This document shows, in pieces, positions 1 to 64,000 of a stretch of DNA of 64,000 nt. The stretch spans positions 1-64,000 of the forward strand of contig NZ_CP024636.1 of the NCBI RefSeq assembly GCF_009728735.1. The letters run 5' to 3'. The notes under the pieces were generated by a model. It was given only the letters and a program-made list of their open reading frames with translations. It had not been told where the DNA came from and ran no database searches. The position numbers and the translations under genes were made by a program. Position 1 is the stretch's first letter. Each line of letters opens with the position of its first letter. The DNA is from Pantoea phytobeneficialis (GTDB lineage Bacteria > Pseudomonadota > Gammaproteobacteria > Enterobacterales > Enterobacteriaceae).

Positions 1-296
1 AACGCGGGCGTTCGCCCGGATGCTGGGGCTTGAGCCATGTACGACCGCAGTTCGTAGCCCGGAAAGCAATGGCATAGCAGAAAGCTTCGTGAAAACGATA
101 AAGCGGGATTACATCAGTGTGATGCCAAAACCGGACAGCCAGGTAGCGGTGATGAACCTGGCGGAGGCGTTCAGTCATTACAACGAACATCACCCGCACA
201 GCGCGCTGGGATATCGCTCGCCGCGGGAATATATACGCAGAAAGTTATCACAACCGTAAGAGAGAAAAGGCGTCTGGATATATAGGGTCAAATCCA
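1..296 (+). mobile_element. Right end of an IS2-like (IS3 family) insertion sequence
   Basis: The 3' part of the transposase gene is followed by a terminal inverted repeat whose outer end is at 296. Read on the minus strand from 296 it begins TGGATTTGACCCTATATATC, close to the right inverted repeat of IS2 as I remember it. The left end and most of the element lie outside the window, so completeness and target-site duplication cannot be judged. Confidence 0.85.
2..259 (+). CDS. IS2-like transposase OrfB (InsD type), C-terminal fragment
   Basis: This is the C-terminal 85 residues of an IS3-family DDE transposase, the rve integrase-core region that catalyses strand transfer. The stretch [19 protein letters not shown] holds the catalytic Glu region, and [14 protein letters not shown] is the typical IS3-family C-terminal motif. 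The reading frame is open to the left edge, so the real start lies outside the window. The stop is 37 nt inside the terminal repeat end, as expected for an intact element end. Similarity to IS2 InsD is very high from memory. Whether the whole transposase is functional cannot be told. Confidence 0.9.
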
Positions 297-416
297 TCTT
301 GAACCTTGCATGGCAAATGACTTCGATTCACTGATCCATTTTATTGAAACCGATCATCGTACTCGGAGATACGAAAGAGGTCGCCAGCGTGCAAATTATT
401 TACGGAGAAACAGGAA

Positions 417-833
417 TTGATTCATATAAAACATCTCGCTTTTTTATCGATAGTCTACGGTATTTTCTCCAGCAACATGGCCTGGGCCGACGATTGTGAT
501 AACGCCGCAAATGATACTGAAGTTCATCAATGTCTGGAAAATAAGAAAGACAATGCGGAAAAAGTTCTTAATGCTGAGTACGCGAAAGCAAAAGATCGTA
601 TAAAGCAGGGGCTACGTGACTCACCTTCTGACACCGAGGCTTATCTGGACATTTTTGTCAAAGCGCAGCGTAGCTGGCTGGACTTAAGAAAGTATCAGTG
701 TGAGATGGAGGCTTTTGGTGCCGATAAATCCAAAAATCCATACCTTGATGCTATCAATGATTGCACCGTCAAAATGGATAATGAAAGAACACATATCCTG
801 ATGCAGATCCCTTATGATGGTCTGAGTGGTTAG
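417..833 (+). CDS. LprI-like (DUF1311) secreted protein
   Basis: A 138-residue protein with an N-terminal signal peptide (about residues 1-24, ending near AWA), so probably periplasmic. The mature part has the spaced Cys pattern and the W-x-x-[LY]R-x-x-x-C segment (SWLDLRKYQC, about residues 87-96) of the lysozyme-inhibitor LprI N-terminal domain family (DUF1311). Four Cys in the mature region suggest two disulfides. The chosen start is TTG at 417, which follows an ACGGAG ribosome site by about 9 nt and gives the full signal peptide. It stands alone between the IS element and pstS. Many DUF1311 proteins have no known role, so lysozyme inhibition is only possible. Confidence 0.65.
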   Translation: MIHIKHLAFLSIVYGIFSSNMAWADDCDNAANDTEVHQCLENKKDNAEKVLNAEYAKAKDRIKQGLRDSPSDTEAYLDIFVKAQRSWLDLRKYQCEMEAFGADKSKNPYLDAINDCTVKMDNERTHILMQIPYDGLSG

Positions 834-953
834 GCTAATGTGAAGCAAACGGGGCTGATGTGTGCCGACTCGACACATTAGCTCCGCCACAGAAAAACAA
901 TCTTAACAGCCTGTTATACAACGTCTCGTCGTCTTATACCGGAGTCGGTACCT

Positions 954-1004
954 TTGTCATAAAACTGTCATATTTCGTACATTTGACTGTCATCAAACTG
1001 TCCT
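954..1004 (+). promoter_or_regulatory. Pho-box array upstream of pstS (PhoB sites)
   Basis: Five 7-bp repeats start at 954, 965, 976, 987 and 998, an exact 11-bp period. They read TTGTCAT, CTGTCAT, a degenerate CGTACAT, CTGTCAT and CTGTCCT. This matches the PhoB consensus CTGTCAT with 4-bp AT-rich spacers. The array lies about 80 bp upstream of the pstS start, so phosphate-starvation activation by PhoB is expected. Confidence 0.9.
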
Positions 1005-1082
1005 ATTTTCCCTCCAGCAGCAATCAATGACTCTTACTAAAATGGCATAGAGCCTGATTTTTTTAACTCCCCTGGAGGGAAC

Positions 1083-2126
1083 ATGACACTGATGCGTAGC
1101 ACCGTAGCCCGAATCCTCGCCGCCACCTTCGCAGTAAGCGCGGTCTCTGCTTTTGCAGCAACCGATCTGACTGGCGCAGGCGGGACGTTCCCGGCACCGG
1201 TTTATGCCAAGTGGGCAGCAGAATACCAGCAAGCCACCGGTAGCAAAGTAAACTATCAGGGTATTGGTTCTTCGGGCGGCGTGAAGCAAATCATCGCCAA
1301 AACCGTCGATTTCGGTGCGTCAGATGCGCCGATGAAAGATGAAGATCTGCAAAAAAATGGCCTGTTCCAGTTCCCGACCGTGATCGGTGGTGTGGTTCTG
1401 GCGGTTAACATCCCTGGCGTGAAGTCTGGTCAGCTGACCCTCGACGGTAAAACCGTTGGTGACATTTACCTGGGCAATATCAAAAAGTGGAACGATCCGG
1501 CGATCACCAAACTGAACCCGGGCGTGAAACTGCCAGATACCAACATCAACGTGGTACGCCGCGCTGACGGTTCCGGTACCTCTTTCGTCTTCACCAGCTA
1601 CCTGTCTAAAGTGAACGAAGAGTGGAACAGCAAAATTGGTAAAGGCAACACCGTAAACTGGCCGACCGGTCTGGGCGGTAAAGGTAACGACGGCGTGGCG
1701 GCATTCGTCCAGCGTCTGCCGGGTTCAATCGGCTACGTCGAGTACGCGTATGCCAAGCAGAACAACCTGACTTACACCAAGTTGCACGATGCTGATGGCA
1801 AAGCTGTGGCACCGAGCGAAACCAGCTTTGCTAACGCGGCCAAAGGCGCGAACTGGAGCGAATCTTTTGCCCAGGACCTGACTTTCCAGAAAGGCAACGA
1901 TGCATGGCCGATCACTTCCACCACCTTCATCCTGGTTTATAAAGATCAGGCTAATGCAGAGAAAGGTAGCGAAGTGCTGAAGTTCTTCGACTGGGCTTAC
2001 AAAAATGGTGGAAAAACGGCGACCAGCCTGGATTACGCAGCTCTGCCAGAAAGCGTGACCACGCAGATTCGTGATGCCTGGAAAGCCAACATCAAAGATT
2101 CTTCCGGCAAAGCGCTGTACAAGTAA
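1083..2126 (+). CDS. pstS: Phosphate ABC transporter substrate-binding protein PstS
   Basis: Periplasmic high-affinity phosphate-binding protein that delivers Pi to the PstCAB importer. It has 347 residues (346 in E. coli). The signal peptide covers about residues 1-25 (cleavage after AFA). Phosphate-binding loops are visible as [34 protein letters not shown] and [12 protein letters not shown]. The ATG at 1083 follows a CTGGAGGG ribosome site; a second Met at residue 4 is possible. It is the first gene of pstSCAB-phoU, behind a Pho-box array, and is separated from pstC by a stable hairpin likely to favour pstS expression. Confidence 0.98.
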
Positions 2127-2136
2127 GTGAATGACC

Positions 2137-2158
2137 TGGCCAGCCGACAGGCTGGCCA
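2137..2158 (+). other. Intercistronic hairpin pstS-pstC
   Basis: TGGCCAGCC and GGCTGGCCA form a 9-bp perfect stem with a GACA loop, 10 nt after the pstS stop and without a following T-run. Such a structure can protect the pstS mRNA or attenuate read-through, giving more binding protein than permease. Confidence 0.7.
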
Positions 2159-2164
2159 CCCTGA

Positions 2165-4853
<2,689 letters not shown>

Positions 4854-4869
4854 TTTGACGGAGACGCAC

Positions 4870-5604
4870 ATGGATAATTTAAATCTGAACAAACATATCT
4901 CCGGTCAGTTCAACGCTGAGCTGGAACACATTCGCACTCAGGTGATGATCATGGGTGGCATGGTGGAGCAGCAGCTTACCGACGCCATTACCGCGATGCA
5001 TAACCAGGATGGCGATCTGGCGCAGCGAGTCATCGACGGCGACCAGAAGGTCAACATGATGGAAGTGGAGATTGATGAAGCCTGCGTGCGCATCATCGCC
5101 AAACGCCAGCCTACCGCCAGCGATTTACGTCTGGTGATGGCGATCATCAAGACCATCTCTGAGCTGGAACGTATTGGGGACGTGGCGGAAAAAATCAGCC
5201 GCACCGCGCTGGAGAAATTTAGCCAGCAACATCTGCCGCTGCTGGTGAGCCTGGAATCACTCGGTCACCATACCGTACAGATGCTGCATGACGTGCTGGA
5301 TGCTTTTGCGCGCATGGATCTCAACGCGGCGATCGATATCTACCGTGAAGACAAGAAGGTGGATAAAGAGTACGAGGGTATTGTGCGTCAGTTAATGACC
5401 TACATGATGGAAGACCCGCGTACCATCCCCAGCGTACTGACTGCGCTGTTCTGTGCCCGTGCCATTGAGCGTATCGGTGACCGCTGCCAGAACATCTGTG
5501 AGATCATCTTCTATTTTGTGAAGGGCCAGGATTTCCGTCATGTTGGCGGCGACAAGCTGGATGAATTGTTGTCCGGCGACGATGGCAGCAACAAACCTTC
5601 CTGA
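4870..5604 (+). CDS. phoU: Phosphate signalling protein PhoU
   Basis: Negative regulator linking the Pst transporter to the PhoR/PhoB two-component system; it acts at the inner face of the membrane. The 244 residues form two three-helix PhoU repeats. Acidic metal-binding motifs are visible as [17 protein letters not shown] and [14 protein letters not shown] in repeat one and [17 protein letters not shown] in repeat two. The ATG at 4870 is preceded by ACGGAGAC, and the protein then begins [14 protein letters not shown] like its relatives; a longer in-frame extension into pstB is not used. It is the last gene of the pst operon. Confidence 0.97.
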
Positions 5605-5711
5605 TAACCCCGTGGCTGCTGGTTTTACTGGCAGCCATCTCCATTTCTGATTGGTCTCAAGTCTTTCCGCTCTTTATACTTGGCGCACTTTTTACTGCAA
5701 GGTGCTGCTGC

Positions 5712-6950
5712 ATGTCCCTCTCCCCACACAAGAAACAGAGCGTAACCCCGGCAAAAGCGATGTTGGCCGCCGTCAGTGGCTATGCGATGGATGGCTTCGA
5801 TCTGCTGATCCTCGGCTTTATGTTACCGGCAATCAGCGTCTCGCTGGCGCTCGATCCTTCTCAGGCCGGTTCGCTGGTCACCTGGACGCTGATTGGTGCC
5901 GTGGTCGGCGGAATTGTTTTTGGTCATCTGAGCGACCGCTTTGGCCGTATCCGCATTCTCACCGTCACCATTCTCATGTTCTCAATATTCACCGGATTGT
6001 GTGCGGTGGCACAGGGATATTGGGATCTGCTGGCGTATCGTACCTTTGCCGGAATGGGGCTGGGGGGAGAATTCGGTATCGGCATGGCGCTGATTGCTGA
6101 AGCCTGGCCGCAGGAGAAGCGTAACCGTGCTTCAGCGTGGGTCGGTATCGGCTGGCAACTGGGGGTGTTGCTGGCGGCTTTTATCACGCCGCCACTGCTG
6201 AGCGTGATTGGCTGGCGCGGAATGTTCCTGGTGGGCCTGCTGCCTGCGTTGGTTTCGTTTGTGATTCGGCGCAGCATGGGCGAGCCGGAAGGCTTTACCC
6301 GACATGTGGCCAAAACGCCGCAATTGTCGTTTGCGGCGCGTATTCGATTGTTGTTTAGCGATCGCGCCACCAGCAAAGCCAGTCTGGGGATTTTCATTCT
6401 TTGCTCGGTGCAGAACTTTGGTTACTACGGACTGATGATCTGGATGCCGAGTTATCTCTCCTCCAGCTTCGGTTTCAGCCTGACCAAATCCGGCCTGTGG
6501 ACCGCCGTCACTGTCGTGGGCATGACTTTTGGCATCTGGCTGTTCGGTGTACTGGCGGATCGCTTCGCACGTTGGAAAATTTTCCTGCTATATCAATTCG
6601 GTGCGGTCGTGATGGTGGTCATTTACGCTCAGCTACGTGATCCCACCGTGATGCTGTTTACCGGGGCGCTGATGGGGATGTTTGTGAATGGCATGATTGG
6701 CGGTTATGGCGCGCTGATTTCCGATACCTTTCCAACCCAGGCGCGTGCTACGGCGCAGAACGTTTTGTTTAACCTCGGACGTGGTGTAGGGGGTTTTGGT
6801 CCGCTGGTTATTGGCTTACTGGCAACGAAAATTTCATTCGCGGCAGCGATTACCCTGCTGGCGCTGATTTATCTGCTGGATATCGTCGCGACGCTGTTTT
6901 TATTGCCGAAGAAGCAGGGCAATGAGGATTCACTCGGCGCGATAGGCTGA
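5712..6950 (+). CDS. MFS transporter, aromatic acid/H+ symporter-like
   Basis: A 412-residue inner-membrane protein with about 12 hydrophobic helices and major-facilitator signatures: GYAMDGFDLLILGF in helix 1 and the loop 2-3 motif GHLSDRFGRIRIL. The DGFD motif in helix 1 and the G-x-G-GEFGIGMALIAE segment are typical of the AAHS (aromatic acid:H+ symporter) and related organic-acid carriers. Substrate is unknown. It is a single gene between phoU and yieH, where E. coli carries the bgl region, so it is a lineage-specific insertion. A two-arm palindromic repeat starts 2 nt after the stop. Confidence 0.8.
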   Translation: MSLSPHKKQSVTPAKAMLAAVSGYAMDGFDLLILGFMLPAISVSLALDPSQAGSLVTWTLIGAVVGGIVFGHLSDRFGRIRILTVTILMFSIFTGLCAVAQGYWDLLAYRTFAGMGLGGEFGIGMALIAEAWPQEKRNRASAWVGIGWQLGVLLAAFITPPLLSVIGWRGMFLVGLLPALVSFVIRRSMGEPEGFTRHVAKTPQLSFAARIRLLFSDRATSKASLGIFILCSVQNFGYYGLMIWMPSYLSSSFGFSLTKSGLWTAVTVVGMTFGIWLFGVLADRFARWKIFLLYQFGAVVMVVIYAQLRDPTVMLFTGALMGMFVNGMIGGYGALISDTFPTQARATAQNVLFNLGRGVGGFGPLVIGLLATKISFAAAITLLALIYLLDIVATLFLLPKKQGNEDSLGAIG

Positions 6951-6952
6951 GC

Positions 6953-7024
6953 GTAGCGGCGCGATTTATCACGCAAGATCTTGCGTGCTGCGGGAAAACC
7001 CCGCGCGATGAATCGCGCCGCTAC
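6953..7024. repeat. Dispersed palindromic repeat, two-arm form (72 bp)
   Basis: Begins GTAGCGGCGCGATTTATC and ends GCGCGATGAATCGCGCCGCTAC, so the two arms are inverted copies around a short central hairpin (GCAAGATCTTGC). It lies between two convergent genes. The same family occurs at several other sites in this window. Confidence 0.85.
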
Positions 7025-7040
7025 GGGACCCTGTGGACAG

Positions 7041-7700
7041 TTACACCAACGCCCAACCGCGCGCACGCCACAAGTCGGGTAGCTGCGTCATATCATCAAA
7101 TCGGGTCACCAGCGGGTGATCCAGTTCCGGGTTATGCGCATCGGCGCAGTAATAAAACACCGGAATGCCCGCGGCGATCCCTGCGCGGGCACCGGCCTCG
7201 GAGTCATCCACCAGAATGCACTTCTCAATCGGTACCTGCATTTGTTCTGCGGCGTGATACATCAACTCCGGGTCCGGCTTCCAGTGGTTGATGTCATAAC
7301 CGCTGTAAAGATGTGCTGCAAAGTACGGCAACATGCCGGTCAGCCCCAATGAATGTTGCATCTTTTTCACCGTACCATTTGAGACGACGCACATCGGGAC
7401 TTTGACTTGTTCCACCAGCGCTTTCGCTCCGGCAATGGGCTTCAGTTCTAAATCGAATAAGCGTGCTACCTCGGCGCGGTACGCCGTTTCCACCTCATCC
7501 ATCGGCAATTCAGTCTGATGTTCCGCAGAAACATCACGGATGATGTCGTAGAGTTTTACCCCTTTGTATTTTTCAAACATCTCCTGTAGTGAGAGTTCAA
7601 TACCGTAGCGGGCAAAGGTGTTGACGTAGGATTGTGTACAGATCACCTCACTGTCGACCAGCGTGCCATCACAATCAAAAAAAACACATTCAACTGACAT
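7041..7700 (-). CDS. yieH: 6-phosphogluconate phosphatase YieH (HAD superfamily)
   Basis: Cytoplasmic HAD-family sugar phosphatase of 219 residues. Motif I FFDCDGTLVDSE carries nucleophile Asp9 and acid/base Asp11. Motif II is the Ser in VVSNGT, motif III is the Lys in HWKPDP, and motif IV is VDDSEAGARAG. Close similarity to E. coli YieH runs through the whole length (EVARLFD, MCVVSNG, GYDI-WKPDP, DLWRARGW). E. coli YieH dephosphorylates 6-phosphogluconate. It is divergent from adeP, as in E. coli. The start ATG ends at 7700. Confidence 0.93.
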   Translation of the reverse strand: MSVECVFFDCDGTLVDSEVICTQSYVNTFARYGIELSLQEMFEKYKGVKLYDIIRDVSAEHQTELPMDEVETAYRAEVARLFDLELKPIAGAKALVEQVKVPMCVVSNGTVKKMQHSLGLTGMLPYFAAHLYSGYDINHWKPDPELMYHAAEQMQVPIEKCILVDDSEAGARAGIAAGIPVFYYCADAHNPELDHPLVTRFDDMTQLPDLWRARGWALV

Positions 7701-7756
7701 CAGACATCATCCTTTTGCTAAACAAGAAGCTGTCACTCTAACGCACTGTGCGCACC

Positions 7757-7772
7757 GAGCAAACGCTTGCGA
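7757..7772 (+). promoter_or_regulatory. Candidate PurR operator upstream of adeP
   Basis: The 16-mer GAGCAAACGCTTGCGA matches 12 of 16 positions of the PurR consensus ACGCAAACGTTTGCGT, including the central CAAACG-TTG core. It lies 67 bp before the adeP start in the yieH/adeP gap. Purine-dependent repression of a purine permease is consistent with PurR biology in E. coli. Confidence 0.65.
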
Positions 7773-7839
7773 AAAATCAGTGTGCTGGTCAGTCAAAATC
7801 TATAGGATACGCGCGTTAAATTTTTCAGCGGAATAAGCT

Positions 7840-9153
7840 ATGAACAAGCAGGGTCTGTTGCAACGCGTCTTTAAGTTGCAGGAACACGGCACCACCGTGC
7901 GTACAGAAGTGATCGCCGGTTTCACCACCTTTCTGACGATGGTTTACATCGTTTTCGTCAACCCGCAGATTCTGGGTGCCGCTGGCATGGACACCCAGGC
8001 GGTGTTTGTCACCACCTGCCTGATCGCGGCATTCGGCAGCATCCTGATGGGGCTGGTGGCGAATCTGCCGGTGGCGCTGGCACCCGCAATGGGACTGAAT
8101 GCCTTCTTTGCTTTTGTGGTCGTCGGTGCAATGGGGTATTCGTGGCAGATCGGGATGGGCGCGATCTTCTGGGGGGCGCTGGGATTGTTGATCCTCACGC
8201 TGCTGCGCGTGCGTTACTGGATGATCGCCAATATCCCGCTGAGTCTGCGTGTTGGCATCACCGCGGGCATCGGGCTTTTTATCGCCATGATGGGACTGAA
8301 AAATGCCGGCATTATCGTGTCAAATGCCGACACCCTGGTGACGGTGGGCAACCTGACCTCACATAGCGTACTTCTGGGGGCACTTGGCTTCTTTATTATC
8401 GCTATTCTCGCCTCTCGCAACATTCATGCGGCGGTACTGGTATCGATTGTGGTGACCACGGCGATTGGCTTGCTGCTTGGCGATGTGAAGTTCACCGGCA
8501 TTTTCGCGACACCACCATCCGTGGGCGCTGTCGTTGGGCAAGTTGATCTCAAAGGTGCGCTTAATATCGGTATGGCCGGGGTGATTTTCTCCTTTATGCT
8601 GGTCAACCTGTTCGATTCCTCCGGCACGCTGATCGGTGTGACCGACAAAGCGGGACTGACCAATGAAAAAGGCACCTTCCCGCGTATGCAGCAGGCGCTG
8701 TTTGTCGATAGCGTCAGCTCGGTGGCGGGTTCGCTGATCGGCACCTCTTCCGTCACTGCTTATATCGAAAGTTCTTCTGGCGTAGCGATTGGCGGGCGCA
8801 CCGGGTTGATGGCGGTGATCACCGGCATTCTGTTCCTGCTGGTGATGTTCCTGTCGCCGCTGGCGGCGATGGTGCCGTCCTACGCGGCAGCGGGGGCGTT
8901 AATCTACGTCGGTGTATTGATGACGGCATCGCTGTCGCGGGTGCGTTGGGATGATCTCACTGAAGCGGTTCCGGCGTTTGTCACTGCGGTAATGATGCCG
9001 TTCAGTTTCTCCATCACGGAAGGTATTGCGCTGGGCTTTATTGCTTATTGCGTAATGAAACTGGGGACTGGCCGTTGGCGTGAAATCAGTCCGTGCGTAG
9101 TGGTGGTCGCGCTGCTGTTTGTGCTGAAAATCGCCTTTATTGATGCCCACTAA
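7840..9153 (+). CDS. adeP: Adenine/purine permease AdeP (NCS2 family, formerly YieG)
   Basis: Inner-membrane proton-coupled purine importer of the AzgA-like NCS2 branch, 437 residues (about 445 in E. coli) with about 12-14 hydrophobic segments. Characteristic motifs are VALAPAMGLNAFFAF near residue 80, MLVNLFDSSGTLIGVTDKAGL and GTSSVTAYIESSSGVAIGGRTGL, which form the substrate site. The start is preceded by AATAAGC, a weak ribosome site. It is divergent from yieH, has a PurR-like operator upstream, and ends in a strong hairpin shared with the convergent yieE. Confidence 0.93.
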   Translation: MNKQGLLQRVFKLQEHGTTVRTEVIAGFTTFLTMVYIVFVNPQILGAAGMDTQAVFVTTCLIAAFGSILMGLVANLPVALAPAMGLNAFFAFVVVGAMGYSWQIGMGAIFWGALGLLILTLLRVRYWMIANIPLSLRVGITAGIGLFIAMMGLKNAGIIVSNADTLVTVGNLTSHSVLLGALGFFIIAILASRNIHAAVLVSIVVTTAIGLLLGDVKFTGIFATPPSVGAVVGQVDLKGALNIGMAGVIFSFMLVNLFDSSGTLIGVTDKAGLTNEKGTFPRMQQALFVDSVSSVAGSLIGTSSVTAYIESSSGVAIGGRTGLMAVITGILFLLVMFLSPLAAMVPSYAAAGALIYVGVLMTASLSRVRWDDLTEAVPAFVTAVMMPFSFSITEGIALGFIAYCVMKLGTGRWREISPCVVVVALLFVLKIAFIDAH

Positions 9154-9159
9154 CACGTT

Positions 9160-9184
9160 ACAGGCCGCATAAGCGGCCTGTTTT
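9160..9184. terminator. Bidirectional terminator between adeP and yieE
   Basis: CAGGCCGC and GCGGCCTG form an 8-bp GC-rich stem with a 4-nt loop, followed by TTTT on the plus strand. It lies between the convergent adeP and yieE stops. Confidence 0.85.
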
Positions 9185-9185
9185 G

Positions 9186-9944
9186 TCACAGATGTCCCAT
9201 TTCCTGGGGAGTGGTGCGTTCGCTCGGCAGGCTGGTCAGGCGTAGCGTGCGTGGTCCGATATTTGGTTTACTTATCTCCACGTCGCGCAACGGCATCCAT
9301 TGATGGTTGGCATCAATTTCCCACAGCCGGAGCCGTTCGGTGCCGGGGGAGAGCGCACAGGACCAGACCAGCGTCGGTTCGGCATCGCACACCGCCTGAA
9401 TATCAGGAAATATACTGGAGCGCAGGCGTCCCGCGGCTGGATGTAGTCGCAGCGAATCGATACCGCTTTCGGCTTCTCCGGTGAGTTTGAGGATGCTTTG
9501 GCGCAGGGTCCAGATTTGCGTTACCGCTTCCATAAAATCCTGCTGCGCATTAATCCAGGCTTTCTCTCCGGAAGAGAGATCCTGCGTTAATGTATCCTGA
9601 GTCTGGCGGCTATGGGCGCGTACAATCTCCATATCCAGCCCGGCACGCCCGCCTTCTTCGGCCAGCAGCACACCCACCATATTCCCGGCGTAGGCAATGC
9701 TGAAATCAGGCAGGGCAGAATCGGCAAAACAAGGGCGCCCACTGCTGGTGGTCACAAGCGGTGGTAATTCATTGATACCATAGACGCGTAACATTAGCTG
9801 CGCCAACAGCCCACGCGCGGCGAGAAAGCGTCCCCGACGCTTGTCGGGCAGGCGCTGTGCGCTATTGATCACATCCTGTGGGACCCGCATTGTCTCAGAG
9901 GAGAGGGGCGGGTTACCCGTCCAACGAACAAAATGACTAGCCAT
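9186..9944 (-). CDS. yieE: Phosphopantetheinyl-transferase-like protein YieE
   Basis: A 252-residue member of the Sfp/HetI-type 4'-phosphopantetheinyl transferase superfamily, which transfers the CoA arm to carrier-protein Ser. Visible are SGRPCFADSALPDFSIAYAGN and the Mg-binding GLDME (102-106). The third motif, normally W-x-x-KE-A/S-x-x-K, reads WTLRQSILK (145-153) with Gln in place of the catalytic Glu. As I recall the E. coli YieE sequence, it also lacks this Glu, so this is a family trait rather than damage. Close similarity to E. coli YieE spans the protein. Carrier-protein partner unknown; activity uncertain. Confidence 0.85.
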   Translation of the reverse strand: MASHFVRWTGNPPLSSETMRVPQDVINSAQRLPDKRRGRFLAARGLLAQLMLRVYGINELPPLVTTSSGRPCFADSALPDFSIAYAGNMVGVLLAEEGGRAGLDMEIVRAHSRQTQDTLTQDLSSGEKAWINAQQDFMEAVTQIWTLRQSILKLTGEAESGIDSLRLHPAAGRLRSSIFPDIQAVCDAEPTLVWSCALSPGTERLRLWEIDANHQWMPLRDVEISKPNIGPRTLRLTSLPSERTTPQEMGHL

Positions 9945-10248
9945 CTGTCGCTCCGTGAAAATGGTCGGATAATCATCAGGTCTATTGTAAGAATTTTCTC
10001 ATGGCTTTGCATCCGGCATTACATGGAATACCTGAATTTCAGATAACGCCGAAGGTCATGACAATGCGCTGACGCCGCATCAGCCGCTGTTTCATGGTAG
10101 TAGTTTGCTGATAAATGCCTGAATGGATGCTGAATAGCCTGATGTGGTGTAGGATTTGGGCGGTAAAAAAAAGCTGGCTGATGAGAAAATTATGATCGCT
10201 AAATTTCAGCCGCGCTTCATCGCAGAATAACGCACGTCGGAGTTTTTT
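9945..10248. other. Intergenic region yieE / flavin reductase
   Basis: About 300 bp between divergent genes. No coding region, RNA gene or strong operator is recognisable. It should hold both promoters. Confidence 0.5.
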
Positions 10249-10758
10249 ATGTCAGTTACTTCATCACACCAGGAATCAATTTCTCTGGATGACTTTCGTC
10301 ATGGTATGCGCCGTCTGGCTTCAGGTGTCTCGCTGGTTACCACGCAACACGCGGGTGAAAAATATGGCCTGATTGCCTCCTCAGTCAGTTCACTGGCAGC
10401 GGAACCGCCGAGCTTGCTGGTATGTGTCAATCAAAGTGCCACCAGCCACGCCTATTTTTTGCAGGCGGGCCATTTCGCCGTCAACGTACTGCGTGAGCAA
10501 CATGCGGATTTGTGTGCTCAGTTCAGTCAGTCATCACGCCGTGAGGAACGTTTCCAGACCGGCAACTGGCAGACGATCACCACAGGCGCGCCAGTGCTGG
10601 CTGATGCCCTGGTGAGTTTTGATTGTCAGTTGGAAAAAGTGGTGGAATGGCATACCCACAGCGTGCTGCTGGCACGGATTGTCGGTATCAATCTGGCCGG
10701 GGAAGCTGCCGAGCCTATGGTCTACTTCAACAGTGGTTTTCATTCGCTGGGTCTGTAG
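10249..10758 (+). CDS. Flavin reductase (RutF/HpaC-like)
   Basis: A 169-residue FMN-binding split-barrel flavin reductase, the small component that supplies reduced FMN to a partner monooxygenase. Family motifs include FRHGMRRLASGVSLVTT, SSVSSLAAEPPSLLVCVN, FAVNVL and the TGAPVLADALVSFDCQLEKVV segment, which resembles RutF in particular. The start has a modest ribosome site (CGGAG, 10236-10240). No oxygenase partner is adjacent. It is convergent with a RutE-like gene. The TAG stop lies inside a dispersed repeat. Confidence 0.85.
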   Translation: MSVTSSHQESISLDDFRHGMRRLASGVSLVTTQHAGEKYGLIASSVSSLAAEPPSLLVCVNQSATSHAYFLQAGHFAVNVLREQHADLCAQFSQSSRREERFQTGNWQTITTGAPVLADALVSFDCQLEKVVEWHTHSVLLARIVGINLAGEAAEPMVYFNSGFHSLGL

Positions 10759-10830
10759 CGCCGCGATTTATCGCGCTAATCAGGCCGCCTCTGCAATTCT
10801 GAAAAACAGCGCGAAAAATCGCGCTGTTAC
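10755..10830. repeat. Dispersed palindromic repeat, two-arm form (76 bp)
   Basis: Left arm GTAGCGCCGCGATTTATCGC, right arm GCGCGAAAAATCGCGCTGTTAC, in a convergent gene pair. The left arm supplies the TAG stop codon (10756-10758) of the flavin reductase gene. Confidence 0.8.
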
Positions 10831-10849
10831 GCATTCATTCAAGCGTTGT

Positions 10850-11440
10850 TCAGGCAAACTTGCACACATCATCGAAGCCGAGGCGTGGCAGACGCGCATG
10901 CAGCTTGCTGGCCTCGCCATAGCCGAGGTTGATCAGCAAATTAACCTGCCATTTGCTGTCGCTGAAGAAGGCGGCGTTGACTTTGGCTGGATCAAAACCG
11001 GACATTGGGCCAGCGTCCAGACCGAGCGAGCGCGCGGCCATGATCAGGTAACCTGCTTGCAGGCTGCTATTACGAAACGCTGTCTCTTTGACCAATTCCG
11101 GGTTGCTGGTGAACCAGCTACGCGCATCACCGTGCGGAAACAGTTTCGGCAGATTTTCATAGAACTCGGGATCTGAGGCGACAATCACCGTAGCCGGTGC
11201 CTTCATGGTTTTTTCCAGGTTACCGGAGGAGAGTGCTGGCTTTAACTTCTCTTTCCCTTCCTGGGAAGTAACAAATACAAAGCGACCCGGTGAACAGTTA
11301 GCAGAAGTCGGACCCAGCGCCGTCAACTGATAGAGCTGTTTAATCAGTTCTTCTGAAATGGGTTTTTCCTGCCAGTAGCTGTGGGTGCGAGCCTCATTGA
11401 ATAGGGTATTCAGAGCGAGGCTGTCGAGCGGTGTACTCAT
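10850..11440 (-). CDS. RutE-like nitroreductase family protein
   Basis: A 196-residue FMN-dependent nitroreductase-fold protein, the exact length of E. coli RutE (probable malonic semialdehyde reductase of pyrimidine catabolism). It shares long RutE stretches: [54 protein letters not shown] and LLIN-GYG-SKL-ARLPRL. The chosen ATG (11438-11440) is preceded by AAGGAGAG; the frame is open further upstream but without a ribosome site. The rest of a rut operon (rutA, B, C, D, G, R) is absent nearby, so the physiological substrate is uncertain. Confidence 0.85.
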
Positions 11441-11622
11441 GTTTCTCTCCTTTTCAGGCATCAAATTGAGCCCAATGTTTAGCATGAATAGAGGAATGGC
11501 CTGGATCAGTCGGTGCACTTTGGGCGGTGATTAAGGTAGTCAGCAGGGCGGTCCGGCTGGTGAAGATCTTCACCGTTATACTGCAAATAGAGAGGGTTAC
11601 CAAATAACATTGCAGTAAATAT

Positions 11623-11650
11623 CCCTGGTTAGCCGCGATGCTAACCAGGG
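11623..11650 (-). terminator. Terminator-like hairpin downstream of mnmE
   Basis: CCCTGGTTAG and CTAACCAGGG form a 10-bp perfect stem with an 8-nt loop, 20 nt beyond the mnmE stop. The following minus-strand bases (ATATTTACT) are only moderately U-rich, so termination strength is uncertain. Confidence 0.6.
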
Positions 11651-11669
11651 GGAATGAATGTTAAAACAA

Positions 11670-13034
11670 CTATTTCCCAATACAAAAACTGGAGAAAATC
11701 CGCCCCAGCAAGTCATCAGAGGTGAACTCACCGGTAATTTCGCTCAACGCCTGTTGTGCCAGACGCAGCTCCTCGGCCAGCAGCTCGCCCGCCCAGGCTC
11801 CCAGCAGCTGATCTTTGCCTTGTTGCAAATGGGTTGCCGCCAGTTCCAGCGCCTGCAAATGGCGACGGCGAGCAAGGAAGCCACCTTCCATATTGCCGCT
11901 GAAGCCCATGGTTTGTTTCAGGTGATCACGCAGGGTATCCACACCTTCGCCGGTGCGGGCGGAGAGGCGAATAAGTGAGTGACCATTTACTTCAGACAGA
12001 CCAAGGGACTCGCCTGTCATATCGGCTTTGTTTCGTACCACGGTGATCGGCAGTTCGGCTGGCAAACGCGAAACAAAATCGGGCCAGATGGCCGCCGCTT
12101 CCGTGGCATCAGTGGTGGTGCCATCCACCATAAACAACACACGGTCAGCCTGCTCAATCTCCTGCCAGGCACGCTCAATACCGATGCGTTCTACTTCGTC
12201 GCTGGCATCGCGTAAACCGGCGGTATCGATGATATGCAATGGCATTCCGTCGATATGAATGTGTTCGCGCAGTACATCACGCGTCGTTCCGGCAATATCG
12301 GTGACAATTGCGGCTTCTCGACCAGCTAATGCATTGAGAAGACTGGATTTTCCGGCGTTTGGACGTCCGGCGATCACCACTTTCATCCCCTCGCGCAGCA
12401 GGCTACCCTGGCGTGCTTCAGCACGCACGCCATTCAGGTCACCGATCACCGCATTCAGCTGAGCTTCAATTTTCCCGTCTGAGAGGAAGTCGATCTCTTC
12501 ATCAGGAAAGTCGATAGCGGCTTCCACATAGATGCGCAGGTAAGTAAGTGCTTCCACAAGCGCGTTAATGCGGATGGAGAATGCCCCCTGCAACGAGTTC
12601 ACCGCCGAACGTGCCGCTTGCTCTGAGCTGGCATCAATCAGGTCAGCAATGGCTTCTGCCTGAGCCAGGTCGAGCTTGTCATTCAGGAAGGCGCGTTCAG
12701 AAAACTCACCTGGTTGTGCGATGCGTACGCCGGGCAGCGCCACAATACGCTTCAGCAGCAGGTCGAGGATCACCGGGCCACCGTGGCCCTGCAACTCCAG
12801 CACATCTTCACCGGTGAAGGAGTTTGGTCCGGGGAACCACAGCGCAATGCCCTGATCCAGCACGCTGCCATCGCTATCGGTAAACGGCAGATAGTCGGCA
12901 TAGCGCGGTTTCGGCAGTTTGCCCAGCACGGCTTGCGCGATGTCAGCGGCTTTGGCACCGGAGATACGCAGGATGCCGACGCCACCACGTCCGGGGGGCG
13001 TCGCCTGGGCGACGATGGTATCGCTGTGGCTCAT
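11670..13034 (-). CDS. mnmE: tRNA modification GTPase MnmE (TrmE)
   Basis: GTPase that with MnmG makes the cmnm5 modification at wobble U34 of several tRNAs. It has 454 residues, as in E. coli. The N-terminal tetrahydrofolate-binding domain begins [21 protein letters not shown]. The G domain has [11 protein letters not shown] (G1), DIAGTTRD (G2), DTAGLRD (G3) and NKAD (G4). The C-terminal FCIGK carries the catalytic Cys. It lies downstream of yidC in the conserved rpmH-rnpA-yidD-yidC-mnmE order but behind a strong terminator, so it probably has its own promoter too. Confidence 0.98.
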
Positions 13035-13051
13035 AAATCACCTTTTTTTGC

Positions 13052-13081
13052 AAAAAAACAGGGCGGCATAAATGCCGCCCC
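13052..13081 (-). terminator. Rho-independent terminator downstream of yidC
   Basis: On the minus strand, GGGCGGCAT and ATGCCGCCC form a 9-bp stem with a 2-nt loop, followed by TGTTTTTTT. It lies between yidC and mnmE. Confidence 0.85.
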
Positions 13082-13115
13082 TTGAGTATACGTCGTGGCT
13101 CGTGGGAGCTGGACG

Positions 13116-14762
13116 TTACGCTTTCTTCTTGTCGCGGCTATGCAGACCACGTTTTTCCAGGCCGCGATAAATCAGCTGCTGCTGGAGAATGGTAACCAGG
13201 TTGCTGACGATGTAGTACAGCACCAGACCTGACGGGAACCACAGGAAGAAGACGGTAAAGATAACCGGCATGTAAGTCATGATCTTCTGCTGCATCGGAT
13301 CGGTCACGGTAGTCGGTGACATCTTCTGAATGAAGAACATGGTGATACCCATGATAACCGGCAGGATGTAGTACGGGTCCTGCGCAGACAAGTCATGAAT
13401 CCACAGAATAAACGGCGCATGACGCAGTTCAACCGAGCCTGACAGCATGTAGTACAGGGCAAGGAAGATTGGCATCTGAATCACCAGCGGCAGACAGCCA
13501 CCGAGCGGGTTGACCTTCTCCGCTTTGTACAGCGCCATCATCTCCTGGCTCATCTTCTGCTTATCGTCGCCCAGACGCTCACGCATCGCCTGAATCTTCG
13601 GCTGTAGCATGCGCATCTTCGCCATCGAGGTGTACTGCGCTTTGGTCAGCGGGTACATGATGCCACGAACGATGAAGGTGATAACGATGATGGAGAAGCC
13701 CCAGTTACCGATGAAGCTGTGGATAAATTTCAGCAGCTTAAACAGCGGCTGAGAGATGAACCACAACCAGCCGTAATCTACGGTCAGATCCAGGTGAGGC
13801 GCAATGGCCGCCATTTTGTCCTGAATCTCCGGGCCAACCCACAGGGTCGCGCCAAGATTCTGCTGTGCGCCAGGGGCGATAGTTACCGGTGCAGATTTAT
13901 AACCGATGGCTGCCACGCCGTTACCCAGGTTGCTGGTGTACAGGGTGTTGGTGCCTTCAGTACGTGGAACCCACGCGGTAGCAAAGTATTGCTGCAACAT
14001 CGCCACCCAGCCGTTGCTGGTGGTGGTGTTCAGGTTCTCGTTATCATTGATGGTATCGAATTTATATTTTTCGTATTTCGCATCGCTGGTCGAGTACGCT
14101 GCGCCACGGAAGGTGTGCAGAGCAAAGTTGTTGCTGCCGGTATCGCGGTGTTTCGGGACTTCAATAGTCTGCTTCAGCTGGCCAAACATCGCGACTTCCA
14201 GCGGCTGCTGGCTGGCGTTATTGATGTTGTAGTCAACATTTACAGCGAATTCGCCGCGTTTGAACACGAAGGTTTTGGTGTAGACCACACCGTTTTCGCC
14301 GGTCCAGGTGAGCGGTACGCGCAGCTCAGTCTGACCTTCCGCCATCTCAAAGTGGTCCTGAGTGGTGGTGAAAAGCGGACGCGCGCCATTGTTCGGGTTA
14401 TCCGGACCGTTGCGACCAGTTAAGCCGCTCTGCGCCTGATAGATGAACGCCGGGGTAGTTTCAAGCAGCTGGAACGGTGCATCCGAACCCAGTTTATCCG
14501 GGTACGTCAGCAGTGAGGCTTGCTCGATATCGCCGCCACGGGTGTTGATGTTTAAAGACAGGACATCAGTCTTAACGGTGATCGTTTTGCCCTGGCCGCT
14601 GCCGGGAACGCCGGAAGTGGCGGCATCACCCGCTGTGCTGTTAGTGGTCTGCGTGGTCTGGGTTTGCTGCGGCTGCGGAGCATGGTCCGTCTGCCAGGCT
14701 TGCCAGATCATAAAAGACACGAACAGAAAAGCGATGAGAAAGAGATTGCGTTGCGAATCCAT
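13116..14762 (-). CDS. yidC: Membrane protein insertase YidC
   Basis: Inner-membrane insertase and folding chaperone acting alone or with SecYEG, 548 residues as in E. coli. The first transmembrane segment ([16 protein letters not shown], about 7-22) is followed by the large periplasmic P1 beta-sandwich domain (about 60-340). The conserved C-terminal five-helix core starts near [16 protein letters not shown], with [19 protein letters not shown] and [19 protein letters not shown]. The basic tail [11 protein letters not shown] ends the protein. It follows yidD by 18 nt and ends in a strong terminator. Confidence 0.98.
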
Positions 14763-14780
14763 CGTTAATGTTCTCTGGTT

Positions 14781-15023
14781 TCAAAGTTTTTTTGGCGGCA
14801 CAGGATCGTCGCCACCCGGGTTCAAAGGGTGGCATTTTAATACGCGTTTAATCGTCAACCAACTGCCTTTTATTACGCCAAAGCGACGTAAGGCCTCAAT
14901 TCCATACTGCGAACAGGAGGGATGGAACCGGCAATGAGGTCCCAGCAGTGGGCTGATGGCGCGTTGATACACGCGTATCAGGCCGATCAGGAGCCGCGAG
15001 CCAGGCGACAGTGACGACGCCAT
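14781..15023 (-). CDS. yidD: Membrane protein insertion efficiency factor YidD
   Basis: A small 80-residue inner-membrane-associated protein of the UPF0161 family that assists YidC-dependent insertion. Family features are the amphipathic start [18 protein letters not shown], the Cys-rich [19 protein letters not shown] and the ending [13 protein letters not shown]. The start overlaps the end of rnpA by 37 nt in another frame, as in other enterobacteria, so translation is probably coupled. Confidence 0.95.
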
Positions 15024-15346
15024 AATTTCTCCAACGCTTCCGCCAGCGCACGGTTATCCAGGTCAGCAACCCCTTTTTTAGCCACGACCACAAAATCCAT
15101 CGCGGGCAGTTCATGTTGGCGCAGACGAAAGCTTTCGCGGGTCAATCGCTTGATCCGGTTGCGTTCATGGGCGCGTTTAACATGTTTTTTGGCGACGGTG
15201 AGACCGATGCGGGGATGCCCCAGCGAGTTAAGGCGGCCGAGGATGGTGATTTGCGGCGTGCCAGCCCTTTGTGGCTGCTGGAAGACGAAAGTGAAATGAG
15301 TGGGAGTTAACAAACGTAACTCCCTGGGAAATGCGAGCTTAACCAC
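14987..15346 (-). CDS. rnpA: Ribonuclease P protein component RnpA
   Basis: Protein cofactor of RNase P, which binds M1 RNA and the 5' leader of pre-tRNA. It has 119 residues (119 in E. coli). The RNA-binding RNR signature is [22 protein letters not shown], with the central FVVVAKKG strand downstream. The start is GTG at 15344-15346, as in E. coli. The gene lies 15 nt downstream of rpmH and overlaps yidD. Confidence 0.97.
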
Positions 15347-15361
15347 GAGGGTTAGCTTTTA

Positions 15362-16104
<743 letters not shown>

Positions 16105-17505
16105 GTGTCACTTACGCTTTGGCAACAGTGTCTTGCCCGTTTGCAGGATGAGCTTCCTGCCACCGAATTCAGCATGTGGATTCGTCCGCTGCAAGCTGAA
16201 TTGAACGACAATACGCTGGCCTTATATGCACCAAATCGGTTTGTACTCGACTGGGTTCGGGATAAATATCTCAACAGTATCAATGGGCTGCTGAATGAAT
16301 TCTGCGGTGCGGATGTGCCGTTGCTGCGTTTTGAGGTGGGCACGCGCCCGGTGGCGCAAGTTGCGGCCAGCCAGCCTGCGATGGCCAGCGTTAGCGCGCC
16401 GGCTCCGGCGCAAAGCCGTCCGGCTCCGGCGCAAACGCTGCGCCCAAGCTGGGACTCTGTCCCCGCGCCAGCGGATGTAACTTACCGCTCCAATGTGAAT
16501 AACCGCCATAACTTTGACAACTTCGTTGAAGGTAAATCTAACCAACTGGCGCGCGCGGCGGCACGTCAGGTGGCGGATAATCCGGGTGGTGCTTATAACC
16601 CGCTGTTCCTTTATGGCGGCACGGGTCTGGGCAAAACTCACCTGTTACATGCGGTCGGCAACGGCATCATGGCGCGCAAGCCCAATGCCAAAGTGGTGTA
16701 CATGCACTCCGAACGTTTTGTGCAGGACATGGTGAAAGCGCTACAAAACAACGCCATTGAAGAGTTCAAACGTTACTATCGCTCCGTCGATGCATTGTTA
16801 ATCGATGACATCCAGTTCTTTGCCAATAAAGAGCGATCGCAGGAGGAGTTTTTCCACACCTTCAATGCGCTGCTGGAAGGCAATCAACAGATCATCCTGA
16901 CCTCGGATCGTTACCCCAAAGAGATCAACGGCGTGGAAGATCGTCTGAAGTCGCGCTTTGGCTGGGGATTGACCGTAGCGATTGAGCCGCCGGAGCTTGA
17001 GACGCGTGTTGCGATCCTGATGAAGAAAGCTGATGAAAACGACATTCGCCTGCCGGGTGAAGTGGCGTTCTTTATTGCCAAGCGTCTGCGTTCTAACGTC
17101 CGTGAGCTGGAAGGCGCACTGAATCGCGTTATTGCCAACGCCAACTTTACCGGCCGCGCCATTACCATCGATTTCGTGCGTGAAGCGCTGCGCGATCTGC
17201 TGGCGTTGCAGGAAAAGCTGGTCACCATCGACAACATTCAAAAGACGGTGGCGGAGTATTACAAAATTAAAGTGGCTGATCTGCTCTCCAAGCGCCGTTC
17301 GCGCTCGGTAGCACGTCCACGCCAGATGGCGATGGCGATGGCGAAAGAGCTGACCAACCATAGCCTGCCGGAAATTGGTGATGCGTTTGGTGGCCGCGAC
17401 CATACCACCGTGCTTCACGCCTGCCGTAAAATCGAGCAGCTGCGTGAAGAGAGCCACGACATCAAAGAAGATTTCTCTAACCTCATTCGAACTTTATCTT
17501 CCTGA
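16105..17505 (+). CDS. dnaA: Chromosomal replication initiator protein DnaA
   Basis: AAA+ initiator that binds DnaA boxes and melts oriC, 466 residues (467 in E. coli). Domain I begins [22 protein letters not shown] Pro/Ala-rich domain II linker follows. Domain III has Walker [14 protein letters not shown] and Walker B LLIDDIQF. Domain IV ends with the DnaA signature [16 protein letters not shown] chose GTG at 16105, which gives VSLTLW as the N-terminus and has GTGGAG upstream; the GTG at 16093 is part of that ribosome site. dnaN follows after 4 nt. Confidence 0.98.
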
Positions 17506-17509
17506 CGCT

Positions 17510-18610
17510 ATGAAATTTATTGTTGAACGTGAGCAGTTGCTGAAACCGCTGCAACAAGTCAGCGGCCCGCTTGGTGGGCGTCCTACGCTGCCGATCCTCG
17601 GAAATTTGCTGCTGCAGGTTAATGAAGGCACCCTGCTGCTGACCGGCACCGATCTGGAAATGGAGATGGTGGCGCGCGTGGCGTTAACGCAGCCGCATGA
17701 ACCTGGTGCGACTACGGTTCCGGCGCGTAAATTCCTCGACATTTGTCGCGGTCTGCCGGATGGCGCAGAGATCACCCTGACGCTGGAAGGCGACAGAATG
17801 CTGGTACGCTCTGGCCGCAGCCGTTTTTCACTCTCCACGCTGCCCGCCAGTGATTTTCCCAATCTGGATGACTGGCAAAGCGAGGTGGAATTCACCCTGC
17901 CGCAGGCCACGCTGAAGCGTCTGATTGAAGCTACGCAGTTTTCGATGGCGCATCAGGACGTGCGTTACTACCTCAACGGCATGCTGTTTGAAACCGAAGG
18001 GGAAGAGTTGCGCACCGTCGCAACCGATGGTCACCGTCTGGCGGTCTGCTCGATGCCTATCGGTCAGGCGTTACCTAACCATTCGGTGATCGTGCCGCGT
18101 AAAGGGGTGATTGAGCTGGTACGTCTGCTTGACGGCGGCGAAACCCCGTTACAGGTACAAATCGGCAGCAGCAACATCCGCGCCCACGTCGGCGATTTTA
18201 TTTTTACATCGAAGCTGGTTGATGGTCGTTTCCCGGATTATCGCCGCGTATTGCCGAAAAATCCCGACAAAGCGCTGGAAGCCGGTTGCGATCTGCTGAA
18301 GCAGGCGTTTGCGCGTGCGGCGATTTTGTCGAATGAGAAATTCCGCGGTGTTCGCATCTATATCACCGAAAATCAGCTCAAAATTACCGCCAACAACCCG
18401 GAACAGGAAGAAGCGGAAGAGATGCTGGATGTCAGCTACAACGGCAGCGAGCTGGAGATTGGTTTCAACGTGAGTTACGTGCTGGATGTGCTGAACGCGC
18501 TGAAGTGCGAAAATGTGCGTTTGCTACTGACTGACTCCGTATCGAGTGTGCAAATCGAGGACGTTGCCAGTCCGGCAGCCGCCTACGTTGTCATGCCAAT
18601 GCGGTTGTAG
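17510..18610 (+). CDS. dnaN: DNA polymerase III beta sliding clamp DnaN
   Basis: Ring-shaped processivity clamp, 366 residues, identical in length to the E. coli protein. It begins MKFIVEREQLLKPLQQVSGP and ends YVVMPMRL, which forms part of the partner-binding cleft. Three topologically equal domains are expected. The ATG at 17510 lies 4 nt after the dnaA stop, so the two are co-transcribed and probably coupled. A hairpin separates it from recF. Confidence 0.98.
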   Translation: MKFIVEREQLLKPLQQVSGPLGGRPTLPILGNLLLQVNEGTLLLTGTDLEMEMVARVALTQPHEPGATTVPARKFLDICRGLPDGAEITLTLEGDRMLVRSGRSRFSLSTLPASDFPNLDDWQSEVEFTLPQATLKRLIEATQFSMAHQDVRYYLNGMLFETEGEELRTVATDGHRLAVCSMPIGQALPNHSVIVPRKGVIELVRLLDGGETPLQVQIGSSNIRAHVGDFIFTSKLVDGRFPDYRRVLPKNPDKALEAGCDLLKQAFARAAILSNEKFRGVRIYITENQLKITANNPEQEEAEEMLDVSYNGSELEIGFNVSYVLDVLNALKCENVRLLLTDSVSSVQIEDVASPAAAYVVMPMRL

Positions 18611-18618
18611 AAAATATC

Positions 18619-18640
18619 GGCCTGGCAAATAAGCCAGGCC
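18619..18640 (+). terminator. Attenuator-like hairpin between dnaN and recF
   Basis: GGCCTGGC and GCCAGGCC form an 8-bp stem with a 6-nt loop, followed by TGATTTGTT. The U-tract is weak, so partial termination or mRNA protection is more likely than a full stop. Confidence 0.55.
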
Positions 18641-18697
18641 TGATTTGTTGAAGTTTGGTAAACACCCTCTTCTTGTCCTCCAAAGCTGGATTGATTG

Positions 18698-22209
<3,512 letters not shown>

Positions 22210-22217
22210 TGTGTCAA

Positions 22218-22246
22218 AACCCTTCCCAATCGGGAAGGGTTTTTTG
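22218..22246 (+). terminator. Rho-independent terminator after gyrB
   Basis: AACCCTTCCC pairs with GGGAAGGGTT around an AATC loop and is followed by a T-run, 9 nt beyond the gyrB stop. Confidence 0.92.
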
Positions 22247-22396
22247 TTTGTTACCCGCCTGACATTTCCTTTTCTGCTTAAAAAACATCTGCGTTAGCTT
22301 TTGTTTGCTTCCGTTTTTTCCCGTGCGCTGCGATCCGTGTCACTTACATCTGTTGTCCACTCCCTTACGCTTTGGGCGAAGCGGAGGGGATGACGC

Positions 22397-23596
22397 ATGT
22401 TTCTGGAAGAGCGACGTAATCAAATACTTAAATGGCTGGATGAACAGGATCGCGTAACGGTTAATGGGCTGGCAAGCCAGCTTGGCGTTACACGCGAAAC
22501 TATTCGTACCGATCTCGGCGCACTGGCGCGTCAGGGATTGGTACAACGCTGCTATGGCGGGGCGATTGCCCTGCGCCGCAACCTCCAGGAAAAATTGATC
22601 AGCGAAAGTGGCGGTAATTTTGAAGTGTTGCTGGAGCGTTTGCAGGCGCGGCGTCCGAGCGCAACATCTGCGGTAAAAAACGGCAAAGTTTGCATTCTTG
22701 GTGCCTTTAATGTCGATATCGTGGCTAAAGTTGCACGTTTTCCTCGCGGCGGCGAATCGCTGCTGGCGCTCGGCAGCACCCTCGGTCCGGGCGGCAAAGG
22801 GGCCAACCAGGCGATGGCGGCCAGTTGTGCCGGTACGCGGGTACATTTTGTCGCCAAAGTTGGCACCGATCAGTTCAGCAAGTTTGCGTTTGACCATCTG
22901 TCGGCCTCAGGCATCCACTCGTTCCGTCTGTACCAGACGGATAGTGAGCCGACCGGAAGCGCCATCATTTACGTCTCGCAGGAGAATGGCGAGAACATGA
23001 TCGCCATCTATTCCGGCGCGAACAAAACCTTCACCGACGACGAAATCGCCGAGATGACCCACGAGTTGTCGGATGCCAGCGTGCTGCTGCTGCAACTGGA
23101 AAACAACTTTGAGGCCACGCGCAGCGCGATTCGTCTCGCTCATACGCTCGGGGTGCGGGTGATTATGAACCCCGCACCGTTTTCCGCCGAGGTGTTGAGC
23201 TGTCTGGCGATGATTGACGTGCTAACCCCCAATGAAACCGAAGCCTCGTTGCTGTCTGGCATCGAAATCGTCGATTTAGCCAGCGCGCGCGCCGCCGCAC
23301 AGGCCATCGTCGAACTGGGCGCGCGACGCGTCATCATCACTATGGGATCACGCGGTGCGTTACTGCTTGATAACCAACAATTTCATCATATTCCGGCCTT
23401 CCCGGCGCTGAGCGTCGATACAACCGGGGCGGGCGATGCCTTCAACGGTGCGCTGGCCGCCGCGCTGGCGCAGGGGCAAAGCCTGTTGCAGGCCGCCACC
23501 TGGGCATCGGCCTTTGCCGCGCTGGCGGTAGAGCGCGAAGGTGCCAGCAATATGCCGGATCGACAGCAGGTTATGGCCCGACTTCATCAACGATAA
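22397..23596 (+). CDS. Fused DeoR-type HTH regulator / ribokinase-family sugar kinase
   Basis: A 399-residue two-domain protein. Residues 1-58 are a DeoR-type winged helix (RRNQILKWL, QLGVTRETIRTDL, GLVQRCYGGA). From about 97 to the end is a complete PfkB/ribokinase kinase: GGKGANQ (132-138), NPAP (258-261), TPNE (277-280) and DTTGAGDAFNG with catalytic Asp347. The usual DeoR sugar-phosphate effector domain is missing; the kinase domain replaces it. The start follows GCGGAGGGG. It is first in an operon with an aldolase, a YhcH-type protein and an MFS carrier. Likely role (inference): it phosphorylates the pathway sugar acid and represses the operon. Exact substrate unknown. Confidence 0.85.
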   Translation: MFLEERRNQILKWLDEQDRVTVNGLASQLGVTRETIRTDLGALARQGLVQRCYGGAIALRRNLQEKLISESGGNFEVLLERLQARRPSATSAVKNGKVCILGAFNVDIVAKVARFPRGGESLLALGSTLGPGGKGANQAMAASCAGTRVHFVAKVGTDQFSKFAFDHLSASGIHSFRLYQTDSEPTGSAIIYVSQENGENMIAIYSGANKTFTDDEIAEMTHELSDASVLLLQLENNFEATRSAIRLAHTLGVRVIMNPAPFSAEVLSCLAMIDVLTPNETEASLLSGIEIVDLASARAAAQAIVELGARRVIITMGSRGALLLDNQQFHHIPAFPALSVDTTGAGDAFNGALAAALAQGQSLLQAATWASAFAALAVEREGASNMPDRQQVMARLHQR

Positions 23597-23632
23597 CAAA
23601 TCACAGCGGTGGAACCGCTGGCAGGAGAGAAC

Positions 23633-24559
23633 ATGAAAAAAATCGAAGGCATTGTGCCGGTTATGCTTACCCCCTTTACGGCAGACAACCAGGTTGATTA
23701 TCCGGGGCTGGAGCGCCTGATTAACTGGTATCTGGCGGAAGGTGTCGATGCATTGTTCGCGGTATGTCAGTCGAGCGAAATGCAGTTCTTAAGCCTCGAA
23801 GAACGCGTGGCGCTGGCGAAATTTGTGGTGGAAAAAGTGCAGGGTCGCGTGCCGGTGATTGCGTCTGGTCATATCAGCGACGATCTGGCGCAACAAACCG
23901 CCGAGTTGCAGGCGATGGCGAACACCGGCATCGATGCGTTGGTGCTGGTGACTAACCATCTCGACCCGAAAAATGAGGGCAGCGCAACCTTCTACGCACA
24001 CCTCAATCATTTGCTGGAGGCGCTGCCTGACACCATGCCGCTGGGCCTGTACGAATGTCCGGCTCCGTACCGTCGTCTGTTGAGCGATGAAGAGTTCAGC
24101 TTCTGCGCCAACAGCGGCCGTTTCGTGGTGCTGAAAGATGTGAGCTGCGATCTGCCGACGGTACAGCGTCGAGTGCAGTTGGCGGAAGGTACGCCGCTGG
24201 CGGTGATCAACGCCAACGCCGCCATCGCCTGGCCAGCCATGCAGGCCGGTTCCAAAGGTTTCAGCGGCGTCTTCACCAACTTCCATCCGGGACTGTATCA
24301 CTGGCTGTACCACCAGGGCGCGCAGCAGGCGGAGAAAGCCCACGAGCTTTCGCTGTTCCTGTCGCTCAGCGCGGTGACGGAAACCCTCGGCTACCCGAAA
24401 AACGCCAAAATCTACCATCAACGCTTGGGCACCTTCGCCAGCGAGCATTGCCGCGTTAATAAAGACAACGTGCTGGAGAAATTCTGGGGACTGGGCGTAT
24501 TGCTCGACCAGATCCGCGATGGCAGCCAGATTTGGCAGCAACGTATCGAAAACCTCTGA
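23633..24559 (+). CDS. Dihydrodipicolinate synthase/N-acetylneuraminate lyase family aldolase
   Basis: A 308-residue class I (Schiff-base) TIM-barrel aldolase of the DapA/NanA superfamily, probably cleaving a 2-keto-3-deoxy sugar acid to pyruvate plus an aldehyde. Schiff-base Lys168 lies in FVVLKDVS; Tyr140 in LYECP is the usual catalytic Tyr. The carboxylate-binding GTTGE/GSTGE motif is altered to CQSSE (45-49), so the substrate may differ from the well-known members. The ATG at 23633 is preceded by GCAGGAGAG. It lies 36 nt after the kinase gene and is followed by a palindromic repeat and the YhcH-type gene. Confidence 0.85.
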   Translation: MKKIEGIVPVMLTPFTADNQVDYPGLERLINWYLAEGVDALFAVCQSSEMQFLSLEERVALAKFVVEKVQGRVPVIASGHISDDLAQQTAELQAMANTGIDALVLVTNHLDPKNEGSATFYAHLNHLLEALPDTMPLGLYECPAPYRRLLSDEEFSFCANSGRFVVLKDVSCDLPTVQRRVQLAEGTPLAVINANAAIAWPAMQAGSKGFSGVFTNFHPGLYHWLYHQGAQQAEKAHELSLFLSLSAVTETLGYPKNAKIYHQRLGTFASEHCRVNKDNVLEKFWGLGVLLDQIRDGSQIWQQRIENL

Positions 24560-24568
24560 GAAAAATAC

Positions 24569-24596
24569 GTAGCGGTGCGATTTATCGCGCCGCTAC
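24569..24596. repeat. Dispersed palindromic repeat, single-arm form
   Basis: A 28-bp near-perfect palindrome, from GTAGCGGTGCGATTTATC to GCGCCGCTAC, inside the sugar-acid operon between the aldolase and YhcH-type genes. In mRNA it would form a hairpin. Confidence 0.8.
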
Positions 24597-24639
24597 GGCT
24601 GTACCTGAACCCATTAATGATAACGACAGGGAAAACACC

Positions 24640-25134
24640 ATGATTGTATGTGATAGCCAGGATTGGGCGCGTGAGCGCCATGCCTTCCACCCCATCGTCG
24701 ACCAGGCGTTACGTTGGATAGCCGACACCGATTTCAGCCAACTGGCCACCGGCAAATATGACTTGCTGCCGGATAACCAGATGTTCTGCCTGGTGCAGGA
24801 AATGGACACCGAACCGGCCAGCGATCGCCGTGCCGAGTCGCATTTTAACTACGTTGATATTCAGTACCTGTTGGCCGGACGCGAGAACATTGGCGTGGCG
24901 CGGGCGCATCCGCAGCATGTCATCATTGAAGATCTGCGCGCTGAGCGTGACGTGGTTTTTTATCAGGACACAATTGATGAATCGATGATCACTCTGACGC
25001 CGGGCATGTTCGCGCTGTTTTTCCCGCATGACGTGCATCGTCCCTGCTGTGCCGCGCCTGATGCGCAGCCGATCCGTAAAGCGGTGATCAAAATTAACCT
25101 CAGCCTGTTTAACGCGGTGGGGGCAACACAATGA
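24640..25134 (+). CDS. YhcH/YjgK/YiaL family protein (DUF386, sugar anomerase-like)
   Basis: A 164-residue cupin-like protein of the YhcH/YjgK/YiaL family. E. coli YhcH (NanQ) helps open or anomerise sialic acid, and YiaL sits in a ketogulonate operon. Family motifs are the metal-site ESHFNYVDIQYLLAG and the FFPHDVHRP strand near the C-terminus. The ATG at 24640 has ACAGGG upstream. It overlaps the following MFS gene by 4 nt (ATGA). The context supports handling of a cyclic keto-acid sugar before phosphorylation or cleavage. Confidence 0.88.
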   Translation: MIVCDSQDWARERHAFHPIVDQALRWIADTDFSQLATGKYDLLPDNQMFCLVQEMDTEPASDRRAESHFNYVDIQYLLAGRENIGVARAHPQHVIIEDLRAERDVVFYQDTIDESMITLTPGMFALFFPHDVHRPCCAAPDAQPIRKAVIKINLSLFNAVGATQ

Positions 25135-26420
25135 AAACCTCGGTGAATACCTTGTCCGGCGCCGCAGTGGCGCAGCCCACGCTTGTGGGCAAATTACGCT
25201 GGGGAATCATTACCATCCTGCTGCTGGCAGCGGTGGTGAACTACCTCGATCGTGCCAACCTGAGTATCGCCAACACCACTATCGCGGCAGAGTTTGGTTT
25301 CTCGCAGACCGAGATGGGCCTGCTGCTGTCGGCGTTTCTCTGGCCCTATGCGTTGGCAAACCTGCCGGCGGGTTGGCTGGTGGATAAGTTTGGTCCGAAG
25401 AGAATGTTCTCCTGGGCGCTGGGGTTATGGTCCAGCTTTACCGTGCTGGCGGCTTTCGTAAACAGCTACAGCTTCTTCTATGGCCTGCGTATGCTGCTGG
25501 GCGTCTCTGAGTCGCCATTCTTTACCTCCGGCATCAAAATCACCCATCGCTGGTTTGGTGATAATGAACGAGGCCTGCCGACGGCGATCATCAATACCGG
25601 TTCGCAAATCGCTAACGCCATTGCGCCACCGATTCTTACCGTGCTGCTGCTGACTTTTGGCTGGCGTGGGATGTTCGTTGCCATTGGTCTGATGGGGATT
25701 CCGCTGCTGCTGGCGTGGTGGAAATTCTATCGCGACCCGGATGCGCGTGAAGATGCGCTGCTGCACGCCGGACAGCGCAGCGTCGCTGCCCCGGAAGAAC
25801 GCGCGCAAGCGAGCTGGGGCGCATTGTTCCGTCACAGCACCACCTGGTTTATGGTGATCGGTAACTTCTCCATCATGTTCACCATCTGGGTGTACCTCAC
25901 CTGGCTGCCGGGCTATCTGGAAAAATCCCTCGGCTTCAGCCTGAAAGCTACCGGATGGATTGCCTCGATTCCGTTCCTGTGCGGCATTCTGGGTGTGCTG
26001 GTAGGTGGTATGCTGTCCGATCGCCTGGTGCGTAACGGCGTGCGTGCCATCACCGCGCGTAAAATCCCTATCGTCACCGGTGCAGCGCTGGCGGCTTGTT
26101 TTGTCGCGCCGATTCCTTTTGTCGATAGCACACCGCTGGCGATTGGTCTGCTGGCGCTCGGCTATTTCTGCTCGCAGATGCCGCAGGGGGCGCTCTGGAC
26201 GTTGGCGAGTGACATCGCGCCAAAATCACAGGTTGCATCGCTGGGGGCGATCCAGAACTTCGGTGGCTTCCTGGGGGCAGCAATGGCCCCGATCGTCACC
26301 GGCATCATCCTTGATACTACCGGCAAGTTCACCAACGTGTTCCTGTTGGGCGCGGGATTGCTGATGATTGGTGCGCTGAGCTACGGCCTGTTTGTGCGCA
26401 AGCCACTCCAGGCGAAATGA
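25131..26420 (+). CDS. MFS transporter, ACS (sugar-acid:H+ symporter) type
   Basis: A 429-residue inner-membrane carrier with 12 predicted helices. NYLDRANLSIAN in helix 1, the FLWPYALANLPAGWLVDKFGPKR loop and GVSESPFF are typical of the anion:cation symporter branch, which imports hexuronates, galactonate, glucarate and similar acids. Translation is probably coupled to the YhcH-type gene. It is the last gene of the operon that starts with the HTH-kinase. The operon occupies the gyrB-yidA interval, close to where E. coli carries the dgo galactonate genes. Substrate unknown. Confidence 0.88.
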   Translation: MKTSVNTLSGAAVAQPTLVGKLRWGIITILLLAAVVNYLDRANLSIANTTIAAEFGFSQTEMGLLLSAFLWPYALANLPAGWLVDKFGPKRMFSWALGLWSSFTVLAAFVNSYSFFYGLRMLLGVSESPFFTSGIKITHRWFGDNERGLPTAIINTGSQIANAIAPPILTVLLLTFGWRGMFVAIGLMGIPLLLAWWKFYRDPDAREDALLHAGQRSVAAPEERAQASWGALFRHSTTWFMVIGNFSIMFTIWVYLTWLPGYLEKSLGFSLKATGWIASIPFLCGILGVLVGGMLSDRLVRNGVRAITARKIPIVTGAALAACFVAPIPFVDSTPLAIGLLALGYFCSQMPQGALWTLASDIAPKSQVASLGAIQNFGGFLGAAMAPIVTGIILDTTGKFTNVFLLGAGLLMIGALSYGLFVRKPLQAK

Positions 26421-26510
26421 TACGCAGGGTGCCGTCTGGCGTCGATAAACTGGTCAATGTGAGCTGAATCGCGCTAGCATGGATGCAAACTCTGAATTAA
26501 CGAGGATGTT

Positions 26511-27320
26511 ATGGCGATAAAACTGATTGCGATCGATATGGACGGCACCTTGCTTAACCCGTACCACCAGATCACCCCGGCAGTAAAATCCGCGATTGCC
26601 CGTGCACGCGATAAAGGTGTTGCCATTGTGCTGGCCACAGGTCGCCCCTTTGTCGGTGTCGAGCGCTACCTGCAAGAACTGGATTTACAGCAACCGGGTC
26701 AATATTGCATCAGCAACAATGGCGCGTTGGTCCAACGCGCCGATACCGGCGCAAGCGTAGCGGAAGTGACGCTGAGTTTTGCTGATTTTCTCTACGTCGA
26801 GCAACTGGCGCGCGAACTTGGCGTCCATTTCCATGCGTTTGACCACTCCTCGTTGTATACGCCGAACAAAGATATCAGTGAGTACACCATCCACGAAGCC
26901 AGCCTGACCGGCATCCCGGTGCGTTATCGTGCCGTGGAAGAGATGGACCCGGCGACGCGCTTCCCGAAACTGATGATGATCGACAAACCTGCGTTGTTGG
27001 ATAAGGCGGTGGCTGCGCTGCCGGCCCGCGCCCGCGACAGCTACACTATTTTGAAGAGCGCACCTTACTATCTCGAAATCCTCGATCCGCGCGTCAACAA
27101 AGGTTATGGCGTGAAAATGCTGGCGGAAAAACTCGGCCTGCAAGCCGCAGAAGTTATGACGATTGGCGATCAGGAAAACGACCTGGCGATGATTGAGTAT
27201 GCCGGAACCGGGGTGGCAATGGGCAATGCGATTGACTCGGTAAAAAGTATTGCGCAGTTCATCACCAAAACCAACGCGGAAGATGGCGTGGCGTACGCCA
27301 TCGAAGAGTTGGTGCTGTAA
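26511..27320 (+). CDS. yidA: Sugar-phosphatase YidA (HAD family)
   Basis: A 269-residue Cof-type HAD phosphatase (270 in E. coli), broad-specificity toward sugar phosphates. Motif I is IAIDMDGTLLN, motif II is VLATGRP, and motif IV is TIGDQENDLAMI; the C2B cap lies between them. The start has ACGAGG upstream. E. coli yidA also lies near gyrB. A two-arm palindromic repeat separates it from yidR. Confidence 0.95.
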   Translation: MAIKLIAIDMDGTLLNPYHQITPAVKSAIARARDKGVAIVLATGRPFVGVERYLQELDLQQPGQYCISNNGALVQRADTGASVAEVTLSFADFLYVEQLARELGVHFHAFDHSSLYTPNKDISEYTIHEASLTGIPVRYRAVEEMDPATRFPKLMMIDKPALLDKAVAALPARARDSYTILKSAPYYLEILDPRVNKGYGVKMLAEKLGLQAAEVMTIGDQENDLAMIEYAGTGVAMGNAIDSVKSIAQFITKTNAEDGVAYAIEELVL

Positions 27321-27345
27321 TTCTCCTTTGATCTATGCAAATCCT

Positions 27346-27417
27346 GTAGCGGCGCGATTTATTGCGCGGTTTTTTCCTGCATTGCGCACGAAATTGCGCG
27401 ATAAATCGCGCCGCTAC
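27346..27417. repeat. Dispersed palindromic repeat, two-arm form (72 bp)
   Basis: Begins GTAGCGGCGCGATTTATTGC and ends GCGCGATAAATCGCGCCGCTAC; same length and architecture as the copy at 6953. Lies between yidA and yidR. Confidence 0.88.
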
Positions 27418-27435
27418 GGGATCTAAGGCTACCCC

Positions 27436-28698
27436 ATGTCAGAAAAACAACTCACCTTTGCAGAACGTCATCATCAACTAACCAATATCAATGTCTGGAC
27501 CGCCGACAGCCAATGGCTGGCGTTTGATGTCCGTCCTTCCGGTGCTTCCTTTACCAGCCTGACCATTGAACGCGTCAATGTGGCAAGCGGTGCAGTTGAG
27601 GTGTTGTACCAGGCACGCGACGGCGCGCACGTTGGCGTGGTGACCGTCAGCCCGGATCTCCCGCCACGCTATGTCTGTATCCACGGCCCGGAACATCCCG
27701 ATGCACACTGGCATTACGATTTCCACCATCGGCGTGGCGTGATTGTGCAGAAGGGGATCGCGGAGAATCTTGATGCCTGCGATATCACCGCTCCCTTTAC
27801 GCCTGGCGCATTGCGCGGTGGTTCGCATGTTCATGTCTTCAGCCCGGACGGTTCGCGTCTGAGTTTTACCTACAACGATCATGTGATGCATGAAAAAGAT
27901 GTGGCCGAAGATCTGCGTAACGTCGGTGTTGCTGTGCCGCTGCATCCGGTATGCCCGTCAAAACATCATCCGCGTGAATATGAGGGAAGCCATTATTGTG
28001 TGCTGGTCAGCCAGACGCAACGTGATCCCCTGCCGGGCAGTGATCAAATCGATCGTGCCTACGAGGAGTGCTGGATAGGCGATCGCGGCTATCAAAAGCC
28101 GGATGGCAGTTGGCAGCGTTGGGCCATCGCGTTTATTGGTGATACCCGCTCAGTGAGTGGCGAAAAAGTACCGGAAGTGTTTGTGGTCGATCTGCCAACT
28201 GCGCTGGCGGATTACGCGAAGTCAGGTGCTTCTCCCCTACAGGGGACGCCCGACACATTGCCAGCGCCGCCGTCCGGGGTACAGCAACGACGCGTTACCC
28301 ATACGCAGGGGCTGGCGTTACAGCCACGCCACTGGTTACGTGCCGCACCGGATGGCAGCGCCATCGCTTTTCTCATGGCGGATAAAAACGGCGTGGTGCA
28401 GCTGTGGACGGTGTCGCCCAACGGGGAGATACCACGTCAGGTGACGCAGCTAGCCAGTAGCATCCAGTCAGCCTTTAGCTGGCATCCTTCCGGTAAGGCC
28501 ATCAGTTTTGTCTGTGACAACAGCGTGATGCGCTGCGAGCTGGCGAGCGGCAAATGCACGCGATTGACGCAGCGCAGTGACCAGCCGCCGTCAGGTGATG
28601 CGGTGGTCTGGTCGCCGGATGGAGGAAAGATCGCCTATATGCGAGAAATCAACGGCTGGCGGCAGCTGTTCTGCGTCAGTGCGACTCCGCAGGCATAG
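27436..28698 (+). CDS. yidR: YidR family protein (DUF3748, TolB-like propeller)
   Basis: A 420-residue cytoplasmic-looking protein (no signal peptide) of the YidR/DUF3748 family. WD40/TolB-type beta-propeller repeats are visible, for example FSPDGSRLSFTYND, APDGSAIAFLMADKNG and WSPDGGKIAYMRE. Gene order yidA-yidR-yidQ-ibpA resembles E. coli. Its role is unknown; propellers of this type resemble oligogalacturonate lyases, but I see no catalytic evidence. Its 3' end overlaps the convergent yidQ by 23 nt. Confidence 0.85.
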   Translation: MSEKQLTFAERHHQLTNINVWTADSQWLAFDVRPSGASFTSLTIERVNVASGAVEVLYQARDGAHVGVVTVSPDLPPRYVCIHGPEHPDAHWHYDFHHRRGVIVQKGIAENLDACDITAPFTPGALRGGSHVHVFSPDGSRLSFTYNDHVMHEKDVAEDLRNVGVAVPLHPVCPSKHHPREYEGSHYCVLVSQTQRDPLPGSDQIDRAYEECWIGDRGYQKPDGSWQRWAIAFIGDTRSVSGEKVPEVFVVDLPTALADYAKSGASPLQGTPDTLPAPPSGVQQRRVTHTQGLALQPRHWLRAAPDGSAIAFLMADKNGVVQLWTVSPNGEIPRQVTQLASSIQSAFSWHPSGKAISFVCDNSVMRCELASGKCTRLTQRSDQPPSGDAVVWSPDGGKIAYMREINGWRQLFCVSATPQA

Positions 28699-29038
28699 AA
28701 GCGGCGGTTGCCAGACTGGCCTGAGTCCCGGCCAGTTTTTCGCTTTGCAGCACGCGCTCGCGTGGTGAATCGATCGATTTGTCATCGTCGTGGCGGAAGT
28801 AATCCCACGGCAGCAGAAGGGTGTCCATCACCGCAGAGAAAGGCAGATCGATAGCGAGTAATGGTTTCATTGCCCAACTGGTTTGGTCATCCGTCAGCAT
28901 CTCCGCGCTGGCACGGGTACCGGGATAATAACCCTGGCTCGCGCCAGTGTGAGACATAAGACTGGAGCAACCGGAGGTCATACCTGCGCCACAGATCAAC
29001 AGACCGGGCAGCAAAAAGCGTTTCATCATTTTCATCAT
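28676..29038 (-). CDS. yidQ: Lipoprotein YidQ (DUF1375)
   Basis: A 120-residue predicted lipoprotein: hydrophobic signal FLLPGLLICGAG and a lipobox ending at Cys24 (TSGC). The mature part carries the YidQ signature SLMSHTG, YPGTRAS and DLPFSAVMDTLLLPWD. It is probably anchored to an envelope membrane; its function is unknown. ATG codons occur at residues 1, 2, 4 and 5; an AAGGGATGAAAGAAG region lies upstream, so the exact start is uncertain by a few residues. Confidence 0.9.
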   Translation of the reverse strand: MMKMMKRFLLPGLLICGAGMTSGCSSLMSHTGASQGYYPGTRASAEMLTDDQTSWAMKPLLAIDLPFSAVMDTLLLPWDYFRHDDDKSIDSPRERVLQSEKLAGTQASLATAASMPAESH

Positions 29039-29190
29039 CTTCTTTCATCCCTTCAGTCATGGCATGGCCCTGGCTGGAGTGTGTCACCTGATTAAGCATC
29101 ACTCTGAGTTGATGTCTTTCTGTCCAGGCGAATAATGACCTGAGTGTATGCTATTTCATCAAAATTGCTGCAAGAAATTCCTCGTGAAAC

Positions 29191-29219
29191 CTTGAAAGTG
29201 AAAAAATAGCGCCCACTTT
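29191..29219 (+). promoter_or_regulatory. Sigma-32 heat-shock promoter of ibpA
   Basis: CTTGAAA at 29191-29197 and CCCACTTT at 29212-29219 are separated by 14 bp. They fit the sigma-32 consensus (CTTGAAA, 13-17 bp, CCCCATNT). Confidence 0.85.
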
Positions 29220-29225
29220 TAAGGA

Positions 29226-29323
29226 ACGGTCACGCTGCTTTCGCCGACAGGGAGAGCAACGGGCCGCACAACCTGTCCATGGTGGAAGGTTGCCAAAACT
29301 TGCTGATTTTCAGGAGTCCTAAT
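29226..29323 (+). promoter_or_regulatory. Candidate ROSE-type RNA thermometer, ibpA leader
   Basis: The roughly 100-nt leader between the heat-shock promoter and ibpA ends with TTGCT (29300-29304) facing the ribosome site AGGAG (29312-29316) across a short U-rich loop. This is the ROSE arrangement, in which UUGCU masks the Shine-Dalgarno until heat melts it. Upstream complementary segments could form further stems. Translational heat control of ibpA is established in E. coli; here it is inferred. Confidence 0.7.
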
Positions 29324-29740
29324 ATGCGTAATTTTGATCTCTCTCCGCTTTATCGTTCTGCAATTGGTTTCGATCGTCTGTTCAATCTGCTGGAATCAAA
29401 TCAGAACCAGGCCAATGGTGGCTATCCTCCGTATAACGTTGAGCTGGTGGATGAAAACCACTACCGCATCACCATTGCCGTGGCGGGCTTTGCCCAGAGC
29501 GAGTTAGATATCACCTCTCATGACAACATGCTGGTTGTGCGCGGTGCGCATCCCGAGGAGCAGCAGGAACGTAAATACCTGTACCAGGGCATCGCCGAGC
29601 GTAACTTTGAGCGTAAATTCCAGCTGGCTGACCATATCGTGGTGCGCGATGCGCGTCTGGAGAATGGTTTGTTAAGCATCGATCTGGAACGCATCGTCCC
29701 CGAAGAGGCGAAACCGCGTCGGATTGAAATTCTGAAGTAA
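29324..29740 (+). CDS. ibpA: Small heat-shock protein IbpA
   Basis: Holdase chaperone that coats aggregates and passes clients to DnaK/ClpB, 138 residues (137 in E. coli). It begins [20 protein letters not shown]. The alpha-crystallin domain runs about 35-125 ([25 protein letters not shown]). The C-terminal I-x-I oligomerisation motif is IEI. The ATG at 29324 was chosen from the conserved N-terminus and AGGAG spacing. A terminator follows within about 20 nt, and no ibpB gene follows. Confidence 0.97.
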
Positions 29741-29759
29741 TAGCGTTGCTATAAGGAGA

Positions 29760-29786
29760 AACGCCGCAAAGATGCGGCGTTTTTTG
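29760..29786 (+). terminator. Rho-independent terminator after ibpA
   Basis: ACGCCGCA and TGCGGCGT form an 8-bp stem with a short loop, followed by TTTTT. Confidence 0.92.
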
Positions 29787-29822
29787 TTATTGCGCGATCA
29801 ATCGCGTGTCTTAGAACCTCAA

Positions 29823-30512
29823 TCAGAAATAGCGTACAAAGAACTGGGCAGTACCGGCGAACGGCACTTCCTGCGCGTTGGTGATTTCTGACTTCTTATT
29901 CAGCTGCGGAACTACGTCGAAAGTGAAGGTAAAATCGCTGGCTGAAGCGGGTTTATTGGTGGTGTCTAATACAGTCCACTCCTGAGGAATACCGATGCCC
30001 CAACCTTGACTAAACGGCATTACCGCGAAATTTGTTGCGTTATGAGCGCTGCCATTATCAACATAACCGAAGTTGGTGCTATTCTCGGCTCCGTCAAAAG
30101 ATGACGTCTTACCGATTAAGGTAAAGTTACCCAATTTCTTGGTGGTAATAGGATCGAAACCAATACCAAAAATACGGGTTGCATCATCACCATTCTTACC
30201 GGCAGTGCCGATTCTTTTCCCTGCCAGTGCACTTGCGCTATTTGCGTCAGTTACCCAAAAGGCGATACTGGTCTTCGTCTCAGGTTCACATGTTACTTTC
30301 AGAGTAGCCGTCTTGGCATCAAGCACGGTCATGTCGTTGGCATTCAAAGTACTGTGCGGAATATCCCCCCAGTTTAAATCAGCACCGACAGACATCTCAG
30401 CATTACATGCCGGAGGTGTGATTTTACCCTGAACATTAATGGCGGTGTTTGCTGCCTGGGCAGTTCCGGCAGCCATCATTGCACCGAGAATTAAATATTT
30501 TGAATAACGCAT
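29823..30512 (-). CDS. DUF1120 fimbrial-type surface protein
   Basis: A 229-residue secreted protein with a signal peptide (about 1-20, GTAQA). The mature N-terminus INVQGKITPPACNAEM and the later VTCEPET give a Cys pair like that of chaperone-usher subunits. The body matches DUF1120 proteins such as E. coli YhcF. The C-terminus ends AQFFVRYF, an alternating hydrophobic strand suitable for donor-strand exchange. It is the last gene of an usher-chaperone-subunit locus. The role as tip subunit or adhesin is inferred. G+C is lower than in the neighbouring housekeeping genes. Confidence 0.75.
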   Translation of the reverse strand: MRYSKYLILGAMMAAGTAQAANTAINVQGKITPPACNAEMSVGADLNWGDIPHSTLNANDMTVLDAKTATLKVTCEPETKTSIAFWVTDANSASALAGKRIGTAGKNGDDATRIFGIGFDPITTKKLGNFTLIGKTSSFDGAENSTNFGYVDNGSAHNATNFAVMPFSQGWGIGIPQEWTVLDTTNKPASASDFTFTFDVVPQLNKKSEITNAQEVPFAGTAQFFVRYF

Positions 30513-30623
30513 AAAATTAAGTCCTTGTTAAATGTTCTCTTGTGAGAAGGTATAGTCATAGATACAGCAAGCGTGCTGCTTTAGTGTTCCGGTATTTCAC
30601 GTAGGTGAATTTTTCCGGATATG

Positions 30624-30647
30624 TTTGGCAGTCACATAACTGCCAAA
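30624..30647 (-). other. Intercistronic hairpin between chaperone and DUF1120 genes
   Basis: TTTGGCAGT and ACTGCCAAA form a 9-bp perfect stem with a 6-nt loop in the 215-bp gap. No U-run follows on the minus strand, so mRNA processing or partial attenuation is more likely than full termination. Confidence 0.5.
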
Positions 30648-30727
30648 TATATTTGTATGGGTTTTTATTAGGCCGAGATTGCCTTATGAATAACTCACGC
30701 TTTGTTAATAGTGTTAAATATAAATAA

Positions 30728-31474
30728 TTACTGTTTTTTAACAGATAAGGATGGTGGTGCTATTGTTATTTCCGCCTGACGATCGTCAATCACATAGTTA
30801 TAATCGGTTACCGCCGAGAATCTCACTTTACTTGCCAGGTTGTATTTATAATTTGCAGGTAATTCTGCACAATTTTTTGAACCAGGTAGTGCATAAGCTT
30901 TAGGCATCTTTATTGCTTCTTTCCCTGGCAGTAACGTGACATCATTGACAAATCGAATCACAGTTTTTGTCTCATTAGCCACACATAACTGCGTATTCTG
31001 TATGCTCCATTTGAGGAACTGCCATTTGTTTTCAACTGGCTTATATCCTTTAGGACGAATAACGACAGGTAAGTCCTGACCAACCATAAAACCAACACTT
31101 GCTCCGGATTGCTGTTTTTCGGGCGGAATGCCCATAAATTGAATTCGTGCCAGATGTTCCTTGTCCAGTTTATTCTTGCTGCGATACAGCAGACGTACTG
31201 TCTGTGTCTCGCCTGGCTGAACCACCACGGCTTGTGGACTGGGTATAAGCACGGCATCAAGATCTTCATCCTCCAGACGTTGGACTCTGCTGTACAGCAA
31301 TACGGGTTCTTTATTAGTGTTTTTGATACCAATGGTTCCCTCACGATCAGCTTCTTCAATAATTAGCACCGATGTCGTGGGGAGCACTGCTGAGGCCATT
31401 GCTTCAGCACCGGGCATTGCCATGAAAATACTTGCCAAAGCAAATGTTGGCATCCTTTTATTAATACGTGTCAT
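30728..31474 (-). CDS. Periplasmic fimbrial chaperone (PapD-like)
   Basis: A 248-residue PapD-fold chaperone that stabilises pilus subunits in the periplasm and hands them to the usher. The signal peptide is about residues 1-27. Domain 1 shows IKNTNKEPVLLYSRVQ and the conserved basic cleft strand QTVRLLYRSKN. Two Cys in domain 2 (LCVANE, KNCAEL) probably form a disulfide. The ATG at 31472-31474 has GGAG upstream at good spacing; an in-frame extension lacks this. It overlaps the usher gene by 14 nt. Confidence 0.9.
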   Translation of the reverse strand: MTRINKRMPTFALASIFMAMPGAEAMASAVLPTTSVLIIEEADREGTIGIKNTNKEPVLLYSRVQRLEDEDLDAVLIPSPQAVVVQPGETQTVRLLYRSKNKLDKEHLARIQFMGIPPEKQQSGASVGFMVGQDLPVVIRPKGYKPVENKWQFLKWSIQNTQLCVANETKTVIRFVNDVTLLPGKEAIKMPKAYALPGSKNCAELPANYKYNLASKVRFSAVTDYNYVIDDRQAEITIAPPSLSVKKQ

Positions 31475-33905
31475 TTTTTTCTCCACAAGTAACCGGTACA
31501 TCAATCATTTCATTAGTTAATACGGGTTTGAAACTGTCTTTTTCAATGTGACAAACCATGTCACCGATGTTGCTTATTTTTGCTGCACGGTTTTCCAATC
31601 TTTCCGCTTGTTTATGACTTAGCATCAGTACGTTTTCGTCAATGGTATAACCGAGCGATTCGGCATGGTCATCTAACACTTTTGCCCCGTAAGGAATGTT
31701 TTTTTCTCCAGCTATTAATCTGACAAGATAAAATCTCTCCTGGTCTGACTTATAATCAATCTTGCCAACTGCGCCGCGTTTGATGGTGATTTCCTGGTGC
31801 GGATTTTTTACATAAGCACCATCTGGTAGCGTTTTGGTGACAATATCTATTGAATTGATTTTTCCTTCATGCAATTGAGGGGCCACAGCCAAGCCATCAT
31901 AATTGGTAATAACACTTGAGGTTGGAGTGGCGATGCTGGTATATCCTTTTACACCGGTGTCAATGATTGCAAAGCTATCCTGAATATGAGCGGATGAAAA
32001 AATAAACTTGTCACCCGTGCTAACCAGTGCACCAGATACGTTGGTGGAGTAATTTCTACTGCCGTTATTTGATCCAGAGTAGTAAGCGCTGGTGTTGGCA
32101 TAAGGCGTACGCCAGAATGCGTTAACATTATGATTAGTGCTATTGCTTACACCAGTATAGCGATCAATACCCGCACCAATATTCAAATTGTCGGTGATGT
32201 TCTGATCTACACGCGAACCAAAAATGGTATTGCGCTGATAATTATTCACATAAGAGGAGAATGCACCTTTTTTACTAAAAGCGTTGAACGGTATCCGCAG
32301 GTTTACTGTTGTTGACCAGTTATTATCTTTGCTGTTGCCGTGTACCCAGCCATAAGCCATATTCGCGCTGAGAGTATAATAACGAGCATTATAAGAACCG
32401 AAGACGCTCAGAGTATTCCGATCCGGTGAATTATAAAAAGAATAACGCGACAGAGATAAACCGCTGCCAATTGAGCCAAATGGCTTACTCACACCCGCAG
32501 AGATGGCATAACGGGTATTGTAATTCTGATATGAATAGTCTTTCTCAAAGGTTTGCTGACTTTCACCCAGATCACGATAATAGTTGCTCTGCCAACTCAA
32601 AGAGAGCCAGGGTGAGGCATTAGCCAGCTGCGAAGCAACGTTCGCGCTAACTTTCTCGCCGATATCTCCGTTCTTGCCGCTTCTGGCCAGACTGACGTTC
32701 ATATCCCCGGTAGTATTGAAGGGAATCCAGTTAGCCCCCACACCCGCCCCAATCCCCGTGTAGCGGGTGGCAATCATCATCCCGGCAAAAGGTTGCAAGT
32801 AGTGATAAAACGGCAGTCGATACTCACCACCCAATACCGGGACATTTCCCATACCGCGTGAGGGATCGGTTTGTCCGGCAAATAATGAAAAGCGACTTGC
32901 CATCTGTTGGCTGACATTAAATGCGGCTTTCGGGATGGTGACACGCTGTTCGCCGCCGTTATTTTCCCGAACCACCAATTCCGCGTCGGCAAAAGCGGTA
33001 TACAGTGGCACTGCTTCAAACAAGAAGGGACCGGCAGGAACCGGGCGACTGAAGATCACGCGTCCCTGTTGGTAAACCTCTACCTGAGCATAGCCCGATG
33101 CAATGCCACTGACGGTAACGGTGGTATCACCGTCTTTCAGACCTGCGTTGTTATTGAGTGTAAAACCGGTGATCTGACCGGCACCAAACAACGAGTTACC
33201 CACCCCCATGTAACCGGCACGTACGCGATAAATATCCGCCATATCTGTTTCCAGATAGGCACTACTCAGGTCGTAATTGCTGTAGGTAAGTCCGCTGGAC
33301 GACTGGGAGCTGCGGTAAGAAAAGTGGGTACGCAACAAGACATTCTTGATATTCGCCCCCCAACTCATCAGTGCAGTCAGGGTATCGGTATGCGAAAATC
33401 GGTTGTTACTGCGATTGCCACTGAGGTTGTAATTGAGGAACGTACCAAACCCACCTGACTGTGTATTCGAGAACGCTGAGTTTTTTTCCAGATAGAAGTC
33501 AGGGATATTGATATTTAATGCATTTTTATTGCGCTCATAATTCATTCTTAGCTGTGAGACTTTAGTTGTATCAAGGCAATCAGAGTTTGGTGTCACCACA
33601 AAGGCATTAGGTTTTAAGCCAAACTCCTGCAATAAAGCACTATTCAGACATGCATTGCCATTGCTATCAAATTCAATTTCTTTAACGCCTGTGTATTTAC
33701 CATTTAAATAAACACCGGTTTGCATTTTACCTTGTGGCTTAATTGCTTGTTCAATCGCACTTTTTGCCTGTTCATTACTAAGCCCTAACGATTCAATAAC
33801 GTTGGCATTAAAATTTAGCGTTTCTGCCATAGTGGAAGAACAGGAAAAAGCAATGGCTGCTGCCAGTAGCGAGAGTTTCTTATTGCAATTAACTAATCGT
33901 TCCAT
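31461..33905 (-). CDS. Outer-membrane fimbrial usher
   Basis: An 814-residue chaperone-usher assembly platform. Signal peptide about 1-27. The N-terminal periplasmic domain (about 28-160) has a Cys pair (NACLNS, NSDCLD). The beta-barrel contains the plug segment around AGPFLFEAVPLYTAFADAELVV. The C-terminal domains hold another Cys pair (DMVCHIE, PVTCGE). Many Asn/Ser/Tyr-rich beta strands fit the barrel. Slightly short compared with typical 830-870-residue ushers but apparently complete. It heads a locus with a chaperone and one DUF1120 subunit. No major pilin gene is seen upstream or downstream. Confidence 0.92.
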   Translation of the reverse strand: MERLVNCNKKLSLLAAAIAFSCSSTMAETLNFNANVIESLGLSNEQAKSAIEQAIKPQGKMQTGVYLNGKYTGVKEIEFDSNGNACLNSALLQEFGLKPNAFVVTPNSDCLDTTKVSQLRMNYERNKNALNINIPDFYLEKNSAFSNTQSGGFGTFLNYNLSGNRSNNRFSHTDTLTALMSWGANIKNVLLRTHFSYRSSQSSSGLTYSNYDLSSAYLETDMADIYRVRAGYMGVGNSLFGAGQITGFTLNNNAGLKDGDTTVTVSGIASGYAQVEVYQQGRVIFSRPVPAGPFLFEAVPLYTAFADAELVVRENNGGEQRVTIPKAAFNVSQQMASRFSLFAGQTDPSRGMGNVPVLGGEYRLPFYHYLQPFAGMMIATRYTGIGAGVGANWIPFNTTGDMNVSLARSGKNGDIGEKVSANVASQLANASPWLSLSWQSNYYRDLGESQQTFEKDYSYQNYNTRYAISAGVSKPFGSIGSGLSLSRYSFYNSPDRNTLSVFGSYNARYYTLSANMAYGWVHGNSKDNNWSTTVNLRIPFNAFSKKGAFSSYVNNYQRNTIFGSRVDQNITDNLNIGAGIDRYTGVSNSTNHNVNAFWRTPYANTSAYYSGSNNGSRNYSTNVSGALVSTGDKFIFSSAHIQDSFAIIDTGVKGYTSIATPTSSVITNYDGLAVAPQLHEGKINSIDIVTKTLPDGAYVKNPHQEITIKRGAVGKIDYKSDQERFYLVRLIAGEKNIPYGAKVLDDHAESLGYTIDENVLMLSHKQAERLENRAAKISNIGDMVCHIEKDSFKPVLTNEMIDVPVTCGEKNDTY

Positions 33906-34247
33906 GAGTAGAATTTCCAGGGTGAAAAATACATCAAATATTTATGACCCTGAGGGATAGATTACTCGGCAACGGAGTTTCGTGGTCATTAAATGAATTT
34001 CAAACTTGTACGACGACTATTCTGGATTTCTTTCAGCCTGGGAATGATTAATGACCGTCATTTTCATGATTTGATCATGATTATATTAAAACCATACAAA
34101 ACAATTGGTTGTGTTTTATTTTTTTTGTGATTTCATCTTTTTTTGTAATTGTGAAATGCTGAAAAAATCAGACCTGATAAGAATTCAGGAAGTTATGATG
34201 AGGTTTTTCTGAAGGTGGGGTGCAACGTTCACATGCAAAGGGGGGTT
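33906..34247. other. AT-rich intergenic region upstream of the usher
   Basis: About 340 bp, markedly AT-rich with several T-runs around 34118-34150. It must contain the promoter of the minus-strand fimbrial locus. No gene, pilin fragment or invertible-element inverted repeats were recognised. Confidence 0.5.
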
Positions 34248-34315
34248 GTAGCGGCGCGATTTATCGCGCGGGTTTAAATAAACCCTGACAAGAGCGCGAT
34301 AAATCGCACCGCTAC
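34248..34315. repeat. Dispersed palindromic repeat, two-arm form (68 bp)
   Basis: Begins GTAGCGGCGCGATTTATCGC and ends GCGCGATAAATCGCACCGCTAC, with GGGTTTAAATAAACCC in the middle. It lies 11 bp beyond the stop of the eamA-like gene and marks the 3' border of the biosynthetic operon. Confidence 0.88.
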
Positions 34316-34326
34316 AGAGGGAACTA

Positions 34327-35232
34327 TTACGTTCTTACCAGAAATCGCTGACTCACCATTCCGCCAAATACATTAATCAGCAGGCCGAGAATAATCACTG
34401 TAGCGCCTAACATTTGCTGCATCGACAGGGTTTCTCCCAAAATCAATGCTGCGCTGAGAATCCCCACCACCGGCACCAGTAACGAGAGTGGAGCGATGCG
34501 CCAGGTTTCATAGCGACTGAGCAAATTGCCCCAAATGGCATAACCGACAATGGTGGCGACAAACGCCAGGTAGATCAGTGCCAACACGGTTTGCAGTGAA
34601 ATATGCACCAGACTGCTGACTATCGCCGCCTCACCCTCGAACCACCATGAGCAGGCGAAGAACGGCAGCATAGGCACCAGCGCACTCCACACCACCAGCG
34701 ACATTACCGGGACTTTGCTGTTACGCAGGATAATCTTGTTGGTGATATTGCCTAACCCCCACGACAGTGCTGCGGCCAGCGTCAGCATCATCGTGGTCAG
34801 CGTAATCCCTGCGGTGGTTTGTCCCTCCATACCGGCAGTGGCAAGCATAAACATACCGAGGGTGGCGACTACGATCCCGGCGATATGGTTCCAGCGCAGC
34901 TTCTCAGCCAGCAATAGCGCGCCGAGCAGCAGGGTAAAAAATGCCTGAGCCTGCACCACCAGCGACGCCAGCCCGGCGGGCATGCCAAGTTTGATGGCAA
35001 GAAACAGAAATGCAAACTGACCAAAGCTGATGGTCATGCCGTACACCACCAGCCAGCGTAGCGGGATGTTTGGTCGTTTAACAAAGAAGATCGCCGGGAA
35101 TGCCACCAGAGTAAAACGCAGTCCCGCCAGTAAAAACGGGGGCATGCCATGCAGCCCCAACTTAATCACCACAAAATTGACACCCCAGGCCAGCACGACA
35201 CACAGGGCTAATAATAGATCTTTAACTGACAT
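34327..35232 (-). CDS. eamA: EamA-like amino acid/metabolite exporter
   Basis: A 301-residue inner-membrane exporter with ten hydrophobic helices in two EamA (DMT) repeats. Long stretches match E. coli EamA (YdeD), the O-acetylserine/cysteine exporter: WG-NFVVIK-GLH-MPP, RF-LVAFPAIFFV-RP, GMPAGLASLV-QAQAFFT and YLAFVATIVGY-IWG-LL-RYETWR-APLSLLVPVVG. The ATG at 35230-35232 follows GAAGGA; upstream in-frame extension is unlikely. It is the last gene of a six-gene operon with ligase and amidotransferase genes, so export of the cluster product is a reasonable inference. Confidence 0.88.
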   Translation of the reverse strand: MSVKDLLLALCVVLAWGVNFVVIKLGLHGMPPFLLAGLRFTLVAFPAIFFVKRPNIPLRWLVVYGMTISFGQFAFLFLAIKLGMPAGLASLVVQAQAFFTLLLGALLLAEKLRWNHIAGIVVATLGMFMLATAGMEGQTTAGITLTTMMLTLAAALSWGLGNITNKIILRNSKVPVMSLVVWSALVPMLPFFACSWWFEGEAAIVSSLVHISLQTVLALIYLAFVATIVGYAIWGNLLSRYETWRIAPLSLLVPVVGILSAALILGETLSMQQMLGATVIILGLLINVFGGMVSQRFLVRT

Positions 35233-35252
35233 AACAATTCCTTCTGCCGCGA

Positions 35253-35753
35253 TCAGGCGGTCGCCGTCACGGGGGTGGCGATTTCTGCACAACATTCATC
35301 GCCGACTACACGAAAATAATCTTCCACATTCAGCGCTACCGAGCGCTCCAGTTCACCTGCGTTGAACCACAGGGTACCGACATCGCGCAGACGCGTATCG
35401 ACGCGCAGCGCCAGCCGGTCATCAAAACTAAAGGGGGGCACTGCTCCCATCACGCACTGCGTCAGTTCCTGGGCTTTTTCCGGTGCGGCGAAGCTCGATT
35501 TCTTGCCACCAATGGCACGCGCCGCGCTTTTGAAGTTGATTTTGCAATCACCGGGGACAATCGCCAGCAGATAACGGGATTCCGCCCCTTCTGGCATGGT
35601 CACCTCCAGCACCATCGCCTTCGCGGCCTGATTCAGATCATTGCCGCGGATCTCGCTGATGACATCGGTCTGACCGATGGCCTCATGCTCGACCACACGG
35701 AAATTCGCCTGATGTTGCTCCAACTGCGCGATCAATTTTTCATAGGTTGTCAT
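35253..35753 (-). CDS. YbaK/ProX-type aminoacyl-tRNA deacylase
   Basis: A 166-residue single-domain protein of the YbaK/EbsC family, which hydrolyses mischarged aminoacyl-tRNA in trans (for example Cys-tRNA-Pro or Ala-tRNA-Pro). The fold is visible as FRVVEHEAIGQT, NQAAKAMVLEV, YLLAIVPGDCKINFK-AAR (with the family Lys) and VMGAVPPFSF. I chose the ATG ending at 35753, which is 6 nt from GAGGAG; the ATG at 35759 abuts the ribosome site. It lies 20 nt before eamA and 29 nt after the oxygenase gene. Placement within a biosynthetic operon suggests self-protection (inference). Confidence 0.85.
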   Translation of the reverse strand: MTTYEKLIAQLEQHQANFRVVEHEAIGQTDVISEIRGNDLNQAAKAMVLEVTMPEGAESRYLLAIVPGDCKINFKSAARAIGGKKSSFAAPEKAQELTQCVMGAVPPFSFDDRLALRVDTRLRDVGTLWFNAGELERSVALNVEDYFRVVGDECCAEIATPVTATA

Positions 35754-35782
35754 CTTCATCTCCTCGTATGACGGGCCACGGG

Positions 35783-36583
35783 TTAACTCCAGGCAATCGC
35801 GTGCTTCATCTTTTTGTCGGTCAGACCAAAGAAGAAGCCCATGGTGATGCGCGTATCGCCTTCCACCCGATCAATTTCATGATAAAAAGCAGGATTAAAC
35901 AGATAGATATCGCCGCTGCGCGGTGAAAACTCACAAGTCTCGCAATATTCAACAACGCCACTCTGGTAGCCCAGTTCGCCAGGTGTTTTGAAACGCTCAT
36001 CCACCGGCTGCCATTTCTTATTAAAGATGCGCAGTTCGCCACCGGCGTTGCACTCTTGCAGGCACACCACGCAACTCAGTTGATGCAAAATGTCGGTGAC
36101 CGCCAGGCCACTGCCTGCCGCATCGCGCACGATATTATCGTTGTGCAATGGGTTGGCGACGCCGTTGGCATGGAAACGCACGATCGAACCCGCATAGTCG
36201 CCATGCCGGGGATCAGTGGCGGTTTTCAGGCTCTCCAGCCGTAAGGCGTGTTTCACCCAGTTGTAAACCTGGTCACGCAGGCAGTGCAGCGAGGGCGGCA
36301 AAGCGGGCTGGATGTCGCGTAATTCAGTGAAATAGTTTTCCGGCGCAGCGGTGTGCTTCGCCAGATAGGGGCCAAGGGTGGTGAGTGCACCATTGGGATA
36401 GTGCGACACCCGCACCTTCTCGCGGCAAAGTTGCAGGTCATCCACTGCCGCTTCACGGACTTCCGGGGTCAGGAAATTACGCAGTACCAGCAGCGGTACG
36501 CGCGCAGTCACAATGTCATCCAGCCAGGTACTTTCCACAAACATTTTGGGGTTAATCACGCGTATCTGATTGAAAATGGCCAT
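35783..36583 (-). CDS. 2-oxoglutarate/Fe(II)-dependent oxygenase
   Basis: A 266-residue double-stranded beta-helix oxygenase. The metal triad H-x-D...H is His147, Asp149 (LHND) and His235 (FYHEID); Arg245 (DTRITMGFF) fits the 2-oxoglutarate carboxylate site. The strand GGELRIFNKKW and the closing GDIYLFNPAFYHEI are typical of prolyl-4-hydroxylase-like and related small-molecule hydroxylases. The ATG at 36581-36583 is 9 nt from CGGAG; an upstream GTG abuts that site. It lies 5 nt after the GATase gene. It probably hydroxylates the cluster substrate or product. Confidence 0.85.
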   Translation of the reverse strand: MAIFNQIRVINPKMFVESTWLDDIVTARVPLLVLRNFLTPEVREAAVDDLQLCREKVRVSHYPNGALTTLGPYLAKHTAAPENYFTELRDIQPALPPSLHCLRDQVYNWVKHALRLESLKTATDPRHGDYAGSIVRFHANGVANPLHNDNIVRDAAGSGLAVTDILHQLSCVVCLQECNAGGELRIFNKKWQPVDERFKTPGELGYQSGVVEYCETCEFSPRSGDIYLFNPAFYHEIDRVEGDTRITMGFFFGLTDKKMKHAIAWS

Positions 36584-36588
36584 GCTGT

Positions 36589-37296
36589 TCACTCCGACAA
36601 AGGAATTTCATGAAGTTCATGGTTGCTCATACGACGCCATTCCGACGCCGTGCCCAGTGCTGCAATGGGTTCAGAAGAGATAAAGGTGCGGTCGTGCTGT
36701 TTGTAGTGATGCAGGGTGAAATAATCGGGATAAGGGGTATCTGTGGGATGCCATTGCCATGCCCAGGCTTTCTCGCGGGTGACAAAAATCGCGTTGGCCG
36801 CACTGCCGCCAGGTGCTACCTGTGCCATTTTGTCGCGCAGATAATCGCGGGTGAAATCAGCCGGGGTCGCGCGGTCAACGATGTATTCAAGGTATTCCGC
36901 CGAATCGAAGCGTGACTCCGCCATGCCAAGCTGCTGGTAAACCGTTGGTAAAAAGCCGTTGTGCATCATGTACCACTGCGTCTGGCCACTGGTGCGCCAC
37001 AGCGGATGCGAAAATTCGATACCGTGGTTTTTGCTCAAGGTGGCATGGCGCACATGCACCGCCAGAAAACGGCCTCGCAGGCGATCGACATCAATACCCG
37101 GTAGCGCATCGGCAAACATGCCGGTGCCGTGTAGCGTGCGAATTTTTCCCTGCTCGATCCACAGCATTCCCCAGCCGTTTGGGTGCTGCTTGATTGGGCC
37201 ATCATGGGTCGCGGTTTCACCACAACTCATGGCGCGTGCCGCCTCCAGTACCGCAGCGGCATCAAACTGACCGTGCGCCAGAATCATTCTGCACAT
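36589..37296 (-). CDS. Stand-alone class II glutamine amidotransferase
   Basis: A 235-residue Ntn-hydrolase glutaminase that should release ammonia from glutamine. Catalytic Cys2 directly follows the start Met (MCRMILAHG). HPNGWGM (38-44), HVRHAT (81-86, substrate Arg83) and MMHNG with Asn113/Gly114 (oxyanion hole) are the class II signatures. It lacks a synthetase domain, unlike asparagine synthetase B or GlmS. It overlaps the ATP-grasp gene by 13 nt and precedes the oxygenase gene by 5 nt. The likely ammonia acceptor is the PP-loop or ATP-grasp enzyme of the same operon. Confidence 0.88.
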   Translation of the reverse strand: MCRMILAHGQFDAAAVLEAARAMSCGETATHDGPIKQHPNGWGMLWIEQGKIRTLHGTGMFADALPGIDVDRLRGRFLAVHVRHATLSKNHGIEFSHPLWRTSGQTQWYMMHNGFLPTVYQQLGMAESRFDSAEYLEYIVDRATPADFTRDYLRDKMAQVAPGGSAANAIFVTREKAWAWQWHPTDTPYPDYFTLHHYKQHDRTFISSEPIAALGTASEWRRMSNHELHEIPLSE

Positions 37297-38561
37297 AGCA
37301 AATCCCCCCGCGTGGTAAAAGACGGAACCGCAAGAATCTGATGGAAGGTCGCCAGAATGTCGTCGCGGCTGTTACCCGGCAGACGGAAGGTGGCGAGGAT
37401 GCCCGCATGGCGGGTCAAATCGGCATACAATGAGGATCGCGGTGATACCTCCAGCGCGGGCAGATTGAGCGGTGGCAGTAGCTGGCCGCGCTGCTGTTGC
37501 GCGATCCAGCTTTCTGCCTGGTGATATTGCAGCGGCTGGCGCAAACGCAGACGACCTACCGCCGACGCCTGTTGATTGAAATGCAGCTCAGGCATACCGT
37601 GTCCTGCTTCGATCTGAAATGCCACGTCGGCCCAGTTGATGCCGGTCACTTCCTCAACCAGGTTCACCACACCCATGCCCGACAGGCGGAAACCCATTTC
37701 GAGAAAATGCGGTTCGCCATTGACCACGATGAAATCGATATGGAAAGCGCCCTGACGGTAGCCAAAAGTTTCACAACAGAAACTCATCAGGCTGGCAAAG
37801 GCCGCAGGCAGTTGCTGTGCGGCCATCGCCACATGGCCGGATTCGTAAAAGCTGATGCTGCCATCGGCGTCGCTGTGATGCTCAATCACCTTCTGGCAAC
37901 AGGTCAGGGCTACCGCGTGGCCGTTATCCACCACGCCCTGTAATGAATATTCGTCGCCGCACAGCCAGCTCTCGACGATATAGCCCGAGAACCCACGTCC
38001 ACCGTAATTCATGGTATCGACCAGTTTGTTAATCACGGTATCCAGTTGGCTGGCTTCCTCGACCATCCAGACACCGAGGCCGCCGCCGCCATCGACCGGC
38101 TTGATCACGCAGGGGTAGAGCAGCGCTTCCCGCGCGTCGCGGATACTGAGCGGCGAGGCAAAAAAGCGAAACTCTGGTTGGGGGAAACGCGGCCAGGCCT
38201 TACGCAGCGCCATGCGTTGCGCGTATTTGTCCGGCGGGATAAAGCAGGGGCCGGCATCCGGGCCAGCCAGTATCTCACGCACCCGACCGGCGCTGGCGTT
38301 ATAGGCTTCAAAGCCCGCCAGCACCACCTGTGGATGCTCCAGCAGCCCGGCATGCAGACACGCCTGTAACACATCCCAGGGGTTTTCCGGTCGATCCAGC
38401 CGCACGATCAGATCGAACGGCAAGGTCTGGCTGAGGGACTGGTAATCGACAAAATCCCCCATCTCCGCCAGAACAGTGAAATAACCTTCGCGCTTTGCCA
38501 CCGCGCAGTACGGATTTTGCCCGTCGCGGGTGGCACCAATCTGCAGGAAAATCTTTCTCAT
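37284..38561 (-). CDS. ATP-grasp ligase
   Basis: A 425-residue cytoplasmic ATP-grasp enzyme, which activates a carboxylate as acyl phosphate and joins it to an amine or ammonia. Visible are the ATP-binding CVIKPVDGGGGLGV (151-164), VESWLCGDEYSLQGVV, and the Mg site FHIDFIVVNGEPHFLEMGFRLSGMG. The last motif reads E-M-G-F-R where many members have E-x-N-x-R, as in some amino-acid ligases. An ATP-grasp N-terminal domain (about 1-100) and a C-terminal domain (about 325-425) flank it. It sits 17 nt after the PP-loop gene and overlaps the GATase gene. Substrates unknown. Confidence 0.87.
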   Translation of the reverse strand: MRKIFLQIGATRDGQNPYCAVAKREGYFTVLAEMGDFVDYQSLSQTLPFDLIVRLDRPENPWDVLQACLHAGLLEHPQVVLAGFEAYNASAGRVREILAGPDAGPCFIPPDKYAQRMALRKAWPRFPQPEFRFFASPLSIRDAREALLYPCVIKPVDGGGGLGVWMVEEASQLDTVINKLVDTMNYGGRGFSGYIVESWLCGDEYSLQGVVDNGHAVALTCCQKVIEHHSDADGSISFYESGHVAMAAQQLPAAFASLMSFCCETFGYRQGAFHIDFIVVNGEPHFLEMGFRLSGMGVVNLVEEVTGINWADVAFQIEAGHGMPELHFNQQASAVGRLRLRQPLQYHQAESWIAQQQRGQLLPPLNLPALEVSPRSSLYADLTRHAGILATFRLPGNSRDDILATFHQILAVPSFTTRGDLLCAE

Positions 38562-38578
38562 CGGTTGGCCTTACCGGG

Positions 38579-40045
38579 TTAACGCCCGGAAATCACTTCT
38601 GTGACGATGTCCTGCAGGACACCATTGTTAACCTGGATCACCGCTTTGTGCGGGTCGAAGCGCAGCACGCGCGACAGAGCATCCTGCTGCTGGTTATCCA
38701 GCAATGAACTCACCTGCGCGCTTTGCCAGCAGTGACGCATCTGCGCGATGGTCAGGCCGGAAAGTTGCTCCAGTTGTTGTGCCAACAGCAGATGGTTGCT
38801 GTTGCCTTCCAGCAAGGCTCGTACCGCCGCTTCTTCCGGCGCGTCCGGCAACTGTTGCAGCCAGGCTTTCAGTTGGCGGCCACCGGCGATAAACGGCGAA
38901 TAAATCATGCACACCAGCTGGGTTTCATCGAGACCAAATGCCTGTTCGGCAAACTGCGTTGCCCGCTGCCGCGCAATCGCAATCGCGGCATCGTCCTGAT
39001 AACGTGCCGCCATTTCGCTGATCAGCTGTGGTGGAAAATCTTTTTGCTGCATCAACCCCAGCGCAAAGCGTGCATATTCGCGCACGCCTTCGGCGTAGCT
39101 ACGCTGCAACAGGGTTTCTGCGCGCAGGCCGCGAATATGGGCCATTAATGTCGGGTTGCCGCAGTCAGATTCCGAGAAGCTGAACATCAGTTCATCGAAG
39201 CGGAACTGCATAAACTCAGTGAGCAGCGTCCAGTGCGCCCCCGCTTCATACGCGGTGTCCTGATAGATATTGAAGAACAGTGGATCGCGCTCAAGCTGCC
39301 AGGTGATGCGGTGCGCGGGGGTAACCTGATCGACACCGTAGACATCGCTAAAGTAGCGTTGCGCCACGCCATCCAGGGTTTGCAGAAAGCCGCTAAAGCC
39401 GCGTGATTTATCCGCCACCGGTGCGTTAAACAGCCGGGAGAGGTGGCGCGCCCAGGCGAGGTAAGCGGTTTGTTCCTGTGGCGAATCGCCGGTGATGATC
39501 ATATCCACCCCGCCATCGTAGTGCGCCGCGAGGCCAAAGGAGTTCACCATGCTGAGGTTGCAGGCGTTGCAAAAGGTGGAGCGTGCATCGGCGCGGAAGC
39601 GGTGGCCGTTCATCAGCACATCGCTGCGATTCTGCTGGCGTACCGCTTCCGGCATCGGCAAATAACGGGAAAAAGGGCGAATCTGTAATCCGTCGGTCAC
39701 CAGACATTCGGTAAAGTCGTCATGGTGGATATGCAGCGCGCGATAAACGCGATCGATATTCTCCATCACGCTGTCGTTCATTGCCGCGTGGCGGTTGGTG
39801 CTGATGCGGAGCTGAAAGGTGCTCCCCCGCTGTTGCCAGATCAACCCCTGGATGTAGCGGACATACGCCACCATATAGCTGCTGTCTTTGCCGCCGCCAT
39901 AGGCGAGCAGCACGCGGTTGTTTTCGGGGTGGTGCGTATCGGGTAGCGCGGCGAGCAAACGGCGGGAACAAGCCTGAGCAGATGCGAGAATGGCGGGGGA
40001 TAGATATCCTTCAATTTCTCTCATCATGGTGGACAGATTATTCAT
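38579..40045 (-). CDS. PP-loop ATPase with CxxC motif, amidotransferase-like
   Basis: A 488-residue adenine-nucleotide alpha-hydrolase-fold protein. The PP-loop is YGGGKDSS (49-56), which activates substrates by adenylation. A CNAC pair (Cys159, Cys162) precedes TGDSPQEQTAYLAW (185-198). This layout recalls N-acetyl-sugar amidotransferases (WbpG/PseA) and N-type ATP pyrophosphatases that use ammonia from a partner glutaminase. The roughly 250-residue helical C-terminal part is not recognised. It is first in the six-gene operon. AGGA lies about 10 nt before the ATG. The partner glutaminase is probably the class II GATase two genes downstream. Confidence 0.8.
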   Translation of the reverse strand: MNNLSTMMREIEGYLSPAILASAQACSRRLLAALPDTHHPENNRVLLAYGGGKDSSYMVAYVRYIQGLIWQQRGSTFQLRISTNRHAAMNDSVMENIDRVYRALHIHHDDFTECLVTDGLQIRPFSRYLPMPEAVRQQNRSDVLMNGHRFRADARSTFCNACNLSMVNSFGLAAHYDGGVDMIITGDSPQEQTAYLAWARHLSRLFNAPVADKSRGFSGFLQTLDGVAQRYFSDVYGVDQVTPAHRITWQLERDPLFFNIYQDTAYEAGAHWTLLTEFMQFRFDELMFSFSESDCGNPTLMAHIRGLRAETLLQRSYAEGVREYARFALGLMQQKDFPPQLISEMAARYQDDAAIAIARQRATQFAEQAFGLDETQLVCMIYSPFIAGGRQLKAWLQQLPDAPEEAAVRALLEGNSNHLLLAQQLEQLSGLTIAQMRHCWQSAQVSSLLDNQQQDALSRVLRFDPHKAVIQVNNGVLQDIVTEVISGR

Positions 40046-40272
40046 TTTTCACTTTTTCCTTTGGCTAATAAAATCGCTATTGCCTTGAACACGGCAACAT
40101 TGCGGGTAAAGGGCCACGAAGGTGCTTGGGAATGAATGTCTCAGTCTTCATGCTGCGCGGCTGGGTGCCAGCCACCGATACGCAAGGTGATTGATTTAAC
40201 AGATGCAGCCTAAACTACTTTGAATGTAATCTGATGGATACGCACAGATCAGCACGATATGGGGTGGAACAG
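40046..40272. promoter_or_regulatory. Divergent promoter region of the PP-loop operon and MocR gene
   Basis: A 227-bp gap between divergent starts. Two inverted repeats could be operators for the MocR protein: GGCTGG-GTG-CCAGCC (40159-40173) and TTGCC-N8-GGCAA (40080-40097). Neither matches a motif I know, and no clear -35/-10 pair stands out. Confidence 0.4.
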
Positions 40273-41727
40273 ATGGCGGGTGAGACGGAAGAACAGGAGA
40301 GTCAGAGCAGTCGTTACCGTCAGATAGCAGAACAGATCAAACAGGCGATTCACAGCGGATCGCTGCCGCCAGACAGTCGCTTACCCTCGGTGCGCACGCT
40401 GGCTACGCAGTACCGAGTCAGTATGACCACCGCGCTCAAAACATTACGCACACTTGAGGATGAACACTATGCGGTGGCACGTCCCAAGTCCGGCTTTTTT
40501 GTGGCACCACGTAAGGCCGACAAAAAGTTGCCGTTGGTCAGCCATGAACAACCGCGTGAAATCGCACCACTGGATGAGCAGACCGAACTGCATCTGGCGA
40601 TGGTGGGTTCGGATTGTCGCGTAAGGCTGGATCTGGCAAACGGCGATATCTCGCTGTATCCGGTAAAGAAAATTGGTCTGCTGATGCGTCAGATGGGGTA
40701 CAGCAAACCGGCGCTGCTCGGGAATACCGTTAAGGGTACTGGCTATGCACCATTGAAGGCGGAAATTGCCCGCCGTGCGGTGGATTATGGCTGCAACATC
40801 AACGCTGATGACATCCTGATCACCAACGGTTGTATTGAGGCGATCTCGCTGTCGCTGCGCGCCACCACTCGTCCCGGTGATATCGTGGCGGTGGAATCAC
40901 CCTGTTATTTTGTGTTGTTGCAGATGCTGCACAACCTCAATCTACGGGTGATTGAAGTGGAGGCGGGCGCGGAAGGCTACGTCAACGTTGAGAAACTGAC
41001 GACGTTGTTCCAGCGCAAAGCGGTGCAGGCGTATCTCAGCCTCAACAACATCAATAACCCGCTTGGCAAAAGCATCCCCAACGAACAAAAGGCCTACATT
41101 GCACGCCAGGCCGACGAAAACGATGTGGTGATCATTGAGGATGATATCTTCGGTGATACCGCCTTTGGTGAACGCCGTCCGTTCCCGATGCGCGCCTTCA
41201 GCCCGAACGTCATTCTGTGCAGCGGCTTCTCGAAAACCGTGGCGCCAGGTATCCGTATTGGCTGGGTGCACAGCGTCAATTACATGCGTAAAATCGCCTC
41301 GCTGAAATACACCTCGACGATGGGGACTTCGGTGCTGTCGCAGGCGGCGATTGCTGAGCTGCTGCGTAATGGCGGCTACGATGCCCATCTGCGTAAGCTG
41401 CGGCGTGAACTGGCGAATCAGATTCACCATATGCGCCAGGCGGTGCTGCGTTATTTCCCGGCAGGAACGCGCGTGTCTGATCCCGAAGGCGGCTACGTAC
41501 TGTGGGTGGAGATGCCGATGCAGGCGTTAAACGTGCGTGCGCTGTTTCTCAAAGCACGCAATGCCGGGATTGGCATTGCGCCGGGGCATATTTTTGCCAC
41601 CGACCACCGCTATGATCACTGCTTCCGACTGAACGCCGGATTTGGCTGGAATGAGGAAGTGGAGCAGGCAATTCGACAACTGGCACAGTGGTGCCAGCTG
41701 TCATTGCTGGAAGCGAAGCAGGATTAG
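40273..41727 (+). CDS. MocR/GntR-family regulator with aminotransferase-like domain
   Basis: A 484-residue regulator. Residues about 15-85 are a GntR winged helix (SRYRQIAEQIKQAIHSGSLPPDSRLPSVRTLA). The rest is a fold-type I aminotransferase domain with PLP Lys in CSGFSKTVAPGIRIGW, used for sensing rather than catalysis. The ATG at 40273 has GGGGTGG 5 nt upstream; a longer start at 40234 lacks a ribosome site. It is divergent from the PP-loop operon, so it probably controls it, perhaps responding to a PLP-amino acid adduct. Its stop overlaps the convergent avtA stop by 4 nt. Confidence 0.87.
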   Translation: MAGETEEQESQSSRYRQIAEQIKQAIHSGSLPPDSRLPSVRTLATQYRVSMTTALKTLRTLEDEHYAVARPKSGFFVAPRKADKKLPLVSHEQPREIAPLDEQTELHLAMVGSDCRVRLDLANGDISLYPVKKIGLLMRQMGYSKPALLGNTVKGTGYAPLKAEIARRAVDYGCNINADDILITNGCIEAISLSLRATTRPGDIVAVESPCYFVLLQMLHNLNLRVIEVEAGAEGYVNVEKLTTLFQRKAVQAYLSLNNINNPLGKSIPNEQKAYIARQADENDVVIIEDDIFGDTAFGERRPFPMRAFSPNVILCSGFSKTVAPGIRIGWVHSVNYMRKIASLKYTSTMGTSVLSQAAIAELLRNGGYDAHLRKLRRELANQIHHMRQAVLRYFPAGTRVSDPEGGYVLWVEMPMQALNVRALFLKARNAGIGIAPGHIFATDHRYDHCFRLNAGFGWNEEVEQAIRQLAQWCQLSLLEAKQD

Positions 41728-42971
41728 GCGCGCCAGGCGTCTTCGATCTCTTGCGCCAGAATCTGCACCGCGTGTTCAATGCTGGCTGCGTCTGGCACAT
41801 AATTCATGCGCATACATTGATGGGTATGCGGCCACTCCTGTTCCAGGCCCGGGAAGAAGAAATGCCCCGGTACCATCAGTACGCCGCGCGCCTTCAGCCG
41901 TTGATATAACGCTTCGGTGCTGATCGGCAGGTCACGGAACCACAGCCAGAGGAAAATCGCCCCTTCTGGTTTGTGGATCAGGCAGCGATCTTCCGGCAAA
42001 TAGCGGCGCAGGATGGCGATCGTCTCGCTAACCTTATGCTGATAAAACGGCTTGATCACCTGTTCTGACAGGCGCAATAAATCGCCGCGCGCAATCATTT
42101 CGTTCGCCATCGCCGGGCCGATGCTCCCCGGTGCCAGGCTGATGATGCCGTTCATATTGCCGATCGCGCTGATGGTGTTTTCATCGGCAACGATAATGCC
42201 GCAACGCGCCCCCGGCAGGCCGAGTTTCGACAGGCTCATGCACAGAATAATGTTGGGATTCCACAGTGGGCGCGCTTCGCTGAAGATAATGCCGGGGAAG
42301 GGCACGCCGTAGGCGTTATCGATCAACAGCGGAACTTCATGTTGCTGCGCCAGCGCATCCAGTTGTAACAGCTCGTCATCGGTGATGACATTGCCGGTGG
42401 GGTTGGTCGGACGCGAAACGCAAATCAGACCGATATCATCATTCAGCGGCAGGTGGTCAAAATCAACGTGATACTTGAACTGGCCTTCCGGCAGCAATTC
42501 AATGTTCGGCTTGGCAGAAACAAACAGCCCTTCCTCCAGCCCGGCGTCGGCGTAACCGAGATACTCCGGTGCCAGCGGGAACAGTACGCGTTTTTTGCTG
42601 CCGTCGGCGCGGTGTCCGGCGAACAGATTAAACAGATAGAAAAATGCGCTCTGGCTGCCGTTGGTCAGGGCGATATTTTGCGCCGTCAGCGGCCAGCCAA
42701 ATTCGTCGCGTAACATCTTCGCCAGCGCATCAAGCAGCAACGCTTTGCCGCGTGGGCCGTCGTAGTTGCACAGCGCTTCGCTCAGTTTGCCTTCCTGATG
42801 CATCTGCTGCAAAAGCTGGTGGAAATAGTCATTCATTTCCGGGATTTGTGCCGGATTACCGCCGCCGAGCATGATGGTGCCGGGGGTACGCAATCCTTCC
42901 CCCATATCTTCCATCAGACGTGAGATGCCGGAATGTTGCGTAAATTTGTCGCCGAACTGAGAAAAAGACAT
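41724..42971 (-). CDS. avtA: Valine-pyruvate aminotransferase AvtA
   Basis: PLP-dependent transaminase C interconverting valine plus pyruvate and 2-ketoisovalerate plus alanine, 415 residues. It closely matches E. coli AvtA, including GIMLGGGNPAQIPEM-like, LTNGSQSAFFYLFNLFAG, SRPTNPTGNVITD, DNAYGVPFPGIIFSEARPLWNP and the PLP Lys in CMSLSKLGLPG. It is convergent with the MocR gene and downstream of ghrB in the same orientation after a 93-nt gap that has a hairpin. It is probably independent of the neighbouring biosynthetic cluster. Confidence 0.97.
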   Translation of the reverse strand: MSFSQFGDKFTQHSGISRLMEDMGEGLRTPGTIMLGGGNPAQIPEMNDYFHQLLQQMHQEGKLSEALCNYDGPRGKALLLDALAKMLRDEFGWPLTAQNIALTNGSQSAFFYLFNLFAGHRADGSKKRVLFPLAPEYLGYADAGLEEGLFVSAKPNIELLPEGQFKYHVDFDHLPLNDDIGLICVSRPTNPTGNVITDDELLQLDALAQQHEVPLLIDNAYGVPFPGIIFSEARPLWNPNIILCMSLSKLGLPGARCGIIVADENTISAIGNMNGIISLAPGSIGPAMANEMIARGDLLRLSEQVIKPFYQHKVSETIAILRRYLPEDRCLIHKPEGAIFLWLWFRDLPISTEALYQRLKARGVLMVPGHFFFPGLEQEWPHTHQCMRMNYVPDAASIEHAVQILAQEIEDAWRA

Positions 42972-43013
42972 AGCAGGTTAAAACATTGTGATGACTGATT
43001 GGGGACAACCATA

Positions 43014-43034
43014 GCGCCCGTAACAGGCGGGCGC
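43014..43034 (-). terminator. Terminator-like hairpin between ghrB and avtA
   Basis: GCGCCCG and CGGGCGC form a 7-bp GC stem with a 7-nt loop downstream of ghrB. No U-tract follows on the minus strand, so efficiency is uncertain. Confidence 0.4.
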
Positions 43035-43064
43035 AATGGTCAGGCGGGGAAAAGGTGCAAAGCC

Positions 43065-44039
43065 TTATTTCACAACCTCTGGATTGACACAATTCTTCTC
43101 GATTTTGCCGGTTAATGCCGCGATCAGGTTATCGACAGCATCGCTCATCATGCCGTAGCGGGTTTCATGAGTGGCGGAACCGATATGGGGTAATGTCACC
43201 ACATTGGGCAGCTTCAGCAGCGCGGAATCGGCAGGCACCGGCTCCTGCTCAAACACATCCAGACCGGCGGCGTGGATGGTGCCGTCTTGCAACGCGCTAA
43301 TCAACGCCTGCTCGTCCACCACCGGGCCACGGCCAACGTTGATCAAAATGGCGCTCGGCTTCATCAGTTTTAACTGTGCCGCGCCGATCATATGGTGCGT
43401 CTGTTCGGTCATCGGCAGGATAACGCAGACAAAATCACTCTCTTTCAGCAAAGTCTCTAAATCACAGGCGCGTGCGCCGAAACGCGTTTCGGCTTCGCTA
43501 TGCTGGCGGCGGGCGTTATAGAGGATGTTCATGCCAAAGCCGAAATGCGCGCGTTGCGCCGCAGCCATGCCGATACGCCCCATACCCAGAATACCGAGGG
43601 TTTTATGATGGACATCCACGCCGTAATGTTGCGGGCCGATGCTGGCCTGCCACTGTCCGGCCTTCACCCAGGCATCCAGCTCGGTGACGCGGCGCGCGCT
43701 GCTCAGCACCAGCGCCATCAGAGTATCGGCTACAGTTTCAGTCAGCACCGTTGGTGTATGCATCAGCACCACACCGCGCTGGCTGAGTGCCGCGACATCG
43801 AAATTATCATAACCAACCGAGACGGTAGAGCAGGCACGCAGCGCCGGCATCTGTGCCAGCAAATCGCCATTCACTTTACCGCCGGAACCCAGCAGGCCCT
43901 GCGCCTGTTGAAACTGCGCCGCGTGCTGTTTGACGCTTTCTGGCGAAATATCGCTGACTTCGGTCACGGTGAAATGCGCATCCAGTTTGGCACGCAGGTC
44001 ATCCGGCAGGCTCTTGTAAAGAATCACAGCAGGTTTCAT
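43065..44039 (-). CDS. ghrB: Glyoxylate/hydroxypyruvate/2-ketoaldonate reductase GhrB
   Basis: NAD(P)H-dependent D-2-hydroxyacid dehydrogenase, 324 residues as in E. coli GhrB (YiaE). The Rossmann motif is GILGMGRIG. Catalytic residues lie in [11 protein letters not shown] (Arg), DVFEQEP (Glu) and [12 protein letters not shown] (His). The ATG at 44037-44039 is preceded by CAGGGAGC. It follows kguT, so here it probably serves as the 2-ketogluconate or 6-phospho-2-ketogluconate reductase step (KguD position). GhrB is known to reduce 2-keto-D-gluconate, which fits. Confidence 0.95.
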
Positions 44040-44064
44040 CTTTTGCTCCCTGTAGAACGAGTGA

Positions 44065-44083
44065 CGGGCGACAACGTCGCCCG
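44065..44083 (-). other. Intercistronic hairpin kguT-ghrB
   Basis: CGGGCGAC and GTCGCCCG form an 8-bp stem with a 3-nt loop between kguT and ghrB. It may tune expression or stabilise mRNA. Confidence 0.5.
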
Positions 44084-44107
44084 GAAAAGTCATTTTCGCT
44101 TACGCTT

Positions 44108-45388
44108 TCAGGCGTGTTTTGCCCCGTGCAGCGGCGGCGCTTTGTTTTCGGCGGGTTTGACTATCAACGTCAGCCACACCGATGCCAGCAACGCTGCGCC
44201 CATAAAAATGTAAGAAGCCGACGGGCTGCCGGTTGCGCCATTAAGATAGCCTACTATCCATGATCCGACGAAGGATCCGAGTGCGCCCATGCTATTAATC
44301 AGCGCCATCGCGCCACCGGCCACATTACGCGGCAGCATTTCCGGGATGATGGCGAAGAACGGGCCGTATGGGGCATACATCGCACCACCGGCAATCACCA
44401 GCAGCGCATAGGACAGCCAGAAATTGCTGGAACCGACCAGGTAAGAACCGAGGAACGCCAGCGCACCAATCAGCAGCAGCGGCCAGACAAACAGTTTGCG
44501 ATTCTGCATCTTATCCGATGCCCAGGAGACGACGATCATCGCAATGGTGGCGACCAGATAGGGCACCGCTGACAGCCAGCCCGCTTCCACCATTCCCATC
44601 TGCGTGCCGTTACGCAGGATCGAAGGCAGCCACAGCACGAAACCATACACGCCGATGCTCCAGGCAAAATATTGCAGGCACAGCAGAACAACGTTGCGGT
44701 TACGGAAGGCTTCCCCGTAGTTACGTACCGCTTTGATCCCTTGCTGCTCTTTCTGCAATTGCGCCTGCAACGCCGCTTTCTCCGCCTCGCTCATCCATTT
44801 CGCCTGCGACGGTTTGTCCTGCACCAAAAACCACCAGGCAACGGCCCAAATCACCGCCGGAATCCCCTCAAAGATAAACATTTCACGCCAGCCAAAGGAA
44901 TCGATCAGATAGCCGGATACCACTGACATCCACAGCACCGTCACCGGATTACCGAGGATCAGAAAGGTGTTGGCGCGTGAGCGTTCGGATTTGGTGAACC
45001 AGTTGCTGATGTAGATCAGCATCGCGGGCATCACTGCCGCTTCCACTACGCCGAGCACAAAACGGATGGCGGCCAGCATCGGGATGTTGCTGACCACCCC
45101 GGTCAGCGAAGCACACAGCCCCCACAGCACCAGGCAGCAAAAAATCAGCTTCTTCACGCTGCGGCGCTCGGCATACACCGCGCCGGGGATCTGAAAGAAG
45201 AAGTAGCCGAGGAAGAACAGCGCACCGAGCAGCGATGACATGCCCTTGGTGATACCCAGATCGTCGTTAATCCCAGCGGCGGAGGCGAAGCTAAAGTTCG
45301 CCCGGTCCAGATACGCCAGACTGTAGGTGATAAACACGATGGGCATGATAAACCACCAGCGTTTTGGTGCGATTGTCTGCGTTTTCAT
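44108..45388 (-). CDS. kguT: 2-ketogluconate transporter KguT-like (MFS, ACS type)
   Basis: A 426-residue, 12-helix major-facilitator carrier of the sugar-acid:H+ symporter branch. SLAYLDRANFSFASAAGI in helix 1, FFLGYFFFQIPGAVYAERRSVKK and GVVEAAVMPAMLIYISNWF are characteristic. Location between a kguK-like kinase and ghrB, downstream of kguE, supports 2-keto-D-gluconate import as in Pseudomonas kguEKTD. The name rests mainly on this operon context plus family. Confidence 0.85.
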   Translation of the reverse strand: MKTQTIAPKRWWFIMPIVFITYSLAYLDRANFSFASAAGINDDLGITKGMSSLLGALFFLGYFFFQIPGAVYAERRSVKKLIFCCLVLWGLCASLTGVVSNIPMLAAIRFVLGVVEAAVMPAMLIYISNWFTKSERSRANTFLILGNPVTVLWMSVVSGYLIDSFGWREMFIFEGIPAVIWAVAWWFLVQDKPSQAKWMSEAEKAALQAQLQKEQQGIKAVRNYGEAFRNRNVVLLCLQYFAWSIGVYGFVLWLPSILRNGTQMGMVEAGWLSAVPYLVATIAMIVVSWASDKMQNRKLFVWPLLLIGALAFLGSYLVGSSNFWLSYALLVIAGGAMYAPYGPFFAIIPEMLPRNVAGGAMALINSMGALGSFVGSWIVGYLNGATGSPSASYIFMGAALLASVWLTLIVKPAENKAPPLHGAKHA

Positions 45389-45404
45389 AGGATTATCCTC
45401 AAGT

Positions 45405-45427
45405 GTAGCGGCGCGATGTATCGCGTG
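45405..45427. repeat. Dispersed palindromic repeat, single arm (partial)
   Basis: One degenerate arm, GTAGCGGCGCGATGTATCGC, 17 bp upstream of the kguT start. The second arm is missing. Confidence 0.65.
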
Positions 45428-45457
45428 GTCCTCTGCGGTTGATGACCTTCACCCCGA

Positions 45458-45479
45458 CCCTCTCCCATAAGGGAGAGGG
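45458..45479 (-). other. Hairpin between kguK and kguT
   Basis: CCCTCTCCC and GGGAGAGGG form a 9-bp stem with an ATAA loop. This kind of GC-rich palindrome recurs in enterobacterial intergenic regions. It could attenuate transcription between the kinase and transporter genes. Confidence 0.55.
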
Positions 45480-45496
45480 GGGTTACCGCGACGGAA

Positions 45497-46438
45497 TTAG
45501 TAATCGCCCAGCGTGGCGCGTGTTGGCAGTCCTTCGCTGTCGCCCGCCACCTGAATGGCCAGCGAACCAATTTTGTTGCCGCGCAGCATTGCCTGCGGCA
45601 GCGTTTTTCCTTCCAGCAGGGCGCTGATCAGACCGACGGCAAAACCGTCACCGGCACCCACGGTATCGACCACCTTGTCGACGCGAATCGGCGCCACCAG
45701 ACCTTTGTCGCCTGCGGCGGTTTTGAACCAGGCACCATCGCTGCCGGTTTTGATCACCACCGCTCTCACCCCCTTATCGAGGTAGAAATCAGCGATGGCT
45801 TCCGGTTGACGGTAGCCGGTCAAAATCCGCCCCTCTTTCTCGCCCGGTAGCACCCAGTCGGCATATTCCGCCAACAGGTTCAGCTGCTTGCGCATCTCCT
45901 CTTCGCTGCGCCACAGCACCGGACGCAGGTTTGGATCGAACGAGATGGTTTTGCCGCGCGCGCGCATCTCTTTGGCGGCATGTTTGCAGAGCGCCAGCGA
46001 ACTGTCGGAAATCGCGGCCGCAACGCCACTCAGATGCAGGTGGCGTGCGTTGCCGAAGTAATCGGCGTTGAAATCATCCGGTGACAGATGGCTGGCTGCG
46101 GAACCGCTGCGGAAATACTCCACTTCGGGATCGGAGCCATCTTCGACGCGCGATTTAAGCTGGAAACCGGTGCGGTAGCGGGCATCCGTGGTGACGCAGC
46201 GGTGATCCACGCCCTCTTTTTCCAGCTGTTGCCGGGTAAAACGGCCAAAGCTGTCATCACCGACGCGGCTGACCCAGCCGACCTGTAAGCCGAGGCGCGC
46301 CAGACCAATCGCCACGTTCAGCTCGGCACCGGCGATCCGTTTGATAAAGTGGTCAGCAGCGGCCAGATCGCCGGTCTGCTGCGCGATAAACATCGCCATC
46401 GCCTCGCCAATGGTCACGACATCAAGTTGGGTGGTCAT
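45497..46438 (-). CDS. kguK: 2-ketogluconate kinase KguK-like (PfkB family)
   Basis: A 313-residue ribokinase-family sugar kinase. It shows the substrate region GEAMAMF and AGAELNVAIGLARLG, SFDPNLRP, and VDTVGAGDGFAVG with the catalytic Asp. The ATG at 46436-46438 has AAGGAG at good spacing; the frame extends a little upstream inside kguE without support. By order with kguE, kguT and ghrB it should phosphorylate 2-keto-D-gluconate at C6. A 2-keto-3-deoxygluconate kinase role is the main alternative, but no KDPG aldolase gene is near. Confidence 0.83.
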   Translation of the reverse strand: MTTQLDVVTIGEAMAMFIAQQTGDLAAADHFIKRIAGAELNVAIGLARLGLQVGWVSRVGDDSFGRFTRQQLEKEGVDHRCVTTDARYRTGFQLKSRVEDGSDPEVEYFRSGSAASHLSPDDFNADYFGNARHLHLSGVAAAISDSSLALCKHAAKEMRARGKTISFDPNLRPVLWRSEEEMRKQLNLLAEYADWVLPGEKEGRILTGYRQPEAIADFYLDKGVRAVVIKTGSDGAWFKTAAGDKGLVAPIRVDKVVDTVGAGDGFAVGLISALLEGKTLPQAMLRGNKIGSLAIQVAGDSEGLPTRATLGDY

Positions 46439-46448
46439 CAGCAACTCC

Positions 46449-47195
46449 TTAACGGGCGCGCAGCAGGTCAACGTAATGGCGGGTTACCGCCAGCAGATCG
46501 TCGCCTTCCAGCGGGAATTCAATGCCGCGTGGCGCATCCGCAGGCAGAGCGTGCAGCAGGGCGCGCCAGTCTTCAGGGCTGTCATCCAGCGCGATAGCAC
46601 GGAAGCTGTCGCGATGCGGTACCGCTGTTTTGACATGCACGTAGCCAACGTAATGGCTCAATTGCTGCGCGGCCAGACGTGCGTCTTCGCCGGTCCAGCG
46701 CCAGTTCGCCATATCAAACGTCATCTCCAGCGGCAGCGCCGCATCGCGCGCCTGATGGAAAAAGCGCTGCATCGGAGCCAGTTTGCAGTCGGTCGTTTGG
46801 TCGTTCTCCACCACCAGTTCGACGGGAGAAGCGGCCAGCACGGCGGCTAAGGCGGTGGTATGGAGATCGATAAAGTGACCGAGCGACAGTTTCAGCTGCT
46901 GCGCGCCAATCTGTTGTGCTTCGGACAGGAACTGCGCCAGATGCGGGTTCAGTGCGCCATCGGCCAGATACAGCGTTTCCGGCACTGAATAACAGGCGCT
47001 TAATCCCTGGCGGGTAATGGCTTGACCCAGAGCGGGAAGCTGCGATAAATCCTCCGCGCTGAACAGCTCGCGGCGAATCTCCACGCCATCCGCTCCCGCT
47101 TGTTTAATCAACGGCAGCAGGGCCGACTGACCACCAAGTTCTGCCACTTTGCTGCTGCCGTAAGCAGCGGTCACAACAATGATTTCTGGTTTCAT
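46449..47195 (-). CDS. kguE: KguE-like sugar-phosphate isomerase/epimerase family protein
   Basis: A 248-residue xylose-isomerase-like TIM-barrel protein. Barrel strands and metal ligands are suggested by GADGVEIRREL, LKLSLGHF, VELVVENDQT, EMTFDMANW, YVHVKTA and RGIEFPLEGD. The ATG at 47193-47195 is 6 nt from GGAGAG. It is the first gene behind a PtxS-like operator. KguE in Pseudomonas belongs to the 2-ketogluconate operon, with an ill-defined epimerase or isomerase role. Assignment by family plus order. Confidence 0.82.
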   Translation of the reverse strand: MKPEIIVVTAAYGSSKVAELGGQSALLPLIKQAGADGVEIRRELFSAEDLSQLPALGQAITRQGLSACYSVPETLYLADGALNPHLAQFLSEAQQIGAQQLKLSLGHFIDLHTTALAAVLAASPVELVVENDQTTDCKLAPMQRFFHQARDAALPLEMTFDMANWRWTGEDARLAAQQLSHYVGYVHVKTAVPHRDSFRAIALDDSPEDWRALLHALPADAPRGIEFPLEGDDLLAVTRHYVDLLRAR

Positions 47196-47245
47196 CTCAT
47201 CTCTCCGGGCACCCACGGCCTCCCAAACGTTATAAAAACGTTAGA

Positions 47246-47259
47246 TGGAACCGGTTCCA
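47246..47259. promoter_or_regulatory. PtxS-like operator of the kgu operon
   Basis: TGGAACCGGTTCCA is a perfect 14-bp palindrome 51 bp upstream of kguE. It differs from the Pseudomonas PtxS site TGAAACCGGTTTCA by one symmetrical base pair. A possible minus-strand -10 (TATAAC, 47229-47234) places the -35 region inside the palindrome, so binding would block RNA polymerase. Confidence 0.8.
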
Positions 47260-47331
47260 AAGGGAAGATGCAGACGTTGGAAGTATGATCCTGCTCACGA
47301 AGTGAGCCATGAGTTGGGGGAGGCAAGATTC

Positions 47332-47400
47332 GTAGCGGCGCGATTTATCGCGCGGGGTTTACCCGGGATGGCTCAAAATTGCGCGATAAATCGCGCCGCT
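47332..47400. repeat. Dispersed palindromic repeat, two-arm form (69 bp)
   Basis: Begins GTAGCGGCGCGATTTATCGC and ends GCGCGATAAATCGCGCCGCT, with a near-palindromic centre. It lies just beyond the stop of the PtxS-like gene and upstream of the kguE promoter. Confidence 0.87.
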
Positions 47401-47404
47401 TCGA

Positions 47405-48430
47405 TCAACCCAGCCGCTGGCTGGAGCCACGCACGATCAGCTCGCCGGAAAACACTTGTTCTGTGACGGGATGGGCATCGCCTTCAATACGCGCAATGAC
47501 TTTTTCCAGCGCAGCATAACCGATTTGCCAGGTGGGTTGTTTGAGGGTGGTGATGCCGACGCCTGCCAGCGCGGCCCACTCCAGTTCATCGAAACCGAGC
47601 AGACCGATGGACTCGCCCCAGCTCAGGTTCAGCCGTTGCAACGCGCGCGCTACTTGCAGCGTTAGTGCGCCGTTAGCCGCCATCACCGCACAGCGTTTTC
47701 CAGCATGGCGCTGGTGGAAATCGCGCAGGGTGGCATCCATCTGCTCAGGTTGGTGCAGCGCAACTTCGGCGTTTTCCGCCTGTACCGCAGGTTGGGTTGC
47801 CACGGTGCTGAAGAACGACGCCAGACGCTCACGGCGGGTATTGACGCTGCCAAGCGGTTCGCTGAGGAACAACAGCGCTTCGTAGCCATTAGCCAGCAGA
47901 TGTTTTGTCGCCAGTTGTGCCGCTTCCGGGTTATTCAGGCCCACCACATCACAGGCGAAATCAGGGATTTTACGGTCAATCAGCACCATCGGCAGCATCG
48001 ACTGTTGCAGGCGTTTGAGGATGTCTTCGTGCATACCGACGGCGTTTACCACAATGCCTTCCACCTGGTAGCTGCTGAGCAGTTGCAGATAATGCTGCTC
48101 AAGATCCACTTCATTGTTGGTGTTGCACATCAGCAAGGTAAAACCGTGGGCGCGGCAGGCGGCTTCGATGCCGCTCAGCACATCAACAGAATAGGGATTG
48201 GTGATGTCGGCAATGATCAGGCCAATCAGGCGGGTACGGCCCCGCTTCAGCCCGCGTGCCATCTGGCTTGGGCGATAGTCGAGTTCGGCGATGGCGCGTT
48301 CGATACGCGCTTTGAGATCGGGCGACAGCAGATTTTGTTCGCCATTGAGGTAGCGTGAAATGCTGGTTTTACCGGTTTTTGCCGTGCGGGCAACATCGCT
48401 GATAGTCGCGCGGGGCGGCCTGGTCTTCAT
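47405..48430 (-). CDS. LacI-family regulator, PtxS-like
   Basis: A 341-residue LacI-type repressor. The HTH is TISDVARTAKTGKTSISRYLNGE (about 9-31) and the hinge region is RPSQMARGLKRGRTRLIGLI. The periplasmic-binding-like effector domain follows (LIIADITNPYSVDVLSGIE, FDELEWAALAGVGITTLKQP). The ATG at 48428-48430 has AGGTG about 7 nt upstream. It lies directly upstream of kguE in the same orientation and near a PtxS-like palindrome, so it probably represses the kgu operon until 2-ketogluconate is present. The name ptxS is inferred and therefore not assigned. Confidence 0.85.
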   Translation of the reverse strand: MKTRPPRATISDVARTAKTGKTSISRYLNGEQNLLSPDLKARIERAIAELDYRPSQMARGLKRGRTRLIGLIIADITNPYSVDVLSGIEAACRAHGFTLLMCNTNNEVDLEQHYLQLLSSYQVEGIVVNAVGMHEDILKRLQQSMLPMVLIDRKIPDFACDVVGLNNPEAAQLATKHLLANGYEALLFLSEPLGSVNTRRERLASFFSTVATQPAVQAENAEVALHQPEQMDATLRDFHQRHAGKRCAVMAANGALTLQVARALQRLNLSWGESIGLLGFDELEWAALAGVGITTLKQPTWQIGYAALEKVIARIEGDAHPVTEQVFSGELIVRGSSQRLG

Positions 48431-48496
48431 TGCATACACCTGGTTCAAAAGAAACAGGCGAAGACTACCACAGGAACGCCGCTCTGCAAGAATCGG

Positions 48497-49489
48497 CTAG
48501 TCAGAAGTGAGGTGCAGACGCGGTTGCCACAAGGTTTGTAGCTGATTGACCGGTGTCCCCTCCAGCAGTTGCAGCACCATCTCCGCCAGTTTTTCACCCA
48601 CATGCTGTTGTGAGCATTGCAGGATGGCGTTGACCGGGTGGTCGATGATGGAATCATGCGGCAGCCCGTCGTAGACAAACAATCGGATCGCCTGTGGGCC
48701 GCTGAGCCGTCCGGCCTGTTGCAGCGCAATCGCGGCCCCTTCTCCCAGCGGGCTGCAATCGGTGATGATCGCCTGTGGCTGCTGTCCCTCAGCCAGCCAG
48801 GTCGCGGTTTGCTGATATCCGGCGCGGCGTGAAGGCGGTACGGTAGCCATCAACGGAACAGGCAACGGTTGATGTTGAGTAACGGTATCAAGGAAACCCC
48901 GGCGGCGATCGCGCACAAAGCTGCTGGGTTCATTACCCCCCAGCCACGCCAGGCGGGTTAATCCCGCGGCCAGGCAGTGATCGGTCGCCAGCTTTACCCC
49001 GGCGTAATTATCGTAATCAAACCAGGCATAAGGTTGCGCCAGTTGGCTGCGACCGAGTGACAGAAAGCGAAACCCCTTTTGTTGAAGCCGTTGCAGGCGA
49101 ATGTCCTGCGGCATGGCATGGGTGACGATCAACGCATCAATGGCACCACTGCGCAGCATACGCAAGGTGCGTTGCTGGTCCTGCGGTTTATCGGCCAGCA
49201 TTAGCAGGTCGATTTCATCGCGGGCAAGGCGTTGGTCGAGTGTTTGCAGCAATTCAATAAAATGGCTGTCGCTCAGGGGCAGGGAGCTGTCGGGAAACAC
49301 CAGTCCGACGGTGTTGGCGCGGCCGGTCTTCAGACGGCGGGCTGCGGCGTTGGGGAGATAGCCGCGGCGGCTGGCTTCTTCTTCGATACGTTTGCGGGTG
49401 ACTTCTGCCACATCATCATAGCCATTCAGTGCACGACTCACGGTGGTAACGGAAAGTCCGAGAACGGAGGCGATGGCTTTCAGCGACAT
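48497..49489 (-). CDS. LacI-family transcriptional regulator
   Basis: A 330-residue LacI-type regulator with N-terminal HTH SLKAIASVLGLSVTTVSRALNGYDDV and hinge PNAAARRLKTGRANTVGLVF. A type I periplasmic-binding fold follows (LIVTHAMPQDIRL, YAWFDYDNYAGVKLATDHCL). The target genes are not apparent: the kgu regulator lies downstream in the same direction. A perfect inverted repeat just upstream of its start suggests autoregulation. The effector is unknown. Confidence 0.88.
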   Translation of the reverse strand: MSLKAIASVLGLSVTTVSRALNGYDDVAEVTRKRIEEEASRRGYLPNAAARRLKTGRANTVGLVFPDSSLPLSDSHFIELLQTLDQRLARDEIDLLMLADKPQDQQRTLRMLRSGAIDALIVTHAMPQDIRLQRLQQKGFRFLSLGRSQLAQPYAWFDYDNYAGVKLATDHCLAAGLTRLAWLGGNEPSSFVRDRRRGFLDTVTQHQPLPVPLMATVPPSRRAGYQQTATWLAEGQQPQAIITDCSPLGEGAAIALQQAGRLSGPQAIRLFVYDGLPHDSIIDHPVNAILQCSQQHVGEKLAEMVLQLLEGTPVNQLQTLWQPRLHLTSD

Positions 49490-49501
49490 GATGGGCTTCC
49501 A

Positions 49502-49520
49502 TTGATCAATTTTTGATCAA
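49502..49520. promoter_or_regulatory. Inverted repeat upstream of the LacI gene (candidate operator)
   Basis: TTGATCA and TGATCAA are perfect inverted arms separated by ATTTT, 12 bp upstream of the LacI start codon. The position suits autorepression. It includes two GATC sites. Confidence 0.55.
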
Positions 49521-49600
49521 GCTAACATAAAGAAATCGGCGGCTCTATCGGTTGATAATATTTGACAGTAATGGGTAGCAGCAAGTGCCAAAAGTGGCGT

Positions 49601-49639
49601 AAAAAAAGACAAAATGGGCCTGTCAATGCAGGCCCATTT
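49601..49639 (-). terminator. Rho-independent terminator after yiaD
   Basis: On the minus strand, AAATGGGCCTG pairs with CAGGCCCATTT (11-bp stem, 6-nt loop) and is followed by TGTCTTTTTTT. It lies just downstream of the yiaD stop. Confidence 0.93.
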
Positions 49640-49643
49640 ATTA

Positions 49644-50306
49644 TTACCCCAGTGGGGTGAGGGTGATTTCAACGCGACGGTTTTGTGCTTTACCTGCCTC
49701 GGTGCTGTTGCTGGCAACCGGGTTATCCGGCCCCAGGCCCTGGGTGCGCAGACGACTGGCTTCGACACCCTGCACAATCAGCGCGCTGGCCACGCTTTCA
49801 GCACGTTGTTGCGACAGACGCATATTCAGTGCGCGCGTGCCGGTGCTGTCGGTATATCCGGTCACGTTGACCGCCGTTTTTGGATACTCTTTAAGCACCA
49901 TCGCCACGCCGGTCAGGGTGTTGGCACCCGCCGGTTTCAGGTTGCTGCTGCTGGAATCAAAGGTGACGTTATTCGGCATATTTAGCACGATGTTATCGCC
50001 CTGACGCGTCACGCTGACGCCGGTACCACGCATTTTGTCGCGCAGTTTCGCTTCCTGCACATCCATGTAATAACCGATACCGCCGCCTAATGCTGCGCCA
50101 GACGCCGCGCCGATCAGTGCGCCTTTACCGCGATCTTTTTTCGATGACGACATCATGCCAACACCCGCGCCCAGCACTGCGCCAAGACCAGCGCCAATAC
50201 CGGATTTACCCGCCTGCGATTCGCCGGTATAGGGGTTAGTCGTACAGCCGGACAGGGCCAGGCTGCCACTCAGTAACAAGGCAAGTGCAACAATGTGCTT
50301 ATTCAT
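49644..50306 (-). CDS. yiaD: Outer-membrane OmpA-family lipoprotein YiaD
   Basis: A 220-residue lipoprotein (219 in E. coli). The signal ends in lipobox LSGC with Cys21. A glycine-zipper region (about 36-80, GIGAGLGAVLGAGVG) is followed by a C-terminal OmpA peptidoglycan-binding domain (FDSSSSNLKP, TGYTDSTGT, LSQQRAESVA, NRRVEI). The ATG at 50304-50306 follows AAGGGAC. As in E. coli it lies in the tag/ghrB neighbourhood. YiaD is known as a suppressor of BAM defects; a role in envelope stability is likely. Confidence 0.95.
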   Translation of the reverse strand: MNKHIVALALLLSGSLALSGCTTNPYTGESQAGKSGIGAGLGAVLGAGVGMMSSSKKDRGKGALIGAASGAALGGGIGYYMDVQEAKLRDKMRGTGVSVTRQGDNIVLNMPNNVTFDSSSSNLKPAGANTLTGVAMVLKEYPKTAVNVTGYTDSTGTRALNMRLSQQRAESVASALIVQGVEASRLRTQGLGPDNPVASNSTEAGKAQNRRVEITLTPLG

Positions 50307-50416
50307 TAAAAGTCCCTTAGATTTAAGTGGGGGAAAAAACCCCAAAACGGTGCTGATTATGCCGTCAAATCATGGGAAAAAACGTGAGAATAAGTCTTAA
50401 ATTGTAAAGAAATGCC

Positions 50417-50977
50417 TTAACGGTTAGCGGGATGGCAAAAACAATCGGTTTGATGATCGTTAATCAAGCCACAAGCCTGCATATACGAGTGACAAATCGT
50501 GGGGCCGATGAATTTGAAACCACGCTTCTTCAGCGCTTTTGACAGTGCTATAGCAGGATCGGAGGTGGTGGGGGCCAGTTTGTAGTCGGCATAATTGTGT
50601 AAAATTGGCGTGTTATTGACAAATTCCCAGATAAAGCGGGAAAAGTCCTCTCCGTTGGCTTCCATCGCCAGATAAGCGCGGGCATTGGTAATGATCGCCG
50701 CCAGCTTGGCGCGTTGACGAATTAACCCGCTGTCCTGCATCAGGCGATCGAGATCTTGTTCATCCATTGACGCGATGGCCTGCGGATCAAACTGATGAAA
50801 TGCTCGCTGATAGTTGGCGCGTTTTTTTAACACGGTAATCCATGACAACCCCGCCTGCTGCCCTTCAAGACATAACATTTCAAATAAGGCGCGCTTATCG
50901 GTTTGCGGAACACCCCACTCAGTATCGTGGTACGTCAGATAGAGCGGATCCTGTGTTACCCAGCCACATCGTTGCAT
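50417..50977 (-). CDS. tag: 3-methyladenine DNA glycosylase I
   Basis: Constitutive base-excision glycosylase that removes 3-methyladenine, 186 residues (187 in E. coli). The zinc-binding residues are visible: Cys4 in MQRCGW, His17 in YHDTEWG, and His/Cys in DHQTDCFCH. The helix-hairpin-helix-like fold core GLSWITVLKKRANYQRAFH and the catalytic-region KFIGPTICHSYMQACGLINDH are conserved. It is divergent from yhjY, the E. coli arrangement. Confidence 0.97.
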   Translation of the reverse strand: MQRCGWVTQDPLYLTYHDTEWGVPQTDKRALFEMLCLEGQQAGLSWITVLKKRANYQRAFHQFDPQAIASMDEQDLDRLMQDSGLIRQRAKLAAIITNARAYLAMEANGEDFSRFIWEFVNNTPILHNYADYKLAPTTSDPAIALSKALKKRGFKFIGPTICHSYMQACGLINDHQTDCFCHPANR

Positions 50978-51120
50978 TGCATCACTCCTTAAGCAGAGGA
51001 AAATACTTCGTTTCCCTTGACGTATTCAATAATCGGTTAATAGTTAATCAAAGGGCGCCGATAACTGTTATATCCAATACCTAAACGCCCGGTTCCTATC
51101 TGGCTCGTCAGGAGTCTTTC

Positions 51121-51816
51121 ATGTTGCAGAAAAGTCAGCGGTCAGGCCAGCACAATCTTGCGCTGGTGATGGGGTGTGCATGGCTATTTGCCGTGTCCTG
51201 CCCGGTATTGGCCTGGGATGAGAACAGCCAGGGTCAGTCGGTAGCTTCACCGGATTACAACGCCATACTTGCCGAAAAAATTTCCCAAAATCACCTGATG
51301 TTGACAGAAAATAGCACTAATAATCTGATGGATGCCGCGCTGAATGCACCGGGTGAGGCCGTGGTCAGCGTCCATACCGAAGCGGCCAGCGTCGGTGCTA
51401 ACCCTTTTACTCATCGCATGTCGGCAGGCTGGCAGTTACCTGTCAATGAGACGCTCACGACCGGGCCGGTGGCGCAATACGCTGTCGACTCGTCACCGCT
51501 GAGCTGCCCGCAGTGCGAATTCGTTGAACCTGATAAAGATGATCACATTGCATCATTGGGGTGGCGCGTTGATTCCAGCCTTGGCTGGATAGCCCCTTAC
51601 GCACAGATTAGCTACAGCCACCAATTGGGGGAGATGAATTTCACCCCGCGCAGTGATGGGGGGATCGCACGGGAGAACAACTGGATGGATGTCAGCGTCG
51701 GCGCCAATATGCCGCTGGGGCAACATCTGTCGGCTTTTGCCTCATTCTCGCAAAACGGTGCCATGAGCAGCGGTGAGCAGTTCATTTATAGCCTCGGCGT
51801 CAGCGCCAGTTTTTAA
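51121..51816 (+). CDS. yhjY: YhjY-like outer-membrane protein (autotransporter-type barrel)
   Basis: A 231-residue exported protein (232 in E. coli YhjY). Signal peptide about 1-31 (PVLA). The C-terminal half has alternating hydrophobic strands (GWIAPYAQISYSHQL, WMDVSVGANMPLGQHLSAFASFS) and ends in Phe, the outer-membrane insertion signature of autotransporter beta-domains. There is no passenger domain of note. One Cys pair (LSCPQCEF) lies before the barrel strands. Position beside tag matches E. coli. Function unknown. Confidence 0.8.
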   Translation: MLQKSQRSGQHNLALVMGCAWLFAVSCPVLAWDENSQGQSVASPDYNAILAEKISQNHLMLTENSTNNLMDAALNAPGEAVVSVHTEAASVGANPFTHRMSAGWQLPVNETLTTGPVAQYAVDSSPLSCPQCEFVEPDKDDHIASLGWRVDSSLGWIAPYAQISYSHQLGEMNFTPRSDGGIARENNWMDVSVGANMPLGQHLSAFASFSQNGAMSSGEQFIYSLGVSASF

Positions 51817-51859
51817 TCGGCATAAAATGAGAAGTAAATAAGGATGATAAAAATATAAT

Positions 51860-51878
51860 AAGGATGCTAATCATTATC
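51860..51878. promoter_or_regulatory. Candidate Fur box over the promoter of the downstream membrane gene
   Basis: The 19-mer AAGGATGCTAATCATTATC matches 15 of 19 positions of the Fur consensus GATAATGATAATCATTATC. A consensus -10 TATAAT lies at 51854-51859, directly overlapping its left edge. Iron-bound Fur would block the promoter. Confidence 0.7.
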
Positions 51879-51890
51879 ATTGGTAACAAC

Positions 51891-52559
51891 ATGCGCGACA
51901 ATTTATTTATACTTGGCCGTGAATTATCGGCTTTTTTCATCAGTGGGCTGGTTTTAGTTTTTGCGATGGCGATGGTCTACATCGACGTCAACTGGATGAA
52001 CGATGCGATGAAGGAGACTTCATTCACCGAAGTGACGCAAGAAATCATGCTGGCAATTAACGCCGGACTGTTTTTTATCGCCTCACGCCAGCGACCCGCT
52101 TTGATTCTGGTGGGTGGATTCTTTACCTGCATGCTGATCCGCGAGCTGGATTTTCTGTTCGACATCATCAAGCATGGCTGCTGGGTATGGTTTGCTCTGG
52201 CAGTCACCGCAGCCTCACTGGCAATGGCCTTGCGTCAGCCTAAACAGATTTTACCGGGCCTGGTCGAACTGGTTCAGCACCGGAGTTGGCAAATGATGGC
52301 GAGTGGCTTGCTGGCTGTGCTGGTGTTCTCTCGCCTGTTTGGTATGCACCAGCTATGGGAGCATCTGATGCTGGATGGCTACAACCGCGTGGTGAAAAAT
52401 ATGGCTGAGGAAGGCAGTGAGCTGCTGGGTTACAGTCTTTGCCTCATCGCCTCGGTGCGTTATTTGTGGCAAACCCGTCCACAGCTCGCTAACGCCCCGG
52501 CTGCTGCCAAAGCGAGTTCCAATATGAATCACGCCCAGCCTCAGATCGCTACCCGCTAA
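51891..52559 (+). CDS. Fur-box-associated inner-membrane protein of unknown function
   Basis: A 222-residue protein with about six hydrophobic segments ([92 protein letters not shown]) and a polar Ala/Asn-rich tail. I do not recognise the family. The ATG at 51891 is preferred: an in-frame ATG at 51864 lies between the -10 box and the expected transcript start, inside the Fur box. Stand-alone gene between yhjY and dnaT. Iron-regulated expression is inferred from the operator. Confidence 0.7.
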
Positions 52560-52662
52560 CCTTTTTTGGCGATCCTGCGCGCTAAAACAGGTACACTGCA
52601 ACCATAGCGTCGGACGAGGAAATTCGTTCGACGCACTGGGTTTGTCAACGTCAGGTTTCTTC

Positions 52663-53199
52663 ATGTCAGTCAAAATCTTAACTTCTACGTTGGTCGGGTT
52701 AGATGGCTTTTGCCATGACCCGATCGCGGTGCTGCAACAGGCAGAAAACGGCACGCTGGCGGTGTTGCAGCATAACGCGCCGGCGTTTTATGCGCTGACG
52801 CCACAACGGCTGGCGCAATTGCTGGCGCTGGAAGCAGCCGCGCAGCAACCCAACGATGTCACCCTGGATGACAGTTTGTTTGACACTCCGCTTGCCCCGA
52901 TAGCGACGCCGGTCGGTAAATTTGCCATGTATGCGGGCTGGCAGCCCGATGCCGATTTTCAACGTCAGGCGGCAATCTGGGGTGTGGCGCTGAGTGAACC
53001 GGTGACGGCGGCTGAGCTGGCGACCTTTGTTGCTTACTGGCAGGCTGAAGGTCGTCTGTTTCATCATGTGCAGTGGCAACAGAAACTGGCGCGCAGCGTG
53101 CAGATGAACCGGGCCGCCAATGGCGGTCAGCCGAAGCGCGATATCACGCAGATCAGCAATACTGATTATGATATTCCCGATGGTTTTCGAGGTGAATGA
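52663..53199 (+). CDS. dnaT: Primosomal protein DnaT
   Basis: Primosome component (protein I) used with PriA, PriB and DnaC for replication restart, 178 residues (179 in E. coli). Conserved stretches are [44 protein letters not shown] and the single-stranded-DNA-binding C-terminal region [21 protein letters not shown] with GG-PKRD. The ATG at 52663 gives MSVKILTST. Its stop overlaps the dnaC start. Confidence 0.96.
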
Positions 53200-53939
53200 T
53201 GAAAACGCCGAACGATCTATTCAACCGCCTGAAAAAACTGATGCCGACAGAGGTAAAGCCAAAATTCACCAGTGGCGAGGAGCTGCTGGCCTGGAATCAG
53301 GAGCAGGGTCGTCTGCGTTCTGAGGCGATTGTGCGTGAAAACCGCGCAATGAAAATGCAGCGCATCATGGGCCGTTCCGGTATCCGTGAGTTGCATATGA
53401 ATTGCTCGTTCGACAACTATCGGGTGGAAAACGAAGGGCAGCGCAAAGCGTTGAGTCTGGCGAGGGAATACGCTGCGGGTTTTGATAACAGTATCTCCAG
53501 CTTTGTGTTTTCCGGCCGCCCTGGCACCGGTAAAAACCATCTGGCGGCGGCTATCGGCAATGATCTGATTATTCGCGGTAAAAGCGTGCTGATTGTCACC
53601 GTGGCAGATTTGATGTCGAGCATGAAAGGCACCTTCAGCGGTGGCAGCGATATCACCGAGGAACGCCTGTTGCAGGATCTCAGCACCGTCGATCTGCTGG
53701 TGATCGATGAGATCGGTATGCAGAGCGAATCACGCTATGAAAAAGTGATCATCAACCAGATTGTTGATCGCCGCTCCTCGTCGAAACGCCCGACGGGCAT
53801 GTTGTCAAACCTCGACCCTGCCGGTATGAACGCGCTATTGGGCGAGCGCGTAATGGACCGTATGCGCCTGGGCAACAGCTTGTGGGTACGCTTCGATTGG
53901 GAAAGTTACCGCAGCCGCGTGCGCGGCGATGAGTATTAA
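53196..53939 (+). CDS. dnaC: Replicative helicase loader DnaC
   Basis: AAA+ ATPase that loads DnaB helicase, 247 residues (245 in E. coli). The N-terminal DnaB-binding helices include [16 protein letters not shown]. Walker A reads GRPGTGKN, with the DnaC-typical Asn after GK. Walker B is LLVIDEIG; the arginine-finger region is [16 protein letters not shown]. It is translationally coupled to dnaT (ATGATG over the TGA). Location about 36 kb from dnaA differs from E. coli. Confidence 0.97.
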
Positions 53940-54055
53940 TTATCCAACCTCATTTTATCTGGTGCGCTACGTCAAAAATGACAACAAAGTCTGAGATAAA
54001 GCGCACCCGTACACTGCTACACTGAACCTCTACCATTCTGCCGGTTGAGGTTGTC

Positions 54056-55189
54056 ATGAAAACGATGGGCAAAGGGCCAGCGTTACTAAGACTGAATAAC
54101 CTGAAGCGGGTGATGACGCAGCTGCGGCAAACCCGAGTGACCTCCCGCCAGGATTTAGCCCAGGCATTAACCCTCAGCAAAAATACCGTTTCGCTGATTG
54201 TGGATGATCTGCTGGCGCAGGGGTTAATCAACGAACTGGGGCCGGTGAGTGTCGCGGCTGCCGGGCGACCGAAAATCGAGATATCGCTACGCCCGGAGAA
54301 ACTCAAAAGTGCGGGCATTATGGTCGAACGGCAGGCGATACACTGGCGAGTTTGCGACTATTTCTCGCAGGTGATTGCCGAGCAAACCTGGCGTTCGGAA
54401 ACCAGCGACCCGGCGTTACTGCTCCAGGAGCTGGTGGAGTGCTGCCAGGCCCTGCGTGCAGCGCACCCGGAACTGATTGGCATCGCGATCGGTTTTCCTG
54501 GCATCGTCGATCCGCAACGCGGTTGGATGCATTTTTCTTCCCATCTTGGCTGGCAGGATGTTGATCTGCTGACGCCGCTACGGCGCGGGATTGACCTGCC
54601 ACTGCGCATCATGAATAACGTCAAGGCAGCGGCTTTGCTGTCGGTGCAGCAACTAGCGTTAGACAAAAGCCAAAGCCATTTCTATCTCCGTATTGCCGAA
54701 GGGATTGGCGGGGCGTTGGTTCAGCACGGTGAAGTGTTTACCGGCAGCAGCTGGACCGCGGGTGAAGTTGGGCATCTCACCGTACAGCCTGACGGTCCAC
54801 GCTGTAGCTGTGGCCGGCTGGGTTGCCTGGAAGCGCTGGTCAGTCAGCCAGCCATTCAACAGCAACTGTTGCGCCGCAAGCCTGGTTTGCGCTGGCAAAA
54901 TCGTGACAGTGAACCGGCGATTGTGGATGCGGTATTGAGTGAGGCAGGGGCGCAGCTCGGCAGTGCGTTGAGTCAGGTGATGCTACTGCTTAATCCGGCC
55001 AGCATAATGATTGATGCCGCGTGGAATGCCTGCCCGGTCTTTACCAGAGCCGTACAGCAGGCGGCGGAGGCGAGTACGTTGGCGTTTACCTTCACCCATA
55101 CCGCGCTGCATTTTCTGCCGCAGCGTATTGATCCTGCCAACGGTTTGGCGCTGGCAGTGATTGAACAGTATGAGCAGCGGATGGATTAA
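54056..55189 (+). CDS. ROK-family transcriptional regulator
   Basis: A 377-residue NagC/Mlc-like protein. The N-terminal winged helix (TSRQDLAQALTLSKNTVSLIVDDLLAQGLI, about 29-58) is followed by a sugar-kinase-like ROK domain. The zinc motif GHLTVQPDGPRCSCGRLGCLE is complete (CxCGxxGCxE). A sugar-responsive repressor is likely. The upstream gap contains GGTGCGCT (53961-53968) and AGCGCACC (54000-54007), an inverted pair that could be an operator. The convergent sugar-porter MFS gene is a plausible target, though unproven. Confidence 0.87.
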   Translation: MKTMGKGPALLRLNNLKRVMTQLRQTRVTSRQDLAQALTLSKNTVSLIVDDLLAQGLINELGPVSVAAAGRPKIEISLRPEKLKSAGIMVERQAIHWRVCDYFSQVIAEQTWRSETSDPALLLQELVECCQALRAAHPELIGIAIGFPGIVDPQRGWMHFSSHLGWQDVDLLTPLRRGIDLPLRIMNNVKAAALLSVQQLALDKSQSHFYLRIAEGIGGALVQHGEVFTGSSWTAGEVGHLTVQPDGPRCSCGRLGCLEALVSQPAIQQQLLRRKPGLRWQNRDSEPAIVDAVLSEAGAQLGSALSQVMLLLNPASIMIDAAWNACPVFTRAVQQAAEASTLAFTFTHTALHFLPQRIDPANGLALAVIEQYEQRMD

Positions 55190-55204
55190 CCTCTCTTCCG
55201 ATGC

Positions 55205-55233
55205 GTAGCGGCGCGATTTATCGCGCGCCGCTA
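55205..55233. repeat. Dispersed palindromic repeat, single-arm form
   Basis: A compact palindrome beginning GTAGCGGCGCGATTTATCGC and closing GCGCCGCTA, between the convergent ROK and MFS genes. It may act as a bidirectional hairpin. Confidence 0.8.
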
Positions 55234-55239
55234 TATGTG

Positions 55240-56703
55240 TTAATGACGCGGAATATTCAGCGATTCACTGGTTTTCGTGCTGCCGCTACTGGCCGGCACT
55301 TCGGCCTCAACATTAAACTTCTCCAGCACCAGACCGTGAATTTTCTCCAGCGATACCCCAGCGGTTTCCGGTAAATAACGGAAAGTGAAGAAGTACATAC
55401 CGAGTGAGAAGATTGCGAACAGCAGCAGCGGGAAACCACCGTGGAACATGTCGATCAGCAGCGGATTGCTGTTCATGATCGGGAAGGTGGTGCTGATGAC
55501 AAAGTTTGCCATCGACATCGCACAAATCGAGATCCCGACGCAGATGGAGCGAATTTCCGTCGGGAAGATTTCACCCAGCACCGTCCAGACAATCTGTCCC
55601 CAGGTCATGCCGAAGAAAATCATATACGCGAACAGGCCGATCACCGGCAGCAGGCCAGGCAGATGATAGTAGAAGGCAATAAACGAGTAAGCGAGGAAGA
55701 TGCAGGAGGTGATTGCGCCAAGCAGCAGCAGCTTGCGACGTCCGACTTTATCAATCAGCGTCATCCCGGCCAGCACGCCGATGAACTGACAGACCGACAG
55801 CCAGAAGGTTTGTAACAACGCCGAATCGACACTCCCCGAGACGTTCTTCAGCAGCGTCGGACCGAAATACTGAATCACGTTAATGCCACTGATTTGGTTG
55901 CCTACCGCCAGACCGATGCCGATCACCAGCAAAGGCACGGTGGTTTTATCCAGACGGAAGCGCGCTTTATGCTGGCTTGCCGTCTCAGCGGAGAACGAGT
56001 GTTTGATCTCGCTAAAGACGCTCTCCGCATGTTCGCGATTGGAGATTTTGGTTAGCGTATCCAGCGCGGCATCGTACTTGCCTTTCAGCACGTTCCAGCG
56101 TGGTGATTCCGGGATAAAGGCGATAAAGAAGATAAACAGCGCACACGGCACCAGCGCTGTCGCCAGAATGTAGCGCCAGCCCAGGGCGATCATCGCGTCA
56201 GGCAGCATCGATTTGGTGATGAAGTAGTTGGTCAGCAGCACCACCGATTGTCCACCGACACAACACACCGCATAAAGCGCCGTGGTGCGGCCACGAAATT
56301 TGGAGGGTGACAGCTCGGCCAGATAAATGGGAGAGATCACCGAAGCGAGGCCGATTGCCAGGCCACCGATCATGCGGAAAATGACGAACACCGTAAAATT
56401 ATGCGCAATGGCGGTGCCAATGACCGAAACGGTAAACAGTAACGCGGTGATGGCGAGAGACTTTTTACGTCCCAGCACATCGCTCAAACGTGGCGCGATA
56501 AAGCAGCCGACCAGACTGCCAAGCAGGATGTTAGACACTGCCCAGCCGGTTTCTGCTGGCGTCAGTTGGAAGTATTCACTTAATGGTTCGATGGCACCGG
56601 AGATGATGGAAGAGTCATACCCCATCAGCAGTCCGCCAAATGCGGCGACGGTACAGCAGAGGATGACATACTTCATGTTGTAGCGTTTTTGCCTGGTATT
56701 CAT
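55240..56703 (-). CDS. MFS sugar porter (XylE/AraE/GalP type)
   Basis: A 487-residue, 12-helix sugar:H+ symporter. Sugar-porter signatures are GGLLMGYDSSIISGAIEPL in helix 1, RLSDVLGRKKSL, PESPRWNVLKGKYDAALDTL in the central loop, GRRKLLLLG, and PETAGVSLEKIHGLVLEKF at the end. The first ATG has AAGGGG upstream. It is divergent from a GntR/IdnR-like LacI gene and convergent with a ROK repressor, so one of them probably controls it. Substrate unknown; a pentose, hexose or cyclitol is likely. Confidence 0.9.
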   Translation of the reverse strand: MNTRQKRYNMKYVILCCTVAAFGGLLMGYDSSIISGAIEPLSEYFQLTPAETGWAVSNILLGSLVGCFIAPRLSDVLGRKKSLAITALLFTVSVIGTAIAHNFTVFVIFRMIGGLAIGLASVISPIYLAELSPSKFRGRTTALYAVCCVGGQSVVLLTNYFITKSMLPDAMIALGWRYILATALVPCALFIFFIAFIPESPRWNVLKGKYDAALDTLTKISNREHAESVFSEIKHSFSAETASQHKARFRLDKTTVPLLVIGIGLAVGNQISGINVIQYFGPTLLKNVSGSVDSALLQTFWLSVCQFIGVLAGMTLIDKVGRRKLLLLGAITSCIFLAYSFIAFYYHLPGLLPVIGLFAYMIFFGMTWGQIVWTVLGEIFPTEIRSICVGISICAMSMANFVISTTFPIMNSNPLLIDMFHGGFPLLLFAIFSLGMYFFTFRYLPETAGVSLEKIHGLVLEKFNVEAEVPASSGSTKTSESLNIPRH

Positions 56704-57096
56704 TGTTATAGCCCCTTGTCTCTACGGCCTGAACGTTGCTTGTCCAGAAAGAGGAATGTTGTAGGTTGTCGATGTTCCGTTTCTTCACGCAGGGTACTCA
56801 ATATTGAAATATATTTTCTAAATGGATATTTTTGGATCATTTTTTCCGAAATGTGTGAGGCGTGTTGCGAAAATTATGGTTTGAGTTAAATCGACTAATG
56901 TTTATCCAGATGAAATGATAGGTTTTTTTGTCATTTTTGCCGAAGGGGGAGGTTGCACGGCTTGCTTTTTACTGGAATTTTCATTCTGAAAAGGCGCGTT
57001 GAAAAGGGGCTGTAGCAGCGGCACTCCGTGGTTTCATTTTTTTCCGGGCAGCAGGCATAATACGTTGATTGAAAGGCCGTCTTTGCGGATATCGCG
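56704..57096. other. Divergent promoter region between MFS sugar porter and LacI gene
   Basis: About 390 bp, AT-rich between 56800 and 56945. It should contain both promoters and the LacI operator. I find no convincing palindrome or small gene in it. Confidence 0.45.
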
Positions 57097-58089
57097 ATGA
57101 AAACGCAGCGCATCACTCTGGATGATATTGCCACCCTGGCGGGGGTCACCAAGATGACGGTGAGCCGATATTTACGTACGCCGGAAAAAGTTAAAACGGA
57201 AACGGCCGACAAAATTGCCAGCGTGATTGCCGAGATCGGTTATACGCCCGATCCTGACAACCTTGCTCAGACCAGTTCCAGCCCACCGCGCATTGGTGTG
57301 CTTATTCCTTCCTTTAATAATCAAATCTTTGCCGACCTGCTGGCGGGTATCGAATCGGTGACCAGCGCTCAGGGGTATCAAACGTTGGTGGTCAATTACG
57401 ACTACAACCCGCAACGGGAAGAGGAACAAATCGCCACGGTACTGGCGTTGAATATTAAAGGGCTGATCCTTACAGAATCGGTGCACACCGTACGCGCAGA
57501 AAAATACCTCAAAGCGGCCAGTATCCCGGTGGCGGAGGTGATGGGGCTGACCGAGGCGCGCGATCGTATCAATGTGGGTTTTGACAACTATCGTGCCGGT
57601 TACGACATGACGGCAATGCTGCTGGCAAGCGGCAAAAAACGCGTAATCTACTTTGGCTCCATGTCGGACCGTCGTGATGAACAACGCTACGCCGGCTATT
57701 GTGATGCGGTGTCAGCGGCGGGGTTGCCGGAAGGGCGCATTGTGCCGAACAAAGTCTCCTCAGTGTCGATTGGTACCGGCATGATGACGCTGGCGCGCCA
57801 GCTCTACCCGGATATGGACGCGATTCTGTGTACCAATGATGATCTGGCGGTGGGGGTGTTGCAGGAGTGCCATGCCGCTGGCATTGCGGTGCCTCAATCG
57901 ATGGCAATCGCCGGTTTCCACGGGCTGGAAATTGGTCAGGTCACCACGCCCCGCCTGGCGAGTGTCATCACACCACGTTTTGAAATGGGTAAAGTGGCGA
58001 CAGAGATTGTCATCAAAAAGATTAACCATCTGCCGACCATCGAACAGGTCAACCTGCACTATCGTTTATCGATGGGTGCCACCATCTGA
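57097..58089 (+). CDS. LacI-family regulator, GntR/IdnR-like
   Basis: A 330-residue LacI-type regulator. The HTH is LDDIATLAGVTKMTVSRYLRTPEKV. The effector domain carries GntR-like stretches: IGVLIPSFNNQIFADLLAGIESVT-A-GYQT, INVGFDNYRAG, LCTNDDLAVGVLQEC, and AIAGFHGLEIGQVTTPRLASV-TPR. This resembles E. coli GntR and IdnR, which respond to gluconate or idonate-type acids. It is divergent from the sugar-porter MFS gene. Real effector unknown. Confidence 0.87.
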   Translation: MKTQRITLDDIATLAGVTKMTVSRYLRTPEKVKTETADKIASVIAEIGYTPDPDNLAQTSSSPPRIGVLIPSFNNQIFADLLAGIESVTSAQGYQTLVVNYDYNPQREEEQIATVLALNIKGLILTESVHTVRAEKYLKAASIPVAEVMGLTEARDRINVGFDNYRAGYDMTAMLLASGKKRVIYFGSMSDRRDEQRYAGYCDAVSAAGLPEGRIVPNKVSSVSIGTGMMTLARQLYPDMDAILCTNDDLAVGVLQECHAAGIAVPQSMAIAGFHGLEIGQVTTPRLASVITPRFEMGKVATEIVIKKINHLPTIEQVNLHYRLSMGATI

Positions 58090-58110
58090 ATCACAATACC
58101 CACACCCCGT

Positions 58111-58155
58111 AACAGCGCGATTTATCGCGCTGTTTTCATTTGCGCGATAAATCGC
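58111..58155. repeat. Dispersed palindromic repeat, degenerate two-arm form
   Basis: AACAGCGCGATTTATCGCGC followed by GCGCGATAAATCGC at 58142-58155. It ends directly beside the stop codon of the convergent acyltransferase gene. Confidence 0.72.
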
Positions 58156-58156
58156 T

Positions 58157-59191
58157 TTAATCGCGTGCGGTGCTGCCGGCGATGGAGGGTGGGGTGTGGT
58201 GCGCGCGTTTCAGGAAGCGGCTTTCCAGCAAATTCCATGAGGTGTAGGCCAGCGCCAGGGTGATAACAATCGTCATCAGCAAGCCCAGGTAAGCGTTGGC
58301 GGTGAAAACCCCAAAGTGTTGCAGCAGCTGAATAATCGGCCAGTGGTAGAGGTACATGCCGTAAGACAGGTCGCCATACTGGCTGATTTTAATCTCGCTA
58401 CACAGGTTGGTGCAGAACAGAATCACCACGGAAGAGAACGCGATGGGTTCAATAAGGAAGGAGTAGTCGGTGTTTTTGAACAACAAAAACAGCACCAGCG
58501 AAACAATGGTGATCTCTTTCAGGCGGTCAAAAGTGGGTTGATGCGTTGCCAGCAGACTGCCAAAGAAGAAGAAAGAGGCGAGCGAAATAAACTGTTTCGC
58601 CAGGGTATCGGCTTTCGGGCCGGTATACACCATCGAGAAAAAGAAGAACCACAGGCTGGAGATGATGAAAATCGCCGTCCAGACTTTCAACGGGCTCTTC
58701 TTCATCAGCGGCAGCACAAAGGGCAGCAGTACGTAAAGCGTCAGCTCGGCCTTAATCGTCCACAGCGAACCATCCATCGGCTGGTTGGGGTTATTGGTGA
58801 ACACTCCGGGCAGCGAAGGCTGGATGAAGTTGAGGAACGAAAAGTTCGCAATGAGATACTTAATCGATTCTTTGTTCTTCAGAAAATCGACCAGAGGCAG
58901 CGTGGTGATGCACATCCCAATCACGAAACACATAATCACCACGAATATATAGGCGGGGAGAATGCGTTGTGCACGTTTAATAAAATAGGAGGTCAGCGAT
59001 TTACTTCTCAAGTAACTTTTTGCAATAAGAAAACCACTTATTGCGAAAAATCCTCTTACGGCAAAATCACTATTCAGGAAGTGCGAGAGGAAACGAATGT
59101 CAGCATTTCTCGTCACTTCTGCCGAATGCACCAGTAACACGATAAAGGCGAGCGATAGTCGGACGATGTCGAAGTTATTTTTTTCGTTCAT
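58157..59191 (-). CDS. Acyltransferase-3 family membrane protein (OafA-like)
   Basis: A 344-residue integral membrane acyltransferase with about ten hydrophobic helices. The family features are the start FDIVRLSLAFIVLLVHSAEV with conserved His in helix 1, RGFFAISGFLIAKSY, the KRAQRILPAYIFV motif and the SLWTIKAELTLYVLLPF segment. Such enzymes O-acetylate or otherwise acylate surface polysaccharides. It lies 238 nt downstream of an EpsG-like polymerase gene on the same strand. Its 3' end abuts a dispersed repeat. Confidence 0.87.
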   Translation of the reverse strand: MNEKNNFDIVRLSLAFIVLLVHSAEVTRNADIRFLSHFLNSDFAVRGFFAISGFLIAKSYLRSKSLTSYFIKRAQRILPAYIFVVIMCFVIGMCITTLPLVDFLKNKESIKYLIANFSFLNFIQPSLPGVFTNNPNQPMDGSLWTIKAELTLYVLLPFVLPLMKKSPLKVWTAIFIISSLWFFFFSMVYTGPKADTLAKQFISLASFFFFGSLLATHQPTFDRLKEITIVSLVLFLLFKNTDYSFLIEPIAFSSVVILFCTNLCSEIKISQYGDLSYGMYLYHWPIIQLLQHFGVFTANAYLGLLMTIVITLALAYTSWNLLESRFLKRAHHTPPSIAGSTARD

Positions 59192-59429
59192 ATCTGCATT
59201 CTTTCATTGAGTGACGTTGCGCCAGTAAAATCGTTATTAGATTTTACATGAGTTGTTAGGAATATTCCGATCACTGCTGACGCAGATGTACTACTATTAG
59301 AGTTTTAAAAGGTTCAAAAATCAAGTGAAGCCCTGATGAGGGAAGATATTCGGATTTTCCTTATGTGTCCATCGGGGTATTCTTAAATAGAGGAAGGTGC
59401 GCTGGCATTGGATGCCAGCGCATTAGAAA

Positions 59430-60563
59430 TTAGCGGAATAACTGGAAGGTACGTGAAACTTCGTAGCCAGTAATCGACTGCTTACTTGAAATGGTATTGT
59501 AATATAGATAGTAAAGAACCATGAGTACCGTAATACCCACGGCCAGAACCTTCATTGCTTTCCTGGTTTCCCAGATACACAGAGAAATAAGTACCGGCTC
59601 AACCTGCAACAGATAGTTTGCCAAGCGGCCACCAGAGGCATAATCCTGCAATGCCATCCTTAAACCACTACCAATGGCAAACGTAATGACCAGAATGTAG
59701 TAGAGGCGAAACTTTTCTTCGTCGAAATTCTTTATTTTGTCACTTAGCAGCAGAAAGCTAAAAATGAAGACGAAGCCAATATTTTTCAGGTTGGAAAGCG
59801 TAATGATGCCTTGTTCCTGCGCGGAATCCTGGTTGGCATAGCCCATTGCCCTGTCGCCCAGAGAACCGATATGGCTGGAAATAAGAGAAATTAACGCCGA
59901 ACTTCCCATAAAGGCCAGGGGTAGACTGGCGACGACGATAAGTATCGGAATGTATTTGTTTTTTCTGACAATTAATGCCATTGGGATCAGCAGTGCCACA
60001 ATACCCGTAGCATGGCTGATAAACGACAGAATGAAGGTGGTGATCATCCCTGGTCTACTTCTGCGCGCGAAATGATAGACAAAGCCCATCAGAAACGCGG
60101 AACACAAACCAAAGCGGATCTGGTTCATGTCTTTATTGATAAACAGGTGCGCAGAATAAACAGCCAGGGCAACTAACGGTAATGGTGTCAGCTTACGGAA
60201 ATAATGTGCGTTGACGCAGACCGCTATCATGGTAAAGACATAGATAAAAATATCCGGGTTAGCGGTAAATATTCTGGTGAAGCCTGCAATGGCATAAATA
60301 GCCGGTTCATAGCGGAAATTGACAACGGCATTCCAGAACCCTTCGATAATAATCTGATCGATGAATTGAGAAAAGAACTGGCGATACTGAAAATCATCCA
60401 GGCCCGTGCCCAGACCACGAATCCCGCCAAAGGTAAAAAGCACGACCACGGCAACAAAATAAATATATGATCGGATTCGCGCTGTGTTTTCATCTTTACT
60501 CAGCATGACTTCAACGATTGCAATAAAAGTCAAACTCAGGCTTATGATCCAGTAAATTCCCAT
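59430..60563 (-). CDS. EpsG-family polysaccharide polymerase-like membrane protein
   Basis: A 377-residue protein with about ten transmembrane helices and no globular domain. The pattern YFVAVVVLFTFGGIRGLGTGLDDFQYRQFF, YEPAIYAIAGFTRIF, NKDMNQIRFGLCSAFLMGF and SFISHATGIVALLIPMAL fits EpsG/Wzy-like polymerases of exopolysaccharides. The ATG at 60561-60563 was chosen; a GTG two codons upstream is possible and no strong ribosome site is seen. No glycosyltransferase genes are adjacent, so this is an orphan polymerase locus. Lower G+C than surrounding genes. Confidence 0.8.
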   Translation of the reverse strand: MGIYWIISLSLTFIAIVEVMLSKDENTARIRSYIYFVAVVVLFTFGGIRGLGTGLDDFQYRQFFSQFIDQIIIEGFWNAVVNFRYEPAIYAIAGFTRIFTANPDIFIYVFTMIAVCVNAHYFRKLTPLPLVALAVYSAHLFINKDMNQIRFGLCSAFLMGFVYHFARRSRPGMITTFILSFISHATGIVALLIPMALIVRKNKYIPILIVVASLPLAFMGSSALISLISSHIGSLGDRAMGYANQDSAQEQGIITLSNLKNIGFVFIFSFLLLSDKIKNFDEEKFRLYYILVITFAIGSGLRMALQDYASGGRLANYLLQVEPVLISLCIWETRKAMKVLAVGITVLMVLYYLYYNTISSKQSITGYEVSRTFQLFR

Positions 60564-60748
60564 GGTCACAGATTCTTATAGTTTAAAATTTACTTATAAC
60601 ATAGGGTGTTGTTAACGTAAACATGAGAAAAGTCTAATTTTTTCTGGTCCGGTATTATATTGAGTGAAAAAGGTGGTCATTATTTGCTATCTTTCCCTAC
60701 AGATTCAATTGGACTTATTATAATGTTAGTTTTTTCTTCTGGGACAGG

Positions 60749-60763
60749 ATTCTGATTCAGAAT
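60749..60763. promoter_or_regulatory. Palindrome upstream of the secreted hydrolase gene
   Basis: ATTCTGATTCAGAAT is a 15-bp odd palindrome (ATTCTGA/TCAGAAT) 69 bp before the hydrolase start. The half TCAGAATG recurs at 60783. It may be an operator for the divergent EpsG-like and hydrolase genes. Confidence 0.45.
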
Positions 60764-60831
60764 GTTGTGTCGTCATGGCACTCAGAATGAATGTTTATCA
60801 TTGTTTTTATTCAGGATTTGGAGCCAGAGAG

Positions 60832-61752
60832 ATGAAGTCACCTTTTTTATCTGCATTGATTTTCCTGTTTTATCTCCCCTGCGCCTTTGCCAATAAGGAA
60901 ATTCCGATCTGGCCAAATGAAGTGTCAGGAAATAATACATTTATTAATTTTAGTAAAAACCCGGCAGATAATAATCGTGCTGTCACAAAAGTCGATTCCC
61001 CAGAAATAATTTATGTTCCTCCCGCCGGTAAAAATAATCATTCGGCTGTGCTAATCATTCCGGGTGGGGGATTTTCGTATATTATGCAAGATCTTGAAGG
61101 GTTAGATGTCGCGAAGGTTCTGAGTAAAAAAGGGTATTCTTCTTTTGTGCTGCTTTACCGTATGCCGCGTGGCGGATCTGACGTTAATCGAAATAATGCT
61201 TTTGCTGATGTTCAGCGTGCTATGCGCCTGATTCGCGCCGGTGCTGCTCAATATCGTATTGCGCCAGACCAAATAGGAGTGATGGGTTTTTCCGCTGGCG
61301 CATACCTGGCGGCGAACGTCAGCAATGATCCTGATGCCACCAATTACCCACCACGGGATGATGTCGATCAGGTTTCCGCCCGCCCCGATTTTGCGGCGTT
61401 GATCTACCCGGTGCTGTCACTACAGGATGGTGTGACTCATAACGGTACGCGTGCGGCGATGTTTGGCAAAGACATCAGCAACGACATCAAACAGCACTTC
61501 TCGCAGGAAGACCGCGTGACTGCCCATACGCCACCCACTTTTCTTGTTCAGGCGCTGAATGACGGCACGGCCTCGCCGCAAAACGCACTGCGTATGTTTG
61601 AGGCGTTGCGTAAAAATAAGGTGGCAGTTGAACTACATCTTTTCCAGCAGGGCGGGCATGGTTTCGGCATCGTGAAAAAACAGAATATCCCGGCAAAAAA
61701 CTGGCCGACGCTGTTTAGTGACTGGCAGGCAAGTCTGGTGAAGCAACCCTGA
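60832..61752 (+). CDS. Secreted alpha/beta hydrolase, acetylxylan-esterase-like
   Basis: A 306-residue alpha/beta-hydrolase. The chosen ATG (after GGAGCCAGAG) opens a signal peptide (about 1-20, PCAFA), so it is exported. The oxyanion region is IIPGGGFSYI, the nucleophile elbow GFSAGAY, and Asp/His of the triad are in ALNDGTASP and GGHGFG. The layout matches the BD-FAE/acetyl-esterase group that removes acyl groups from polysaccharides. It is divergent from the polymerase and acyltransferase genes, which suggests deacetylation or degradation of the same polymer (inference). Confidence 0.82.
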   Translation: MKSPFLSALIFLFYLPCAFANKEIPIWPNEVSGNNTFINFSKNPADNNRAVTKVDSPEIIYVPPAGKNNHSAVLIIPGGGFSYIMQDLEGLDVAKVLSKKGYSSFVLLYRMPRGGSDVNRNNAFADVQRAMRLIRAGAAQYRIAPDQIGVMGFSAGAYLAANVSNDPDATNYPPRDDVDQVSARPDFAALIYPVLSLQDGVTHNGTRAAMFGKDISNDIKQHFSQEDRVTAHTPPTFLVQALNDGTASPQNALRMFEALRKNKVAVELHLFQQGGHGFGIVKKQNIPAKNWPTLFSDWQASLVKQP

Positions 61753-61867
61753 CCTGGCACTCGTGTGCACAATTTGGCGAGTTATCGATATTGATTGGCC
61801 TTAAGCATCAACATAGCCAGTTGCCGACTTTTTATAATCCTCCTGACTGACCGCATCAGGAGGAATG

Positions 61868-62266
61868 ATGGATATTAACGTGGCCTTCATACATCAGTTG
61901 CTGCTGTGGATTGAGGCTAATATCGAACAAAAACTGATTCTGGAAACCGTTGCACAACGGGCGGGTTATTCGCAGTGGCATCTGCAACGCTTGTTCCGCA
62001 GTTATACCGGTATCGCACTGGGAACCTACATTCGCGAGAGGAAGCTCACGGCGTCGGTGATTGCGTTGTTAACCGACAATACCCCTCTGATGCATATTGC
62101 GTTGCAGTTTGGCTTTGACTCACAGCAGACTTACTGCCGCACCTTTCGCCGCATGTTCAACCTACCGCCAGGGGCATTTCGTCGCAAATATCAGCACAGC
62201 CTGCCGCATATTGATGGTCCGGCTAGCCTGCTGATGTTGCGTTCGCATGGTCATCCGGTGCGGTAA
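61868..62266 (+). CDS. AraC-family regulator, MarA/SoxS-like size
   Basis: A 132-residue protein that is almost only a double-HTH AraC domain. The first HTH is LILETVAQRAGYSQWHLQRLFRSYTG; the second is PLMHIALQFGFDSQQTYCRTFRRMF-LPPGAFRR. AGGAGG lies 4 nt before the ATG at 61868; the ATG at 61865 is too close. No effector domain, so activity would be set by its expression level, as in MarA/SoxS/Rob. Its 3' end overlaps the convergent AraC gene by 44 nt. Confidence 0.87.
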   Translation: MDINVAFIHQLLLWIEANIEQKLILETVAQRAGYSQWHLQRLFRSYTGIALGTYIRERKLTASVIALLTDNTPLMHIALQFGFDSQQTYCRTFRRMFNLPPGAFRRKYQHSLPHIDGPASLLMLRSHGHPVR

Positions 62267-63071
62267 AATATTTTCCCGGTGTCGAGCCGAAGGCATGACG
62301 AAACGCACTGATGTAGCTGCTGACATTCTCGAATCCAACTTGCCAGGCAACTTGCTGCACGCTGTTGCCCGCGGCGAGTCCCTCCAGCGATTTCAACAGG
62401 CGTGAGGTCTGGCGATATTTTGCCAGGCTCATGCCAGTGGCACTGGCCCAGTGGCGGCTCAGACTTCTGGGGCTAAGCCCTGCCCAGCCTGCCAACTCGG
62501 GTCCGGTACGCATGTCAGATGGGTTGTCGATTAGCAAACGCGCTATCTGGAGCAGACGCGGATCTTCAGGTAAAGGCAGAGTGAGAGGCTGGACGGTGGC
62601 TTCATAGAGTTCATCGAGGAAAACTTCCCCCAACCGGTTGTAGCGTTCACTGCCCCAAAATTCTGGCGTTAAGGTCGCCAGCCGTTCGGCGAGAGGTTCC
62701 AGCACTGCCGGGCAGGATAACAATACCGGATGATCAGGCAATGGCGCGGCGAGATCTTCGTCAATCAATACGGTCCACCCCAACACCTGCCCGGGTCCAA
62801 CGATCGCGTGTTCGAAGTGCGGTGGGATCCAACCGACTAAACGTGGTGGATTGGCAAAGATACCGGATGGCGTGTTAACCGTCATCAACCCCTGTTTCAG
62901 GCAATAAAGTTGTCCGGCAGCATGACGATGTGTGTGGCTCTCCCGATCCAACTCTTTGGACAACGATACGGCAATCACCTTCGGCGCATTCGGTTCCAGC
63001 AGCCGTTGACGCAACTCGTCTCTGCGTGGGTCACCCGCAAAAGGGATGTTATCGGATGGGTGGATTAACAT
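62223..63071 (-). CDS. AraC-family regulator with cupin domain
   Basis: A 282-residue regulator. The N-terminal cupin-like sensor holds ESHTHRHAAGQLYCLKQGLMTV and GWIPPHFEHAI. The C-terminal AraC double HTH runs from about 185 (LAGWAGLSPRSLSRHWASATGMS ... VQQVAWQVGFENVSSYISAFRHAFGSTPGKYF). It is transcribed away from selC and is convergent with the small AraC gene. Target genes unknown; often such regulators control a neighbouring MFS or efflux gene, but none is adjacent here. Confidence 0.88.
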   Translation of the reverse strand: MLIHPSDNIPFAGDPRRDELRQRLLEPNAPKVIAVSLSKELDRESHTHRHAAGQLYCLKQGLMTVNTPSGIFANPPRLVGWIPPHFEHAIVGPGQVLGWTVLIDEDLAAPLPDHPVLLSCPAVLEPLAERLATLTPEFWGSERYNRLGEVFLDELYEATVQPLTLPLPEDPRLLQIARLLIDNPSDMRTGPELAGWAGLSPRSLSRHWASATGMSLAKYRQTSRLLKSLEGLAAGNSVQQVAWQVGFENVSSYISAFRHAFGSTPGKYFTAPDDHANATSAG

Positions 63072-63102
63072 GGGTTTTCCTGAAGGTCAGGCGTGAACAA
63101 GG

Positions 63103-63197
63103 TGGCGGAAGATCACAGGAGTCGAACCTGCCCGGGACCGCTGGCGGCCCCAATCGGATTTGAAATCCGACCGCCTCACCGGAGACGACGATCTTCC
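63103..63197 (-). tRNA. selC: Selenocysteine tRNA (anticodon UCA)
   Basis: A 95-nt tRNA on the minus strand with the long acceptor arm and large variable arm of tRNA-Sec. It begins GGAAGATCGTCGTCTCCGG and ends with CTGTGATCTTCCGCCA. The T-arm carries GGTTCGACTCC. Anticodon UCA sits at 63161-63163 in the loop TTTCAAA. CCA is encoded. The sequence is nearly identical to E. coli selC apart from the anticodon stem. It decodes UGA as selenocysteine with SelA, SelB and SelD. Confidence 0.97.
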
Positions 63198-63258
63198 TTT
63201 ACCGCAGCCGCAGAATTATAGCGGCAAACGGTGTGAAGTTGTTGATCTCACTCGTGCG

Positions 63259-64000
63259 TCACAGCACGTTTTCGCCGTAATGTTGCCGATACTCCTTCGG
63301 GGTGGTGGCGTAACTCTTCTTAAAGACCGAATAGAAATATTGTAATGAAGGGTAGCCGCACATCTGAGAGATCTCATTGATACTTAACGAAGAACTGGCC
63401 AGCAACTCACGCGCTTTCTCCAGTTTTTCGCGATGGATCATCGCATGAATGGTATCGCCGGTTTCATCGCGGAAGCGTTTTTCCAGATTGGAACGGGAGA
63501 TGCCGATGGCGTCCAGTACCTGTTCGACCTTGATGCCTTTGCAGGCGTTAAAGCGGATGTAATGCATCGCCTGAATCACCGCCGGGTCACGCAGTGAGCG
63601 GAAATCCGTGGAGCGGCGGGCGATCACTTTTACCGGAGGTACCAGAATACGTTGCAGCGGCAGGGACTGTTTATCCAGTAACCGATGCAGCAGCTTGGCA
63701 GCCTGATATCCCATCTGACGCGTCCCCTGGGCCACTGACGAGAGCGCCACGCGAGACAGATAACGCGTCAATTCTTCGTTGTCGATGCCAATAACGGTGA
63801 GTTTTTCCGGCACCGGGATTTTCAAATACTCGCAAGCCTGCAACAGATGGCGAGCGCGGGCATCGGTGACGGCAATGATGCCGGTTTGCTGCGGTAGCGT
63901 TTGCAGCCAGTCAGCCAGGCGGTTTTGCGCGTGCTGCCAGTTTTCCGGCGCGGTTTCCATGCCCTGATAAACCACTCCCTGATAGCGCTCGCGTGCCACC
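63259..64000 (-). CDS. xylR: Xylose operon regulator XylR, C-terminal part
   Basis: The C-terminal 246 residues of XylR; the N-terminus lies beyond the right edge. The sugar-binding type I periplasmic-like domain shows [19 protein letters not shown] and [14 protein letters not shown]. The AraC-type HTH domain shows [16 protein letters not shown] and [24 protein letters not shown]. This is nearly identical to E. coli XylR, which activates xylAB and xylFGH with D-xylose. It lies about 60 bp upstream of selC in the same orientation. Confidence 0.96.

Follow-up and report, generated by a model that had tools for sequence, protein, structure and literature searches.

The window, a 64,000-nt stretch of Pantoea phytobeneficialis DNA, contains a minus-strand operon of six genes, A to F, whose coordinates hold and whose ORFs are all intact (Table 1). 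The initial annotation had described six minus-strand genes with short gaps or overlaps and a divergent MocR regulator, and both descriptions were borne out, with gaps of 5 to 23 nt and one 13-nt overlap within the operon and with GntR plus aminotransferase I/II domains in the regulator R. As read from the coordinates, A and B are 17 nt apart and B overlaps C by the 13 nt. The 5-nt gap between C and D becomes a 4-nt overlap if D uses its GTG start; D and E are separated by 23 nt, the largest gap in the operon, and E and F by 20 nt. The listed start of F, at 35295, lies upstream of its likely ATG. An Rfam search of 33900-41800 gave nothing at gathering cut-offs. Promoter and terminator scans returned 2 and 11 hits, where shuffled sequence gave means of 5.0 and 8.4.

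Table 1. Features of the operon and its surroundings, in positions of the window
Feature	Coordinates	Strand	Description
A	38579-40045	-	488 aa; PP-loop ATPase, its family having no model in Pfam or NCBIfam
B	37284-38561	-	425 aa; ATP-grasp carboxylate-amine ligase
C	36589-37296	-	235 aa; stand-alone class II glutamine amidotransferase/amidohydrolase
D	35783-36583, or GTG start 36592	-	WelO5/HilA-type Fe(II)/2-oxoglutarate oxygenase
E	35253-35759	-	YbaK/ProX-fold aminoacyl-tRNA deacylase
F	34327-35232	-	EamA (DMT) exporter
R	40273 (or 40234) to 41727	+	MocR-type regulator: GntR + aminotransferase I/II domains
A-R divergent control region	40046-40272	.	between A and R
avtA	41724-42971	-	valine--pyruvate transaminase; neighbour behind R, not counted in the pathway

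Gene A matched no Pfam or NCBIfam model, the Asn_synthase domain included, and no solved structure in the PDB. Its GGGKDSS motif (residues 50-56), invariant in 40 sequences, together with profile comparisons, identifies it as the PP-loop ATPase that had been proposed. When an A profile was run against 147 E. coli ORFs, the top six by score were all PP-loop enzymes, with TtcA first; four of the ten PP-loop enzymes came low in the ranking, at 9 (asnB, with a probability of 0.94%), 11 (queC), 21 (nadE) and 116 (cysH). Judged from its sequence, A is thus a member of the PP-loop ATP pyrophosphatase superfamily with TtcA as nearest relative. In the reverse comparison a TtcA profile matched A at 77% probability over the PP-loop, with only 26 columns aligned and no TtcA segment beyond the loop. 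The A family has at least 465 matches among the 8000 candidates scored.

Like the TtcA/TtuA tRNA thiolases, A combines the PP-loop with a CxxC and a further invariant cysteine. C159, C162 and C295 are present in 40/40 sequences of A, and C122, C125 and C213 in 21/21 sequences of TtcA; the CxxC-to-G spacing is 27 in A and 26 in 18/21 TtcA sequences. A also has TGDS at 185-188 and an invariant C-terminal Gly-Arg. The two enzymes differ in length (488 against 311 aa), in the distance from PP-loop to CxxC (109 against 75) and in the place of the third cysteine (+136 to +142 against about +88/+91), no similarity was detected outside the PP-loop, and A, unlike the tRNA thiolases, stands in an operon of small-molecule enzymes. 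Four distant paralogs of A have lost C162, C295 and the PP-loop lysine, and three of them the aspartate too. A relative from Methylobacter keeps C162, C295 and the lysine.

B matched the ATP-grasp domain (8e-15), and its best solved match was the L-amino acid ligase BL00235 (1.9e-11). C matched the class II glutamine amidotransferase domain (3.7e-6) and conserves C2, R83, HNG at 112-114 and D131 in 31 aligned sequences, one of which (P0331) has no N-terminus; these correspond to the catalytic Cys2, Arg, Asn-Gly and Asp of class II amidotransferases. The class II glutaminase of the initial annotation thus stands as far as the catalytic positions go, whereas its role as ammonia donor is not established, because the profile of C leads to an unnamed structure (1te5) and to the amidohydrolase EgtC, the sole named solved relative. 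C may be an EgtC-like hydrolase. Against the EgtC equivalog TIGR03442 it scored 21.1 bits, below the cut-off of 218.65.

D matched the WelO5 2OG oxygenase family (5.2e-19) and reached 69.3 bits against the Pfam family PF22814, above the gathering cut-off of 27; against the isoleucine dioxygenase model for HilA (NF041274) it reached 30.2 bits, below the cut-off of 500. In carrier-free halogenases of the WelO5 type a small residue takes the place of the carboxylate ligand of the HxD motif. H150-x-D152, H238 and R248 of D (numbered in the 269-aa ORF starting at 36592) were invariant in 26 aligned sequences, which points to a hydroxylase-type triad; with HxD intact in 26/26, D as a halogenase was rejected.

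E matched the aminoacyl-tRNA editing/YbaK fold (6.5e-22) and belongs to the editing-domain family PF04073; the lysine of its AAKAMVL motif was invariant in 21 aligned sequences. Its best NCBIfam model was YbaK, and against the YbaK Cys-tRNA(Pro) deacylase model TIGR00011 it scored 57.4 bits, below the cut-off of 153.25. F belongs to the EamA family PF00892, and its best NCBIfam model was the O-acetylserine/cysteine exporter NF008523 (398.7 bits, below the cut-off of 472). An alignment of 22 loci showed a block of about 70 bp beside R, in the control region, to be conserved in most of them, with L019 and L022 diverging. As the start of R, the ATG at 40273 is preferred to 40234 on account of a conserved stretch that resembles a ribosome-binding site.

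The operon is a core Pantoea locus and not a variable antibiotic island. A was found in 51/61 Pantoea genomes, and 23/25 loci on genome contigs, a set that includes essentially the window's own record (L002), matched all six genes with order and strand preserved. Locus L020 is fragmentary, L023 has no match to C, and L026 is fragmentary with no match to A. An avtA ortholog, whole or partial, was present in 24/25 loci, the usual neighbours being avtA and ghrB. Over five comparisons pN/pS of A to F was 0.02-0.33, indicating purifying selection, which on A, B, C and E was weaker than on avtA in most comparisons. Given the conserved order and strand and this selection, the arrangement is not a matter of chance. 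Outside Pantoea the locus was rare in the samples searched: A occurred in 1/197 genomes of the order, 149 genomes of the family included two from other genera that had D at 79%, a class-wide search matched only the source genome (1/274), and E. coli gave no near match.

A, C and D occur on the same contigs much more often than chance predicts, in Serratia, Paramixta and Pseudomonas as well. A and D lie on one contig in Pseudoalteromonas, where the locus tags (13325 and 13340) leave space for B and C, and A and C on one contig in Nostoc, where the tags (54280 and 54300) leave space for B. Outside the loci that were fetched, B may therefore stand beside A, as suggested by this tag spacing and by one ATP-grasp/WelO5 fusion record (P0235). 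By protein name the occurrence is scattered, over Nostoc, Myxococcus and Pseudoalteromonas. E and F were seen only in Pantoea-type and Hafnia loci, apart from an F homologue in a Methylobacter cluster. That cluster, on a plasmid, places A beside glutamate mutase S/E and an asparagine-synthetase-like enzyme, which points to an amino-acid substrate; it also has the EamA exporter and a MocR-like aminotransferase-domain protein, and gave no match to B, C or D. Next to an Embleya homologue of C, the search gave no match to A, B, D, E or F, and MocR matched over just 58 residues. Conservation as a six-gene unit holds for Pantoea-type loci; far from Pantoea, A, C and D were seen together, and B by tag spacing only.

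Some ATP-grasp and oxygenase relatives have other surroundings. A Streptomyces plasmid relative of D adjoins an ATP-grasp RiPP cluster, and ATP-grasp matches on Deinococcus and Pseudoalteromonas plasmids sit among other gene sets (two of 59 records). A RiPP was weakly considered for the Pantoea locus since some homologues of A carry the name 'PqqD family' in UniRef; no PqqD family appeared among the matches of 40 members, and gaps within the operon are at most 23 nt. A defence system was rejected, the only match among A-D being a generic 2OG one.

The dapdiamide cluster of Pantoea uses ATP-grasp ligase chemistry without an NRPS, and tabtoxin-type pathways bring together a PP-loop synthetase, an ATP-grasp ligase and a 2OG oxygenase. 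B scored 36.1 bits against the dapdiamide DdaF model, below the cut-off of 840. The tabtoxin-type PP-loop enzyme is asparagine-synthetase-like, whereas the Asn_synthase Pfam family does not recognise A. Like the 6-thioguanine clusters ycf of Erwinia amylovora and tgs of Staphylococcus, the operon would join a PP-loop/TtuA-like protein to small-molecule chemistry (PMC6225789, PMC7994395), and like tgs it includes a small predicted exporter (PMC7994395). However, neither a NUDIX hydrolase nor a desulfurase is among the six genes, and the six tgs genes, in the available part of PMC7994395, include no ATP-grasp, class II amidotransferase, 2OG oxygenase or YbaK protein. The Hil operon of Pantoea ananatis, for L-isoleucine hydroxylation, shares a related amino-acid dioxygenase and, in some cases, an ATP-grasp-type ligase (HilD) and a RhtA-family exporter (PMC3684760). 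HilB and HilC are absent from our operon, D falls far short of the HilA model as noted above, and the Hil gene list, as far as given in PMC3684760, has no PP-loop or class II amidotransferase gene. Operons of genes like aminoacyl-tRNA synthetases (AAtRS), described from genome context, number among their members ATP-grasp ligases, class II amidotransferases, 2OG oxygenases and a PP-loop ATPase of the asparagine-synthetase type; in the available part of the source they are built on AAtRS-like proteins, which are absent from the six genes, and their PP-loop enzyme is asparagine-synthetase-like (PMC2922099).

The gene sets of PNP-1 (PMC4010436) and of cluster 675/PNP-4 (PMC7744662), as far as those sources describe them, also differ from the operon. 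In the Pantoea rows available from a 2024 survey of 12 antibiotic clusters, none exceeds about 1.2% of Pantoea genomes (PMC11350110); set against the 51/61 found for A, this rarity is an indirect argument that makes a known Pantoea antibiotic cluster unlikely. The available text of that survey lacks the words ATP-grasp and amidotransferase, and as it covers dapdiamide too, the word count is no test. A literature search, mostly at listing level, found no description of this gene set, in accord with the initial annotation, which had recognised no named cluster.

The Pantoea six-gene set probably makes and exports a modified amino acid, via an ATP-consuming enzyme that matches no named family. 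From the gene anatomy, the motifs, the superfamily of A, the co-occurrence of A, C and D and the selection we infer the reactions, Fe-S cluster, substrate and product as follows. With a probability of about one half, a modified amino acid or dipeptide is made by A-B-C-D as a small-molecule module, with E and F as protection for the producing cell, R as a PLP-dependent sensor of an amino compound, and A adenylating a carbonyl whose oxygen is replaced by sulfur (favoured) or nitrogen. As a TtcA/TtuA-like enzyme, A would adenylate an oxygen, carbonyl or amide, of a substrate derived from an amino acid; sulfide delivered by a cluster that C159, C162 and C295 hold would then displace AMP to give a thioamide or thioacid, or ammonia from C would displace AMP instead. 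B would link a carboxylate and an amine, as an amino-acid ligase does, D would hydroxylate the amino-acid part, and C would feed ammonia or, like EgtC, trim a glutamyl group. E would clear product or precursor mis-charged on tRNA, and F, which is related to a cysteine exporter, would pump the product out. TtuA offers a precedent for a [4Fe-4S] cluster held by three cysteines, and YcfA for small-molecule thiolation by a PP-loop enzyme, in the available part of PMC6225789.

Since A is nearer to the TtcA-type three-cysteine enzymes than to those of the asparagine-synthetase type, sulfur is at least as likely as an amide or amidine. The ligase-type operon of the initial annotation is confirmed as conserved, and its amide or amidine product is unproven. 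The sulfur reading is weakened by the lack of a cysteine desulfurase or sulfur carrier among the six genes and by C, which is better explained by ammonia chemistry; conservation across the genus, unusual for an antibiotic, also counts against the module as proposed.

Closest to the initial annotation is a split glutamine amidotransferase, in which C feeds glutamine-derived ammonia to A (or B), so that a hydroxylated amino acid gains an amide, amidine or nitrile group, and the cysteines of A hold structural zinc with no sulfur involved. We regard this as possible but the less probable course. In its favour, the catalytic positions of class II enzymes are intact in C, A and C lie on common contigs, Nostoc included, and the Methylobacter variant, with no match to C, has the asparagine-synthetase-like gene instead; against this, the A profile puts ttcA first and asnB and nadE well below it, and EgtC, to which the profile of C leads, is an amidohydrolase. 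It is unlikely that the operon makes a housekeeping metabolite (an osmolyte, metal ligand or vitamin-like compound) or repairs or detoxifies an amino-acid analogue instead of making a competitive natural product. Its core status in Pantoea, its usual neighbours avtA and ghrB and the purifying selection, although avtA is more strongly constrained than A, B, C and E in most comparisons, would suit such a primary-metabolic or stress role. Its rarity outside the genus in the samples searched and the three fragmentary or incomplete loci speak against it, and the scattered occurrence by protein name and the presence of genes dedicated to export and editing resemble specialised metabolism. That A modifies tRNA like TtcA while E edits tRNA is very improbable despite the TtcA-like cysteines and the tRNA-editing fold, as a TtcA 87% identical to the E. 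coli enzyme is already encoded in the host genome, such a role does not suit B, C, D, F or the MocR regulator, and a relative of A sits beside glutamate mutase.

Returning to the proposed module with A as a sulfur- or nitrogen-transferring enzyme, we suggest, tentatively, that A might found an undescribed Fe-S PP-loop family that thiolates or aminates free amino-acid derivatives, that A-B-C-D might make a new class of sulfur-bearing hydroxylated amino acids or dipeptides in Pantoea, cyanobacteria and others, and that the editing protein might confer self-immunity in Pantoea and relatives. A three-cysteine PP-loop enzyme with an editing partner predicts an Fe-S-dependent small-molecule reaction and self-protection at the level of tRNA. 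A gene set headed by A is nearly fixed in a plant-associated genus, and A, C and D recur together in distant bacteria. If an amino-acid-based metabolite is made, most Pantoea species would be producers of it, a point of relevance to their plant and biocontrol biology.

As the initial annotation had proposed, six minus-strand genes (A to F) and a divergent regulator (R) lie together in the window. The widest gap between neighbouring genes of the operon is 23 nt. Family scans bore out the classes of B to F and R: B is an ATP-grasp ligase, C a class II glutamine amidotransferase, E a tRNA-editing (YbaK) fold, F an EamA exporter and R a MocR regulator. D falls in the WelO5 family, and the lead protein A gave no family match in these scans. 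The lead protein of Pantoea sp. AS-PWVM4 is 100% identical to A. The six genes were also conserved as a unit, all being matched with their order kept in 23 of 25 loci, and the neighbours avtA and ghrB were found in 24/25 and 22/25. The REP-like palindrome has 13 copies in the window if as many as 2 mismatches are allowed, against 0 in shuffled sequence, with one inverted pair immediately downstream of F. Judged from the sequence, the MocR gene probably starts at the ATG at 40273 and not at 40234.

Positions and locus tags of the operon features and related loci
Feature	Position or locus tags	Content
A, lead gene	window 38579-40045, minus	488-aa predicted PP-loop ATPase
MocR start	window 40234-40273	GGGTGG ribosome-binding-like stretch before ATG 40273, conserved in most aligned loci
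REP-like palindrome GTAGCGGCGCGATTTATCGCGC	window 34248-34315	also at 11 other places
Methylobacter plasmid cluster	L033:10327-17093	asparagine-synthetase-like gene, glutamate mutase S, A homologue, glutamate mutase E, EamA, MocR-like protein
Second WelO5-family match, own genome	G000 contig 2, 196390-196542	weak, 23.7 bits, below cut-off
Paramixta	PMPD1_0023 (D), 0024 (C), 0026 (A)	
[Pantoea] beijingensis	ED28_03290 (A), 03300 (C), 03305 (D)	
Serratia liquefaciens	003546 (A), 003543 (D)	
Pseudoalteromonas luteoviolacea	13325 (A), 13340 (D)	
Nostoc NIES4103	54280 (A), 54300 (C)	

The A profile (alignment A1) was built from 40 sequences, 39 picked from 465 matches plus that of the window. It had no significant match among PDB structures (best E 0.72), and a Pfam scan of the 40 members gave 11 families, each in one or two members only (best match 3e-7, an N-terminal calcium-binding repeat in a single member), so that no Pfam family covers A. 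The profile was then run against 147 ORFs (150 aa or longer) taken from eight regions of the E. coli K-12 genome that encode ten known PP-loop enzymes. In agreement with the PP-loop ATPase class first proposed for A, ranks 1 to 6 by score were all PP-loop enzymes, for which chance would be about 2e-8 by our own arithmetic; probabilities were 60% for ttcA, 36% for cysD, 20% for tilS, 8% for mnmA, 5% for guaA and 2% for thiI. Against this, these probabilities are modest in absolute terms, and the other four PP-loop enzymes came further down the list (asnB 9, queC 11, nadE 21, cysH 116). Family profiles of TtcA (21 sequences) and TilS (31 sequences) matched A at the PP-loop, with probabilities of 77% over 26 columns and 51% over 60 columns, respectively.

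Of 61 Pantoea genomes, 51 contain A, in four cases as a partial or broken match. It was found in 1/197 genomes of an order-wide sample and 1/274 class-wide, its own genome in both cases, and in 7/398 phylum-wide (its own, one other Pantoea and five with a distant paralog). D was found in 6/149 family genomes: its own, two of other genera (79%) and three weak matches (28-30%). Pantoea-type loci occur in Enterobacter ludwigii EnVs2 (A 89%) and Enterobacter cancerogenus M004 (A 88%), records which are probably mislabelled Pantoea. For A to F, pN/pS stayed within 0.02-0.16 in the three comparisons at closest range; the farthest one, with saturated synonymous sites, gave values up to 0.33. For avtA it was 0.05-0.12 where measured, mostly lower than for A, B, C and E. 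In two stink-bug symbionts (of Euschistus servus and Plautia stali) and Candidatus Pantoea persica the operon is fragmentary, and thus seems dispensable there.

Contigs larger than 5 kb were paired by identical size among the matches listed for A, C and D. Among these, 16 were shared by A and D, 16 by A and C and 17 by C and D, with ten sizes common to all three, against means of 0.09-0.14 (maxima 1 or 2) when one list was shifted by 1-50 bases. A common Mb-sized contig alone does not prove adjacency, and the locus tags in the table are more telling; B is presumably also present in these five loci. In Streptomyces record P0235 an ATP-grasp domain is fused to D, possibly an assembly or deletion product.

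C159, C162 and C295 are present in 40/40 A sequences, as are C122, C125 and C213 in 21/21 of TtcA. From the first Cys of CxxC to the next conserved glycine the spacing is 27 in A (measurable in 38/40; our script stops at the T just before it and gives 26), and in 18/21 TtcA it is 26, the other 3/21 values coming from another GH. However, the PP-loop-to-CxxC distance is 109 (once 110) in A and 74-75 in TtcA, and the third cysteine sits elsewhere. Distant A paralogs (26-30% identity) were compared in four of the five genomes carrying one: C162 and C295 are absent, C159 is retained in 3/4, the PP-loop lysine is replaced in 4/4 and the aspartate in 3/4. Such joint loss is expected if the cysteines serve an ATP-dependent reaction. 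The Methylobacter relative (42% identity) retains all these residues. According to PMC6225789, TtuA holds a [4Fe-4S] cluster by three cysteines, TtcA requires such a cluster, and the PP-loop protein YcfA is required for 6-thioguanine synthesis; according to PMC7994395, a TtuA-like protein of the tgs operon is paired with a predicted small exporter.

A ends in Gly-Arg, and so do all 40 relatives and the four degenerate paralogs. The latter (L039 to L042, family f162, one gammaproteobacterial genus, presumably Pseudomonas) keep SGR/TGR, adjoin a gene with a MocR-type match and are possibly pseudoenzyme partners of the regulator.

The Methylobacter plasmid cluster, another uncharacterised amino-acid pathway, shares with the operon and its regulator a core of A, an EamA exporter (45% to F) and, as its third member, a MocR-like protein with no detected DNA-binding domain. 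No match to B, C, D or E turned up in this cluster, and its asparagine-synthetase-like gene scored exactly at the cut-off of NF005054. Since the product of glutamate mutase is 3-methylaspartate, the substrate of this A is probably an acidic amino acid or its amide.

We favour sulfur as the nucleophile that A would place on an amino-acid-derived substrate, with a probability of about 0.4. The use of ammonia from C instead is somewhat less likely. The catalytic positions of class II enzymes are conserved in C across 31 aligned sequences (of 102 matches), and among solved structures the profile of C matches EgtC and an unnamed protein, 1te5. Some role of A other than sulfur or ammonia transfer would take up the rest and is likewise less likely than sulfur.

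Among the partner enzymes, B has the L-amino acid ligase BL00235 as its closest solved structure. D keeps H150, D152, H238 and R248 in 26 aligned sequences (of 116 matches), the predicted arrangement of a hydroxylase; to our knowledge, the aspartate of this motif is absent from WelO5-family halogenases. E is nearest to YbaK and keeps the YbaK-type lysine, and F is nearest to a cysteine/O-acetylserine exporter model, with a score below cut-off. HilA, related to D, is an isoleucine hydroxylase for which its authors proposed a dipeptide antibiotic (PMC3684760). The second WelO5-family match in the genome is perhaps a Hil-type dioxygenase.

Neither the enzyme family of A nor the six-gene set was found described in the literature and databases searched; the style of pathway, a ligase-based route to a small natural product, is already known. 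The operon is consistent with the synthesis and export of a compound of amino-acid size, one that would be harmful once charged onto tRNA.
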